Assembly (NCBI RefSeq): GCF_005937985.2
Contig: NZ_CP042172.1
Span: 2,356,001-2,420,000, forward strand
Direction of reading: 5' to 3'
DNA length: 64,000 nt
From: Arthrobacter sp. KBS0702
Lineage (GTDB): Bacteria > Actinomycetota > Actinomycetes > Actinomycetales > Micrococcaceae
Shown piece by piece: positions 1 to 64,000 of the stretch. The position numbers and the translations under genes were made by a program. The notes under the pieces were generated by a model, which ran no database searches, was not told where the DNA came from, and was given only the letters and a program-made list of their open reading frames with translations. The stretch's first letter is position 1. Each line of letters starts with the position of its first letter.

Positions 1-1999
1 GCACCTCATCATCTTCAAGCTCGTCGAGGCCGCCCAGGGTGAATCCCATTTCCGGGACGGATTTCTGCGCCGCCCATTCTTCCGAGACCTCACTCAACTG
101 CGCGCGGAGCGAGGGCGAGAATTCGCTGTAACGGCCCCAGACAGCCTTAACCCCGGTTTTGGCGGCCCGGTTGAGTGCGGTCCGCACGTTTTGCCATTCC
201 TTGCCCTTGAAGGTGAGCTCGCTGAGTCCCAGCCGGGTCTCCTGCGCCACGGCCAGCCGGCGGTAGCCCCGCGTCTGGAGCATGGGCCAGAGCTCGTCGG
301 TGCAGGAATAGAAGCAGGGAATGAGGGCATGCTCGGCGCAGTACTCCAGGAACTGCGCGGCTGTCTCCTCGCGGTTGTCCGCCGGGCCAAGCGGGCCGGC
401 CAGCGTCAGCGCCACGTTGCCGTGCTGCTGGTAGGCCACTCCCCCGCGCTGCCCCGCGCTGAACCAGTACTTGTTCGGTTCCCACAGCGCCATCCAGGAC
501 AGCGAGTCGCCGCCCTGCCTGATCAGCCGGCGCGCCACGTCCCGGTCCCCGGTTCCCGCGTCCGTGCCGTGGTGCCGGCGGAGCAGCACGAGCCACACCC
601 CTGCCAGCGCCACCACCCAGAACACGACCCCCGAGGAGGCGAACAAGAACGCTTCGACGGCGTTGCGGTTCTGGAAGACGCGGTTGTACGTGCCGGGGAT
701 CGGCAGCGGCAGGTACTGCCGGGCGAGCTCGGCGGCGAGGCCCAGCCAGCCGCCGTCGCGGTCCAGGCCGCCGGCGGCAAACCAGGCTGCGGTGTAGCTG
801 CCGGCCAGCACCACAAAGGTTCCTGCGACCACGATGGCGAGGATGAGGCGGGCACGCCGGGTGGTCTCCACCCGGAACAGGCGCCGGTAGGCAAAGAGCA
901 GCAGCACCAGGGCCAGCGGCACGGCAACGAGGGGCAGGACGTGGACGAAGCCCGAACCCATCACCGCTGTGTGCGGCCGGTTCGGGTAGTGCGGGATCCT
1001 GGCAAACAGCGCCAGGTAGACCGCGGAGAGGGCGGTCACCCCCAGCTGGACAAGGATGGCAATGCGCAGGGCCAGCCGGCGTCCGTGCCGCATACCGTCG
1101 GCGCAGATCAGCAGCAGCACCACGGGGACCACGGCCAGCGCCAGTCCCAGCGGCCCGGCGAAACCTGCCCGTCCGGCTTCAAGGCAGTTCACGTCGACGG
1201 TGCCGCCGCAATTCTGCTCCAGCTGGTTCAGCGTGGGCAGCGGGTTCAGCACGACGTCGCGCAGCAGCGCCAGCGGGCCGGTGGGTGTCCGCACGGCGGC
1301 TGTGAGGATGGGCCCGACGGCGAAGATCGCCACCGTCAGCGCGAGCAGGTTGCGGGTCTCCCGGCCGGTGGAGCGGTGGCGGTGCAGCGTGCCCTTGTCC
1401 CCCTGGAGCCACCAACCGACCATCAGGCCGACCAGGGCACCGGCCAGGCCCACGACGGTCTCCGCATGCCCCACGTAGAGGACCAGCAGGAGGGCGGTGG
1501 AGACCACGGCGGTCCGCAGCCGGCGCTGCCACAGGGTGGGCAGCAGCCCGCAGGCCGCCAGGGTGACCGCCAGGATGGCCGCATAGGGCCCGATCAGCTC
1601 GGCGTCCACCATCAGCCCGAGCCAGCCGTCCCCGGCGTAGCGGGCAAGCTGCGTCAGGAGCAGGAAGATCGTCACCGCCGCAAACTGCCCCCCGAAGTAG
1701 AACACGGCGGTGCGGACCGACCCCAGCTGCCGTTCGGCGACCCCCAGCAGGCCCAGGATCATCAGTGAGGCGGCCAGGTAGGCCAAGGGATTGGTCGCGA
1801 AGAACAGCGAGGTGAACATGGTCCACCAGCGGCCGGCCTGGAGACCCTGGACACTGACCGAGGCGAAGTCCAGCAGCGACTCCGGCGGTCCGTCCAGGAA
1901 ACTGCCCGTGGCCACTGCGGCGGCCAGGAAGAGGACGAGGACCGACAGGGTGAACGGCAGTTGGCGGAAGTGGTTCCAAATGCCGCGCAGGCCCGTCAT
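1..1999 (-). CDS. Rhomboid-like membrane protein fused to DUF2156 (MprF-type) acyltransferase domain, 3' end cut off
   Basis: The frame is open from the ATG at 1999 to the left edge of the window (666 codons, C-terminus missing). Residues 1 to about 215 form a rhomboid-like bundle of hydrophobic segments with a GRWWT loop, but where active rhomboids have GxSG this protein reads GPYA, so it is probably not a protease. More membrane segments follow to about residue 450. From about residue 480 comes a soluble DUF2156 domain (WMALWEPNKYWFSAG, then GGVAYQQHGN), the fold that transfers amino acids from tRNA to lipids in MprF proteins. The gene overlaps the upstream esterase gene by ATGA, so the two are probably translationally coupled. 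The family call is firm; the lipid and amino acid are unknown. Confidence 0.85.
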   Translation of the reverse strand, partial: MTGLRGIWNHFRQLPFTLSVLVLFLAAAVATGSFLDGPPESLLDFASVSVQGLQAGRWWTMFTSLFFATNPLAYLAASLMILGLLGVAERQLGSVRTAVFYFGGQFAAVTIFLLLTQLARYAGDGWLGLMVDAELIGPYAAILAVTLAACGLLPTLWQRRLRTAVVSTALLLVLYVGHAETVVGLAGALVGLMVGWWLQGDKGTLHRHRSTGRETRNLLALTVAIFAVGPILTAAVRTPTGPLALLRDVVLNPLPTLNQLEQNCGGTVDVNCLEAGRAGFAGPLGLALAVVPVVLLLICADGMRHGRRLALRIAILVQLGVTALSAVYLALFARIPHYPNRPHTAVMGSGFVHVLPLVAVPLALVLLLFAYRRLFRVETTRRARLILAIVVAGTFVVLAGSYTAAWFAAGGLDRDGGWLGLAAELARQYLPLPIPGTYNRVFQNRNAVEAFLFASSGVVFWVVALAGVWLVLLRRHHGTDAGTGDRDVARRLIRQGGDSLSWMALWEPNKYWFSAGQRGGVAYQQHGNVALTLAGPLGPADNREETAAQFLEYCAEHALIPCFYSCTDELWPMLQTRGYRRLAVAQETRLGLSELTFKGKEWQNVRTALNRAAKTGVKAVWGRYSEFSPSLRAQLSEVSEEWAAQKSVPEMGFTLGGLDELEDDEV

Positions 2000-3363
2000 G
2001 GCGTGATCCCCCAGCGGGCGGCGAGGAAGTCCAGGCCCCCCGGCAGGCCCTTGGATGCTGCTTCCCAGGAGTGGCCCGCGTTGGCGATCCGGTGGGCCTC
2101 CACGGCGAATCCGGCGGAATGGGCCGCCGCCGAGAGCAGATCCATGTAGCCGATGAACTCCGGGTCCCGCTCGCCGGCCGCAAAGTAGATGCCGTTGCCG
2201 TTAAAGCGGCGCTCCTTCATCACGTGCAGCGGCGTCTGCCGTTCGAAAGCGGCAACGTCGCCGCCGAAGGAGCCCTGGATCGTCTTGTCGCGCTCCTTGG
2301 CGAGGGCGGGCTCCTTCTCGCTTGAGAACGCCAGCGCGGCCCTGTAGATGTCGGGGTGGCGCGTCACCATCTGCATCGCGCAGGTGGCGCCGTAGGAGAA
2401 GCCCCCGACCGCCCACTGGTGCGGGTCCGGATCGACATCGAGGGTCTTGTTGATCCAGTCCGGAACGTCGCGGGAGAGGAAAGTGTCCGCCTTGGCAATC
2501 CGGCTGTCCATGCACAGGGAGTTGCCCGAGGGGGCTCCGTTCGGGTCGACGACGACCACCACCGGCGCGACGCCGGCGTGGGCCGAGGCGAAGCGGTCCA
2601 GGCGGCTCCGGAGGGCGCCGCCGGCAAGCCAGTCCGCCGGACCGCCTGGCTGGCCGGAGAACAGGACCAGGACGGGAAGGGCGGGGCGGGGGGAACTCTG
2701 ATACGCCGGCGGCAGGTAGATGTAGGCCTCCCGGCTCTGGAATCCAGAGCTCGTGCCGGGGATGCCGGCGCGGCGCATTGTCCCCTCCGGCAGAGGTCCC
2801 GGAGCTTTCCAGTCGGCCAGGTCGACTGCTTCCGGGCCGCCGGCGGCCCGCGTAAGTTTCGCCTCGAGCGGCTGGATCCGGGCCACCGCCGTGCCCGCCA
2901 GGTCGCTGACGGTCTGGTTCAGCCCGAAATAGATGTTGATCTGGACCGCAGAGAGCGCGACAACTCCCAGCAGGGCGCCCACCGCCACCGCAGTCGAGCG
3001 CAGGCGGTGCACCACCGGCCGGGTGGGGCGCGGGATGCTTGCGAGGAACGGCCGCCGGCCCCAGATGCCGTGCAGCCGCAGCAGCCACAGCAGCAGCGCC
3101 GCGACGGCCGGCACGCTCCAGACGAGGGTCTCCCAGGGAAGTTCCTCGGGGAAAACTGACAGGACGTAGATCAGCAGCAGGTGGACGCCGGCCACCAGGC
3201 CTGCGGAAAGCATCAGCGCCGCGGTGATGACAACGGCGGAGGCGCTGATTGTATGACGCCGTCCGCTGCGCCACAGCAGATAGGCCAGGCCGGCAATACC
3301 GGCCACCCAGGCGGTCCATAGCACCGGCCCGTCGACGAGCCGGATGTCCTCGATGAAGTCCAC
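1996..3363 (-). CDS. Membrane-anchored alpha/beta-hydrolase (esterase, antigen-85/esterase-D-like)
   Basis: This 455-residue protein starts at a GTG. It has four membrane segments (about residues 12-31, 42-70, 80-98 and 125-147) followed by an esterase domain (about 195-455). The nucleophile elbow GGFSYG places the catalytic serine at S323; D400 and H431 (NAGHSW) are the likely acid and base. The domain resembles secreted actinobacterial esterases of the antigen 85/esterase D type and should face outside the membrane. Its stop overlaps the start of the DUF2156 gene. Known aminoacyl-lipid synthases sometimes sit beside an aminoacyl-lipid hydrolase, which would fit this pair, but the substrate is only inferred. 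Confidence 0.85.
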   Translation of the reverse strand: MDFIEDIRLVDGPVLWTAWVAGIAGLAYLLWRSGRRHTISASAVVITAALMLSAGLVAGVHLLLIYVLSVFPEELPWETLVWSVPAVAALLLWLLRLHGIWGRRPFLASIPRPTRPVVHRLRSTAVAVGALLGVVALSAVQINIYFGLNQTVSDLAGTAVARIQPLEAKLTRAAGGPEAVDLADWKAPGPLPEGTMRRAGIPGTSSGFQSREAYIYLPPAYQSSPRPALPVLVLFSGQPGGPADWLAGGALRSRLDRFASAHAGVAPVVVVVDPNGAPSGNSLCMDSRIAKADTFLSRDVPDWINKTLDVDPDPHQWAVGGFSYGATCAMQMVTRHPDIYRAALAFSSEKEPALAKERDKTIQGSFGGDVAAFERQTPLHVMKERRFNGNGIYFAAGERDPEFIGYMDLLSAAAHSAGFAVEAHRIANAGHSWEAASKGLPGGLDFLAARWGITP

Positions 3364-3368
3364 CGGGG

Positions 3369-3800
3369 CTAGCGCCAGGTGCCGACGCCGATGACCGGTC
3401 CGGCCTCGAGCCAGGAGGAGAGGCCGGTGTAGGCGTCGAACCTCATGGCCAGCAGGACGTCCTGGCCCTCATAGCGCAGTTCGACGATGACGGACTCGGG
3501 CTGCACCTTGACGAGTTCGGACTCGGTAGGTTCGCGGCGGCCGACGAGTTCGAGCGAACTGCGGCGGAAGGTGTGCTTCGGGCGCACGCTGAGCGAGGCC
3601 AGCCGGAACCACTCAAGGTCGTTGTCCTGATAACGACAAACCCCCATCTGCCAGCTGTTTCCAGCCACGCAGATGGAGGCGTCCACCGTGCCCAGGGCGC
3701 GCCGCAGATTGAAGCGGCGCACCCCGGAAAGGCACAGTGCAAAGACCAGCAACGCGAACACGGTTGCCAGGGCGATGAACGGAAAACCAGTAACGTTCAT
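3369..3800 (-). CDS. DUF2550 family protein
   Basis: The 143-residue protein has one N-terminal membrane segment (residues about 5-25, GFPFIALATVFALLV) followed by a soluble beta-rich domain that contains DNDLEWFRLASLSVRP. It is the conserved small gene found directly after atpC in many actinobacteria (Rv1312-like in Mycobacterium). It starts at the ATG at 3800, ten bases after the atpC stop; an open frame extends further upstream but would run into atpC. The next gene starts five bases later, so all may be on one transcript. The function is unknown. Confidence 0.85.
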   Translation of the reverse strand: MNVTGFPFIALATVFALLVFALCLSGVRRFNLRRALGTVDASICVAGNSWQMGVCRYQDNDLEWFRLASLSVRPKHTFRRSSLELVGRREPTESELVKVQPESVIVELRYEGQDVLLAMRFDAYTGLSSWLEAGPVIGVGTWR

Positions 3801-3810
3801 CAAGGTAGGG

Positions 3811-4095
3811 CTAGCGGATCCCCGCAGTAGCCGCGTCACCCATTTGGGCGTTGTCAGCAACAATGACGACCCTGTTGTTGTCGACGGAGAAGAACCCGCC
3901 GTCGACAACTACGGCAATGCGGTCACCGGACACCGGCTCGATCGCCAGTTCACCTTCGGCCAGAATCGCCAGCAGGGGCGAGTGGCCGGGCAGGATTCCG
4001 ATTTCACCATCGCTGGTGCGGGCCTTGACCATCTTGGCCGCTCCGGACCACACGAAGTGGTCCGCTGCGACAATCTCAACCTCAAGCTCAGCCAT
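3811..4095 (-). CDS. atpC: ATP synthase F1 epsilon subunit
   Basis: A 94-residue epsilon subunit, which sits in the central stalk with gamma and modulates ATP hydrolysis. The N-terminal beta-sandwich is clear (SDGEIGILPGHSPLL, then GGFFSVDNNRV). It is shorter than the E. coli protein because the C-terminal two-helix inhibitory arm is largely missing, as is usual in actinobacteria. The ATG at 4095 follows the atpD stop by one base, so the two are coupled. It is the last subunit gene of the operon. Confidence 0.97.
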   Translation of the reverse strand: MAELEVEIVAADHFVWSGAAKMVKARTSDGEIGILPGHSPLLAILAEGELAIEPVSGDRIAVVVDGGFFSVDNNRVVIVADNAQMGDAATAGIR

Positions 4096-4096
4096 A

Positions 4097-6527
<2,431 letters not shown>

Positions 6528-6603
6528 ACTTATCCTTTCCTAAGATCCCGGTGGCCGGGACTGCCGGAACCCGCGGGGGTCCCGGCAGTCCCTGCCAGCG
6601 AAA

Positions 6604-8241
6604 CTAGCGCTTCTGCTTGACGATTTTTTCCTGGTCGACCTGGTCCTCGTCGATCGGGGCGTACTCCTCGTGCCCCGCACCGACCAGGAGGCTGTCGCCC
6701 TCGCCGAAGAAGCCCTTCTTGAAGTCCACGATCGCGGTCTTCAGCGCTTCAGCGGTGTCGTCGTCCATGACGTTGGTCTGGGCCAGCGTCGTCAGGATGG
6801 AGGACTTGTGCTTGAGGTGCTCCAGGAATTCGCTCTCGAAGCGGTTGATGTCTTCAACCGGAACGTCGTCGAGGTAGCCGTTGGTGCCGGCCCAGATGGA
6901 GACGACCTGGTCCTCGACCGGGAACGGCGAGTACTGGCCCTGCTTGAGCAGTTCCATCAGGCGTGCGCCGCGGGTCAGCTGCTGGCGGGAAGCCGCATCA
7001 AGGTCCGACGCGAACATCGCGAAGGCCTGCATGTCGCGGTACTGCGCCAGTTCGAGCTTCAAGGTACCGGAGACCTTCTTCATCGACTTCACCTGCGCGG
7101 CGCCACCAACACGGGAGACGGACACGCCGACGTCGACGGCGGGACGCTGGTTGGCGTTGAAGAGGTCCGACTGCAGGAAGATCTGGCCGTCGGTGATGGA
7201 GATGACGTTGGTCGGGATGTAGGCGGAAACGTCGTTCGCCTTCGTCTCGATCAGCGGCAGGCCGGTCATCGAACCCGCACCGAGCTCGTCGGAGAGCTTG
7301 GCACAACGCTCGAGCAGACGGGAGTGCAAGTAGAAGACGTCGCCCGGGTAGGCTTCGCGTCCCGGCGGGCGGCGCAGCAGCAGCGACACGGCACGGTAGG
7401 CCTCGGCCTGCTTGGAGAGGTCATCGAAGACGATGAGGACGTGCTTGCCGCCGTACATCCAGTGCTGGCCGATGGCCGAGCCGGCGTACGGTGCCAGGTA
7501 CTTGAAGCCCGCGGGGTCGGAGGCGGGGGAAGCCACGATGGTCGTGTATTCCAGCGCGCCGTTGTCCTCGAGGGTCTGGCGCACTGCGGCGATCGTCGAT
7601 GCCTTCTGGCCGATGGCCACGTAGATGCAGCGCACCTGCTTCTTCACGTCGCCGGAAGCCCAGTTGGCCTTCTGGTTGATGATCGTGTCGATGGCGATGG
7701 CGGACTTGCCGGTCTGGCGGTCACCAATGATCAGCTGACGCTGGCCGCGGCCGATCGGGATCATGGCGTCGATAGCCTTGAGCCCGGTCTGCATCGGCTC
7801 GTGGACCGACTTGCGCTGGGTCACGCCGGGCGCCTGGAGTTCCAGTGCACGGGTGGTCTCGGCCTTGATCTCGCCGAGGTCGTCGATGGGCTGGCCCAGC
7901 GGGTCAACCACGCGGCCGAGGAAGGCGTCGCCGACCGGGACGGACAGAACCTGTCCGGTGCGGTGGACTTCCTGGCCCTCTTCGATGCCGGTGAAGTCAC
8001 CGAGCACGATCACGCCGATCTCGCGGACGTCAAGGTTCTGGGCCAGGCCCAGCGTGCCGTCTTCGAAACGAAGCAACTCGTTCGCCATGACCGAGGGAAG
8101 GCCCTCAACACGGGCGATGCCGTCACCTGCGGTTGTTACGCGGCCAACCTCTACGCGCTCTGCGTTTCCGGGTTCGTAGGACGCCGCGAACTCGTTCAAC
8201 GCATTACGGACGTCGTCGGCGTTGATGGTCAATTCGGCCAT
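6604..8241 (-). CDS. atpA: ATP synthase F1 alpha subunit
   Basis: The non-catalytic nucleotide-binding alpha subunit, 545 residues from [10 protein letters not shown] at 8241. An in-frame codon 11 residues upstream is possible but lies in the atpH-atpA spacer and is not conserved in the family. The Walker A motif GDRQTGKS is at about residues 173-180. The alpha signature ([14 protein letters not shown]) is present, and the C-terminus is charged as in other actinobacteria. It alternates with beta in the F1 head and contacts delta and b at the stator. Confidence 0.98.
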
Positions 8242-8324
8242 CTGCAGTCCCTGCTCTCCTGTTTTCGTGATCATCGTTGCTCACGATGACCGGGGTTTCT
8301 TGTCGGTAAGTTGTGCTTGTCCGG

Positions 8325-9151
8325 CTAACCAGCAAGCTGGCGGTGGAGCTGGCCCAGGCGGGCGAGGACCGAAGCGTCAACCACTTCGTCGCCAATCTGG
8401 ATCCGGATGCCACCGATCAGTGCCGGGTCAACGTTCATGTTGATCTTGAGCTCGCGGCCGTACAGGGCATTGAGCCCTGCCTGCAGACGACTGGTCTGGG
8501 CCTCCGTCAGCGGACGGGTGACGCTGACCGTGGCGATCCAGCGCTGCTGGCGCTTGGCGGCAAGCTCGGCAAAACGGCTGACGAGCTTGGTGGCCTTGAG
8601 CCCGCGGGGCTGCGACACTGCCTGTCCGATAAGGACTTTCGCTTCCTCGCTTGCACTGGGCACGAGCTTCTCGGCGAGGGCAACCTTGGCTGCCTGGCTC
8701 GCCTGCGGCTCGGACAGGGCACGCTGCACCTCGTGGCTGGCATCGACGGCGTGGTTGAAGGCGAACAGATCGTTCTCCAGCGCTTCCAGTCCGGTGATGC
8801 CCGAGGCAGAGACTGCCGACTTGTTTTCAGCAACGGCAATTACCACCGAAGCGGCAAGAGTCTCGAGTGCATCGCCGATGTCACGAGCCGACGCCCAGCG
8901 TGAGCCGGCCAGCCCGCTCGCGATCTCCACAGCGTCGGCGGAGACTTTTCCGCTGAAAAGCTGCTTGACCAGCGCCGACTTTTCGTCACCGCTGCGGGAC
9001 GGGTCAGTCAGGGCACGGCGCAAGCCAGCCGAGCTGTCCACCGTTCCCAGGATTCCGAAGAGTTCCTTAGCCAACTGCAGCGACGCGTTGGGAAGCTTGG
9101 CCTCCAACGCGACGAGTGCCGCGGTCAGCGATTCGCTCGATACACCTGCCA

Positions 9152-9152
<1 letters not shown>
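8325..9152 (-). CDS. atpH: ATP synthase delta subunit
   Basis: The stator subunit that joins the top of F1 to the b subunits, 275 residues. It is longer than the roughly 177-residue E. coli protein because of an N-terminal extension, which is usual for actinobacterial delta. The C-terminal OSCP-like region is recognisable (GGIRIQIGDEVVDASVLARL). The start codon shares one base with the atpF stop (TAATG), so the two are translationally coupled. Confidence 0.96.
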
Positions 9153-9706
<554 letters not shown>

Positions 9707-9756
9707 TCACCCGTCCTTATCTACTCGGTTCTGGATGTTCGCTGGGTTCTGAAGGT

Positions 9757-9975
9757 TTACTTGAGAACGAATGCGAAGACCAGGCCGAGGATGGCGAGGG
9801 CTTCAGTCAGCGCAAGGCCGAGGAATGCGATCGGCTGCAGCACGCGCTGAGCTTCCGGCTGACGTGCTACGCCGTTGATGTAAGCAGCGAACACGAGACC
9901 CACACCGATACCACCGCCGATGGCGGAGAGGCCGTAGCCGATGAGGTTGAGGGAGCCGTTGATGGAGCCTTCCAT
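9757..9975 (-). CDS. atpE: ATP synthase Fo c subunit
   Basis: The proton-carrying rotor subunit, 72 residues from the ATG at 9975, which follows an AAAGGAAG ribosome binding site. Two membrane helices are joined by the polar ARQPE loop (residues 37-41). The first helix has the glycine-rich packing motif GGGIGVG and the second carries the proton-binding carboxylate at E58 (ALTEALA). The lack of extra sodium-ligand residues around E58 fits proton coupling. Confidence 0.97.
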
Positions 9976-10054
9976 TTTTCTTCCTTTCAAGATGCCACCC
10001 GTGTGGCAGGTTGTTTGGGTTGCTTCATCCCCCTGGGGGGAAGTTTGTGGTGCC

Positions 10055-10855
10055 TTAGTGGCTGTCGGCGTGCAGTGCGCCTTCGATGTAGATCGCGGTC
10101 AGCAGCGTGAAGACGTACGCCTGCAGCGCCATGATCAGCGCCTCCAGCATGTACATCGCCAGCGAGCCGGCCAGGACCAGCACCGAGGCGCCCTTCAGCA
10201 GGACATTCTCCTGCATGACCAGGAACTCGATGCCGGAGCCGGCAATCATCACGATCAGGTGACCGGCCAGCATGGTGGCGAACAGACGGAGGCTGTGCGT
10301 CACGGGCCGGACCAGGAAGTTGGAGATGATCTCGATCGGGATGACGATCGGGAGAATGTAGATCGGCACGCCGCTCGGCACGGTGGCCAGCTTGAAGTAC
10401 TTCAGGCCGTTCTTCTTGATGCCGATCGCGATCCAGGTGACGTACACGATCGCGGCGAGCACGTAGGCGCCGCCGACGTGCGAGAAGCTCGGGAGCTGGA
10501 TGACGGGGATCGCGCCGTAGATGTTGTTCACCAGGATGAAGAAGAACAGGCTGAACAGCAGCGGAACGTACTTCATGAAGTCTTTGCCGCCGATGATGTC
10601 CTTGGCGATACCGTTGCGGACGAAGCCGTAGGCGGCCTCGCCTGCGAACTGCAGCTTGCCGGGGACGAGCTGCTGCTTACGCGCAGCCAGCACAAAGAAT
10701 GTGGCGATAATGACGACCGAGAGGATCACCAGCAGCATCTGCTTGGAGAATCCTTCGGCCGCACCCCAGGGCAGGATAGCCGGCAGGTGCAATTGTTCAA
10801 TTCCAGGAGGAGTGAACTCTCCTGAATCTTGGGCCGGGAGCGCAAGCGCGATCAA
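10055..10855 (-). CDS. atpB: ATP synthase Fo a subunit
   Basis: The membrane subunit that forms the proton half-channels, 266 residues with five to six membrane helices. The essential arginine is R190 in [13 protein letters not shown]. The start appears to be a TTG at 10855, preceded by GAGAGGAAA as ribosome binding site; no in-frame ATG or GTG lies in a better position. A 23-codon open frame (10852-10923) ends on this TTG, see that entry. The gene opens the structural part of the operon. Confidence 0.93.
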
Positions 10856-10923
10856 CGCGTTTCCTCTCTGCAGTGTCCATCATTGGGCGTTGGGCGGGGA
10901 GCGGCGACATTCCTGTCAGCCAT
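10852..10923 (-). other. Possible 23-codon leader ORF ending on the atpB start
   Basis: An ATG at 10923 opens a frame that reads MADRNVAAPRPTPNDGHC and a few more residues, and its TGA overlaps the TTG start of atpB (TTGA). Such an arrangement could couple atpB translation to the leader. Against it, the purine run GAGGGGGA lies almost directly against the ATG, too close for a good ribosome binding site, and the peptide resembles no family I know. It may be chance. Confidence 0.25.
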
Positions 10924-10946
10924 TCCCCCTCTGAAATTTTTTGGCA

Positions 10947-11276
10947 TTACTGTTCCGCGTCCTTGGACGGGCCACCTGCAGCGCCGTCTCCACCAGCCGA
11001 ATTTCGGTGACTGGTGAGGCCGTGCATATGAGAAAGATAGAACCCTCCCGCAGCTCCAAGCAGGGCGCCTGCGAGCACAATCCAGCGGGTTCCCCACAGA
11101 TTATCCAGACCCCACCCTATCAAACTCCAGACGATGATTCCGCCAACAATGTAGCTGAAGACGGCGATCCCGGCGTTGTATCCGCCGTCGTTGCCGTCCT
11201 GCGACACGCCGGGTGCACCGCCCGTGGTGCGGGGCGTTTTGCGGGTGTTCTTCTCGCGGTCTTCGCGGCTAGTCAT
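10947..11276 (-). CDS. AtpZ/AtpI-family small membrane protein
   Basis: A 109-residue protein from the ATG at 11276 with a charged N-terminus (MTSREDREKNTRK), two membrane helices (about residues 35-54 and 62-80) and a polar tail. The motif WSLIGWGLDNLWGT is typical of AtpZ/F0F1-ATPase subunit-like proteins, which help assemble the c-ring or carry magnesium for it. Its first eight bases overlap the end of the upstream gene (ATGACTAG), so the pair is co-translated. Confidence 0.8.
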   Translation of the reverse strand: MTSREDREKNTRKTPRTTGGAPGVSQDGNDGGYNAGIAVFSYIVGGIIVWSLIGWGLDNLWGTRWIVLAGALLGAAGGFYLSHMHGLTSHRNSAGGDGAAGGPSKDAEQ

Positions 11277-11754
11277 GCGGGCCGCCTTCCGTCGGTTCGG
11301 GGTCGTTGTAGATTTGCAGCCGGGCCTTGCCGAAGCCAATGATCTCGGCCGCCTGCCAGGCGACAACGCTGACGACGGCGCCGATCAGGAACCAGCGTTC
11401 GTGCAGCCAGCCCGGGGCGCCGAGGACGAAGAGCACAACGGCGAAGCCGACGACCTTGACGAAGTAAGTGGCGACAAACATGCCGATCGCTCCGGACGGG
11501 TTGTTGCGTCCAACGAAGTGGCCGATCGCCAGGCTGATCGCGAAGAACGCCATCACCAGTGCGCCGCCGAAGAGGCTCGACAGGGACCCAAAGCCGCCGT
11601 TGAAGACGAAAGCGAGGGCCGCGGTCACCAGGAGCGCTCCCCCGGCGGCCGCCGAACTGATGGCAAGCAGCCTCAACCACAGCGATTTTGTGGGGCCGGA
11701 AGCGCCAACGGGTCCGCTGCCGGACGTGCGTCCGGACTCGGCGTTGGAGCTCAT
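11269..11754 (-). CDS. AtpI-like ATP synthase accessory membrane protein
   Basis: A 161-residue protein with a flexible Ser/Gly-rich N-terminus (residues 1-22) and four predicted membrane helices (about 27-50, 60-80, 90-112 and 117-140). Position (first gene before the atp subunits) and topology match the AtpI-like protein Rv1303 of the mycobacterial operon. Sequence similarity in this family is weak, so the name rests mainly on context. It is probably the first gene of the atp transcript. Confidence 0.7.
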   Translation of the reverse strand: MSSNAESGRTSGSGPVGASGPTKSLWLRLLAISSAAAGGALLVTAALAFVFNGGFGSLSSLFGGALVMAFFAISLAIGHFVGRNNPSGAIGMFVATYFVKVVGFAVVLFVLGAPGWLHERWFLIGAVVSVVAWQAAEIIGFGKARLQIYNDPEPTEGGPHD

Positions 11755-11811
11755 GGGATCCCAATCGTCGGTGGTGGCAAGGGCAGGGGCGCGGCGACAA
11801 GCCGCCCCTGA

Positions 11812-11817
11812 ATTCTA
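11812..11817 (-). promoter_or_regulatory. Candidate -10 of the atp operon (TAGAAT)
   Basis: On the minus strand TAGAAT lies 57 bases before the AtpI-like start. A GC-rich hairpin (about 11787-11809) falls right at the expected 5' end of the message. No convincing -35 is visible. Confidence 0.45.
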
Positions 11818-11834
11818 CACGAGATAGAACACGG

Positions 11835-12860
11835 CTAGGCCACGGGGATGCGGGTGACCTTGGAACGGCGGCGGAACCTGCGGATCAGATCCGGGGACGC
11901 GAGATACAGCCCGAGTATCAGGAGGCTGCCGGCTACACAGAGGGCGACGGCGGGCAGCGGTGCCGTGGCGGCGACGAATCCGAGGACAATCACCGCGGCG
12001 GTGCACGCCGTGACCGTCGCGGCTGACTGCAGATGCGTAAACCCGACGTCGGTGAGCCGCTGGTAAACGTGCTCGCGATGGGACGCGTACCAGCGCTCCC
12101 CCGCCTTGATCCGGCGCAGCAGGGTGTAGCCGGTGTCAGCGGCGTAGACGAGGATCGGCGAGAGAACGTATTCGACGTAGACGCCGGAGAGGAACCCTGC
12201 CACGGCTAGTGCGGCGATTGAGGCGCCCAGCAGGTAGCTGCCGACGTCGCCCAGGAAGACCGACCCGCGGCCGAGGTTCCAGGGCAGGAAGCCGAGGAAG
12301 GACATCGCCAGCACCGCACCGCCGGCGGTAAGCCAGGGCTGTTCGGACAGCAGGCCGGCCACCGCGTAGGCGCCGCCGGCGGTGACCCCGTGCAGGCCGG
12401 AGATCCCGTTGATGCCGTCCATGAAGTTGGCAATGTTGACGTAGGCCGCAATCGCTAGGGCGGCCAGCGGAAGCCACCAGAACGACTGCCCGGTCAGCAC
12501 GATCAGCGCCGCCGAGCCGGCGGCGCCGATGCCGAGCTGCGCGGCGGCGCGGCCCCGGATGGACAGGCCCCGCAAGTCTTCGATCCAGCCCACCGCCGAA
12601 CACGCGGCGATGATCGCCAGCACCACGGCGAACAGCGACCGGTCCACCGTGACGACGCCCAGGAAGACCGCCGCCAGGTAGCCGGCGCCGCTGGCCAGTG
12701 CGGTGGCCACGCCCATCCCCCGGATCGTCGCCTTGCGGTGGGAGGAGCGGGCGGAGGGAATGTCCACCACGCCCATCCGCACCAGCCACGGCTTCACCGC
12801 AAGGGGAAGCAGCAGGCTGGCGAGCAGCGTGATGCCGGCCGCCACGGCCAGCGGCATCAT
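11835..12860 (-). CDS. Undecaprenyl-phosphate sugar-1-phosphate transferase, WecA/MraY family
   Basis: A 341-residue integral membrane enzyme with about ten helices. It transfers a sugar-1-phosphate, usually GlcNAc-1-phosphate, from the UDP-sugar to the lipid carrier, the first step of arabinogalactan, teichoic acid or polysaccharide linkage-unit synthesis. Family motifs are visible: GWIEDLRGLSIRGR, NIANFMDGINGISG and FLGDVGSYLLGA, with their catalytic aspartates, plus the cytoplasmic SHREHVYQRL. It sits where wecA (rfe) lies in Mycobacterium. Its ATG overlaps the end of the CapD-like gene (ATGA). Confidence 0.9.
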   Translation of the reverse strand: MMPLAVAAGITLLASLLLPLAVKPWLVRMGVVDIPSARSSHRKATIRGMGVATALASGAGYLAAVFLGVVTVDRSLFAVVLAIIAACSAVGWIEDLRGLSIRGRAAAQLGIGAAGSAALIVLTGQSFWWLPLAALAIAAYVNIANFMDGINGISGLHGVTAGGAYAVAGLLSEQPWLTAGGAVLAMSFLGFLPWNLGRGSVFLGDVGSYLLGASIAALAVAGFLSGVYVEYVLSPILVYAADTGYTLLRRIKAGERWYASHREHVYQRLTDVGFTHLQSAATVTACTAAVIVLGFVAATAPLPAVALCVAGSLLILGLYLASPDLIRRFRRRSKVTRIPVA

Positions 12861-14737
12861 GACGCCACCCGGATCTCTCCCGCTTCGTCGGCCTCCTCGT
12901 CGGGGATGTCCGCGATACTGGCGCCTTGTTCTGCTTCGCAGCGGGCCAGCCAGACATTGAGGTCCAGCTTGTCCGGGTCCTGCTGGGAGGCCTTGGTGTG
13001 GGAAATCTTCGGGTGCAGGGGCCGCTGGTCCAGTTCGCCGGTGCCGACCAGTTCCTCGTGCAGCTTCTCCCCCGGCCGCAGCCCGGTGTAGATAATGTCG
13101 ACCTTCTTGCCGGACATGGCGATCATGCGCTGCGCCACGTCCAGGATCCGTACCGGCTCGCCCATGTCCAGGATCATCACGTCGCCGCCTGTGCCGATCG
13201 CGCCGGCCTGGATCACCAGCTGGCAGGCCTCCGGAATCGTCATGAAGAAGCGGGTGACGTCGGGATCGGTGACCGTGACGGGGCCGCCCACGCGGATCTG
13301 CTCGGTGAAGAGCGGGAGCATCGAGCCGCGGCTGCCCATCACGTTGCCGAAGCGGACGGAGACAAACTTGGCGCCGGTCTGGCCGGCCATCCAGGCGGTC
13401 AGCTTTTCCGCGACGCGCTTGGAGTGGCCGAGTGCCGTGGTGGGGTTGGCCGCCTTGTCAGTGGAGATGTTCACGAAATGCGAGACGCCGGCACGCTGGG
13501 CGGCGCGCAGCACGTTCAGGGTCCCGCAGACGTTGGTCTTCCAGGCTTCGACCGGGTACTGCTGGAGCAGGGGCGCGTGCTTGAGGGCGGCCGCATGGAA
13601 CACCACTTCGGGGCGCCGGTCCTCGAAGATGTCTTCCAGCGCCTCGCCGTCGCGGATGTTGGCCAGTACGGTATCGCGGCCGGCCAGCAGGCCCCGGCCG
13701 GTAATGGAGATCTGGGTCTGCTGCAGCCCGGTCTCGTCGTGGTCGAGCATGATCAGTTCCGCCGGGGAGAACTGCACGATCTGGCGGCAGAGTTCCGAGC
13801 CGATCGAGCCGCCGGCGCCGGTCACGAGCACGCGTTTGTCCTTGATGTAGCCCGCGATTTCGTCGACCTTGATGTCGACGGGCCGCCGGCCGATCAGGTC
13901 CTCGACCGCCACGTCGCGGAAATCGGAGAAACCGTCGGGAGCCCCGCCGCCCAGCATGTCGCGCAGCGGAGGCAGTACCAGCACGCGGATGTTCAGGCCG
14001 TCGACGGCGTCCGAGATGCGGCGGACCACCGGGGCCTCGACGTTGGCGAAGGCCAGGACCAGCACCCTCGCGCGGGTCCGGCGGATGATCGCCGGGAGGT
14101 CGTCTCCCCGGCCGAGGACCTGGACTCCGGAGAGGCGGAGGTGCTTCTTGGCCGGGTCGTCATCGATCAGGCCGACCGGGAAGTACGGGGACTCCGGATC
14201 CTGCAGCATCCGGGTCAGGAGTGAGTTGCCGAGGAATCCCGCGCCGTAGATCAGGGTGTTCTGCGCCTCGTCGCCGGGCCGCGTCTTTCCCTCCACGTAG
14301 AGCCGTTTGGCATAGCGGGCCGCGCCCATAAAGAGGCAGGCGAAGGGGAAGGCGATCAGGCCCACGCTGCGTCCGATGTTGATGGCCTCGTACAGCACCA
14401 GCAGGCTCGCGGTGATCGATGCGGCCACAATCACGGTGACGAAAACCAGTGCCCGGGCCTCCTGGAAGCTGCCGAACGGATACCGGCCCCGGTACAGGGC
14501 CAACGCATAGCCGGCCAGGATCTGCGCGACCACGGCGATGGCTGCGATGACGAAGGCGCCGGCGAACTGCTCTACGCGGATACCCATCTCGTAGCGCAGC
14601 AGCAGGGCGAGGACGATCGCCACAATCCACGACATCGAGTCGAGGAACAGCTGGATCCAGATCCAGAGGGCGGGCTTCTCGTCCCGTTGTGCGGCTGATT
14701 CGCGCGCTTCAGATTTCGTAGTCAACAGAGATTGCAA
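12857..14737 (-). CDS. CapD/FlaA1-family transmembrane nucleoside-diphosphate-sugar dehydratase/epimerase
   Basis: A 626-residue protein with four N-terminal membrane helices (about residues 25-140), a CoA-binding-like Rossmann domain (about 155-290, LIYGAGFLGNSLL) and a C-terminal NAD-dependent dehydratase domain (about 300-600) with GAGGSIGSE and STDKAANPTTALGHSKR. Relatives such as PglF and CapD convert UDP-GlcNAc to 4-keto-6-deoxy sugars. The apparent start is TTG at 14737 after GGAAG; there is no ATG nearby. It overlaps the WecA-like gene, so both probably act on the same lipid-linked glycan. Confidence 0.88.
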   Translation of the reverse strand: MQSLLTTKSEARESAAQRDEKPALWIWIQLFLDSMSWIVAIVLALLLRYEMGIRVEQFAGAFVIAAIAVVAQILAGYALALYRGRYPFGSFQEARALVFVTVIVAASITASLLVLYEAINIGRSVGLIAFPFACLFMGAARYAKRLYVEGKTRPGDEAQNTLIYGAGFLGNSLLTRMLQDPESPYFPVGLIDDDPAKKHLRLSGVQVLGRGDDLPAIIRRTRARVLVLAFANVEAPVVRRISDAVDGLNIRVLVLPPLRDMLGGGAPDGFSDFRDVAVEDLIGRRPVDIKVDEIAGYIKDKRVLVTGAGGSIGSELCRQIVQFSPAELIMLDHDETGLQQTQISITGRGLLAGRDTVLANIRDGEALEDIFEDRRPEVVFHAAALKHAPLLQQYPVEAWKTNVCGTLNVLRAAQRAGVSHFVNISTDKAANPTTALGHSKRVAEKLTAWMAGQTGAKFVSVRFGNVMGSRGSMLPLFTEQIRVGGPVTVTDPDVTRFFMTIPEACQLVIQAGAIGTGGDVMILDMGEPVRILDVAQRMIAMSGKKVDIIYTGLRPGEKLHEELVGTGELDQRPLHPKISHTKASQQDPDKLDLNVWLARCEAEQGASIADIPDEEADEAGEIRVAS

Positions 14738-14821
14738 CCGACTTCCACTACCACGGCGGCCATGCGCCTGTTTCAGAAAATACCCCGTCGCAACTGTCGG
14801 ACGGCGTCGGGGCCTAGAACG

Positions 14822-14827
14822 ATACTA
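14822..14827 (-). promoter_or_regulatory. Candidate -10 for the capD-wecA pair (TAGTAT)
   Basis: On the minus strand TAGTAT sits 84 bases before the TTG start, overlapping the last codons of the upstream glycosyltransferase. It would give capD-wecA a promoter of their own. I see nothing else in the 87-base gap. Confidence 0.35.
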
Positions 14828-15784
14828 ATCTCTTTCGCGGCCGCCGCCCGGGTCCGCGGGCAGCGGCGGCATAGGTTTCCAGCCGCTGTCGGCGAGGATG
14901 GCGCGGGATTCCCGCCATCCACGCCAGAGCGCGCCGGTCCCCTTCAGCGTCCGTTCGACGAGGACCAGGCGGACGATTTCCTTCAGGAATGTCAGCGCCG
15001 TCCCGGCCCCGAAGCCGAGCCGGTTGAACTTGCCGTGGGCCCTGAGGTAGTGCGCGACGTGGCCGCGGTTCCGCATGACGTAGCGGCGACTCAGGTCGGA
15101 GGAATCGTTGAGGTGCCGCAGGCCGAGGTCCACCTGGCGCTGGGCGCGGACCTTCTTGATCACGAACGCGTTGACGTAGACCACCGGGGTCTGCTGCGCG
15201 GCGAGCCAGCCGTAGATCAGGTCGTCCCAGGTGATGAAGAAGCGTGGGTCCGGGAGCCCGATGCTCCGGGCCAGAGACGCCTTGATCAGCATGCCTTCGA
15301 AGTTTCCCACATTGGTGCGGAAAACCTCGGAATGCTTGAACACATCGCGGGAGACCGGGAGGAAGATCCCCAGCGCCTCGACAAAATGGTGCTGCCAGAA
15401 GAAAGGTTTTCCGTCGGCATCGTAGCGGCGGCCGATCAGGCAGGAGTAGTCCGGCGTGAACTTCTCCAGTGCCTCCACAGCGCCGGGAAGCACCTCGACG
15501 TCGTCGTCCATCAGCCACAGCCACTCCGCGCCGCGAGAAAGCGCAAGCTCCACACCCCTGGCGAACCCGCCGGCGCCACCGACGTTTTCGCTCAAACGCG
15601 CGTACTCAATCGGCAGCCCGCCGGCCAGCGCCGCGGAGACGACGTCGGCCGTGTGGTCGCTGCTCGCATTGTCCACCACGATGATCCGCGCCGGGCGGGT
15701 GCCGAGGCGGGCGAAGGAATCGAGCAGGTTGCGAAGGTAGTCGGCACGGTTGTAGGTGACGACGACGACGTACAGGTTCTCCAC
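14825..15784 (-). CDS. Family 2 glycosyltransferase, GlfT-like
   Basis: A 319-residue cytoplasmic GT-A transferase. It begins MENLYVVVVTYNRADYL and carries the sugar-nucleotide core NVGGAGGFARG and WLWLMDDDVEV, in which the DDD binds the metal and UDP-sugar. The NxGGAGGFA plus MDDD combination is typical of mycobacterial-type galactofuranosyltransferases (GlfT1-like), so galactan or another cell-wall glycan is the likely product; this is inference. The ATG at 15784 is six bases after the stop of a paralogous transferase. Confidence 0.88.
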   Translation of the reverse strand: MENLYVVVVTYNRADYLRNLLDSFARLGTRPARIIVVDNASSDHTADVVSAALAGGLPIEYARLSENVGGAGGFARGVELALSRGAEWLWLMDDDVEVLPGAVEALEKFTPDYSCLIGRRYDADGKPFFWQHHFVEALGIFLPVSRDVFKHSEVFRTNVGNFEGMLIKASLARSIGLPDPRFFITWDDLIYGWLAAQQTPVVYVNAFVIKKVRAQRQVDLGLRHLNDSSDLSRRYVMRNRGHVAHYLRAHGKFNRLGFGAGTALTFLKEIVRLVLVERTLKGTGALWRGWRESRAILADSGWKPMPPLPADPGGGRERD

Positions 15785-15790
15785 GGCGGC

Positions 15791-16702
15791 CTAGCTGTTG
15801 GTGGACATCAGTTGTGCGGGAGAGCCGAAGCCCTTGCCGCGGAAACCGGTGGAGTAGGCGCGGAACCAGTGCGCGAGGCCTTTGAGGTCGCCGGTTTTCA
15901 GGAAGTAGTACGGGAAGCCGATGACGTCCGCACCGAACCAGCGCAGGTTGCGGTACTTGCGGGTAAGGTAGCCCCGGTTGCGGAAGTAGCAGTAGCGCTT
16001 GAACTCGCCCTCCGGAATGACGGGGGTGATGAAGCCGCCAAAGACCGGCTTCATTTCCGTCCAGGTGGCGGGGTGCTGCACTGCCACGGTGGCGAGCGTG
16101 CCGTACTTCAGGCCGGCCTTTTTCACCCGGGAGAGGAAGTCGACTTCGTCGCCCCGGATGAAGAACTTCACATCCGGAATGCCGATCTTGTAGAAGACCT
16201 CGGTCCGGATCAGCGCGCCGTTGAAGAAGTGGACCATGTCCGGCAGGTAGCCCATCGGCGCCAGCCGCGAGCGGTCGTTGGTCAGCAGCCCGTTGATCCG
16301 GAAGTTGAAGGAGAGCCGGTTGGGGTCGGCCGTGGCGGCGACCAGCGGGCTCACAATGTCGAGCTGGTGCTCCTCGGCGGTCTTGAGCAGCTCGGCGAGG
16401 CAGCTGGCGTCCTCGGGGTGGCCGTCGTCGTCCATCATCCAGATCCACTCGGCGCCGCTGGCCATGGCGGCCAGGATCGCATAGGCAAAGCCGCCGGCGC
16501 CGCCGAGGTTCGCTTCAGAGCGCAGGTAGTTGATGTTGTCCGCTCCCTGCGACTCGACAACGTCGGTGGCCGGCGCTGTGCCGGAGTCGACGAGCGCGAT
16601 CGAGTGGATCGGGGCGGTCTGTTCGGCCAGGCCCTTCAGGAGCAAGGCAAGTTCCTCGTGGCGGTCAAAGGTTACGGCCGCGACGGCGACTTTGGGCTGC
16701 AT
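15791..16702 (-). CDS. Family 2 glycosyltransferase, GlfT-like (paralogue of its neighbour)
   Basis: A 303-residue enzyme from the ATG at 16702 (MQPKVAVAAVTFDRHEEL); the frame stays open further upstream but only into the neighbouring gene. Core motifs NLGGAGGFAYA and WIWMMDDDGHPED match the adjacent transferase, and FFIRGDEVDFLSRV supplies the likely catalytic acid region. The two presumably add successive sugars to one glycan. Its start is one base after the stop of the threonylcarbamoyladenylate synthase gene (TGACATG), so it is coupled to it. Confidence 0.88.
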   Translation of the reverse strand: MQPKVAVAAVTFDRHEELALLLKGLAEQTAPIHSIALVDSGTAPATDVVESQGADNINYLRSEANLGGAGGFAYAILAAMASGAEWIWMMDDDGHPEDASCLAELLKTAEEHQLDIVSPLVAATADPNRLSFNFRINGLLTNDRSRLAPMGYLPDMVHFFNGALIRTEVFYKIGIPDVKFFIRGDEVDFLSRVKKAGLKYGTLATVAVQHPATWTEMKPVFGGFITPVIPEGEFKRYCYFRNRGYLTRKYRNLRWFGADVIGFPYYFLKTGDLKGLAHWFRAYSTGFRGKGFGSPAQLMSTNS

Positions 16703-16703
16703 G

Positions 16704-17423
16704 TCAGTTCCTTTGGGAATCGTCGGGGGCCGAGTCGGCGCTGTCGTCCTCGGCCGGAGCCTCTTCGCCGGCGCCGAGCACGCCCGGCACCACTTCGCGC
16801 AGGCGCTCCAGGCTGATGGCGCCCTGGCGGACCACGCGCAGCGGCAGGGAGGTCGCGTCGATGATGGTGGAGGGCTCGGCGCCGTCCCCCTCGACCGGCC
16901 GGTGGCCGCCTTCAAGGTAGACCTCCACCGACTCCGCCAGCTGCGCTTCGGCTTCGGCGGCGCTCTGCGCGGCGGACTGGCCGGTGCGGTTGGCGGATGA
17001 AACCGCCAGCGGTCCGGTGAGCGTGAGCAGGTCCTGGGCGATGTCGTCGGCCGGGAGCCGGAGGGCGACGGTGCCCTTGGTCTCGCCGAGGTCCCAGTCC
17101 AGCGAGGGCTGGGCGTGCAGGATCAGCGTCAGCCCCCCGGGCCAGAACGCCTCGGCAAGGCGCCGGGCCTCGGCCGGGACATCGGTGGCGAGGCCGTCGA
17201 GGGCGTTCAGCCGCGGGATGAGCACCGGCGGCGGCATCGACCGGCCGCGACCCTTGGCGGCGAGCAGCAACGTCACGGCCTGCGGTGAGAAGGCATCCGC
17301 GGCGATTCCGTACACGGTGTCGGTGGGGAGCACCACGCATTTGTGTGCCCTGATGGCCCGTTGGGCGTGTTCGAGTCCTGCGGCGCGCTGGTCCGCGTCG
17401 GCGCAATCGTAGCTGGTCGTCAC
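16704..17423 (-). CDS. L-threonylcarbamoyladenylate synthase (YrdC/TsaC/Sua5 family)
   Basis: A 239-residue enzyme that makes threonylcarbamoyl-AMP from threonine, bicarbonate and ATP for the t6A37 modification of ANN-decoding tRNAs. The YrdC fold is clear: VVLPTDTVYGIAADAF, LLAAKGRGRSMPPPVLI, FWPGGLTLIL and VSSANRTGQSA. The Sua5-specific C-terminal domain is absent; instead there is an acidic tail of about 25 residues. The GTG start overlaps the prmC stop (GTGA). It is the Rv1301 equivalent. Confidence 0.93.
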   Translation of the reverse strand: MTTSYDCADADQRAAGLEHAQRAIRAHKCVVLPTDTVYGIAADAFSPQAVTLLLAAKGRGRSMPPPVLIPRLNALDGLATDVPAEARRLAEAFWPGGLTLILHAQPSLDWDLGETKGTVALRLPADDIAQDLLTLTGPLAVSSANRTGQSAAQSAAEAEAQLAESVEVYLEGGHRPVEGDGAEPSTIIDATSLPLRVVRQGAISLERLREVVPGVLGAGEEAPAEDDSADSAPDDSQRN

Positions 17424-18319
17424 TGGGACATCCTTTCATCACTGCGGGTGGGAGCCGGTCTGCGCACGGCGCTGGTGGCGCGTTCGCGGCCGTTGAGATC
17501 CAGATGTGTCGTAACCCCGGACCAGAGGCCGGAACGCTCCAGCATCGCGGCAATCCAGCTTGCCTGGACCTCGGCGTGTTCCATCACAAAGTAGCCGCCG
17601 GGGACCAGTAGCCGCGCCGCGGACGCCGCTGCCGCCGCTGGGAGCTCCATTCCGTCCGCTCCCCCGCCGTACAGCGCCTCGGGCGGGTCGTGCAGCGCCA
17701 CTTCGGGCTCGTTGGGGACCGCTTCGGCGGGGATGTACGGCGGGTTGGAGACGACGACGTCGAACGTTCCGTTGTGTTCCGGCAGTGCGTCCCGGAGGTC
17801 GCCGCGCACCAGCCGGACGCCCAGCGGCAGCAGGTTCTTCGCTGCCCAGGCGTGCGCGAACTCGCTGAATTCCACGGCGTGGACCTCGGCGCCGGGAACC
17901 TCGTGCGCGATCGAGCCGGCGATCGCCCCCGAGCCGGTGCCCAGGTCCACCACTTTGGGGTGCGTCGACGGTGCCGCGTCCCTGAGCCAGTCGATCACGA
18001 GCTGGACCACGGACTCGGTTTCCGGCCGCGGGATAAACACGCCGGGGCCCACCGCGAGCTCGAGGTAGCGGAAGTGCGCCACGCCGGTGATGTGCTGCAG
18101 CGGGATCCGTCGCGCGCGCTCGGCCACCAGCTCGGCATAGCCGGCGGGCGCCGGCGTGTCGCCGAGCACCATGGCCCGGACCCGGCCCGGACCGACGCCG
18201 AGCAGGTGGCAGGCGAGCAGTTCGGCGTCGACCTTTGGGCTGGGCACGCCGGCGGCGGCGAGTACGGCCGTGGCCTCGCGGACGGCGTCCGCGAGGCGCG
18301 GCGCAGGATCAGGAATCAT
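17420..18319 (-). CDS. prmC: Release factor glutamine methyltransferase
   Basis: A 299-residue SAM-dependent methyltransferase that methylates the glutamine of the GGQ motif in RF1 and RF2. The SAM-binding motif VVDLGTGSGAIAGSIA and the catalytic NPPYIP (about residues 195-200) are both present, as is the N-terminal helical domain with IPRPETE. Its substrate gene prfA is 34 bases upstream, and its end overlaps the next gene by four bases. Confidence 0.96.
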   Translation of the reverse strand: MIPDPAPRLADAVREATAVLAAAGVPSPKVDAELLACHLLGVGPGRVRAMVLGDTPAPAGYAELVAERARRIPLQHITGVAHFRYLELAVGPGVFIPRPETESVVQLVIDWLRDAAPSTHPKVVDLGTGSGAIAGSIAHEVPGAEVHAVEFSEFAHAWAAKNLLPLGVRLVRGDLRDALPEHNGTFDVVVSNPPYIPAEAVPNEPEVALHDPPEALYGGGADGMELPAAAAASAARLLVPGGYFVMEHAEVQASWIAAMLERSGLWSGVTTHLDLNGRERATSAVRRPAPTRSDERMSQ

Positions 18320-18353
18320 CAGGCTCAGGTGTCATCGGCGCGCCGGGTCCGGG

Positions 18354-19427
18354 CTAGTCGCCGATGGCGTCGAGGCGGGCCTGTTCGTCCATCTCGATGG
18401 CGGACTGGATGACCGGTTCGAGGTCGCCGTTCATGACCTGGTCCAGGTTGTACGCCTTGTAGCCGGTGCGGTGGTCGGCGATTCGGTTTTCCGGGTAGTT
18501 GTAGGTGCGGATGCGCTCGGAGCGGTCCATGGTGCGGATCTGCGACTTACGCTGGGCCGAGTTCTCGGCGTCGATCTGCTCCTGCTGGTGGGCCAGGATG
18601 CGGGCACGCAGCACGCGCATGCCGGCCTCGCGGTTCTGCAGCTGGGACTTCTCGTTCTGCATCGCCACCACGATCCCGGTGGGAAGGTGGGTGATGCGCA
18701 CGGCCGAGTCGGTGGTGTTCACGGACTGGCCGCCGGGGCCTGAGGAGCGGTAGACGTCGATCTTGAGGTCGTTCTGGTTGATCTCGAGTTCCTCGGGCTC
18801 GTCCACTTCGGGCAGCACCAGCACGCCGGCCGCGGAGGTGTGGATGCGGCCCTGCGACTCGGTTACGGGAACGCGCTGGACCCGGTGCACGCCGCCTTCG
18901 AACTTGAGCCGCGCGTAGACGCCTTCGGCCGGGTCGTTGGAGTTGCCCTTGACGGCCATCTGGACGTCCTTGTAGCCGCCGAGATCCGATTCGGTAGCGG
19001 AGATGAGTTCGGTCTTCCAGCCGCGGGATTCCGCGTACCGGGTGTACATCCGCAGCAGGTCCGCGGCGAACAGGGCAGCCTCGTCGCCGCCTTCGCCGCC
19101 CTTGACCTCAAGGATCACGTTGCGGGCGTCGTCCGGGTCGCGCGGGATCAGCAGCCGGCGCAGCTTGGCCGCCGCCGTGTCCAGGGCCGCCTCAAGCTCG
19201 GGCACCTCGGCGGCGAATTCCGGATCCTCGTCCGCCATTTCCTTGGCCGCCGCCAGGTCGTCGCGGATGCCTTCCCAGCGGTGGTAGGCCTCCACAATGC
19301 CGTTCAACTGCGCCGATCGCCGCCCCAGCTTCCGGGCCAGCTTCTGGTCAGCATAGACAGCAGGATCCCCAAGCTGCGCCTGAATGGAGTCGTGTTCATC
19401 CAACAGGCCCTGTACGGACTCAAACAT
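18354..19427 (-). CDS. prfA: Peptide chain release factor 1
   Basis: A 357-residue RF1 that reads UAA and UAG stop codons. The stop-codon recognition tripeptide PxT is seen as PVT in RVPVTESQG, and the GGQ peptidyl-hydrolase loop [15 protein letters not shown] is at about residue 230. The gene lies between rho and prmC as in other actinobacteria, but the ribosomal protein gene rpmE that separates rho and prfA in Mycobacterium is not here: the 100-base spacer 19428-19527 has no reading frame of that kind. Confidence 0.97.
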
Positions 19428-19527
19428 TTCAAAACCTCTTTCGACTTGGTACCAAGTCTAATGACGCACGCAGCGGCGGGTGACCTGGCGGCCGGCAAAA
19501 TATGCGACGGCCCCACCCCCTGCTCAG

Positions 19528-21657
<2,130 letters not shown>

Positions 21658-21965
21658 GAAGGATCCTTCCCCCTCGACGGCGTCCAGGCTAGGAGCTGGA
21701 CGCGGTGATTTGATCTGGGCTGCAGTTCAGATCTGCAGCCGGGATTTCGGCCTTGCCGGTTGGATTTCGGCCGGCAGGGCCGGATACTGCTACACCAGGT
21801 CACGCTCCGGAATTGAGGAACGGCCGGCTGACACTTCAGGGGTACAGAGGAGTTCTGCAGCTTCCTGCGTCAGACCGAAAGCAGGTGGCACCGGAAAATA
21901 TTGCGCAGTGAAAGATGAGAGAGGCAACTTGGCCAACATCGCGGTCTTAGAAAAAGCTTGCGTGA
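21658..21965 (-). promoter_or_regulatory. rho upstream region with hairpins and a possible masked ribosome binding site
   Basis: This 308-base stretch between thrB and rho has no gene. Read towards rho it contains an 8-bp hairpin (GGCTGCAG/CTGCAGCC, 21718-21740), a weaker TCCAG/CTGGA hairpin (21683-21700), two copies of GGATTTCGGCC (21741-21776, plus-strand reading) and, against the GTG start, the 12-base palindrome GAAGGATCCTTC (21658-21669), which includes the AAGGA ribosome binding site. Rho autoregulates in several bacteria, so a structured leader is plausible. No good promoter hexamers stand out. Confidence 0.4.
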
Positions 21966-22952
21966 TTACCGCCGGTGCACTTCCACTTTAGCACCTTCAG
22001 TGTCCACAGCCAGTTTCATCACACGCCAGGCAACCTCCGGCGTGTTGGCGGCGGTGAACGTGCCGATGAAGTCGACGACGTCGGCCGCTTCCTGTTCTCC
22101 GGCGGCCAGGACCAGCACAGTGGGTCCCGCGCCGGAGACGACGGCGGCGTGGCCGGCGCTGCGCAGCGCGGCAATCAGCTCGGCGCTGGGCCGCATGGCC
22201 TGTGCCCGGTAGCTCTGGTGCAGGTAGTCCTCGGTGCCGGGAAGCAGGAATTCGGGCTTCTGCGTCAGCGCATGGATCAGCAGGGCCGCGCGTCCCGAGT
22301 TCATGGCCGCCGCGTGGTGCCCCACGGAAGCAGGCAGCAGGGCCCGGGCAGCCTCGGTGGAGAGTTCGAAGTCAGGAACGGCGACCACCGGAATGATCGC
22401 AGGGTCAACCGTCGCGCAGGTGCTGCTGTACTGGTCACTGTCCTGCCAGGACATTGCCAGTCCGCCGAAAATGGCCGGAGCCACGTTGTCCGGATGCCCC
22501 TCCAGCTTTGACGTGAACTGCAGGATCCAGTCCTTCCCGCGCTGCGACGCCGCAGGGACCAGTGCATTCGCGGCGGTGGCGGCGGCCACCACGGCGGCGG
22601 CGGAGGATCCGAGTCCGCGGCCGTGGGGATTGACGTTGTCCGCCGTGATCCGCAGCCCCTCGTGGCGGTAGCCCAGCAGGTGCAGCGCCTCGGTAAGGGC
22701 CCTGGCCACCAGGTGGCTCGCATCGCGGGGCAGCGTGTCAGCGCCCTCGCCGCTCAGGTCGAATTCCAGTTCGCCGCTCTCCAGGGTCTCCACCGTCAGC
22801 GTGTCGTGCAGGGAAAGCGCAAGCCCCAGGCTGTCGTAGCCGGGGCCCAGGTTGGCGCTGGTGGCCGGAACCCGGACGGTGACCACTTGCCCCGCCGGAA
22901 CCGCCGGCGTGTCGGCGGGTGATTCGGCGGGAACGGTGAGGGTGGTTTCCAC
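21966..22952 (-). CDS. thrB: Homoserine kinase
   Basis: A 328-residue GHMP kinase that phosphorylates homoserine in threonine synthesis. The ATP-binding motif PHGRGLGSSAAAV is near residues 109-121, with the N-terminal VPATSANLGPGYDSLG and the C-terminal VSGAGPTVL that define the family. It starts at a GTG two bases after the thrC stop and is the last gene of the lysA-hom-thrC-thrB run. Confidence 0.97.
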   Translation of the reverse strand: METTLTVPAESPADTPAVPAGQVVTVRVPATSANLGPGYDSLGLALSLHDTLTVETLESGELEFDLSGEGADTLPRDASHLVARALTEALHLLGYRHEGLRITADNVNPHGRGLGSSAAAVVAAATAANALVPAASQRGKDWILQFTSKLEGHPDNVAPAIFGGLAMSWQDSDQYSSTCATVDPAIIPVVAVPDFELSTEAARALLPASVGHHAAAMNSGRAALLIHALTQKPEFLLPGTEDYLHQSYRAQAMRPSAELIAALRSAGHAAVVSGAGPTVLVLAAGEQEAADVVDFIGTFTAANTPEVAWRVMKLAVDTEGAKVEVHRR

Positions 22953-22954
22953 GG

Positions 22955-24061
22955 CTATTTTTCTTCCAGTCCCAGTTCAGCGGCCACCGTGACGACGTCG
23001 TTGGCAACCTTGACCGGCTGCACGTCACTGCCGTCCTCGGTGCGGAGGGCCCACTGCGGGTCCTTCAGGCCGTGGCCGGTGACCGTGATGACGATGGTCT
23101 TGCCGGAAGGGACCTCGCCGGCCGCGTGCTTCTTGATCAGCCCGGCGACGCCGGCGGCGGAGCCGGGTTCCACGAACACACCTTCGCGGGCGGAGAGCCA
23201 GCGGTGCGCGGCGAGAATTTCCTCGTCGGTGACGGCCTCGATCACGCCGCCGGATTCATCGCGGGCGGCGACGGCGGTATCCCAGGACGCGGGGTTGCCG
23301 ATCCGGATGGCGGTGGCGATGGTGTCCGGCTCCGTGATCGGGTGGCCGGCAACGAACGGCGCGGCGCCGGCGGCCTGGAAGCCCCACATCACCGGCGTCT
23401 TCGTGGCGACGGCGGCCAGGGTCCCGGCGGTGGCGGATTCGTAGGGCGCCGCGTACTCCTTGTAGCCCTTCCAGTACGCGCTGATGTTGCCGGCGTTGCC
23501 AACCGGGAGGACATGGATGTCCGGGGCGTCGCCGAGGGCGTCAACCACCTCGAACGCGCCGGTCTTCTGGCCCTCGATCCGGGCCGGGTTGACCGAGTTG
23601 ACCAGGAACACCGGGTAGGACTCCCCCAGCTTGCGGGCGATGTCGAGGCAGTCGTCGAAGTTGCCGTCCACCTGGAGGAGGGTTGCCCCGTGCGCGATCG
23701 CCTGGCTGAGCTTGCCCATCGAGATCTTGCCCTCAGGTACCAGCACGGCGCACTGCAGCCCGGCCGAGGTGGCGTACGCCGCAGCGGAGGCGGAGGTGTT
23801 GCCGGTGGAGGCGCACACCACGGCCTTGGCACCGGCGTCGACGGCGGCCGTCATGGCCATGGTCATCCCGCGGTCCTTGAAGGATCCGGTCGGGTTCATG
23901 CCCTCGACCTTGAGGTAGACCGTGCAGCCGGTGAGCTCGGAGAGCTTCTGTGCGTGCACGAGCGGGGTGCCGCCCTCGCCGAGGGTGATGACCTTGGTGG
24001 CCTCGGTGACCGGCAGGCGTTCAGCGTATTCGCGGATGACCCCGCGCCATTGGTGAGCCAC
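22955..24061 (-). CDS. thrC: Threonine synthase
   Basis: A 368-residue PLP enzyme that converts O-phosphohomoserine to threonine. The PLP lysine is K62 in [11 protein letters not shown]; the phosphate-binding loop is [11 protein letters not shown]. Length and motifs match the actinobacterial (type 2) threonine synthases. The GTG start directly abuts the hom stop (TAAGTG) and thrB follows after two bases. Confidence 0.97.
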
Positions 24062-25378
24062 TTAGACCCCTTCTACCCGCAGTACGGATGTGACGGTATT
24101 GATGACGTCCAGGCCCTTCACGGCCTGGACGGTTGCTGCCAGTGCGGCTTCGCTCGCACGGTGCGTGACGATCCGCAGCTCCGCCGACTCCGACTGGGTG
24201 TCGGAGCTGCGGTGGATGGTCTGCCGCATGATTTCGATGGAGACGCCGTGCTCGGCGAAGAGCTGCGCGATCCGGGCAAGGACACCGGGCTGGTCCGCGA
24301 CATCGAGGCCGATGTAGTAGCTCGTGACCGCCGAGCTGATCGGCGCCGCGGGGACCTGGCCCGTTGTGGTCTCGGCGCGGCCGGGGCCGTCCAGGACGAG
24401 GCTGCGGGCGGCTGAGACGAGGTCGCCCATCACGGCCGACGCCGTCGGTTTCCCGCCGGCGCCCTGGCCGTAGAACATCAGCTCGCCGGCGTTTTCCGCC
24501 TCGATAAAGACGGCATTGAACGCGCCGTGCACCGCGGCCAGCGGGTGCTCGCGCGGCAGCAGCGTCGGGTGCACGCGGACGGAGACCCCTTCCGCGCTCC
24601 CGGGACCGGTCAGCTTCTCCGCGATCGCCAGCAGCTTGATGACAAAGCCGGCCTCCTTTGCCGCGGCGATGTCCGCCGCCGTGACGGAGCTGATCCCCTC
24701 GCAGTAGACGTCCTCGAGGGCGAAGCGGGTGTGGAAGGACAGCGAGGCGAGGATCGCGGCCTTGGAGGCGGCGTCGTGGCCTTCGACGTCGGCGGTCGGG
24801 TCGGCCTCCGCGTAGCCGAGCCGCTGGGCCTCGGCGAGGGCGTCGGCGAACTGCGCGCCGGTGGTGTCCATCTGGTCCAGGATGAAGTTGGTGGTCCCGT
24901 TGACGATGCCCAGCACGCGGGTGATCCGGTCGCCGGAGAGGCTGTCCCGGATGGGCCGCAGGATGGGGATCGCGCCGGCGACTGCAGCCTCGTAGGACAG
25001 TTGCACGCCCGCTTTATCGGCTTCCTCGTGGAGGATCGGGCCGTCCTTGGCAACCAGGGCCTTGTTGCCGGTGACGACGCAGGCGCCGTTGCGCATGGCG
25101 GCCAGGATCAGGGTTCGGGCCGGTTCGATCCCGCCTATCAATTCGATCACCAGGTCCGCGTCCTTGACCAGAGCCTCGGCGTCCGTGGTGAACAGCTCGC
25201 GGGGAAGGTCGACCTCGCGGGGGGCGTCGACGTTGCGCACGGCGATGCCGGCCAGCTCCAGGCGGGCGCCGGCGCGCGCGGCCAGCATCTCGGCGTCGTC
25301 AATGAGAATCCGCGCAACCTGGGCCCCAACGTTGCCACAGCCCAGCAGGGCCACTTTCAGGGTTCGCAATTCCGTCAT
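24062..25378 (-). CDS. hom: Homoserine dehydrogenase
   Basis: A 438-residue NAD(P)-dependent enzyme that reduces aspartate semialdehyde to homoserine. The Rossmann motif LLGCGNVGAQVARIL is at residues 11-25, the catalytic region GIVNGTTNFIL is in the middle, and a C-terminal ACT domain (about 355-438, DVADQPGVLARIAQLF) is the usual site of threonine feedback. The ATG directly follows the lysA stop (TGAATG). Confidence 0.97.
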   Translation of the reverse strand: MTELRTLKVALLGCGNVGAQVARILIDDAEMLAARAGARLELAGIAVRNVDAPREVDLPRELFTTDAEALVKDADLVIELIGGIEPARTLILAAMRNGACVVTGNKALVAKDGPILHEEADKAGVQLSYEAAVAGAIPILRPIRDSLSGDRITRVLGIVNGTTNFILDQMDTTGAQFADALAEAQRLGYAEADPTADVEGHDAASKAAILASLSFHTRFALEDVYCEGISSVTAADIAAAKEAGFVIKLLAIAEKLTGPGSAEGVSVRVHPTLLPREHPLAAVHGAFNAVFIEAENAGELMFYGQGAGGKPTASAVMGDLVSAARSLVLDGPGRAETTTGQVPAAPISSAVTSYYIGLDVADQPGVLARIAQLFAEHGVSIEIMRQTIHRSSDTQSESAELRIVTHRASEAALAATVQAVKGLDVINTVTSVLRVEGV

Positions 25379-26869
25379 TCAGACTCCCATGTCGCGGTTC
25401 AGCAGATCTTGTTCGGTTTCGCCGCGGACAATGAGCCGGACTGATCCATCGCGTACCGCGACAACGCCCGGCCGGGCCAGATAGTTGTAGTTGCTTGAGA
25501 GGGCCCAGCAGTAGGCGCCGGTCCCCGGTACAGCGAGCAGATCACCGGCTGCCACGTCCTCGGGCAGATATACATCTCTAACAACTATGTCGCCGCTCTC
25601 GCAATGTTTGCCCACCACTCGGGACAGCTGCGGAGCCGCGGCTGACGCGCGGGAGGCAAGAATCGCGGAATAATCCGCGTCGTACAGCACCGGGCGGGCG
25701 TTGTCGCTCATGCCACCGTCCACCGACACATACCGGCGGGGGTACGTAACGTTTTCAGCTGGGTTTTCCGTCTCTCCGCCGGTTTTTCCGCTCGGGGCGT
25801 CCACCCGCACGGTCTTCACGGTGCCGACCTCGTAGAGCGTGAAGGTGCTGGTGCCCACGATCGCGCGGCCAGGTTCGATCGAGATCCGCGGCGCGGTGAT
25901 GCCCAGTTCGGCCACCTTGGCCCGCACGACGGCGGCCATCGCCTGGGCGATCTCCGCCGGCGGGCGCGGGGTGTCCACCGGGGTGTAGGCGATGCCGTAG
26001 CCGCCGCCCAGGTCCAGCTCGGGCAGCACGATGGAGTATTTGGCCTGCATCGCGGCCAGGAAGTCGAGCAACTTCTCGGCGGCGAGGGCGAAGCCGTCCG
26101 GTTCGAAGATCTGGGAGCCGATGTGGCAGTGCAGGCCCAGCAGTTCGATGCTGTCGTGCCCGGCGGCGGCGGCCACGGCCTCCTCGGCGGCGGACAACCC
26201 GGCCTGCTCGGTCGAGTCGCCGGCCATCGAGAGGCCGAACTTCTGGTCCTCATGCGCGGTGGCGATGAATTCGTGTGTGTGCGCGTGCACCCCGGGGGTC
26301 AGCCGCAGCATGACCTTCGCCGTTTCGCCGCGGTTCGCCGCAATGGCGGCCACCCGCTCCAGCTCCGCGAGGCTGTCCACCACGATCCGGCCCAGCCCCA
26401 TGTCCAGGGCGCGGTGGATCTCGCCGTCGGACTTGTTGTTGCCGTGCAGCGCGACAGCGGCGCCGGGAATGCCGGCGCGGGCGGCGACGGCCAGCTCCCC
26501 GCCGGAGGCCGTGTCGAGCCGGAGCCCTTCCTCCTCGACCCAGCGCACGACGGCGGTGCACAGGAACGACTTGCCGGCGTAGTAGACGTCCACTCCCCCG
26601 CAGATGTCCGCGAACGCCTCGTTGAAGGCATCCTGGAACGCCCGGGCGCGGGCACGGAAGTCGGTCTCGCTCATGACGAACAGCGGAGTGCCGAACTGCC
26701 GCTGCAGTTCGCTGACCGGGATGCCGTCGATGGCGAGTTCGCCGCCGTCATTGCGTTCCACACCGGCCGCCCACATCGGCGGGTGCAGGGCGTTGAGGTC
26801 CTCCGGGACGGCCAGCCAGTCCGGGGCGAGCGGTGAGGCTGCAGAGGAGTTGTTGGGGTTCTCGGTCAT
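25379..26869 (-). CDS. lysA: Diaminopimelate decarboxylase
   Basis: A 496-residue fold-III PLP enzyme for the last step of lysine synthesis. The PLP lysine lies in VYYAGKSFLC; GLHCHIGSQI, LDLGGGYGI and the active-site CESGDIV are all present. The start is uncertain: ATG at 26869 gives MTENPNNSS, while a GTG at 26878 would overlap the argS stop (GTGA) and add three residues. The gene lies between argS and hom, so lysine and threonine branch genes share a transcript. Confidence 0.95.
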   Translation of the reverse strand: MTENPNNSSAASPLAPDWLAVPEDLNALHPPMWAAGVERNDGGELAIDGIPVSELQRQFGTPLFVMSETDFRARARAFQDAFNEAFADICGGVDVYYAGKSFLCTAVVRWVEEEGLRLDTASGGELAVAARAGIPGAAVALHGNNKSDGEIHRALDMGLGRIVVDSLAELERVAAIAANRGETAKVMLRLTPGVHAHTHEFIATAHEDQKFGLSMAGDSTEQAGLSAAEEAVAAAAGHDSIELLGLHCHIGSQIFEPDGFALAAEKLLDFLAAMQAKYSIVLPELDLGGGYGIAYTPVDTPRPPAEIAQAMAAVVRAKVAELGITAPRISIEPGRAIVGTSTFTLYEVGTVKTVRVDAPSGKTGGETENPAENVTYPRRYVSVDGGMSDNARPVLYDADYSAILASRASAAAPQLSRVVGKHCESGDIVVRDVYLPEDVAAGDLLAVPGTGAYCWALSSNYNYLARPGVVAVRDGSVRLIVRGETEQDLLNRDMGV

Positions 26870-26874
26870 GGCGT

Positions 26875-28539
26875 TCACATCCGTTCCGGCGCCGAAACGC
26901 CCAGCAGTTCCAGTCCGTTGGCCAGCACCTGGCTGGTGGCATCGTTGAGCCACAGCCGGGTGCGGTTCAGATCGGTGATGGCTTCCTCGCCGAGCGGCGC
27001 CACGCGGCAGGCGTCGTACCAGCGGTGGTAGGCGCCGGCGATGACCTCCAGGTGCCGGGCGACGCGGTGCGGCTCGCGCAGTTCGGCGGCCTTGGCCACA
27101 ATCGAGGGGTAGCTGCCCAGGTGCGAGAGCAGTTCGTTTTCCGTCGCGTGGTCCAGCAGCGCGGCGTCGAAGCTGTCCTGGCCGTCCACCCGGCGCTCGA
27201 CCCCGGCGGCCACGGCGTTGCGCGCGGCGCCGCGGGAGCGGGCGTGTGCGTACTGGACATAGAACACCGGGTTCTCGTTGCTGTGCTTCTTGAGCAGTTC
27301 CGGGTCCAGGGTGAGCGGCGAGTCGGCCGGGAAGCGGGCCAGCGAGTACCGGACGGCATCCTTGCCCAGCCAGGAGATTAGGTCCTTGAGCTCGATGATG
27401 TTGCCGGCACGCTTGGAAAGCTTGGCGCCGTTGACGGAGACGAGCTGGCCGATCAGCACCTCGATGTTGACCTCGGGATCGTCGCCCGCCGCGGCCGCGA
27501 TCGCCTTGAGCCGGTTGATGTAGCCGTGGTGGTCGGCCCCGAGCAGGTAGATCTTCTCGGTGAAGCCGCGGTCCTTCTTGGACAGGTAGTAGGCAGCGTC
27601 GGCCGCGAAGTACGTCGGTTCGCCGTTCGCGCGGATCATCACGCGGTCCTTGTCATCGCCGAAGTCGGTGGTGCGCAGCCAGACCGCGCCGCCGTCGTCG
27701 TAGACGTGGCCCTGTTCCCGGAGCCGGGCGACGGCGTCCGCAATGGCGCCGGCGTCGTGCAGTTCCTGTTCGGAGAAGAAGACGTCGAACTCGACGCCGA
27801 ACTCCGCCAGCGTCTGCTGGATGTCCTTCAGCTGGGCTTTGTAGGCGGCGCCGCGGATCACCGGCAGCGCCGCGACGTCGGTGAGTTCCCGGATGTCCGG
27901 GTGCTGGGTCAGCACTTCGTGGCCGAGGTCCGCGATGTATTCGCCCGGGTAGCCGCCTTCCGGAACGCCGCGGCCGTGCAGCCGGGAGAGCACGGAGTGC
28001 GCGAAGACGTCCATCTGCGAGCCGGCGTCGTTGATGTAGTACTCCGCCGTGACTTTGGCGCCGGAGGCCCGGAGGACGCGGGCGATTGAGTCGCCCAGGG
28101 CGGCCCAGCGGGTGTGGCCGATGTGCAGCGGGCCGGTGGGGTTGGCCGAGACGAACTCCATGTTGACCGTGCGGCCGGCGAGCGCGGTGTTGGTCCCGTA
28201 CGCGGCGCCCGCCTCGACGATGGCCTTCGCGAGCGCACCGGCGGCCGCGGCATCGACGGTGATGTTCAGGAAGCCCGGGCCGGCGATGTCCACGGCGGAG
28301 ACTCCCTCGATGGAGGCCAGCCGCTCGCTTAGCAGTCCGGCAAGCTGCCGCGGGTTGATCCCGGCCGGTTTCGCCAGCTGGAGGGCGATATTGGTGGCCC
28401 AGTCGCCGTGGTCCCTGTTCTTGGGCCGTTCCACGCGCACCGCGTCCGGAATGTCGGCGGCGGCAAGGGCGATTTCACCGGCGGCGACGGCGTCCTTCAG
28501 GCAGGCGGATATGGCGAGGGAGAGTTCTTCTGGGGTCAC
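26875..28539 (-). CDS. argS: Arginyl-tRNA synthetase
   Basis: A 554-residue class I synthetase. The HIGH motif is GPLHIGHTRWA and the KMSKS-like motif is AKLSKRAGN; the N-terminal Add-1 domain and the C-terminal DALR-type anticodon-binding helices are present. The GTG start is exactly six bases after TAGGCT, so the message is probably leaderless. A tRNA-Arg gene lies divergently 170 bases away. It is the first gene of argS-lysA-hom-thrC-thrB. Confidence 0.97.
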   Translation of the reverse strand: MTPEELSLAISACLKDAVAAGEIALAAADIPDAVRVERPKNRDHGDWATNIALQLAKPAGINPRQLAGLLSERLASIEGVSAVDIAGPGFLNITVDAAAAGALAKAIVEAGAAYGTNTALAGRTVNMEFVSANPTGPLHIGHTRWAALGDSIARVLRASGAKVTAEYYINDAGSQMDVFAHSVLSRLHGRGVPEGGYPGEYIADLGHEVLTQHPDIRELTDVAALPVIRGAAYKAQLKDIQQTLAEFGVEFDVFFSEQELHDAGAIADAVARLREQGHVYDDGGAVWLRTTDFGDDKDRVMIRANGEPTYFAADAAYYLSKKDRGFTEKIYLLGADHHGYINRLKAIAAAAGDDPEVNIEVLIGQLVSVNGAKLSKRAGNIIELKDLISWLGKDAVRYSLARFPADSPLTLDPELLKKHSNENPVFYVQYAHARSRGAARNAVAAGVERRVDGQDSFDAALLDHATENELLSHLGSYPSIVAKAAELREPHRVARHLEVIAGAYHRWYDACRVAPLGEEAITDLNRTRLWLNDATSQVLANGLELLGVSAPERM

Positions 28540-28545
28540 GGCTCC

Positions 28546-28551
28546 AGCCTA
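28546..28551 (-). promoter_or_regulatory. -10 element of argS (TAGGCT), leaderless start
   Basis: TAGGCT is followed by GGAGCC and then the GTG of argS. With initiation at the usual distance from the -10, the first transcribed base is the start codon. Confidence 0.6.
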
Positions 28552-28666
28552 CCGGGGGCCCGCAGTCCCGCGGAATTTTCCCGCCGTCATCTTCTCCCGC
28601 GCGCCTCCCGGGATGGCACCCGGCGGACCCGGGCAGGCGGTTTTCCTTTGGAGCCCACCTTCCTGC

Positions 28667-28672
28667 TAAGCT
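28667..28672 (+). promoter_or_regulatory. Candidate -10 for tRNA-Arg (TAAGCT)
   Basis: TAAGCT lies 37 bases before the mature tRNA end, a normal distance for a tRNA promoter. No clear -35. Confidence 0.4.
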
Positions 28673-28709
28673 CTAGGACGTCCCGCCGGTAACGGCAGGA
28701 TCCCTGATT

Positions 28710-28782
28710 GCCCTCGTAGCTCAGGGGATAGAGCGTCTGCCTCCGGAGCAGAAGGTCGTAGGTTCGAATCCTATCGAGGGCA
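28710..28782 (+). tRNA. tRNA-Arg (anticodon CCG)
   Basis: The 73-base cloverleaf is complete. The acceptor stem is GCCCTCG pairing with CGAGGGC, discriminator A at 28782. The anticodon stem is TCTGC/GCAGA with loop CTCCGGA, so the anticodon CCG is at 28743-28745 and reads CGG arginine codons. The T arm has GGTTCGAATCC. The 3' CCA is not encoded (ACCG follows). It lies beside argS, whose enzyme charges it. Confidence 0.97.
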
Positions 28783-28787
28783 CCGAC

Positions 28788-28823
28788 AAAACCCCGCCGT
28801 TTCAGCGAAACGGCGGGGTTTTT
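28788..28823 (+). terminator. Intrinsic terminator after tRNA-Arg
   Basis: A perfect stem of about 16 bp (AAAACCCCGCCGTTTC with its complement) closes a three-base loop (AGC) and ends in TTTTT. It starts five bases after the tRNA and may also stop traffic from the convergent isochorismatase gene. Confidence 0.9.
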
Positions 28824-28868
28824 GCGTTCAGTCCCAAGGCCCGTCGGCGCCTTCGCCCGTCCGCGGGA

Positions 28869-29474
28869 CTAGGTCAGCCGGCTGGAGAATTCCTCTCCGG
28901 TCATCGGGGTGGAGAACATCGGATAGTCGTACGCGATCGCGTTGTCGTGTTCCTCAACCGAGGTCGCTGCGACGCAGTCGCTGAGCGTCACCACCTGGTA
29001 CCCGTTCTCGTAGCCGCTGCGCATGGTCGATTCGACGCAGCAGTTGGTCAGGAACCCGCCGAGGGCAATCGTGGTGATGCCTTTACTCCGCAGGATGAAG
29101 TCCAGGTTTGTGCTGGCGAAGGTGTCCAGGCCCCGCTTGCCTTCAATGACGATGTCGCCCTCGGCCGGCGCCAGTTCGTCGATGATGGCCGCACCCCAGG
29201 TTCCCTTGACAAACACGCCACCGTCCACGACGCCCTTGAGGATTCCGTATGGATGCTTGCCAAGCTCGTTGTATCCCTCGGCAAAAGTGATGGGCGCGTG
29301 CATGACCGTGGCACCGGCCGCGCGCGCGGCCTCTACCACGCGGGCCGTGTTGGCGAGCATGTCCGTTTTTTCCATGACCGGTCGGACCGCGTCGTGCAGG
29401 CCGCCGCCCTCGGACGTGAAGTCATTCTGGTATTCGATGAGTACAACGGCGGTGGTGTTCGGATCGAACTTCAA
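28869..29474 (-). CDS. Isochorismatase-family cysteine hydrolase
   Basis: A 201-residue alpha/beta hydrolase-like protein. The start is read as TTG at 29474 because AGGAGG lies five bases upstream (29480-29485); the frame is open further upstream without a better site. The family triad is visible: D near residue 18 (LIEYQNDFTSEGG), K in VFVKGTWGAAI, and the catalytic cysteine in GGFLTNCCVESTMRSGYENGY. The preceding GxxT and following CV..T pattern define the family. Substrates range from isochorismate to nicotinamide and ureido compounds; this one is unknown. Confidence 0.87.
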   Translation of the reverse strand: MKFDPNTTAVVLIEYQNDFTSEGGGLHDAVRPVMEKTDMLANTARVVEAARAAGATVMHAPITFAEGYNELGKHPYGILKGVVDGGVFVKGTWGAAIIDELAPAEGDIVIEGKRGLDTFASTNLDFILRSKGITTIALGGFLTNCCVESTMRSGYENGYQVVTLSDCVAATSVEEHDNAIAYDYPMFSTPMTGEEFSSRLT

Positions 29475-29584
29475 GGCATCCTCCTGGTCGGCGGTGGACC
29501 GCGGGCGGCACTGCCGACGGTCGAGGTCAGAGTAGCCGCCGCCCCGTGCACCGGACAAGGGCCCGGTCCCGGATTCGCCGCGGC

Positions 29585-30562
29585 TCAGGCGCCGGCGCGG
29601 CTCTCGCCCGCGTCGAAGTCCAGGGCAGCCTCGTCCGGTGTGGCGAGGGTCAGCACGGCTTCCTCCACCGTCGCGCGGTCCTCCAGCTCGCGCTCTATCC
29701 GGCGCAGTGCCACGGCCACTTCATGTTCCGGGTGGTCTCCCTGCAGGTCGACGGCGGCGACGAGGTACAGCTTGCGCGGTCCGACGAACTCCAGGTGCAG
29801 GTAGGTGAGCCGGGCAATCTCCCGGTGTTCCAGCACCCGGCGGGCCATCGACCGTTCGATGTCCGGGGTGACGCCCTGGCCCACCAGGAAGCGCCGGTTG
29901 CGGTCGATCAGCACGACGGCGACGACGGCCAGCAGCACGCCGACGATGATCGAGCCCACGGCATCGGGCACCGGCGAGCCTGTGACCTGGTGAAGGAATA
30001 CCCCGGCAAAGGCGACGACCAGGCCGATCAGGGCCGCGGCGTCCTCCGCGAACACGGCGCGCAGCGTGGGATCGGAGCTGATCAGGACCTGTTCCAGGGT
30101 GTGCCGTTCCAGCTGGTGAGCCGCCTTCCGGGTCTGGCGGAACGCCTGTGTGAAGGAGATCCCCTCGAAGACGAAAGCGGCGGCCAGGACCACGTAGGCC
30201 ACCGCGAAGTCGGCGGCAGGCTCAGGGGTGATGAGCTGTTGGATGCCGTGCATGATGGAGACCACCGCGCCGGCGGTGAAGAGTCCGAAGGCCGCAAACA
30301 TCGACCACACGTAGGCTTCCCGGCCGTAGCCCATGGGGTGGCTCTTGTCCCGCGGCCGGGCGGACCGCCGTTCGGCGAAGAACAGGAACACCTGGTTCCC
30401 GGTGTCCGCCCAGGAGTGCGCGGCCTCTGCCGTCATCGAGGCCGACCCGGTGAGGAGCGCGGCCACCGTTTTTGCCGCGGCCACGAGGAAATTCGCCGCG
30501 AAGGCGATGATCACCGTCAGCAGGGTCGACCCGGGCTTCTTGTTCTTCTCCGATTGCGCCAT
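29585..30562 (-). CDS. Cation diffusion facilitator (CDF) family transporter
   Basis: A 325-residue protein with five to six membrane helices and a cytoplasmic C-terminal domain (about residues 235-325). The transport-site pattern EAAHSWADTGNQ (H and D four residues apart) and the second-site AEDAAALIG fit the CDF mechanism of zinc or other divalent-cation efflux by proton exchange. The motif HPMGYGREAYVWSM places it with the SLC30A9-like branch. The ATG at 30562 lies six bases after TACGGT, which makes this start more likely than longer ones. It is divergent from the M4 protease gene. Confidence 0.9.
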   Translation of the reverse strand: MAQSEKNKKPGSTLLTVIIAFAANFLVAAAKTVAALLTGSASMTAEAAHSWADTGNQVFLFFAERRSARPRDKSHPMGYGREAYVWSMFAAFGLFTAGAVVSIMHGIQQLITPEPAADFAVAYVVLAAAFVFEGISFTQAFRQTRKAAHQLERHTLEQVLISSDPTLRAVFAEDAAALIGLVVAFAGVFLHQVTGSPVPDAVGSIIVGVLLAVVAVVLIDRNRRFLVGQGVTPDIERSMARRVLEHREIARLTYLHLEFVGPRKLYLVAAVDLQGDHPEHEVAVALRRIERELEDRATVEEAVLTLATPDEAALDFDAGESRAGA

Positions 30563-30568
30563 TGGCCT

Positions 30569-30574
30569 ACCGTA
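30569..30574 (-). promoter_or_regulatory. -10 of the CDF gene (TACGGT), leaderless start
   Basis: TACGGT, then AGGCCA, then the ATG: the six-base spacing implies initiation at the start codon. Confidence 0.5.
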
Positions 30575-30638
30575 TCCAACCGGCAGGCTCCTGCAGGCCC
30601 AGGGTTCCCAAACCCTGCCAAATGTCGGCGGCCCCTCG

Positions 30639-30644
30639 TAGTCT
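30639..30644 (+). promoter_or_regulatory. Candidate -10 of the protease-emfourin operon (TAGTCT)
   Basis: TAGTCT would start a transcript near 30651, leaving a 25-base leader that includes the ribosome binding site AAGGGG (30664-30669). Confidence 0.45.
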
Positions 30645-30675
30645 GTTGGCATCGGCAGAAGCTAAGGGGTCTCAT

Positions 30676-31737
30676 ATGTACTGCTCCATCATCCCGCCCT
30701 ACCTGTTGCGCCGGCTGGCGGCACAGCACCACGAACCACGGCTCCAATTGGCGGCCCGCGCCGCGAAGGAAGCCCTGCAGCACGTCAAGAGTTTCCAGGC
30801 GTCGCGCGCGGCACCGGCGGCCGCCGCGCCCCCGGGGCTGCGGCAGCTCACGCCGGGGCCGCCCCAGCGCACTATCTACGATGCGAAAGCCTCCGAGGAA
30901 CTCCCGGGCGTGCTGCTGCGCAGGGAAGGCGAACCCGCCACCGGTGATCCGGCCGCGGACGAGGCATATGACGGCCTGGGCCACACGCACCGGCTGTACG
31001 CGGAGGCGTTCGGCCGGAACTCCATTGACGGCAACGGCCTGCCCCTGGACGCCACGGTGCACTTCGGCCATCTGTACGACAACGCTTTCTGGGACGGCCG
31101 GCAGATGGTCTTCGGCGACGGCGACGGCCAGGTCTTCAACCGCTTCACGGCTTCCCTCAGCGTGATCGGCCACGAACTCGCCCACGGCGTCACCCAGTAC
31201 TCCGCCGGGCTCGCGTACCGCAACCAGGCCGGTGCCCTCAACGAATCCCTCTCGGACGTTTTCGGCGCCCTCGTGGAGCAATACGTCAGGCAGCAGTCCG
31301 CGGCCGAGGCCAGCTGGCTGATCGGCGAAGGTCTCTTCACCGGGCAGGTGCAGGGCACGGCACTGCGCTCCATGAAGGCCCCGGGAACGGCGTACGACGA
31401 CGACGTGCTGGGCAAGGATCCGCAGCCGGACTCGATGGACGGCTATGTCCACACCAGCGCAGACAACGGCGGGGTGCACCTGAACTCGGGCATTCCCAAT
31501 CGCGCGTTCTGCGTTGTCGCGACCACGCTGGGCGGCAATGCTTGGGAAGCCCCCGGACACATCTGGTACGACACCCTGACGGGAGGGTCGCTGCCGGCCG
31601 CGGCCACATTCAGCGCGTTCGCCAAGGCCACGACGGCGTCCGCCAAGGAACTCTACGGGGCAGAATCCCGGGAGCATGACGCCGTTCGGCAGGCGTGGGA
31701 AACTGTGAAGGTAAAGTACCCGGGAGTGAGGCGCTAG
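30676..31737 (+). CDS. Protealysin-like M4 metalloprotease
   Basis: A 353-residue zinc protease without signal peptide. The ATG at 30676 follows AAGGGG by six bases. The short N-terminal propeptide carries the PP(x)L motif characteristic of protealysins (SIIPPYLLRRL, residues 4-13). The catalytic domain has H166ELAH170 as zinc ligands and base, the third ligand E190 in ALNESLSDVFG, and the C-terminal histidine in GGVHLNSGIPNRAF. Protealysins of Serratia have the same layout and are encoded with an inhibitor, as is this one: the next gene is emfourin. Cellular location is uncertain given the lack of a classical export signal. Confidence 0.94.
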   Translation: MYCSIIPPYLLRRLAAQHHEPRLQLAARAAKEALQHVKSFQASRAAPAAAAPPGLRQLTPGPPQRTIYDAKASEELPGVLLRREGEPATGDPAADEAYDGLGHTHRLYAEAFGRNSIDGNGLPLDATVHFGHLYDNAFWDGRQMVFGDGDGQVFNRFTASLSVIGHELAHGVTQYSAGLAYRNQAGALNESLSDVFGALVEQYVRQQSAAEASWLIGEGLFTGQVQGTALRSMKAPGTAYDDDVLGKDPQPDSMDGYVHTSADNGGVHLNSGIPNRAFCVVATTLGGNAWEAPGHIWYDTLTGGSLPAAATFSAFAKATTASAKELYGAESREHDAVRQAWETVKVKYPGVRR

Positions 31738-31779
31738 CCGCGTTCCGGCAGATACCAGTCCGATCCAGATCCGAGTCCG

Positions 31780-32079
31780 ATGAAAATTACTGTCCAGCGC
31801 AGCGGCGGCGTGGCCGGCATGAAGCGGACGTGGACCGTCAGTCCCGAACCGCCTGAGGACATCGACCGCTGGCAACCGCTCATCGAAGCGTGCCCATGGG
31901 ACGCCGTCGCCGGGCTCAGCGGGACCACCGGCCAGCCGGACCGGTTCATGTACAGCATCCGGGCCGATCAGCGCCGGGCGGTCCTGCCGGAGCACGAGCT
32001 GACCGGTCCGTGGCGCGAGCTCGTCGAATGCGCCCGCGCTGCTGCCGAGGCGCCCGGGCCGAACGGCCAGCGCGGTTAG
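31780..32079 (+). CDS. Emfourin-like inhibitor of protealysin-type proteases
   Basis: A 99-residue acidic protein that begins MKITVQRSGGVAGMKRTWTV and contains DRFMYSI and LPEHELTGPWREL. Emfourin of Serratia proteamaculans is a protein of the same length class, with the same start and the same position after a protealysin gene, and it inhibits the protease by slow tight binding. The 42-base spacer suggests one operon. The stop codon overlaps the convergent GlxA-like gene by four bases. Confidence 0.85.
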   Translation: MKITVQRSGGVAGMKRTWTVSPEPPEDIDRWQPLIEACPWDAVAGLSGTTGQPDRFMYSIRADQRRAVLPEHELTGPWRELVECARAAAEAPGPNGQRG

Positions 32080-33041
32080 ACCGCTGCGAGGTGCCCGCGG
32101 AATGTCCGCCGGTAGGACTGCGGGCTGGTGTCCAGCACCTTGGCGAAGTGGTGCCGCAGCAGCACCGAGTGGCCGAACCCGGATTCCCGGGCGATCTCGT
32201 CGATGTTGAGGTCGGTCGTCTCGAGCAGCTCCTGCGCCCGGAGCACCCGCTGCGAATTGAGCCAGGCTGCCGGGGTCGCGCCGGTCTCGGCCCGGAACCG
32301 GCGCGCAAAGGTCCGCGGCGACATGTGCACGCGGGCGGCGAGCTCGTTGACGGAGTGGTCCTCCTCCAGGTTCGCCACCATCCAGCGCAGCAGCTCTTCC
32401 ATCGGCTGCGAACCGCACCGCGGCATCGGCCGGTCAATGAACTGGGCCTGGCCGCCGTCCCGGTGCGGCGGCACCACCATGTCCCTGGCGATGCTCGCGG
32501 CCACGTTCGCCCCCAGCTCCACCCTCACCAGGTGCAGGCAGGCGTCAATGCCGGCTGCGGTGCCGGCGCTGGTGATGATCCGGTCGTCCTCGACGTACAG
32601 CACGTTCTCGTCGACCAGCGCGGACGGGTAGCGGCTGGCCAGCTCCTGGGAGTAGTGCCAGTGCGTGGTGCAGCGGCGGCCATCCAGCAGCCCGGCCCGT
32701 GCGAGCGCGAAGGCACCGGAACAGATCGACATGACCCACGCTCCCCGTGCATGCGCGTCGCGCAGCGCCTGGAGGACGGATTCGGGAACGTCCTCGTCCC
32801 GGCCGAACGGGGTCATGATGACCAGGTCCGCGTCCGCGGCCGCCTCCAGCCCGAGCCCCACATGCATCGACAGCCCTGATTTCATCGGCACGTCGCCCGG
32901 AACCGGCGTGCAGACGCGGAAATCAAAGGCGGGCACACCGGCGCCCCGGTCCGAGCGGTCGACGCCGAACACCTCGAAAGCCGTCCCGAACTCGAAGATC
33001 GAGAAGTGCGGGACCACGATCATCGCCACTGAATTGATCAT
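32076..33041 (-). CDS. GlxA-like transcriptional regulator (DJ-1/PfpI domain plus AraC helix-turn-helix)
   Basis: A 321-residue regulator. The N-terminal DJ-1/PfpI-like sensor domain (about residues 4-185) has the nucleophile-elbow cysteine C107 in MSICSGAFALARAGLL. The C-terminal AraC domain (about 220-315) has two helix-turn-helix motifs, ending in IARESGFGHSVLLRHHFAKVLDTSPQSYRRTF. The start is set at the ATG at 33041 (MINSVAMIVVPHFSIFEF); the frame remains open far upstream through the antisense of hrpA, which I take as an effect of base composition. Effector and targets are unknown. Confidence 0.92.
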   Translation of the reverse strand: MINSVAMIVVPHFSIFEFGTAFEVFGVDRSDRGAGVPAFDFRVCTPVPGDVPMKSGLSMHVGLGLEAAADADLVIMTPFGRDEDVPESVLQALRDAHARGAWVMSICSGAFALARAGLLDGRRCTTHWHYSQELASRYPSALVDENVLYVEDDRIITSAGTAAGIDACLHLVRVELGANVAASIARDMVVPPHRDGGQAQFIDRPMPRCGSQPMEELLRWMVANLEEDHSVNELAARVHMSPRTFARRFRAETGATPAAWLNSQRVLRAQELLETTDLNIDEIARESGFGHSVLLRHHFAKVLDTSPQSYRRTFRGHLAAV

Positions 33042-33122
33042 GAATCCAGTGTGGCAGAAATTTGAGCTTTTTGGGCATTTCTGCCACTTTTTTTGCCCCG
33101 CGCTCCGGAGAACCATGGAGTT

Positions 33123-33290
33123 ATGGAACTCATCGGAATCGCCCTCATTGTCCTGGTCCTCGCCGCCGTCGCCGCCACCCTCCGGGCCCTCCGGAAGGAC
33201 GGCCTTGGCCACAACCCGCCTGTCCGCTCGGAGGACTACTGGATGGCTCATGACCTCCCCAGCACCAGCTACAGCCTGAGGTTCTTCTAA
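33123..33290 (+). CDS. Small single-pass membrane protein
   Basis: A 55-residue protein: one hydrophobic helix (residues 3-22, LIGIALIVLVLAAVAATLRA) followed by a polar tail ending SYSLRFF. GGAG lies very close to the ATG at 33123, and a TTG ten codons upstream is an alternative start. Similar small proteins occur in Arthrobacter genomes but I know no function. A 7-bp GC-rich hairpin (about 33327-33353, GCCCGG/CCGGGC) follows without a T run. Confidence 0.6.
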   Translation: MELIGIALIVLVLAAVAATLRALRKDGLGHNPPVRSEDYWMAHDLPSTSYSLRFF

Positions 33291-33388
33291 ACCATCCCCG
33301 CACCGCTGCCCCCGCCACCCGCCGCTGCCCGGCCCCACCAGGGACCGGGCAACCCTATGTACGGCGCCGGGACAGCAAGCCGGGCCAG

Positions 33389-33394
33389 TAGACT
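33389..33394 (+). promoter_or_regulatory. Candidate -10 of hrpA (TAGACT)
   Basis: TAGACT lies ten bases before the ATG at 33405, so the transcript would have only a few untranslated bases. Confidence 0.4.
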
Positions 33395-33404
33395 GTGTGC
33401 AGCC

Positions 33405-37379
<3,975 letters not shown>

Positions 37380-37392
37380 TGCTTCCGGGCGC

Positions 37393-37821
37393 CTAGGCGT
37401 CCGGGACGTGCTCCGCGTGGCCGGCTTTGCGCAGGCCGGCGCGCAGCTTCTCGGCGTTGGCGTCCAGCCGGGCGGGGTCCGGGTGCTGGTCCACCGAGCC
37501 GAAGTCGAAGTCCGCCATCGAGTTGGAGGGCCACACGTGGACATGCATGTGGTTGACCTCGTAGCCGGCGACGATGAGGCCGGCCCGGGCGGCGTCGAAC
37601 ACGTCCACCTGGACCGCGCCGATCTTGCGGGCCACCTCCATCACCCGGGCCAGGACCTCAGGAGCGGCATCCGTCCAGCGGTCCACTTCCTCGGTCGGCA
37701 CTACGAGCGTGTGCCCGTCGGCGAGCGGGCCCACGGTCAGGAACGCGACGACGTCGTCCTCGCGCCAGACGAAGCGGCCGGGGATCTCGCCGTTGATGAT
37801 CTTGGTGAACAGGGTGCTCAT
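37393..37821 (-). CDS. HIT family protein
   Basis: A 142-residue histidine-triad nucleotide hydrolase or transferase. The triad is H91-M-H93-V-H95 in EVNHMHVHVWP, and the N-terminal KIINGEIPGRFVWREDDVVAF and GHTLVVPTEEVDRW are typical. Such proteins cleave AMP from small adducts; the natural substrate is not known. It overlaps the alcohol dehydrogenase stop by ATGA and is convergent with hrpA across 13 bases. Confidence 0.9.
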   Translation of the reverse strand: MSTLFTKIINGEIPGRFVWREDDVVAFLTVGPLADGHTLVVPTEEVDRWTDAAPEVLARVMEVARKIGAVQVDVFDAARAGLIVAGYEVNHMHVHVWPSNSMADFDFGSVDQHPDPARLDANAEKLRAGLRKAGHAEHVPDA

Positions 37822-38975
37822 ACATCCGCCTTTTCCGCCGGGGACCCCAGGGTGCTGGCGTCCAGGACAAATCGGTACTTCACGTCGCCCGCCACCATGC
37901 GGTCGTAGGCCTCGTTCAGCTGTTCCGCGCCAACCACTTCGACGTCGGACACCACACCGTGCTCGGCGCAGAAGTCCAGCATCTCCTGGGTCTCGGCGAT
38001 GCCGCCGATCAGCGAGCCGGCATAGGCGATTCGGCGCCGGATCAGGGACCCGGGGTTGACCGGAGGCATTGCCTCCGAGGGCAGGCCCAGCTGGAAGAGA
38101 GCGCCGTCGACGCGCAGGGTGCGGAAGTAGGGGTTGAGGTCGTGCGGTGCGGCGACAGTGTCGATGATGACGTCGAGGCTGCGGTCCGCGGCTTCCATCG
38201 CGGCCGGGTCCGTGGAGAGGATGACGTGGTCGGCGCCGAGTTCGCGGGCCGCCGCAAACTTCGCGTCCGACGTCGTAAAGACTGTCACCTCCGCGCCCAT
38301 GGCCTTGGCGATCTTGACTGCCATGTGGCCGAGGCCGCCGAGCCCGACGACGCCGACGGCGTCGCCCTCCTCGACCTCGAAGTGGTTAAGCGGCGAATAG
38401 GTGGTGATGCCTGCGCAGAGCAGCGGCGCCGCCGCGGCCGGGTCCATGCCTTCCGGGATGCGCAGCACGTAGTTGCGGTCCACGACGATTGAGCTGGAGT
38501 AGCCGCCCTGGGTGATCGAGTCTCCGTTGCGGGCATCCTTGGCGCCGTAGGTTCCGGTTGTGCCGTTTTCGCAGTACTGTTCTAGGCCGTCGAGGCAGCT
38601 GTCGCATTCACGGCAGGAATCGACCAGGCATCCGACGCCGACACGCTCGCCGACGGCGAAGTCGTCGACGGCCGAGCCCACACGGCTGACGCGGCCGACG
38701 ATTTCGTGTCCCGGAACGAGGGGGTAGTTCTGGGCGCCCCATTCCCCGCGGGTGGCGTGCACGTCCGAGTGGCAGAGCCCGCAGAACTCGATCGCGATCT
38801 CGACGTCGTCCTCCTTGGGCGCGCGCCGGGACACGGTCAGCGGCACGAGGCCGCTGTCGCTGGACGTGGCGCCGTAGGCGGCGGCGAGCGTGGCAGCGGT
38901 GGCAGCGTCGGTACTGTTATTGAGGTCGGGAAGCGGCTTGGCGAGCGGCGGCGGTACGGGGCGTCCGGGAGTCAT
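37818..38975 (-). CDS. Zinc-dependent NAD(P) alcohol dehydrogenase
   Basis: A 385-residue medium-chain dehydrogenase of the YahK/cinnamyl-type group. Catalytic zinc ligands are in FCGLCHSDVH and PGHEIVG; the structural zinc cysteines are in CRECDSCLDGLEQYC. The nucleotide-binding motif is VVGLGGLGHMAVK. Members reduce a broad range of aldehydes. Residues 1-30 are a weakly conserved extension, yet the ATG at 38975 has TAGCGT exactly six bases upstream, which supports it. It is the first gene of a pair with the HIT protein. Confidence 0.92.
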   Translation of the reverse strand: MTPGRPVPPPLAKPLPDLNNSTDAATAATLAAAYGATSSDSGLVPLTVSRRAPKEDDVEIAIEFCGLCHSDVHATRGEWGAQNYPLVPGHEIVGRVSRVGSAVDDFAVGERVGVGCLVDSCRECDSCLDGLEQYCENGTTGTYGAKDARNGDSITQGGYSSSIVVDRNYVLRIPEGMDPAAAAPLLCAGITTYSPLNHFEVEEGDAVGVVGLGGLGHMAVKIAKAMGAEVTVFTTSDAKFAAARELGADHVILSTDPAAMEAADRSLDVIIDTVAAPHDLNPYFRTLRVDGALFQLGLPSEAMPPVNPGSLIRRRIAYAGSLIGGIAETQEMLDFCAEHGVVSDVEVVGAEQLNEAYDRMVAGDVKYRFVLDASTLGSPAEKADV

Positions 38976-38981
38976 GGTTTG

Positions 38982-38987
38982 ACGCTA
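38982..38987 (-). promoter_or_regulatory. -10 of the alcohol dehydrogenase gene (TAGCGT), leaderless start
   Basis: TAGCGT, CAAACC, ATG. The spacing of six bases matches the other leaderless genes in this window. Confidence 0.5.
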
Positions 38988-39054
38988 CCCCCGGGAGCGG
39001 TTTCGATGCCACTTGGGGCCATTGGAAGCCTCATGGCGCCTGGGTGTCCGGGCG

Positions 39055-39192
39055 TTAGCCGGCGTGGAAAAGGATCGTTTCCGTGGTGGTGTTGTCGTCT
39101 CCCGGGGCGCCGCAGATCCTGCGCACCCGGTACTCGGCGGCGCGGTCGTCCGCGCCGATGGCTGCGTCCGGTCCGACGGGTTCAAAGTCCAT
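39055..39192 (-). CDS. 45-residue hypothetical microprotein with a leaderless promoter
   Basis: The ATG at 39192 opens 45 codons (MDFEPVGPDAAIGADDRAAE at the N-terminus, ending TTTETILFHAG). It is acidic, has one cysteine in RRICGAPGDDN and no membrane segment. TACGAT sits exactly six bases before the ATG, the same geometry as eight recognised genes here, and the surrounding 319-base gap has no other gene. I know no family for it. It could still be chance, as it is short. Confidence 0.55.
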   Translation of the reverse strand: MDFEPVGPDAAIGADDRAAEYRVRRICGAPGDDNTTTETILFHAG

Positions 39193-39198
39193 CGGCAG

Positions 39199-39204
39199 AT
39201 CGTA
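39199..39204 (-). promoter_or_regulatory. -10 of the microprotein gene (TACGAT)
   Basis: TACGAT, CTGCCG, ATG. A close match to the -10 consensus at the leaderless distance. Confidence 0.5.
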
Positions 39205-39255
39205 CGCCTACGTTGTGTGGCGCGTTGCTCCGCTAGCGCTTCGGCTGTGCTGCTG

Positions 39256-39261
39256 TAGCCT
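39256..39261 (+). promoter_or_regulatory. Candidate -10 of the lipoprotein gene (TAGCCT)
   Basis: TAGCCT would start a message near 39268, followed by the purine-rich site GAGGGGG (39281-39287) and the apparent CTG start. Confidence 0.4.
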
Positions 39262-39294
39262 CGGGGCATCGACACAGCCTGAGGGGGCAGGGCA

Positions 39295-39726
39295 CTGAAT
39301 CGTCCATTACTTCACGTATTCGGGGCCATCTGCACCGCTTTGCTCCTTGGCGGGTGCTCAACACCGGCGGGACTCGCGGTGTTTCAGCGCGATGCCGTCG
39401 CCGGTGACCAGTTGCCGGCAGATACCGCCATTACGGAGAACCCCAAGCTGGAAAATACCCGGTTGCTCGCAGAGTCCGAGGGAGTGCGCTATTACGCAGC
39501 TCAGGGCGAGAACCGCACGCTGACCTGTTTGGCCGCGGTTTCCGACGCTCGGCCGGGCATTTTCATCGGCGGCTGCGGCAGCTCAATGACGACCGGCCAG
39601 ATCGTCTCCATCTCTGGACTGAACGGCAAGTCGGCCACCTTGGTCACGGACGGCTTCGAGACGAAAGAACTTGAAGCTCAAGGGTGGCGAAAAATCCAGC
39701 AGAACGTGCTGGTTGGCGGCCGATAG
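39295..39726 (+). CDS. Small putative lipoprotein with apparent CTG start
   Basis: A 143-residue protein if translation begins at the CTG at 39295, seven bases after GAGGGGG. This gives a lipoprotein signal: NRP as charged N-region, a hydrophobic core (LLHVFGAICTALLL) and the lipobox LLGGC. A stop codon lies four codons upstream of the CTG, and the first later usual start (TTG at 39340) would destroy the signal peptide. The mature part (TCLAAVSDARPGIFIGGCGSSM) has two further cysteines. No family or function recognised. Confidence 0.7.
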   Translation: MNRPLLHVFGAICTALLLGGCSTPAGLAVFQRDAVAGDQLPADTAITENPKLENTRLLAESEGVRYYAAQGENRTLTCLAAVSDARPGIFIGGCGSSMTTGQIVSISGLNGKSATLVTDGFETKELEAQGWRKIQQNVLVGGR

Positions 39727-39844
39727 GCGCCCGGGGACCGAAAACGGTCACTGGAGCGGTCGGCCAGGTCGCCGCCGTCCATCCTGGAGCGGCCCGCGAC
39801 AGCGCGCCGATTTACGGCGGACGAAAAATGTCATGGGTGCTCAC

Positions 39845-39850
39845 TAGGCT
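39845..39850 (+). promoter_or_regulatory. -10 of the DUF222-HNH gene (TAGGCT), leaderless start
   Basis: TAGGCT, TTTTCC, ATG at 39857. Confidence 0.55.
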
Positions 39851-39856
39851 TTTTCC

Positions 39857-41179
39857 ATGGACGGCAAGCAAGGGCCCGACGTGCCCCTAACGGCAAGCGT
39901 GACGGTCGCGGACCTTGCGCGGATCCTGGCCGGAATCCCGGCCCCGGCCAGTGCCGCGGCGCTCATCGACGAAACACGCGAGCTGGAGGACCTGAAGTCC
40001 GCCCTGGCCGCCCGTCAGGCCCGGGACGCCGTCGCCTTCGACCTGGCCCAGCGCCGGGAACAATCCCTTGCCGGCGTTCCCGCCGAGCAGCTCGGCACCG
40101 GGGTCGGCGCACAGATCGCCCTCGCCCGGCGCGAATCCCCCGCCAAGGGCGGCCGGCTCCTCGGCCTCGCCAAGGCGCTCGTCACCGAAATGCCGCACAC
40201 CCTCGCCGCCCTCGAAACCGGCCGGCTCAACGAATGGCGCGCCACCCTCCTGGTCCGCGAAACCGCCTGCCTGCCCTCGGCCGACCGGACCGCCGTCGAC
40301 GAGGAACTCGCCCCCGACACCGGAGCCTTCGACGGCGCCGGCGACCGGGCCATCACCGCCGCGGCCCGCGCCGCCGCCTACCGGCGCGACCCCCGCTCCG
40401 CCACCGACCGCGCCGCCCACGCCGAGACCGAACGCCACGTCAGCCTCCGCCCCGCACCGGACACCATGTGCTACCTCACCGCCCTGCTCCCCGTCGCCCA
40501 GGGTGTCGCCGTCCACGCCGCGCTCACCCGGGCCGCGGACGCTGCACGCTCCGACGGCGACACCCGCTCCCGCGGCCAGCTGATGGCCGACGCACTGGTC
40601 GAACGCACCACCGGCAAGGCCGGCGGGATCAGCGGCATCGAAATCCAGCTCATCATGACCGACCGCACCCTCTTCCAGGGCGACAGCGAACCCGCCCGGC
40701 TCCCGGGTTACGGGATCGTGCCCGCCGGTTGGGCTCGGACGCTGGCCGGCCCGGACCGGAACCAAACAATGGCGGTCTGGCTCCGCCGGCTCTACACCGC
40801 CCCCGCCACCGGCGACCTCGTCGCCATGGACTCCCGCGCCCGGCTCTTCCCGCCCGGACACCGCCGCTTCATCCAGGCCCGGGACCACACCTGCCGCACC
40901 CCCTACTGCGACGCCCCCATCCGCCACCTGGACCACATCATCCCCTGGCACAACGGCGGCACCACCAACCTCGGCAACGGCGCCGGACTCTGCGAAGCCT
41001 GCAACCACACCAAAGAAACACCCGGCTGGAACGCCCAACCCCGCCCCGGACCCCGACACACCCTCCAACTCACAACCCCAACCGGCCACAACTACCACTC
41101 CACCGCCCCGCCCCTGCCGGGAACGCGCTTCACCCGGCGGTCGCAGGGCGTCCGCCCGGCAGTGCATCCTGCGGCTTAG
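39857..41179 (+). CDS. DUF222 domain protein with C-terminal HNH endonuclease motif
   Basis: A 440-residue member of the large actinobacterial DUF222/13E12-repeat family. DUF222 covers about residues 40-310. The HNH nuclease motif is at the end: [38 protein letters not shown], with histidines, asparagine and two CxxC-type pairs for zinc. These proteins occur in many copies in actinobacteria and are often thought to be mobile, but no repeats or integrase flank this one. Codon use is even more GC-biased than its neighbours. The target is unknown. Confidence 0.9.
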
Positions 41180-42045
41180 CCTGCGCTAGTTCGCCGCGAC
41201 TGCCTCGCCCCGGGAGCAGCTCCGGTCACGACGTCGTTCGCGGGATCGTTGGACCATTCCGAGAACGACCCCGGGTACAGGGCCGCGGAAAACCCGGCGA
41301 TCTCCAGCGCCGCGACCTCATGGGCCGCCGTCACGCCGGAACCGCAGTACACGGCGGTGGGCACTCCGGCCCGAACGCCCAGGGCGGCAAAGCGTTCGCG
41401 CAGCTCAGCCGCCGGAAGAAACCGGCCGTCGGCCGCGAGATTCCCGGTGGTGGCCGCGCTGACGGCCCCGGGAATGTGCCCGGCGCGGGGGTCTATGGGT
41501 TCGATCTCGCCGCGGTACCGTTCGCCGGCCCGGGCATCGAGCAGCAGACCATTGCGGGACCACGTGGCAGCCCCGGCAGCATCGATTTCCGGCATGGCAC
41601 CGTCGGACAGGACGACGTCGCCGCGTTCCACGACCGGTTCGCCGCTGTCGACGTCGAATCCGGCGTCACGCCAGGCGGCCAGGCCGCCGTCGAGCAGTGC
41701 CACCGAGGGGAAGCCGGCGTTGCGCAACATCCACCAGAGCCTGGCTGCGGCCAGGTTGCCGGTGTTGTCGTAGGCCACCACGACGTCGCCGTTCCGGATG
41801 CCCCACGAACGCGCGGACTGCTGAAATTGCTCCAGCGGCGGCAGGGGATGGCGTCCACGGCTGGGGTCGGCCGGTCCGGCAAGCTCGGTGGCGAGGTCCA
41901 CGAAGACCGCGCCGGGGATGTGCGCCTCCAGATAATGCTCGCGGCCGTGCGGGTCGCCGAGCGCCCAGCGGACGTCCAGCAGCACCGTCCGTGTGCCGGC
42001 GTCCAGCCGGTCCTTGAGTTCGGCCACAGTCATGAGGGTGTCCAT
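41176..42045 (-). CDS. Thiosulfate/3-mercaptopyruvate sulfurtransferase (double rhodanese)
   Basis: A 289-residue protein with two rhodanese domains; the first (about residues 1-130) is inactive and the second carries the catalytic C234 in VYCGSGVTA, a loop of the mercaptopyruvate sulfurtransferase type. It moves sulfane sulfur to thiols or cyanide. The ATG at 42045 is six bases from TAGAGT. It is divergent, by only 48 bases, from a cysteine desulfhydrase-like gene, and its 3' end overlaps the HNH gene by four bases (convergent). Confidence 0.92.
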
Positions 42046-42051
42046 CCGTCC

Positions 42052-42057
42052 ACTCTA
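42052..42057 (-). promoter_or_regulatory. -10 of the sulfurtransferase gene (TAGAGT), leaderless start
   Basis: TAGAGT, GGACGG, ATG. The opposing -10 at 42082 means both promoters share the same 48-base spacer. Confidence 0.55.
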
Positions 42058-42081
42058 ACTGTGGCCCGGCGACGCCCCGGG

Positions 42082-42087
42082 TAGGCT
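42082..42087 (+). promoter_or_regulatory. -10 of the cysteine desulfhydrase-like gene (TAGGCT), leaderless start
   Basis: TAGGCT, GGTGCG, GTG at 42094. Confidence 0.6.
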
Positions 42088-42093
42088 GGTGCG

Positions 42094-43191
42094 GTGACGA
42101 GAGTGCGCCAGCAGGACCGGGTTTGGGCCGACGAAGCCATCCGCCGGATCAATGCCGAGAACAACAGATCCGCCGACACGCACCTTTACTCGGTGCCGCT
42201 GCCCGAACGCTGGGGCGTCCAGCTGTATCTCAAGGACGAATCAACCCACCGCACGGGCAGCCTCAAGCACCGCCTGGCCCGCTCGCTGTTCCTGTTCGGG
42301 CTGGTCAACGGCTGGATCCGTGAAGGCACCACCATCGTGGAGGCCTCCAGCGGCAGCACGGCCGTCTCCGAGGCGTATTTCGCCCAACTGCTCGGCCTGC
42401 CGTTCATCGCGGTGATGACCCGGACCACGAGCCGTGAAAAGATCGCACTGATCGAACAGTTTGGCGGCTCCTGCCACCTGGTGGACCATGCCTCGGAGGT
42501 CTACGCGGCGGCCGAGGATCTGGCCCGCAGCACCGGCGGCCACTACATGGACCAGTTCACCTACGCCGAGCGCGCCACCGACTGGCGCGGTAACAACAAC
42601 ATCGCCGAGTCGATCTTCGGCCAGCTGGCACTCGAGGAGCACCCGGTCCCCCGCTGGATCGTCGTGGGAGCCGGCACCGGCGGAACGAGCGCCACGATCG
42701 GCCGCTACCTGCGCTACCAACGGCACGACACCCGCCTCGCCGTCGTCGATCCGGAGAATTCCGCGTTCTTTCCCGGCTGGCTGGCCAGCCGCGACGGCGG
42801 CGCTGCGTCGGACGCAACCGGGTTGCCGTCCCGGATCGAGGGAATCGGGCGGCCGCGGCTGGAGCCGAGCTTCGTCCCCGCCGTGATCGACCACATGATC
42901 CAGGTGCCGGACGCCGCCTCGGTGGCCGCTATGCGGCACCTGCGCGAACACGCCGGGCTGCACGCCGGCCCATCCACCGGCACGAATCTCTGGGGCGTCT
43001 GGCAGCTCATCGCTCAGATGATCGCCGAGGGCCGCCGCGGCAGCGTCATCTCGTTGATGTGCGACGCCGGCGACCGCTACTCGGGCAACTACTACAGCCC
43101 CGAGTGGCTGCAGTCCCAAGGCCTGGACCCGGCGCCCCACGAAGCCACCATCCGGGAATTCTTCGCCAGCGGAGCCTGGCCGGCCAGCTAA
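42094..43191 (+). CDS. PLP-dependent cysteine synthase-family protein, probable L-cysteine desulfhydrase (Cds1-like)
   Basis: A 365-residue fold-II PLP enzyme. The PLP lysine is K58 in [13 protein letters not shown], the substrate loop is [13 protein letters not shown], and the phosphate-binding loop is [13 protein letters not shown]. Length and the [10 protein letters not shown] segment resemble mycobacterial Cds1 (Rv3684), which releases hydrogen sulfide from cysteine. It is divergent from a rhodanese gene, so both may deal with sulfide or persulfide. A generic cysteine synthase is the alternative. GTG start, leaderless. Confidence 0.85.
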
Positions 43192-43844
43192 ACCTCCACG
43201 GCCTCGCCGCTGTCCAGGTGGCGGTATTCGGTGCCGTACCTGGCGCCGATCCTGGTCACGTGCCCCTCGATCAGGCCGCGTCCCGTGTCGTTCAACAGGG
43301 CATCGTGGATCGGAAACGCCCGCGGCGCGCGGACCCCGATGACAAAGTCCACGACCTCGCCCACCTTGTTCCACGGCGCGTGGATCGGCACCAGCAGGGT
43401 CTGCACCTCGATGCCGTCCGGGATCGCAAAGGAATCCCCCGGGTGGTAGAGGTTGGAATCCACCAGATAGCCGACGTTGGCGACCACCGGGATCTGCGGG
43501 TGGATGAGCGCGTGCTGGCCGCCAAAACTCCGGATCGCAAAGCCGGCCGCCTTAAAGGACTCGCCGGCGGCCACCGTGTGGATCCGCCCGGCGGCCTCGG
43601 GCGCCTTGCCCCTCAGCTCCGTGGCCACACCCGCGGGCGCGAACAGCTGCAGTTCCGGACTGGCCAGCAGGGCCCCGGAGACGGCGTCGACGTCGATGTG
43701 GTCCGCGTGTTCATGGGTGATCAGCACGGCGGCCGCGCCGTCAAGCGCCTGGTCCGTCTCGGAGAAGGTGCCCGGGTCCAGCACCAGCACCTGTCCTTCC
43801 TTTTCGATCCGGACGCAGGCGTGGGTGAATTTCGTCAGCTTCAT
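43188..43844 (-). CDS. MBL-fold metal-dependent hydrolase (UlaG-like)
   Basis: A 218-residue metallo-beta-lactamase-fold protein. The metal site THEHADHID is at residues 43-51, with further ligands expected in VPIHAPWNK and FPIHDALLN. It begins [20 protein letters not shown], typical of the UlaG/L-ascorbate-6-P lactonase-like branch of unknown substrate. The ATG at 43844 is six bases after TAGGCT. It is convergent with the PLP enzyme (four-base overlap) and divergent from zur. Confidence 0.9.
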
Positions 43845-43850
43845 CCGGCC

Positions 43851-43856
43851 AGCCTA
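43851..43856 (-). promoter_or_regulatory. -10 of the MBL-fold gene (TAGGCT), leaderless start
   Basis: TAGGCT, GGCCGG, ATG. Confidence 0.55.
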
Positions 43857-43949
43857 TGGCGCGGTCCGAAGCCGTGTCCACGGTGCCCGGCTGGTAATCT
43901 GGGACCCTGCTCTTACCCGCAGCATGACCCCAGCGAAGCGAGTTTCTCC

Positions 43950-44423
43950 ATGTCCCAGGGCGCCACCACCGGCGGCAGCCAGGCACCGGCCGAGGCCAGT
44001 GTCAAGGAACAGCCGGCCGGCAAGGAACAGCGCGTCACGAAGCAGCGGCTGGCGGTCAGCGCTGCCCTCGACGAACTGGACGACTTCGTCAGCACCCAGG
44101 AACTGCACCGCATCCTGCAGGAGCAAGGCACCCCGGTCTCGCTCGCCACGTCCTACCGGATCCTGCAGTCCCTCGCCGACGACGGACTGGTGGATGTGCT
44201 GCGAAACGCCGACGGCGAGGCGGTATACCGGCGGTGCGCGGTCACCGGGCACCACCACCACCTGCTCTGCCGCAGCTGCGGCAAGGCCGTGGAGGTCGAG
44301 GCACCCGCCGTCGAAGCCTGGGCCGCGCGGATCGCCAGCGAGCACGGCTTCACCGCGGTGGAGCACACCGTGGAGATCTTCGGGTTGTGCCCCGAGTGCA
44401 CGGTCCTGCGCGCGGGCAGCTAG
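43950..44423 (+). CDS. zur: Fur-family regulator, probable zinc uptake regulator Zur
   Basis: A 157-residue Fur-family protein from the ATG at 43950 (MSQGATTGGSQ); the frame is open upstream but only as antisense of the MBL gene. The winged helix (residues about 28-95, QELHRILQEQGTPVSLATSYRIL) is followed by the histidine cluster GHHHHLLCRSCGK and the CPEC motif, which together form the regulatory and structural zinc sites. The adjacent znuACB genes and the palindrome before znuA make zinc the likely signal. Confidence 0.9.
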   Translation: MSQGATTGGSQAPAEASVKEQPAGKEQRVTKQRLAVSAALDELDDFVSTQELHRILQEQGTPVSLATSYRILQSLADDGLVDVLRNADGEAVYRRCAVTGHHHHLLCRSCGKAVEVEAPAVEAWAARIASEHGFTAVEHTVEIFGLCPECTVLRAGS

Positions 44424-44508
44424 CGCATGCCCCGGCCAGCTTTAAGCCCGCCCCTCAGTCCTGCTTGAACCGGTTCCGGCCAAGCTCGTTGGTGAGCACG
44501 AGCCGAGG

Positions 44509-45396
44509 CTAGGCCGGCGCCGGTGCGGGCCGCACCACCCGGCCGTTGAGACCCCGCTTCGCCCGGATGCCACCGATCACGCGGCACGCCACGTAGATCA
44601 GGAAGGACAGCGTGGTGACGTACGGGCTGATGGGAAGCCGGCCGCCGAGGGCCAGCAGGATGCCGCCCACTGTCGCCGTCACGGCGAAGACGATGCTCAG
44701 GAGCACCACAAGCCGAGGCGATGAAGTCACCCGCAGGGCCGCGGCGGCCGGGGTGATCAGCAGCGCCAGCACCAGCAGGGCGCCGACAATCTGGATGGAC
44801 AACGCCACGCTCACGCCCAGCAGCAGCATAAAACCCAGCGCCAGCCCGCGCACCGGGACACCGCGCGCCGCGGCCACCCGGGGGTCCACACTCGCGAAAG
44901 TCAGCGGACGCCAGATGGCCACCAGGGCCAGCATCACGACGACGGCGGCGCCGGCGAGCACCTGCAGCTGCACCGTGCCGACGGACACGATCTGGCCGGT
45001 AAGCAGGCCGAACTTGTTCGCCGCCCGGCCTTCGTAGAGCGAGAGGAAAAGGATGCCCAGGCCGAGGCCGAAGGGCATAAGCACGCCGATGGTCGAGTTC
45101 TTGTCCCGGGCCCGGACACCCATCAGCCCCAGCAGCAGCGCCGCCACCACCGAACCGGCGAGCGAGCCGAGCACGACGTCGGCACCGACCAGCAGGGCAA
45201 AGGCCGCGCCGGCGAAGGAGAGCTCGGAAATGCCGTGCACCGCGAAGGCCAGGTCGCGCTTCATCACGAAGGTGCCCACCAGGCCGCCGAGCAGTCCCAG
45301 CACCGCGCCGGCCCAGATGGAGTTCTGCACCAGCACGAGCAGTTCGCCGTAGTTCTCGAAGTTGAAGATTGAATGGAGCACGCTGTCCAGATCCAT
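44509..45396 (-). CDS. znuB: Zinc/manganese ABC transporter permease
   Basis: A 295-residue ABC-3 family permease with about eight membrane helices. Conserved segments HGISELSFAGAAFALLVG and LLVLALLITPAAAALR are visible. The ATG at 45396 abuts the stop of the ATPase gene (TAGATG). It ends the znuACB operon; the 85 bases between it and the zur stop hold only a weak 6-bp inverted repeat. Confidence 0.92.
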   Translation of the reverse strand: MDLDSVLHSIFNFENYGELLVLVQNSIWAGAVLGLLGGLVGTFVMKRDLAFAVHGISELSFAGAAFALLVGADVVLGSLAGSVVAALLLGLMGVRARDKNSTIGVLMPFGLGLGILFLSLYEGRAANKFGLLTGQIVSVGTVQLQVLAGAAVVVMLALVAIWRPLTFASVDPRVAAARGVPVRGLALGFMLLLGVSVALSIQIVGALLVLALLITPAAAALRVTSSPRLVVLLSIVFAVTATVGGILLALGGRLPISPYVTTLSFLIYVACRVIGGIRAKRGLNGRVVRPAPAPA

Positions 45397-46212
45397 CTAG
45401 CCGACCTCCCCGGCAACCGCGTGGGCGTCCTCGTGGTGGTGCGTGGCGGCTTCCGGAATGCCGGCCACGATCATCCGCCCGTTGGCGTGGACCACTTCCA
45501 CCCGGCTGCCATAGAGCTTGGACAGGACCTCGGTGGTCATGACTTCACCGGGGGTGCCCACCTGGAAGCGTCCGCCGGCAAGGTACAGGACCCGGTCCAC
45601 GTAGTCCATGATCGGGTTGATCTCGTGCGTCACGAACACCACGGCACTGTTCTGCTCGTGGCATTGCTCGTTGATCAGGGCGCTGACGGCCTGCTGGTGT
45701 TGGAGGTCCAGGGACAGCAGGGGCTCATCGCAGAGCAGGACGCTGGGGTCTGTCGCGAGGGCCTGCGCCACCCGCAGCCGCTGCTGCTCCCCGCCGGACA
45801 ACTGGCCCACCGGAACCTTGGCATAGTCCAGCGCGCCCACCTGTTCGAGGAGCCGGTCGATCTTGCGGTTCACCTTGGCCCCGCCGAGCCGGATCCCCCA
45901 GCGGTGGCCGTCCACCCCGAGGCCCACGAGGTCCCGGGCGCGCAGCGGCGTGTCGGGGTCGAGGGATTCCTGCTGCGGGATGTAGCCGATCCGCGGGTTG
46001 CCCCGGGCGATGGGCTGGCCGGCCAGGACAGCGGTGCCGGACGTCAGTTCCTGCAGGCCAAGCAGGACCTTGAGAAAGGTGGTCTTGCCGCTGCCGTTCG
46101 GGCCGAGGACGGCGAAGAACTCCCCCGGATTGATGTCCAGGTCCAGGTTCTCCCACAGGGTCCTCGTGCCGAACTTCAGGGAGGCTCCGCGCAGGCTCAC
46201 TACGGGTGTCAA
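45397..46212 (-). CDS. znuC: Zinc/manganese ABC transporter ATP-binding protein
   Basis: The ATPase of the importer. Walker A is LGPNGSGKTTFLK, the signature is LSGGEQQRL, and Walker B is VLLCDEPLLSLDL, followed by the switch histidine in VFVTHEINP. A TTG at 46212 with GAGGAAAA upstream is the best start (271 residues); a GTG at 46251 is possible but lacks a ribosome site. The C-terminus is histidine-rich (THHHEDAH), suggestive of metal binding. Confidence 0.92.
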   Translation of the reverse strand: MTPVVSLRGASLKFGTRTLWENLDLDINPGEFFAVLGPNGSGKTTFLKVLLGLQELTSGTAVLAGQPIARGNPRIGYIPQQESLDPDTPLRARDLVGLGVDGHRWGIRLGGAKVNRKIDRLLEQVGALDYAKVPVGQLSGGEQQRLRVAQALATDPSVLLCDEPLLSLDLQHQQAVSALINEQCHEQNSAVVFVTHEINPIMDYVDRVLYLAGGRFQVGTPGEVMTTEVLSKLYGSRVEVVHANGRMIVAGIPEAATHHHEDAHAVAGEVG

Positions 46213-46276
46213 CTGGGTTTTCCTCAATTTCTGCGCAGGCCAGGTGGCCACGCCGTTGCGATTATCTTAGGCCCGG

Positions 46277-47233
46277 CTAGCGCTGGCCGAGGGCCTTGGC
46301 CAGCGCGTCCACGTTGTCGGACATCCACTCAAGGTAGCCCTTGCCCTCCGGCAGCGTCTCGCTGAAGTCCACCACGGAAACGCCGGCGGCGACGGCCGCG
46401 TCCTTGAGCGCGAGCGTCTGGGGGCCTTCCGTCTGCGGGTTGTAGGCGAGCAGCCGGATGCCACCGGATTTCACGACGTCGACGGCGGACCGCAGCACGG
46501 CGGGCGGTACGTCCGAGCCGGATTCGATTGCGGCGCTGTATTCGGGTGGAGTCCGGTTCTCAAGTCCCGCAGCCTCCAGCAGGTAGAGCGGGACCGGCTC
46601 GGTGACGGCGACCCCGCCGTGGGCCGCGGTGGCCTTGAGTCCGGAGAGCCGGGTGTCCAATCCCGCGAGTTTCTGCTTCAGGGCTGCGGCGTTGTTGCGG
46701 AAGTCCCCGGCCGAGGACGGCTCGAGTGCGCCCAGCTTGTCCGCCAGCGCGTCGGCCAGCCGGCCCATCGCGGCGGTGCTGTACCAGACGTGTTCGTTGA
46801 ATCCCGCGGGGGCGTGGCTGTGGCCGTCGGCGTCGGGCGAGGCCGATCCGGCGGCGGAGGCCAGCCCGGAGGTGTCCACGGCGTTGAGCAGGTTCTGGTC
46901 CTGCAGCCCGGTGTCCTGGGCCAGCTTGTGCAGGAAGTCGTCGTAGCCGCCGCCGTTCTCCACGACCAGCTCGGCCTTGGAGACGGCCAGCTTGTCCTGC
47001 GTGGTGGCCTCGTACGAGTGCGGGTCCTGGCTGGTCCGGTTGATGATCGAGGTCACCCGGACCTTGCCGCCGCCGACGCTGCGGACGATGTCGCCGTACA
47101 CACTCGTGGAGGCAACCACCTCCACCACACCATCGCCAGCGCCGGGCCGGTCGCCGCCCGACGTCGGGCCGCAGGCGGTCAGCAGGAGGCTGCTGAGGCC
47201 GGCAAGGACAACAGCGGCGGCGGAACGGCGCAC
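46277..47233 (-). CDS. znuA: Zinc/manganese ABC transporter substrate-binding lipoprotein
   Basis: A 318-residue lipoprotein: signal peptide with lipobox LLTAC (lipidated C21), then a cluster 9 metal-binding fold. Likely ligands are H72 (QDPHSYE), H148 (NEHVWYS) and an acidic residue near the end; the loop DGHSH (136-140) just before the second ligand is a short version of the His-rich loop of zinc binders. The GTG start has GAGG seven bases upstream. It opens znuACB and lies just downstream of a Zur-like operator. Confidence 0.93.
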   Translation of the reverse strand: MRRSAAAVVLAGLSSLLLTACGPTSGGDRPGAGDGVVEVVASTSVYGDIVRSVGGGKVRVTSIINRTSQDPHSYEATTQDKLAVSKAELVVENGGGYDDFLHKLAQDTGLQDQNLLNAVDTSGLASAAGSASPDADGHSHAPAGFNEHVWYSTAAMGRLADALADKLGALEPSSAGDFRNNAAALKQKLAGLDTRLSGLKATAAHGGVAVTEPVPLYLLEAAGLENRTPPEYSAAIESGSDVPPAVLRSAVDVVKSGGIRLLAYNPQTEGPQTLALKDAAVAAGVSVVDFSETLPEGKGYLEWMSDNVDALAKALGQR

Positions 47234-47280
47234 AGGGATACCTCGGATCTGTTATTGAGAAGCGTTAGCAATACACCGAG

Positions 47281-47319
47281 TCTAACCCTAAATAGGAATC
47301 ATTCCTATTTAGGGTTAGA
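47281..47319. promoter_or_regulatory. Perfect 39-base palindrome before znuA, probable Zur operator
   Basis: Two 19-base arms around a central C form a perfect inverted repeat with the AT-rich core AATAGGAATCATTCCTATT, unusual in this GC-rich DNA and built like Fur/Zur boxes. Read towards znuA, TAGACT (47279-47284) overlaps the end of the palindrome and makes a good -10, so a bound repressor would cover the promoter. It could also form an RNA hairpin after the upstream CBS gene, but there is no T run. Confidence 0.7.
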
Positions 47320-47337
47320 CCCGTGTTGCCGGTTCCC

Positions 47338-48399
47338 CTATTCCTGCCCGAGCCTGCGGTAGCCGGTGGCCTGTGTGGCGTCGCGGATCTCTCCGACCAG
47401 CTGCTCGATCACGTCCTCGAGGAACAGCACGCCCTGGGTGTGCCCGTCCGGGCCGATCACCCGGGCGAGGTGCGAGCCGGTGCGCTGCATGACCGACATC
47501 GCCTTTTCGATCTCATCGTCCATGGCCAGGTTGGCCAGCGACCGGATGCGGCTCTCGGCGATCGGGTGCTGGTAGCCGGCTTCCGGGATCGAGAGCACGT
47601 CCTTGATGTGGAGGTAGCCGGAGAGCATGCCGTCCTCGTCGAGCATCGGGAACCGGGAGAACCCGGTCCGGCTCACCGACTTCTCGAACTCCTCCGGCGT
47701 TGTCGCCGCCTTGAGCATCACGAGCTTCTCCAGCGGCACCATGACCTGGGAAGCCGTGTGTTCGGAGAACTCCAGCGCACCGGTGATCAGGCCGGCGTCG
47801 TCGTCCACCAGGCCGTGGCGGGTGGATTCCTGCACGATCGACTGGACTTCCTCGAGCGTGAAGGAGGACGTCACCTCGTCCTTCGGTTCGATCCGCATCA
47901 GTTTCAGGATGTGGTTCGCGGACCAGTTCAAGGCCACAATGACCGGCCTGACCGCGCGGGCAATGAACATCAGCGGCGGCGCGAGCAGCAGGGCTGCCTT
48001 GTCCGCGACCGAGACCGAGATGTTTTTCGGCACCATCTCGCCGAAGGTCACGTGCAGGAACGTGACCGCCAGCAGGGCGATGGCGAACGCCACGACGTCG
48101 GCCATCTCGGTCGGCACGCCGACCGCCTCCAGCGGGGCCGCCATCAGGTGGTGGATGGCGGGCTCGGCCACCTGCAGGATCAGCAGGGAGCAGACCGTGA
48201 TGCCCAGCTGGGCGCAGGCCAGCATGAGTGAGACGTTTTCCATCGCCCGCAGCGTCGTCTGGGCCCGCTTGGATCCGGACTCGGCGAGGGGCTCAATCTG
48301 GCTGCGGCGGGCGGACATAACGGCGAATTCGGCCGCCACGAAGAAGGCATTGCCCAGCAGCAGCACTGCCAGCCACAGGATTCCCAGCCAGTCGTTCAC
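47338..48399 (-). CDS. CNNM/hemolysin-family membrane protein with CBS pair
   Basis: A 353-residue protein: DUF21/CNNM membrane domain (residues about 1-190, four helices, FFVAAEFAVMSARRSQIE at the start), then two CBS domains (about 205-335). The C-terminal CorC domain is missing, unlike in its upstream partner. Bacterial relatives take part in magnesium or cobalt efflux and salt tolerance. The ATG overlaps the end of the longer paralogue, so they may form a heteromer. Confidence 0.88.
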   Translation of the reverse strand: MNDWLGILWLAVLLLGNAFFVAAEFAVMSARRSQIEPLAESGSKRAQTTLRAMENVSLMLACAQLGITVCSLLILQVAEPAIHHLMAAPLEAVGVPTEMADVVAFAIALLAVTFLHVTFGEMVPKNISVSVADKAALLLAPPLMFIARAVRPVIVALNWSANHILKLMRIEPKDEVTSSFTLEEVQSIVQESTRHGLVDDDAGLITGALEFSEHTASQVMVPLEKLVMLKAATTPEEFEKSVSRTGFSRFPMLDEDGMLSGYLHIKDVLSIPEAGYQHPIAESRIRSLANLAMDDEIEKAMSVMQRTGSHLARVIGPDGHTQGVLFLEDVIEQLVGEIRDATQATGYRRLGQE

Positions 48400-49757
48400 G
48401 CGGCACCGGCCTTTCCGGCAGCATCAATGCGCCCGTTGCGTCCGGTGGGCCGCTCGGGCTCCGGCGGAGCCGGTTTGAAGCAGATGCGGTCGATCCGGCG
48501 TCCGTCCATCCGGGTCACGCTGAGCTTTCCGCCGACGACGTCGACCGTGTCGCCCACGGCCGCGATCCGGCCGAGCTGGCTCATCACGTACCCGCCGACG
48601 GTTTCGTAGGCTGCCTCGTCCGGCACGGTCAGGCCCGGAATCTGTTCGGAGAGTTCGTCCGGGCGCAGCAGGCCCGGGAAGTACCAGTCCCCCGAGGCGC
48701 TCTGCAGCAGCCCGGGGCGGACCTTGTCGTGTTCGTCGGCGACTTCCCCGACGATTTCCTCCACGAGGTCCTCCAGCGTGGCGATCCCGGCCGTTCCGCC
48801 GTATTCGTCGAGGACCACCGCAAGCTGCAGGTTGCCCTCGCGCAGTTCGGCGAGCAGGCCGTCCAGGTGGATAGTCTCGGGCACGCGGAGCACCTCGGTC
48901 ATGATCGCGCCGGCTTCCAGGTTGGCCCGCCGGTCCACCGGAACGGCGATGGCCTTCTTGATGTGGACCACGCCGCGGATGTCGTCCGATGACTCGCCGA
49001 TCACGGGGAAACGTGAGTAGCCGGTGCGTTTGGCGGCCTCGACAATGTCCGAGACCGGTTGGTGGCTGTCGATGGTTTCCACCCGGATCCGGGGGGTCAT
49101 CACATCCGCAGCCGTCCGCCCGGAAAACTTCAGAGTGCGCGAGATGAAGTTGGCAGTCCGTTCGTCCAGGGTTCCCATCGCGGCCGAGCGGCGCACCAGC
49201 GAGGCAAGCTCCGCCGGCGTGCGGGCCCCGGAAATCTCCTCCTTGGCTTCAAGGCCAAGGACGTTCAGGACCTTGTTGGAGAAGCCGTTGAGCACCACGA
49301 TGGCCGGCTTGAAGATTGCGGTGAACACCAGCTGCGGCCGGGCCAGGGCCTTCCCGACCGGGAATGACAGGGCGATGGCCATGTTCTTCGGGACGAGTTC
49401 GCCGATCAGCATGGACAGCAGCGTGGCCAACGCCATTGCCAGCACCAGCGAGACTGACGTGGCGCCGGCTGCGGGCAGGCCAAGTACGGTCAGCGGGCCC
49501 TCCAGCAGCTTGCCCACCGACGGTTCCATCACGTAGCCGGTGAGCAGCGTGGTCAGGGTGATCCCGAGCTGGCAACTGGAGAGCTGGGTGGACAGGGATT
49601 TGAGGCATTTGAGCAGCGGGGCCGCGGCGGTGTCGCCGTTGTCCACGGCGCGCTGCACGGTGGCCTGGTCGAGCGCGACCAGGGAGAATTCGACGGCAAC
49701 GAAGAAACCGGTGCCGAGGATGAGGAGCAGTCCTGCTCCGAGCAGTAGCCACTCCAC
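48396..49757 (-). CDS. CNNM/CorC-family membrane protein (DUF21, CBS pair, CorC domain)
   Basis: A 453-residue protein with the full layout: DUF21 membrane domain (1-190, FFVAVEFSLVALDQATVQ at the start), CBS pair (about 205-335) and CorC_HlyC domain (about 350-430, ETVGGYVMSQLGRI). Known relatives such as CorC and MpfA are involved in magnesium homeostasis. It starts at a GTG. Its message probably has a long 5' region that contains the structured RNA described at 49784-49980. Confidence 0.9.
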   Translation of the reverse strand: MEWLLLGAGLLLILGTGFFVAVEFSLVALDQATVQRAVDNGDTAAAPLLKCLKSLSTQLSSCQLGITLTTLLTGYVMEPSVGKLLEGPLTVLGLPAAGATSVSLVLAMALATLLSMLIGELVPKNMAIALSFPVGKALARPQLVFTAIFKPAIVVLNGFSNKVLNVLGLEAKEEISGARTPAELASLVRRSAAMGTLDERTANFISRTLKFSGRTAADVMTPRIRVETIDSHQPVSDIVEAAKRTGYSRFPVIGESSDDIRGVVHIKKAIAVPVDRRANLEAGAIMTEVLRVPETIHLDGLLAELREGNLQLAVVLDEYGGTAGIATLEDLVEEIVGEVADEHDKVRPGLLQSASGDWYFPGLLRPDELSEQIPGLTVPDEAAYETVGGYVMSQLGRIAAVGDTVDVVGGKLSVTRMDGRRIDRICFKPAPPEPERPTGRNGRIDAAGKAGAA

Positions 49758-49783
49758 TTAGCGGCCCGCTTCGGAGTGCCGGA

Positions 49784-49980
49784 GTGCCGGCCGGGGGGAA
49801 CGTCCCGGCGGAGGATGGTCAGCCGCGGCCGACCCTCTTTCCTGGAAGGCACTCTGTCCGGGGAAAGACCGCTGCCGGGCAGCGGAGGAGTGATGGGCGC
49901 GTGAACGGGGTTTGCCGGCTCTGCGGGTGGACTGGGCGGGAACGGATTCCGTTCCGCGCTGACAGCCCCCAGGCCGGCAC
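49784..49980 (-). ncRNA. Candidate structured RNA (leader of the CNNM operon or free RNA), class unknown
   Basis: The ends pair over about 200 bases: 49784-49792 with 49972-49980 (9 bp) and, after one mismatch, 49794-49798 with 49966-49970 (5 bp). Inside are hairpins at 49939-49955 (7 bp plus three more past a bulge), 49869-49885 (7 bp, CCGCTGC/GCAGCGG), a stem of 49836-49842 with 49862-49868 (TCTTTCC/GGAAAGA), and 49817-49834, whose mid-stem G-U pair exists only in the minus-strand RNA. TAGACT at 50007-50012 is a candidate -10. I could not match it to a riboswitch or 6S pattern that I know. Confidence 0.5.
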
Positions 49981-50006
49981 CTAGATTTACTGTCCATAAG
50001 AATTTC

Positions 50007-50012
50007 AGTCTA
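50007..50012 (-). promoter_or_regulatory. Candidate -10 for the structured RNA and CNNM operon (TAGACT)
   Basis: Initiation near 50000 would place the closing stem about 20 bases from the 5' end and give the CNNM gene a leader of some 240 bases. It lies just after the guaB1 stop. Confidence 0.4.
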
Positions 50013-50023
50013 CAGGTTTCAGG

Positions 50024-51613
<1,590 letters not shown>

Positions 51614-51647
51614 TCACCCTTATTGGCGGTTTGGCCGGAATCGTCAC

Positions 51648-51653
51648 TAGACT
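51648..51653 (+). promoter_or_regulatory. Candidate -10 of kgd (TAGACT)
   Basis: TAGACT is the best -10 in the 261-base spacer between guaB1 and kgd, with TTGGCG 19 bases upstream as a weak -35. It leaves a leader of about 100 bases. Nothing else recognisable is in the spacer. Confidence 0.4.
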
Positions 51654-51757
51654 GGCAAAGGTCTGGGTTCACTGGACGCGGAGAACTGGTTCGATTGACG
51701 TGCTGCGGCACCGTGGAAACCAGCGGGAATCAAACTCATGGAAGAGGCGTATTTCAA

Positions 51758-54700
51758 GTGCCAGAGCAGCCAAGCCACCGTCTACCCGAGGAATTTGGCG
51801 GAAACGAGTGGCTCGTTGACGAACTGTACGAGCGGTACCAGCAGGACAAGAACACGGTCGACGCCAAGTGGTGGCCGCTTTTCGAATCCTTCGATGCCAG
51901 CGACGGTTCTTCGACCAACGGCGCCTCGGCAACGGCCGTCGCGAACCCGTCCACCCGTGAACTTCCGACGGTAGCCCCGGCCGCCGCGGCACCCGCGCCC
52001 GCAGCTGCCGCTCCGGCGCCCGCCGCGTCGGCTGCTTCTGCGCCGGCAGCCCCGGCCCCCGCTTCCGCCCCCGCCGCGGCCCAGAAGGCCCCGGCCACGG
52101 TCGCCCGCGACGGCGCCAAGTCCGCCGAGTCCGGCGCCGGCTCCCAGCCCATCCCGGCCCAGCTGCCCAAGAACATCAAGGCCCCCACCGCCCCGGAGGA
52201 AGACGTCGTCTCCGTGTTGCGCGGACCGGCGAAGGCCATTGCCGCCAACATGGTGACCAGCCTGGAGGTGCCCACCGCGACAAGCGTCCGGGCCATCCCG
52301 GCGAAGCTGCTGATCGACAACCGTGTGGTCATCAACTCCAACCTGGCCCGCGCCCGCGGCGGCAAGGTTTCCTTCACGCACCTGATCGGTTACGCCGTCA
52401 TCCGGGCGCTGGCACAGTTCCCCTCGATGAACGTGTACTACGACGTCGTCGACGGCAAGCCCGTCGCCGTCCAGCCGGCCCACGTGAACTTCGGCATCGC
52501 CATCGACATGCCCAAGCCGGACGGCACCCGCCTGCTGATGGTCCCGAACATCAAGAAGGCGGAGACCCTCAACTTCTCCGAGTTCTGGCACACCTACGAG
52601 GACCTGATCAAGCGCGCCCGCAACGGCAAGCTGACCGCGGATGACCACTCGGGCACCACCGTCTCGCTGACCAACCCCGGCGGCATCGGCACCGTGCACT
52701 CGGTCCCCCGCCTTTCCAAGGGCCAGGCCGCCATCATCGGCGTCGGCGCGCTCGACTACCCGGCTGAGTTCCAGGGCGCCAGCGAGAAGATCATCGCGCA
52801 CAACGCCATCAGCAAGGTCCTCACGCTGACCTCCACGTATGACCACCGTGTCATCCAGGGCGCCGGCAGCGGCGAGTTCCTCAAGCTCGTGCACCAGCTC
52901 CTGCTCGGCGCGCAGAACTTCTACGACGAGATCTTCGAGTCCCTGCGCATCCCGTACGAGCCCGTGCGCTGGAGCCCGGACCTGCAGGTGGACCCGGCGG
53001 ACGAGATCAACAAGGTCGCCCGGATCCAGCAGCTGATCCACTCCTACCGCGTCCGCGGCCACCTGATGGCGGACACCGATCCGCTCGAGTATGTCCAGCG
53101 CAAGCACCCGGACCTCGACGTCCTGACCTACGGCCTGACGCTGTGGGACCTGGACCGCGAATGGCCCACCGGCGGTTTCGGCGGCAAGCCGATGCTGAAG
53201 TTCCGCGACATCCTCGGTGTGCTCCGCGACGCCTACTGCCGCACCACCGGCATCGAATACATGCACATCCAGGACCCGGCCGAGCGCAAGTGGTTCCAGG
53301 ACCAGCTGGAGCACCCGTACTCCAAGCCGAGCCGTGACGAGCAGCTCCGGATCGTGTCCAAGCTCAACGCCGCGGAGGCTTTCGAGACCTTCCTGCAGAC
53401 GAAGTTCGTTGGCCAGAAGCGCTTCTCGCTCGAGGGCGGCGAATCGCTGATCCCGCTGCTGGACGCCATCATCTCCGACGCGGCCGACGACGGACTCGAC
53501 GAAGTGGCCATCGGTATGGCCCACCGCGGCCGCCTGAACGTGCTCACCAACATCGCGGGCAAGACCTACGCCCAGGTCTTCCGCGAATTCGAGGGCACCC
53601 AGGACCCGCGCTCCGTCCAGGGTTCCGGCGACGTGAAGTACCACCTGGGCACCGAGGGCACCTTCACCTCGGACAACGGCAAGGAGACCAAGGTTTACCT
53701 CGCCGCCAACCCCTCGCACCTTGAGGCCGTGGACTCCGTGCTTGAGGGCATCGTCCGCGCCAAGCAGGACCGCCTGGACCAGGGCGAGTCCTTCCCCGTG
53801 CTGCCGATCATGGTGCACGGCGACGCGGCCTTCGCCGGCCAGGGCGTGGTGGCGGAAACGCTGAACCTCTCCCAGCTGCGCGGCTACCGCACCGGCGGCA
53901 CCATCCACGTCGTGGTCAACAACCAGGTCGGGTTCACCACGGCGCCGTCGTCCTCACGTTCCTCCACCTACTCCACGGACGTCGCCAAGATGATCCAGGC
54001 GCCGGTGTTCCACGTGAACGGCGACGACCCGGAGGCCGTGGTCCGCATCGGCCAGCTCGCCTACGAGTTCCGCCAGCGTTTCCACAAGGACGTTGTCATC
54101 GACATGGTCTGCTACCGCCGTCGTGGCCACAACGAGGGCGACGACCCGTCGATGACGCAGCCGCTGATGTACAACCTGATCGAGGCCAAGCGTTCGGTCC
54201 GCAAGCTCTACACCGAGTCGCTGATCGGCCGCGGGGACATCACCGAGGAAGAAGCCGAGCAGCTGCTCCGCGACTACCAGGAACGCCTCGAGCGCGTCTT
54301 CGCCGAGACCCACGCCGCGCAGACCTCGCCGATCCCGATCGTCACCGCCGACTCCGCCGCGGTGTCCGACCTCGAACGGCCGTCCGCCCAGCAGTCCGAC
54401 TCGGGTGTCAGCGCCCCGGAATCCACCGCGATTTCCGCCGAGACGCTGGCCCGGATCGGCAAGGCGCACGTCGAGTTCCCCGAGGGCTTCACCGTCCACG
54501 CCAAGCTCAAGCAACTGCTTGAGAAGCGTGAACTGATGTCCCGCGAGGGCGGCATCGACTGGGGCTTCGGCGAACTCGCGGCCTTCGGCTCGCTCACCAT
54601 GGAGGGCGTCCCGGTCCGGCTCGCCGGCCAGGACTCGCGCCGCGGCACCTTCGTGCAGCGCCACGCCGTGTTCCACGACCGCGCCAACGGCGACGAGTGG

Positions 54701-55576
54701 ATGCCGCTGGGCAACCTCTCCGAGGACCAGGCCAAGCTGTGGATCTACGACTCCCTGCTGTCCGAATACGCGGCCATGGGCTTCGAATACGGCTACTCGG
54801 TGGAGCGCCCGGACGCCCTCGTGCTCTGGGAGGCGCAGTTCGGTGACTTCGTCAACGGCGCGCAGACCATCATCGACGAGTTCATCTCCTCGGCCGAGCA
54901 GAAGTGGGGCCAGCGCTCGTCGCTGGTGCTCATGCTGCCGCACGGCTACGAAGGCCAGGGCCCGGACCACTCCTCCGCACGCATCGAACGCTTCCTGCAG
55001 CTGTGCGCCGAGGAAAACATGATCGTGGCCAACCCCACGACGCCGGCCTCGCACTTCCACCTGCTCCGCCGCCAGGCGTACAGCAGGCCACGCAAGCCGC
55101 TGATCATCTTCACCCCGAAGCAGCTCCTGCGCCTCAAGGCCGCCGCGTCCTCGGTGGAGGACTTCACCACGGGCACCTTCCGGCCGGTCATCCCCGAGCA
55201 CGAGCAGCTGCAGGCGGACGCCGTCGAACGCGTGCTGCTGGTCTCCGGGCGGCTGTACTACGACCTGCTGTCCACCCGGCAGAAGACCGGCGACACCACG
55301 ACGGCGATCGTCCGCGTCGAGCAGCTTTACCCGCTGCCGGCCGAGGAGATTGCCGCCGAGCTGGCCAAGTACCCGAACGCCGAAGTTGTCTGGGCGCAGG
55401 ACGAGCCCGCCAACCAGGGACCGTGGCCGTTCATCGGCTTGAACCTGCCGGATGCGCTGGACCGCCGCGTGCGCCTGGTCTCCCGCCCCGCTTCGGCCTC
55501 CACCGCGGCCGGGTCGATGAAGCGCCACGCAGCCGAGCAGGACGCCCTGCTCAAGCAGGCTTTCGCACGTAAGTAG
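51758..55576 (+). CDS. kgd: Multifunctional 2-oxoglutarate metabolism enzyme (fused E2-like and E1 2-oxoglutarate dehydrogenase)
   Basis: A 1272-residue protein from the GTG at 51758 (MPEQPSHRLPEEFGGNEWLV), the N-terminal helix typical of OdhA/Kgd. An Ala/Pro linker (about 50-135) leads to an E2-type acyltransferase domain (about 145-380) with the active-site DHRVIQG near 365. The thiamine-diphosphate E1 part follows, with IGMAHRGRLNVL near 587 and GDAAFAGQGVVAETLN near 688. The lipoyl domain is absent, as in mycobacterial and corynebacterial enzymes, which use a separate E2. It links the TCA cycle and in relatives is inhibited by the FHA protein GarA/OdhI. Confidence 0.95.
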   Translation: MPEQPSHRLPEEFGGNEWLVDELYERYQQDKNTVDAKWWPLFESFDASDGSSTNGASATAVANPSTRELPTVAPAAAAPAPAAAAPAPAASAASAPAAPAPASAPAAAQKAPATVARDGAKSAESGAGSQPIPAQLPKNIKAPTAPEEDVVSVLRGPAKAIAANMVTSLEVPTATSVRAIPAKLLIDNRVVINSNLARARGGKVSFTHLIGYAVIRALAQFPSMNVYYDVVDGKPVAVQPAHVNFGIAIDMPKPDGTRLLMVPNIKKAETLNFSEFWHTYEDLIKRARNGKLTADDHSGTTVSLTNPGGIGTVHSVPRLSKGQAAIIGVGALDYPAEFQGASEKIIAHNAISKVLTLTSTYDHRVIQGAGSGEFLKLVHQLLLGAQNFYDEIFESLRIPYEPVRWSPDLQVDPADEINKVARIQQLIHSYRVRGHLMADTDPLEYVQRKHPDLDVLTYGLTLWDLDREWPTGGFGGKPMLKFRDILGVLRDAYCRTTGIEYMHIQDPAERKWFQDQLEHPYSKPSRDEQLRIVSKLNAAEAFETFLQTKFVGQKRFSLEGGESLIPLLDAIISDAADDGLDEVAIGMAHRGRLNVLTNIAGKTYAQVFREFEGTQDPRSVQGSGDVKYHLGTEGTFTSDNGKETKVYLAANPSHLEAVDSVLEGIVRAKQDRLDQGESFPVLPIMVHGDAAFAGQGVVAETLNLSQLRGYRTGGTIHVVVNNQVGFTTAPSSSRSSTYSTDVAKMIQAPVFHVNGDDPEAVVRIGQLAYEFRQRFHKDVVIDMVCYRRRGHNEGDDPSMTQPLMYNLIEAKRSVRKLYTESLIGRGDITEEEAEQLLRDYQERLERVFAETHAAQTSPIPIVTADSAAVSDLERPSAQQSDSGVSAPESTAISAETLARIGKAHVEFPEGFTVHAKLKQLLEKRELMSREGGIDWGFGELAAFGSLTMEGVPVRLAGQDSRRGTFVQRHAVFHDRANGDEWMPLGNLSEDQAKLWIYDSLLSEYAAMGFEYGYSVERPDALVLWEAQFGDFVNGAQTIIDEFISSAEQKWGQRSSLVLMLPHGYEGQGPDHSSARIERFLQLCAEENMIVANPTTPASHFHLLRRQAYSRPRKPLIIFTPKQLLRLKAAASSVEDFTTGTFRPVIPEHEQLQADAVERVLLVSGRLYYDLLSTRQKTGDTTTAIVRVEQLYPLPAEEIAAELAKYPNAEVVWAQDEPANQGPWPFIGLNLPDALDRRVRLVSRPASASTAAGSMKRHAAEQDALLKQAFARK

Positions 55577-55582
55577 GGCCAG

Positions 55583-55633
55583 GCTGCCCGGCCGGAAGTG
55601 GATCACCACGACTCCGGCCGGGCAGCTGTGTTT
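55583..55633 (+). terminator. Intrinsic terminator after kgd
   Basis: A perfect 14-bp GC-rich stem (55583-55596 with 55613-55626, GCTGCCCGGCCGGA and complement), 16-base loop, then TGTGTTT. It begins six bases after the kgd stop. Confidence 0.8.
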
Positions 55634-55706
55634 AACGCATCCGCCGGGCGCACCGGGCAGCACCAGGGAACCGCCGGTGACCGGCATTGGGAATGAAGAG
55701 GTAGTC

Positions 55707-56306
55707 GTGGAAGATCGGAAGCTGCGGATCGCGGCCGTTGGAGATGAGCTGTTGGCCGGCCTGGGCGACCCCCGGGCCCTGGGCTGGCTGGGACGCGTGC
55801 TGGCCCGCACGCCGCAGGACGGCCTGAGCCTTGAGAGCTACTCGCTGCCGTGCCCGCAGGAGGGCACCGAGGGCCTCGCCGAGCGGTGGCTCGAGGAGGC
55901 CGGCCGCCGTTTCGGTCCGCAGCACGAGAACCGCCTCGTGATCGGCCTGTCCGGCCGAGACATCGAATTCGGGCTCTCCACGGCCCGCAGCCGGCTCAAC
56001 CTCGCCAACATCCTGGACTCCGCTTCGCAGAACAAGATCGAGGTCTTCGTCGTCGGGCCCCCGCCCACGCTGGATCCCGCCCAGAACCGCCGGCTGGGCG
56101 AACTCAACACCGCCTTCGCCGACGTCACCACCCGCCGCAAGCACCTCTATGTGGACACGTTTTCCCCGCTGCTGAACCACGAGCAGTGGCGCCAGGACCT
56201 CGCTGCCAACGGCGGGACGCCGGGCCAGGCCGGCTACGGGCTGATGGCCTGGCTGGTGCTGCACCGCGGATGGTTCCAGTGGCTTGGCATGGACGCCCCG
56301 GCGTAG
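55707..56306 (+). CDS. SGNH/GDSL-hydrolase-like protein with lost catalytic residues
   Basis: A 199-residue protein from the GTG at 55707, after GAAGAGG. It keeps the SGNH fold signature but the block I GDS is GDE (G12 D13 E14 in AAVGDELLAGLGDPRALGW), the block III GxND is SGRD, and the block V DxxH is NGGT (168-171, followed by PGQAGYG). Serine, asparagine, aspartate and histidine are therefore all replaced, so it is unlikely to be a normal esterase. A strong terminator upstream and the next promoter downstream make it a single-gene unit. Function unknown. Confidence 0.85.
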   Translation: MEDRKLRIAAVGDELLAGLGDPRALGWLGRVLARTPQDGLSLESYSLPCPQEGTEGLAERWLEEAGRRFGPQHENRLVIGLSGRDIEFGLSTARSRLNLANILDSASQNKIEVFVVGPPPTLDPAQNRRLGELNTAFADVTTRRKHLYVDTFSPLLNHEQWRQDLAANGGTPGQAGYGLMAWLVLHRGWFQWLGMDAPA

Positions 56307-56344
56307 GCCCACCCTCCGTGCCGGGACGCCCCGGAAAGATTCTG

Positions 56345-56411
56345 TCGCGATATATCTTGACTGCCCCCGCGCCGCGATATAGCGTGTTTCCATATTCGCG
56401 ATATATCGCGA
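56345..56411. promoter_or_regulatory. Three CGCGATAT operator boxes over the DUF4097-PadR promoter
   Basis: The boxes are TCGCGATATATC at 56345-56356, CCGCGATATAGCG from 56372 and the perfect 16-base palindrome TCGCGATATATCGCGA at 56396-56411. They are AT-rich islands in GC-rich DNA. A promoter fits among them: TTGACT (56357-56362) and TAGCGT (56380-56385) with 17 bases between. The PadR protein encoded by the operon is the obvious binder. Confidence 0.75.
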
Positions 56412-56455
56412 GCAACGCGGCTCGCCTGGTCGCACCGTCCGCATCCGGAGGAAGC

Positions 56456-57283
56456 ATGGAACAGAATTCTTGGACCGTTACCGGTCCCCAGACGATCGAC
56501 GTCGACGGCGTCCGCTCGCTCAAGCTCGGCATTGTCCGCGGCCGCTTCGACATCGTCACCCACGACGAGGATGTGGCCCGGATCGAGGTCTCCGAGGTCG
56601 ACGGCGACCCGCTGGCGGTCAGCCTCACCGAGGGCCGCCTCGAGGTGCGCCACCAGCTCCACGGCCCGCAGGGCTGGTTCAAGAATCTGATGGGCACGGT
56701 CAACAACAACTCCAGCAACAGCGTGGTCATCAGCATTGCCCTGCCTGCCGGCGTCGACGTCGAGGCCGGTACGGTCAGCGGCGACGGCATGGTTTCCGGT
56801 CTCACCGGCCACACCCGGCTGAACACCGTTTCCGGCTCGGTACTGGCCGACGGGACCGCAGGCGAGCTGGCCGTCAGCACCGTCAGCGGCGAAGTTATCG
56901 CCCGCAACCACCACGGCGTCCTGACCGCCAAGAGCGTCTCCGGCGAAGTGACCGCCTCCGGCGAGTTCAGCAACATCCGCGCCAACACGGTCAGCGGGGA
57001 CTTGAGCTTCGACCTCCACGGTTTCACCCAGGACTTCGGCGCCAACTCGGTCTCCGGCGACGTCACCATCCGGCTGCCGCACGACGTCGGCGTGGACATC
57101 ATCGCCAAGTCCGCCAGCGGCGCGGTCGTGATCGACGAGCTGAAGTACGCCCAGCCCGGCGGGTCCGTTCAGACCATCGCCGGTCCCGATGCCAAGCTCA
57201 TGCTGGTCCGCACCAACTCGGTATCGGGGAAGACCTCTATCTTCCACCGCCAGCCCGGCACGGACACCGAAGCGGGCCTGTGA
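56456..57283 (+). CDS. DUF4097 family beta-strand repeat protein
   Basis: A 275-residue protein after the strong site CGGAGGAAGC. From about residue 75 it is a beta-helix-like ladder with the recurrent motif VSGxx (TVSGDGMVSG, TVSGSVLADG, TVSGEVIARN, SVSGEVTASG, NTVSGDLSFD, NSVSGDVTIR, NSVSGKTSIF). There is no signal peptide or membrane helix, so it is probably cytoplasmic. Members are often encoded with PadR- or Lia-type stress regulators. The stop overlaps the PadR start by one base. Confidence 0.92.
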   Translation: MEQNSWTVTGPQTIDVDGVRSLKLGIVRGRFDIVTHDEDVARIEVSEVDGDPLAVSLTEGRLEVRHQLHGPQGWFKNLMGTVNNNSSNSVVISIALPAGVDVEAGTVSGDGMVSGLTGHTRLNTVSGSVLADGTAGELAVSTVSGEVIARNHHGVLTAKSVSGEVTASGEFSNIRANTVSGDLSFDLHGFTQDFGANSVSGDVTIRLPHDVGVDIIAKSASGAVVIDELKYAQPGGSVQTIAGPDAKLMLVRTNSVSGKTSIFHRQPGTDTEAGL

Positions 57284-57906
57284 TGCCGCCGGTCTTTGCC
57301 CACGGTGCCCTGCGGCTGTACCTGCTGGCCCTGCTCGAACCCGGCCCCAAGCACGGCTACGAGCTGATCAAGGCCCTGAGCGACCGCTTCGGCGGCACCT
57401 ACTCCCCCAGCGCCGGAACCATCTATCCGCGGCTGGCGAAGCTCGAGGAGGAGGGGCTCGTGGCCACCCACACGGAGGGCAGGCGAACCAACTACAGCAT
57501 CACCCCGGCAGGACTGGTCGAACTCAACAGGCGGCGCGAGGAACTGGCGGGCGTCGAAAATGACATTTCCGCCTCGGTCCGGCGCCTGGCCGACCAGCTG
57601 CGGCAGGACATCCGGGTGAATATGCAGGGGCTCCGGGCGGACCTGGCCGCCACGGCCGAAGCGGCCCGCTCGACGGCCCGCTCGACGGCCCGCGGCGCCG
57701 CCTCCCCCGCGGGGGCACGCTACACCAAGGAAGGCGACCGCAGGCTCCGGGAAGCCGAAATGCTCGTGCAGTCGTTCCGGGACGACATCCGGGTGGAACT
57801 GCGCCGGCACGCCGGCGCCAAACCCGTCACTCCGGTCACCCTCGAAACCGTCAAAACGGTCCTTGACCAGGCCCGGATCTCCATTCGGAACTCCCTCGAC
57901 GGCTAA
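57283..57906 (+). CDS. PadR-family transcriptional regulator
   Basis: A 207-residue regulator from the ATG at 57283 (TGATG overlap). The winged helix is at residues about 8-85: ALRLYLLALLEPGPKHGYELIKAL, SPSAGTIYPRLAKLEEEGLV, GRRTNYSITPAG. The C-terminal dimerisation part is unusually long, with an Ala/Arg/Ser-rich stretch (ARSTARSTARGAASPAGA, about 125-145) before a final helix. It probably represses its own operon through the CGCGATAT boxes; the inducing ligand is unknown. Confidence 0.92.
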   Translation: MPPVFAHGALRLYLLALLEPGPKHGYELIKALSDRFGGTYSPSAGTIYPRLAKLEEEGLVATHTEGRRTNYSITPAGLVELNRRREELAGVENDISASVRRLADQLRQDIRVNMQGLRADLAATAEAARSTARSTARGAASPAGARYTKEGDRRLREAEMLVQSFRDDIRVELRRHAGAKPVTPVTLETVKTVLDQARISIRNSLDG

Positions 57907-58002
57907 GGCACCACCCGCGGCCGGCCCCGGTTCGCGGCGGGTCCGCTGATGTGGGAGACTTGAGGGCAGCTCTTTTGAGTACCAAGATTAAGGAGGCCAG
58001 CT

Positions 58003-58077
58003 ATGAGCAAGCGTGCACGTAAACGTCGTGACCGTAAGCGTGGCGGCGCGAACCACGGTAAGCGCCCCAACACCTAA
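58003..58077 (+). CDS. Ribosomal protein bL37 (24-residue mini protein)
   Basis: The 24-codon gene reads MSKRARKRRDRKRGG and ends ANHGKRPNT. It is preceded by a textbook site AAGGAGG (57990-57996) six bases from the ATG. The basic sequence and the NHGKRPN end match bL37, the tiny 50S protein found in mycobacterial ribosomes near the 23S core and easily missed because of its size. A terminator follows at 58105. It is its own unit between padR and rsrA. Confidence 0.88.
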   Translation: MSKRARKRRDRKRGGANHGKRPNT

Positions 58078-58104
58078 GCCACGGCTTGGATTGACAGCTT
58101 TAAA

Positions 58105-58143
58105 CGAAAGACCCCGGCAACCTCAAGGTTCCGGGGTCTTTCG
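58105..58143. terminator. Bidirectional intrinsic terminator between bL37 and rsrA
   Basis: A perfect 13-bp stem (CGAAAGACCCCGG and its complement) encloses a smaller AACC/GGTT hairpin. T-rich ends flank it on both strands, so it can serve both convergent genes. Confidence 0.85.
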
Positions 58144-58167
58144 CTGTTCTGGGTCTTTTCGCGGGGC

Positions 58168-58440
58168 TCAGGCCTCGGCATCGGCCTCTACCGGGCGGAT
58201 CGAGTGGATCCTGTCCAGGATGGAGTTTTTGAGGTTCTCCGGCGCGGCCTCGGTGCAGGAGCGCTTCACCATGACCCGGATGACGCATTCAAGGTCGTAC
58301 TGCTCATGGCACTCCGGGCACTCGTCAAGGTGTTCCTTGATCTCGGCGATGTCGTCGCGCGTCAGGGCACCGTCGAGGTACTCGTAGATGCGCTGCATCC
58401 TGGTGTCGTCGCAGTCGCCCAGTCCCTGGCAGTCGCTCAT
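58168..58440 (-). CDS. rsrA: Zinc-binding anti-sigma factor RsrA (mycothiol system type)
   Basis: A 90-residue ZAS-family anti-sigma factor. The redox zinc motif HxxxCxxC is in [17 protein letters not shown]. Additional cysteines are at the N-terminus ([11 protein letters not shown]) and in VKRSCTEAA. In Streptomyces, RsrA binds SigR until disulfide stress expels zinc. The start overlaps the sigR stop (ATGA), the usual arrangement. Confidence 0.95.
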
Positions 58441-59255
58441 TTCCCGTTCTCCTGATTCTTGCTTTCGGCCTCAGCGGCGTGTTCGCCCGCGGCCTTGAAT
58501 CCCCGCTCGGCCGCGTAGTCGGCCAGCATGTCCCGAAGCATGCGCCGGCCGCGGTGCAGCCGGGACATGACGGTTCCGATCGGGGTGTTCATGATGTCTG
58601 AAATTTCCTTGTACGCGAAGCCCTCGACGTCGGCGAAGTAGACGGCCAGCCGGAACTCCTCCGGGATCGACTGCAAGGCCCGCTTTACGTCTGAATCCGG
58701 CAGATGGTCCAGCGCTTCCGCCTCTGCCGAGCGCAGTCCGGTGGAGGTGTGCGATTCGGCGCGGGCCAACTGCCAGTCCTCGATGGTGTCCGAGTTGGAC
58801 TGCAGCGGTTCGCGCTGGCGCTTTCGGTACAGGTTGATGTACGTGTTGGTCAGGATCCGGTACAGCCACGCCTTGAGGTTCGTCCCCGGCTTGTACTGGT
58901 GGAAGGCGGAGAACGCCTTCGTGTACGCCTCCTGGACCAGGTCCTCGGCGTCGGCCGGATTCCGCGCCATCCGCATGGCCGCGGAATACAACTGGTCCAC
59001 ATACTGCATCGCGTCCCGCTCGAAGCGGACGCGTCGCTCGTCGTCGGTCTCCGCAGCGGTGTCCAGCGGCTGGCCGGTGCCGTCCGCCGCAACCGTTTCA
59101 ACGGCGGCGGCGTCCGCGGCTGCGGACTCCGCTGCCTCACGGGCGGTAGCTGTCCTGGCCGCGGAAGTTTTGGCGGCAGAAGTTTTGGCGGGCTGGGCGT
59201 CGTCGTTTCCGGCAACCTCGTGCATGGCCGCAACGGCCGGATCCATGGTGCTCAT
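58437..59255 (-). CDS. sigR: ECF sigma factor SigR/SigH (thiol-oxidative stress)
   Basis: A 272-residue sigma factor from the ATG at 59255. Sigma-2 is at about residues 84-150 ([40 protein letters not shown]) and sigma-4 at 190-245 ([34 protein letters not shown]). The first 80 residues are an Ala/Thr-rich extension with an [14 protein letters not shown] repeat, longer than in most SigR. TAGACT eight bases before the ATG supports this start, although the real one may be internal. It should control thioredoxin and mycothiol genes together with RsrA. Confidence 0.93.
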
Positions 59256-59263
59256 TGCGTTCA

Positions 59264-59269
59264 AGTCTA
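59264..59269 (-). promoter_or_regulatory. Candidate -10 of sigR (TAGACT)
   Basis: TAGACT ends eight bases before the ATG, giving a transcript with about two untranslated bases. No clear SigR-type GGAAT/GTT promoter was found upstream, so autoregulation is not shown. Confidence 0.4.
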
Positions 59270-59503
59270 CTGTCACCTTCCGGGGCGTGCTGATGGCCCC
59301 CGTCAGGGCCAGCGCCCACGGGTCTGCGTCGGCCGCTTCCAGCAGCCCGGGTTCCTTCACCAGGACCAAAATTCCGCCTTCCTAAACTCGTATCAGCACT
59401 ATCTGCACAACCCCGCAGAACGGGCAAATATTCCGCAAAAGTGCAAGACTAGAACCGGTTCTCCCGCACAGCGTCCGCGGTTCGTCCATCCAGGAGGAAA
59501 TTC

Positions 59504-60052
59504 ATGTCCTTTGTCCGCTTTCTTGCCCGCCCCATGCTCGCCTCCAGTTTCGTGCTAGCAGGCATGGACAAGCTACGGAATGCGGATGACACTGCGGCAC
59601 AGCTGTCTCCCCTGCTGCGCCGTGCGGCCGAGTCGCTGCCTTTCCAGACCAATGAGAAGGTCCTCGCCCGCGTGATCGGCGGCACCCAGGTGGGCGCCGG
59701 CGTCCTTTTCGCCCTCGGCAAGTCGGCCCGCCTCTCCGCGACCGTGCTGGCCGTCATCTCCGCGCTCAACGGGTACGTGGAATGGCGTAGTGCGGACATC
59801 TCCTCCAAGGAGGGCCGCGACGCCCGGCGCAAGCAGCTGCTGAAGAACGTCACGCTGACCGGCGGCGTGCTGCTGGCTTCGGTGGACACCGCGGGCAAGC
59901 CGAGCCTGGCCTGGCGTGCGGAACACCTCGCCGCCGATGCGCGGAAGACCACCTCCCACCTCGCCGCCGATGCGCGGAAGACCACCGGCAAGAAGTTGAA
60001 GAAGGCCGACAAGGCAGTCCGCAAGGCCGTCGACCACGCCGTCGGAGCCTAG
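59504..60052 (+). CDS. DoxX-family membrane protein
   Basis: A 182-residue protein after a perfect AGGAGG. It has the DoxX four-helix layout (about residues 5-25, 55-75, 75-95 and 108-125; [14 protein letters not shown] at the start) and a basic C-terminal tail with a tandem repeat (see 59924-59986) ending in Lys-rich [14 protein letters not shown]. DoxX proteins act in membrane oxidative-stress handling in mycobacteria; being divergent from sigR fits but proves nothing. aroA follows after seven bases. Confidence 0.9.
59924..59986 (+). repeat. Tandem repeat in the DoxX gene tail
   Basis: Two identical 30-base units (59924-59953 and 59957-59986), period 33, encode [10 protein letters not shown] twice. 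The identity at the DNA level points to a recent duplication. Confidence 0.95.
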
Positions 60053-60059
60053 CGCGGCA

Positions 60060-61445
60060 ATGACTGGCACCGCCCCCACCGCAGCAGCCTCTTCCCTTCC
60101 GGCCGGCGGTCCGCACTGGCATGCGCCCTTCGCCGAGCGCCCCGTCGATGCCACCGTCACCGTGCCGGGTTCCAAGTCCCTGACCAACCGGTACCTGGTC
60201 CTGGCAGCCCTCGCGGACGGCCCCTCCCGGTTGCGCGCCCCGTTGCACTCCCGGGACTCCGCACTAATGATCCAGGCCCTGAGGCACCTGGGGGCCACCA
60301 TTACGGAGGTGCCCGGAGACGGCGCCTACGGCCCGGACCTGGAGATCAGCCCCATCACCGGCGGCGCGGCCGCAACGGACACCGCGATTGACTGCGGGCT
60401 GGCCGGGACGGTCATGCGCTTTGTGCCGCCGCTGGCCGCACTGCGCCGCGGCGAATCCCGGTTCGACGGCGACCCGCACGCCCGCAAACGCCCGATGGGC
60501 ACCATCATCGAGGCCCTGGCCGGTCTCGGCGTCGCGGTCAGCGCGCCCGACGGCGGAGCGGCGTCGTCGTTGCCCTTCACCGTCCACGGCACCGGCGAAG
60601 TCCGCGGCGGCCACCTCGTCATCGACGCCAGCGCCTCGTCCCAGTTCGTTTCCGCCCTGCTGCTCGCGGGAGCCCGCTTCACCGAGGGACTCCATCTGGA
60701 ACACGTGGGAAAGCCCGTGCCGAGCTTGGACCACATCGACATGACGGTGGCCGTACTGCGCGGCGTCGGCGTGGCGGTAGACGATTCCGTCCCGAACCAC
60801 TGGGTTGTCTCCCCCGGTCCGATCCGCGCCTTTGACCAGCGGATCGAACAGGACCTCTCCAATGCCGGGCCGTTCCTCGCGGCCGCCCTCGCCACCGGCG
60901 GGACCGTAAGGATCCCCAACTGGCCGGCCGAGACCACGCAGGTCGGTGACCTCTGGCGCGGCATCCTGGCCGCCATGGGCGCGACGGTGACGCTGGACTC
61001 CGGCACCCTGACCGTCACCGGCGGCCATGAGATCAAGGGAGGCGACTTCGACCAGACCAGCGAACTTGCCCCCACCGTGGCCGCGCTCTGCGCCCTGGCC
61101 ACCGGCCCGTCACGGCTGAGCGGTATTGCCCACCTCCGGGGCCACGAAACGGACCGGCTCGCCGCCCTCGTCGCGGAAATCACCCGGCTCGGCGGCGACG
61201 CCGAAGAAACCGCCGACGGTCTCATCATCCGGCCGGCCCCGCTGCACGGCGGCGTCGTGCACAGCTACGCCGACCACCGTATGGCCACCGCCGGTGCCAT
61301 CCTGGGCCTGGCCGTGCCCGGCGTCGAGGTCGAGGACATCGGAACCACGGCAAAGACCATGCCCGGCTTCCCGCAACTGTGGGAAGGCATGCTGGCGCAG
61401 GGAACCACAGCAGAGAAGGACGCCGCCGGTGGCACGCAGCACTGA
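60060..61445 (+). CDS. aroA: 3-phosphoshikimate 1-carboxyvinyltransferase (EPSP synthase)
   Basis: A 461-residue shikimate pathway enzyme. Signatures [43 protein letters not shown] and the C-terminal [19 protein letters not shown] are visible. Glycine and proline of the class I active site are at GLAGTVMRF and RPMG, so it looks like a glyphosate-sensitive type. The last 17 bases overlap rsgA. Confidence 0.97.
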
Positions 61446-62544
61446 CTCCTGGGACGAGTCCGATGTCCGGATCCGCCCCAACAAGAAGGGCACCCGGCCC
61501 CGGACCAAGGACCGGCCCAGCCACGACGACGCCGTCACCGGTCGGATCATCACTGTTGACCGCGGACGGTACACCGCCGTCGTCGGCGAAGGCACCCCGG
61601 ACGAACGCAAGATCATCGCCGCCCGCGCCCGGGAACTGCGCCGCAACCCCGTGGTGGCTGGCGACTTCGTCTCCCTGGTCGGGAACGTCAGCGGCGAACC
61701 CGACACCCTGGCGCGGCTGGTCAAGATCCAGGACCGCCGGACGCTGCTGCGCCGCAGCGCCGACGACACCGACCCGATCGAACGCGCCGTCGTGGCCAAC
61801 GCCGACCAGCTGGTCGTCGTCGTGGCCGCAGCCAACCCGGAACCGCGCACCGGGTTCATCGACCGTGCGCTGGTGGCCGCCTACGACGCCGGAATCGAGC
61901 CGCTGCTGCTCGTCACCAAGGCCGACGTCAAGGATCCCGCGGAACTCCTCGCCAACTACCAGCACCTCGACTTCCCGGTGATCATTTCCAAGACCGCGGA
62001 TTCGGCGGCCTCCGGCATCGACGCCCGCTCCGATGACGGTCTGTCCGCCCGGCTGGACAAGGCCGCCGTCTCCCAGCTGCGTGCCTACCTCGACGGGAAA
62101 GTCACCGTCATGCTCGGCCATTCCGGCGTCGGAAAATCCACCATGGTCAACGCCCTGACCGGGGCCGAACGTGCCACCGGTGGCGTCAACGCCGTCACCG
62201 GCCGCGGCCGCCATACGTCCTCCTCCGCCCTGGCGCTGAAGGTCCACGACGCGCCCGCCGGCAGCTGGATCATCGACACCCCCGGGATCCGCTCCTTCGG
62301 ACTGGCCCATGTTGACCCGGACCGGATCCTGCGGTCTTTCCCGGACCTGGCGCCCGGCACCGAGGACTGCGAACGCGGCTGCAAACACGACTCCGCCGCC
62401 GTCAACTGCGGGGTGGACGCCTGGGTGCAGGACGGCCACGCGGGCCCGTCCGGTCCTGCCCGGCTCGCCTCGCTGCGCCGGCTGCTCGGCACCGACCCCC
62501 GGCTTGAAGCGCAGGAAACCAAGGAACTCGGCAGCGTCTCCTAG
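61429..62544 (+). CDS. rsgA: Small ribosomal subunit biogenesis GTPase RsgA
   Basis: A 371-residue circularly permuted GTPase that checks late 30S assembly. Order of motifs: OB fold (about 40-120), G4 [10 protein letters not shown]1 [15 protein letters not shown] near 228-240, G3 IDTPGIRSF, then the zinc motif [14 protein letters not shown]. The GTG at 61429, after GAGAAGGA, overlaps the aroA end by 17 bases; upstream in-frame starts would lie deep inside aroA. Confidence 0.95.
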
Positions 62545-62614
62545 CAGGGTCTCCTCACAGGGTCTCCTGGGCAGGCAGCGACGTGGCCTCCCGGTCTACG
62601 GCGGCTTTTGACGG

Positions 62615-62620
62615 TAGTTT
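62615..62620 (+). promoter_or_regulatory. -10 of hisN (TAGTTT), leaderless start
   Basis: TAGTTT, GGAACC, ATG at 62627. Confidence 0.5.
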
Positions 62621-62626
62621 GGAACC

Positions 62627-63439
62627 ATGAGCCAACCCGCTTCGAGCTACAACGATGACCTGCGCCTTGCCCATGTACTGGCAGATTCCGTAGATTCCCA
62701 GACCATGAGCCGCTTCAAGGCGCTCGACCTTCGGATCGAGACGAAGCCGGACCTGACCCCCGTCACCGACGCCGACAAAGCCGCAGAGGAAGCCATCCGC
62801 GGGCAGCTGTCCCGTTCCCGCCCTCGCGACGCGGTCCTCGGCGAGGAATTCGGCAGCACCGGCCACGGCTCGCGCCGCTGGATCATCGACCCGATCGACG
62901 GCACCAAGAACTTCGTCCGCGGCGTCCCCGTCTGGGCCACCCTGATCGCCCTCGTCGACGAGGGCGAGCCCGTGGTCGGCGTCGTCAGCGCCCCCGCGCT
63001 GGGCAAGCGCTGGTGGGCTGCCAAAGGCGCCGGCGCGTACATGGGCCGGTCCCTGGCGGCCGCCACCCGGCTGAAGGTCTCCAACGTCTCCAAGCTCTCG
63101 GACGCCTCGCTGTCCTACTCGAGCCTGGGCGGCTGGAAGCAGCGCGGCAACCTCGACGAGTTCCTCGGCCTCACCGAAGAAGTCTGGCGCACCCGTGCCT
63201 ACGGCGACTTCTGGTCCTACTGCCTCGTGGCAGAAGGCGCCGTCGACATCGCCTGCGAGCCGGAACTCAACCTCTACGACATGGCCGCGCTGGTCCCGAT
63301 CGTCACGGAAGCCGGCGGCCGCTTCACCTCCCTCGAGGGCGAGGACGGCCCCTTCGGCGGCAACGCCCTGGCCACCAACTCGATCCTGCACTCGGAAGTC
63401 CTCAAGCGCCTCAACCCGGATCTCGACGACCTGCTCTAG
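62627..63439 (+). CDS. hisN: Histidinol-phosphatase, inositol monophosphatase family
   Basis: A 270-residue magnesium-dependent phosphatase. The metal site is E73/E74 (LGEEFG) with D88, D91 in [14 protein letters not shown], and the C-terminal ligand is in [15 protein letters not shown]. The last signature and length match the actinobacterial HisN, which supplies histidinol-phosphatase activity, rather than general inositol phosphatases. It has its own leaderless promoter after rsgA. Confidence 0.93.
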
Positions 63440-63536
63440 GGAATTCCGGCGGCTCCCGGGCGCATCCCGTAACAAAGCACTTCACATTCCTGCCGCTCCT
63501 TTTCTGCTGCAGCGGCCATGGCCTACGCTCGAAACA

Positions 63537-63653
63537 GGTCACGAGTGCCAGCGCGAAACCCCGGTTTGCTGGCCGGCAACCCTCCATTCGCGGTGGGGTG
63601 CCCCGGGTGACGACCTGGCCGGTCCGGAACGGACCCGGCAAGCGCGGATCCCC
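63537..63653 (+). promoter_or_regulatory. SAM-IV riboswitch
   Basis: The stretch carries the conserved SAM-IV pattern: GGTCACGAGTGCCAGCG, AAACCCCGG, GCTGGCCGGCAACCCTCC, CGGTGGGGTGCCCCGGGTGA and the closing GACC, followed by a GGTCC/GGACC hairpin and GGCAAGCGCGGATCCCC. These elements bind S-adenosylmethionine in actinobacterial sulfur genes. It lies 31 bases before an aminotransferase start. TACGCT (63524-63529) is a possible -10. Confidence 0.92.
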
Positions 63654-63671
63654 GGTATGTGGGGTCCTTTT
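63646..63671 (+). terminator. Hairpin with T run at the riboswitch 3' end (candidate expression platform)
   Basis: GGATCCCC (63646-63653), the last aptamer element, can pair with GGGGTCC (63661-63667), followed by TTTT. The two uses of GGATCCCC exclude each other, which is how a switch would work; the sign of the response cannot be read from sequence. Confidence 0.55.
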
Positions 63672-63684
63672 CGAGCGAGGTCCC

Positions 63685-64000
63685 ATGACGACTGCCACCA
63701 TTCCTGCCCCTCCCGCCGCTGCTGCCCGCCGGCCGCTGTCCGCGGTCTCCGGCGCCGAAATCCAGGCCCCCCTGATCCAGGGCGGCTACGTCCGCTACGC
63801 CAACCTGGACTACGGTGCCTCCGCCCCGGCCCTGTCCGTGGTCTCCGCCTACCTGAACGAGATCCTGCCGTACTACGCCAGCGTCCACCGCGGCGCCGGC
63901 TACGCCTCCCAGCTCAGCACCTCGGTGTACGAAAACGCCCGGAACATCGTCCGCAACTTTGTCGGCGGGCGTCCGGACGACTCCGTGATCTTTACCCGGA
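63685..64000 (+). CDS. Class V aminotransferase-fold PLP enzyme (cysteine desulfurase-like), 3' end cut off
   Basis: The first 105 codons lie in the window, from the ATG at 63685. After an Ala/Pro N-terminus (MTTATIPAPPAAAARRP) comes the class V start VRYANLDYGASAPALSVV and the segment SVHRGAGYASQLSTSVYENA, in which HRG replaces the HRG/HRA of SufS-like enzymes. The lysine and catalytic cysteine regions lie beyond the edge. The SAM-IV riboswitch upstream ties it to sulfur or methionine supply. Confidence 0.88.
   Translation, partial: MTTATIPAPPAAAARRPLSAVSGAEIQAPLIQGGYVRYANLDYGASAPALSVVSAYLNEILPYYASVHRGAGYASQLSTSVYENARNIVRNFVGGRPDDSVIFTR

Follow-up and report, generated by a model that had tools for sequence, protein, structure and literature searches.

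Results

Locus and features

The window (the whole stretch of 64,000 nucleotides from Arthrobacter sp. KBS0702 that was analysed) carries on its minus strand, in reading direction, guaB1, a spacer of 266 bp, a CNNM/CBS/CorC_HlyC gene and a second CNNM-CBS gene. Downstream of both CNNM genes lies an ORF (46277-47233, minus strand) that we take, from its appearance, to encode a zinc/manganese ABC-transporter solute-binding lipoprotein. An earlier note on this DNA had described most of the spacer, positions 49784 to 49980, as an unassigned structured RNA of about 197 nt closed by a long-range stem of 14 bp. Judged by its sequence, the stretch is mostly a small protein-coding leader that abuts the start of the CNNM/CorC-type gene in Arthrobacter relatives. 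The features are the following.

50024..51496, minus strand: guaB1 (GMP reductase, NCBIfam), upstream gene on the same strand, boundary only
50007..50012, minus strand: -10 box TAGACT (TAnnnT), 9 nt upstream of the leader ATG
49758..49997, minus strand: leader ORF, 79 aa, ATG to TAA, apparently leaderless
49956..49997, minus strand: island 1, codons 1-14 (MDSKSRCRPGGCQR), mostly frozen at silent sites, with the rare codons AGT, TCT, AGG and CCT
49973..49978, minus strand: conserved RNA stem, 5' arm GCCGGC
49914..49919, minus strand: conserved RNA stem, 3' arm GCCGGC
49890..49922, minus strand: island 2, RAGKPRSRAHH
49806..49820, minus strand: island 3, DHPPP (polyproline), apparently selected at the amino acid level (codon-position differences)
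49761..49805, minus strand: last linker, up to the stop; drifting sequence, frame kept (codon-position differences)
49758-49760, minus strand: leader stop TAA, directly adjoining the CNNM start codon GTG
48396..49757, minus strand: CNNM/CorC-type gene (CNNM, CBS and CorC_HlyC domains, Pfam), downstream gene
47338-48399, minus strand: second CNNM-CBS gene, after the CNNM/CBS/CorC_HlyC gene in reading direction

Distribution and sampling of loci

Of 198 genomes in the genus, 197 match the spacer at the DNA level. A repeat element was rejected, as the spacer matches only once in its own genome. Among the matches listed, the alignment nearly always starts at query base 6-9, which is the -10 region; the exceptions are the own genome and G019, where the match lies at a contig end. 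Named equivalents come from Arthrobacter and Pseudarthrobacter species and from one Micrococcaceae record. Two spacer matches each were seen in G001, G002, G003, G055, G119 and other genus genomes. In one complete genome (L016/G052) the element occurs twice, at C1:23164-23446 and 4161295-4161577, near both contig ends, which is probably an assembly overlap.

From the 197 matching genomes we took a genus set of 90 loci, the 30 best and 60 picked ones, in which the weakest matches are under-represented. Eighty-nine of them could be anchored (L081 could not), and L062 was left out of the promoter count because its upstream sequence is too short. With a peptide profile, 50 of 197 family genomes gave a match at E<=0.01 (12 belong to the own genus) and 147 gave none; some of the weak matches are probably due to chance. 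A CNNM match was found in all 40 loci read after this search (12 of the own genus). The other-genus set consists of 28 loci read out of the 38 other-genus genomes with a profile match (G203, G222, G242, G263, G271, G284, G285, G324, G330 and G358 were left out), and they belong to genera g5, g8, g19, g24, g28, g31 and g32. L130 was excluded from this set, as it is of the own genus and has a damaged leader (L130/L147, one genome), and L111, L112 and L125 were left out of the codon counts because their frames run into CNNM.

In searches beyond the family, profile A2 found 14 matching genomes among 347 of the order, of which 13 are members of the own family, and 3 among 246 of the class, including the own genome. 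The remaining three A2 loci (L142, L143 and L144) lack any match to CNNM or guaB1 at E<=1e-3, and we regard them as chance. Among 345 class genomes, the pattern ATGRANAGYNNNTCTAGRNGCCGGY occurs in 3, which all belong to the own family, and its reversed control had 0 hits among the matches listed. A looser TCY pattern was discarded; its reversed control matches as often or more among the matches listed, and many of its hits are chance. A CNNM match is present in 108 of 119 order genomes, and of the 30 CNNM loci that were read (9 of the own family, 21 of other families) the leader was not seen in any of the 21. Within the family, no such leader was seen at L152 and L153, and L149 and L151 (genus g31) carry a diverged MDSPSR leader that ends 2 and 5 nt before the CNNM start. 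No convincing member outside the family came from the order and class searches, which covered samples of larger groups of genomes.

An open frame that ends at the CNNM start

The earlier note had suggested a leader of the CNNM gene as one idea, and this part holds, in the form of an open frame whose stop adjoins the CNNM start. In 88 of the 89 anchored genus loci, the leader stop lies at -1, 0 or +1 relative to the CNNM start, with the exact abutting register (offset 0) in 75. It is within 1 nt of that start in 25 of the 28 other-genus loci, all of which are anchored; in the other genera the junction is mostly a 1-nt overlap (16/25). A collection of 80 named loci, found by peptide pattern and overlapping the genus set, gave a similar picture, with 78 anchored, 77 whose stop is no more than 1 nt away from the start of CNNM and 77 containing PPP. 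Sense frame 0 is free of stops in 89 of 89 loci, and the other sense frames are stop-free in 52 and 0 of 89, where shuffled sequences gave a mean of 26 and a maximum of 31. Among genus loci, the distance that separates the conserved start from that of CNNM varies mostly in multiples of 3 nt. Apart from one leader of 46 aa, the lengths range from 65 to 102 aa over genus and other-genus loci.

The short leader belongs to L053, in which the DHPPP island is deleted and the frame still ends at the CNNM start, indicating that the frame is kept even without this motif. Exceptions to the junction are L035 of the genus, where the leader is frameshifted and has no stop before CNNM, and L111 and L112 (genus g19) and L125 (g31), where the leader frame continues into CNNM. 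The leader ORF has no family match in Pfam and NCBIfam. In our judgement, the ORF is almost certainly real and arranged for coupling with CNNM.

Promoter and start sites

The earlier note had placed a -10 sequence, TAGACT, just upstream and had called transcription on the minus strand, towards CNNM. Both were correct: the box lies at 50007-50012 and reads TAGACT in 85 of 88 genus loci, and the leader frame is on the minus strand as well. A TAnnnT that ends 9 nt before the leader ATG is present in 87/88 genus loci and 25/28 other-genus loci; at other offsets in the other-genus loci, the mean fraction with this pattern is 0.003 and the maximum 0.071. No strongly conserved -35 element was found upstream of the leader. 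Motifs resembling a Shine-Dalgarno sequence (GGAG, GAGG or AGGA) precede the leader ATG in 0 of 88 genus and 2 of 28 other-genus loci and CNNM in 11 of 89 and 9 of 28, counting only these three motifs. The spacing of the -10 box suggests that transcription starts at or near the leader AUG. Together with the scarcity of Shine-Dalgarno-like motifs, this spacing agrees with an mRNA that is leaderless or nearly so and with reinitiation at CNNM.

Folding of the spacer

The inverted repeat on which the closing stem was based is present: on the plus strand, GTGCCGGCC followed by GGGGG from 49784 stands opposite CCCCC and GGCCGGCAC, ending at 49980. As a conserved element the stem fails, since its pairing in relatives is no better than in shuffles. 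In 89 genus relatives, the longest run in which the 5' arm pairs with the final 75 nt ahead of CNNM has a mean of 8.12, equal to the shuffled mean of 8.12. The stem is lost in close relatives, the outcome that the earlier note had itself named as speaking against it. The minimum-energy fold of the minus strand also lacks the 14-bp stem, and the same 5' arm pairs there with an internal GCCGGCA. Moreover, the 3' half of the closing stem falls in the last linker, the most variable part of the leader.

What favours a free structured RNA of 197 nt is the folding energy of the 271-nt region, which has a z-score of -2.44 on the minus strand (3 of 200 dinucleotide shuffles fold equally well) and of -3.08 on the plus strand (1 of 200). 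Both strands beat most shuffles, the plus strand somewhat more, so folding gives the minus strand no preference. A further stem at 49817-49834, the hairpin before DHPPP, had been offered as a sign of the transcribed strand. It is present in this sequence and is unsupported in relatives: in 87 genus loci its largest excess is 73 of 87 paired, against a shuffled mean of 67.0 and maximum of 75, and it is not maintained in 25 other-genus loci, where one pair forms in 0/25. With neither helix standing out from shuffles, and with the stretch itself an open frame abutting the CNNM start, a free or purely structural RNA closed by the 14-bp stem was rejected, and we regard it as extremely unlikely. By its sequence, the conserved thing in the guaB1-CNNM spacer is an apparently leaderless ORF and not a closed RNA of 197 nt.

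The earlier note had recognised no known RNA class, in agreement with our Rfam search, in which nothing in the region reaches a cut-off. Up to E=10 there were two matches (E 5.8 and 6.4), with 18.3 bits where the cut-off is 40 and 9.5 bits where it is 218. A 6S RNA was rejected: RF00013 has 0 matches in the own genome, a model that may be insensitive here, as it matched 5 of 14 control genomes, all of them non-actinobacterial by name. Elsewhere in the window, the Rfam search gave a SAM-IV riboswitch (114.9 bits, 63537-63650, plus strand) and a tRNA gene (70.7 bits, 28710-28782, plus strand).

Conserved islands and selection at codon level

Selection on the spacer, which the earlier note had also assumed, is borne out by strong conservation across the genus. 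The leader peptide contains three conserved islands, MDSKSRCRPGGC, RAGKPRSRAHH and ADHPPPG (22 and 23 aligned peptides). We computed pairwise differences per codon position. For codons 1-60 of CNNM, positions 1/2/3 gave 0.108/0.058/0.451, and island 3 (DHPPP), with 0.030/0.066/0.290, likewise varies mostly at third positions. Island 1 gave 0.052/0.038/0.054 and island 2 gave 0.136/0.095/0.210. These patterns suggest that island 3 is selected for its amino acids and island 1 for its nucleotides. In island 1, the genus keeps AGT in 88/88, TCT in 85/88, AGG in 88/88 and CCT in 88/88 loci, and these codons account for 2, 3, 8 and 6%, respectively, of the codons for their amino acid in the first 140 codons of CNNM. 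The last linker, with 0.643/0.587/0.621, differs equally at all positions, which suggests that it is unconstrained except for staying open and in frame. That the frame is kept while this linker drifts points to translational coupling.

The first two prolines of PPP are invariant (88/88 genus and 25/25 other-genus rows), and the third is present in 87/87 genus rows and in 20 of 25 other-genus rows with letters. The PPP codons themselves (CCUCCGCCG, 49806-49814) are rather conserved at silent sites in the genus, with CCT in 85/88, CCG in 82/88 and CCG in 70/87. They include CCUCC, which we take to be the anti-Shine-Dalgarno core.

The islands could also mean that the leader is a functional small protein, for example a basic disordered partner, that is co-expressed with CNNM and has no role in cis, coupling serving to balance both products. 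Conservation of all three islands as amino acids fits this, as does the third-position variation of DHPPP and of the C-terminal AG[R/C]. Such a protein would not need the silent-site freeze of island 1, its last linker drifts like unconstrained sequence, and neither Pfam nor NCBIfam recognises it. AlphaFold2 predicted no fold for the peptide (mean pLDDT 61.0, pTM 0.12), from a shallow alignment of 18 sequences and with the proviso that disordered proteins can function. Given that the linker drifts, that silent sites are frozen and that no fold was predicted, the reading as a stand-alone small protein is the less likely one, and we consider it unlikely.

An RNA stem inside the ORF

From 44 of the 113 leader sequences (alignment A3), RNAalifold predicted a single stem, GCCGG[C/U] with [G/A]CCGGC, over codons 7-28 here. 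Its 6 bp are paired in 44/44 sequences (264/264 cells); five pairs are invariant, and one is changed on both sides in 6 of the 44. In the other-genus set the two-sided change occurs in 8 of 25 loci, all of genus g8. Both the covariation score and the number of stem cells changed on both sides are higher than in any of 500 shuffles, which ignore relatedness. Counted by pairs, such changes are no more numerous than in shuffles (302 of 500 have at least as many), and the run length of internal pairing does not exceed that of shuffles either (7.36 versus 7.63). Covariation thus supports the stem modestly, and the two-sided change, affecting one pair in one genus, is perhaps a single event.

This stem bears on the possibility that the 5' part (codons 1-36) is a riboswitch or another ligand-binding RNA and that the open frame is secondary. 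The silent-site freeze, the near-invariant blocks UCUAGGnGCCGG...CCGGC...CCCG and a 6-bp stem with one two-sided change would agree with such an RNA. It is nevertheless very unlikely in our view, as RNAalifold predicts one short stem only, the frame is kept all the way to CNNM, and the two Rfam matches obtained up to E=10 are far below their cut-offs.

Discussion

The promoter box, the frame, the stop/start junction, the three islands and the one stem can be read directly from the DNA. What was an unassigned structured RNA becomes an unnamed family of CNNM coding leaders that contain one short RNA stem. It also shows that a GC-rich spacer which is conserved and forms good hairpins may turn out to encode a leader. 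We infer the transcription start, translation of the leader, its coupling to CNNM and its regulation in cis. Coupled translation is favoured by the frame, the junction and the drift of the last linker. In this linker, which is free to drift while its frame stays open, nature provides a case of evolutionary evidence for translational coupling.

The best explanation, which we hold to be probable, is that the leader ORF acts in cis and controls CNNM through coupled translation, perhaps by polyproline stalling. An upstream ORF, mostly of 65-102 codons, would be translated from an mRNA whose 5' end coincides with the AUG of this ORF or lies within a few bases of it. The stop of the ORF abuts or overlaps the CNNM start codon, and ribosomes would pass on by termination and reinitiation. 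As CNNM starts mostly without a canonical Shine-Dalgarno core, ribosomes finishing the leader would supply much of its initiation. Control of CNNM in cis is a likely role for the leader, which probably helps to set how much of the transporter is made.

Less certain is how the leader would be regulated. The stem over codons 7-28 and DHPPP could be two checkpoints at which leader translation is slowed or aborted. From general knowledge of PPP motifs (PMC4176338), DHPPP may be expected to stall ribosomes; that it is the regulated step is a tentative proposal, about which we are somewhat more doubtful than confident. In this scheme, CNNM output would track the performance of ribosomes and EF-P, possibly via the supply of Mg2+ or polyamines. 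The earlier note had mentioned a metal-sensing leader, which is possible. Mg2+ as the signal, tied to the element only through the domain names of the downstream gene, is a doubtful candidate. A leader of two layers, in which a frozen 5' RNA gates leaderless initiation by ligand or metal, the DHPPP peptide senses EF-P or the ribosome and both feed one coupled CNNM start, strikes us as rather unlikely. Through the leader, the control of bacterial CNNM/CorC-type proteins becomes accessible to testing.

Among openly licensed papers, we recognised no description of this CNNM leader. One close group of known systems is the enterobacterial leaders MgtL and YoaL, whose type of initiation differs from that of the leader described here. 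MgtL is a polyproline leader linked to Mg2+, and the effect of mgtL depends on its proline codons (PMC12421838, PMC6460261). In Salmonella, YoaL overlaps sequence upstream of the CorC-domain gene mgpA, and MgpA is translated less when the start codon of YoaL is replaced by a stop (PMC12421838). The regulation of the Salmonella CorC-domain genes mgpA and corC has been called unclear (PMC12421838). Likened by description, these systems and ours share a leader ORF ahead of a Mg2+-related gene (PMC12421838, PMC6460261), and consecutive proline codons under selection, as in the MgtL type, are found in our leader. Unlike those leaders, it comes from a different phylum and has a different length, and the membrane domain of MgpA is TerC and not CNNM (PMC12421838).

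A second comparison is with the arrest peptides ApcA and ApdA, which precede yidC or secDF and have an N-terminal export or membrane signal and a conserved C-terminal arrest region with R-A-P (PMC7897499). Like them, the leader is a small conserved actinobacterial ORF that includes a block with proline and precedes a gene for a membrane protein (PMC7897499). Unlike them, its peptide looks hydrophilic, has RAGKP and DHPPP and precedes CNNM (PMC7897499). By inspection, it has neither the N-terminal topogenic signal nor the C-terminal RAP/RAGP-like motif of the ApcA/SecM type.

A third comparison is with mycobacteria, where leaderless small ORFs of 5-50 aa are coupled through RTGA (Shell et al. 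2015, PMC4633059). As there, the ORF starts at or near the transcript 5' end, here judged from the -10 box, has no Shine-Dalgarno sequence, stops at the start of the next gene, is likely coupled in translation and is unannotated (PMC4633059). A -10 box near the AUG without a Shine-Dalgarno motif and a stop at the next start are both found in our leader. It falls outside the survey's class of 5-50 aa with RTGA, as it is mostly 65-102 aa long and its junction in the genus consists mostly of abutting codons (PMC4633059). The coupled mycobacterial example shown in that survey has a peptide sequence that is not conserved, and other, conserved upstream ORFs are reported as well (PMC4633059). Unlike this coupled example, the leader ahead of CNNM conserves three islands and has a frozen block at its 5' end as well as a polyproline motif (PMC4633059).
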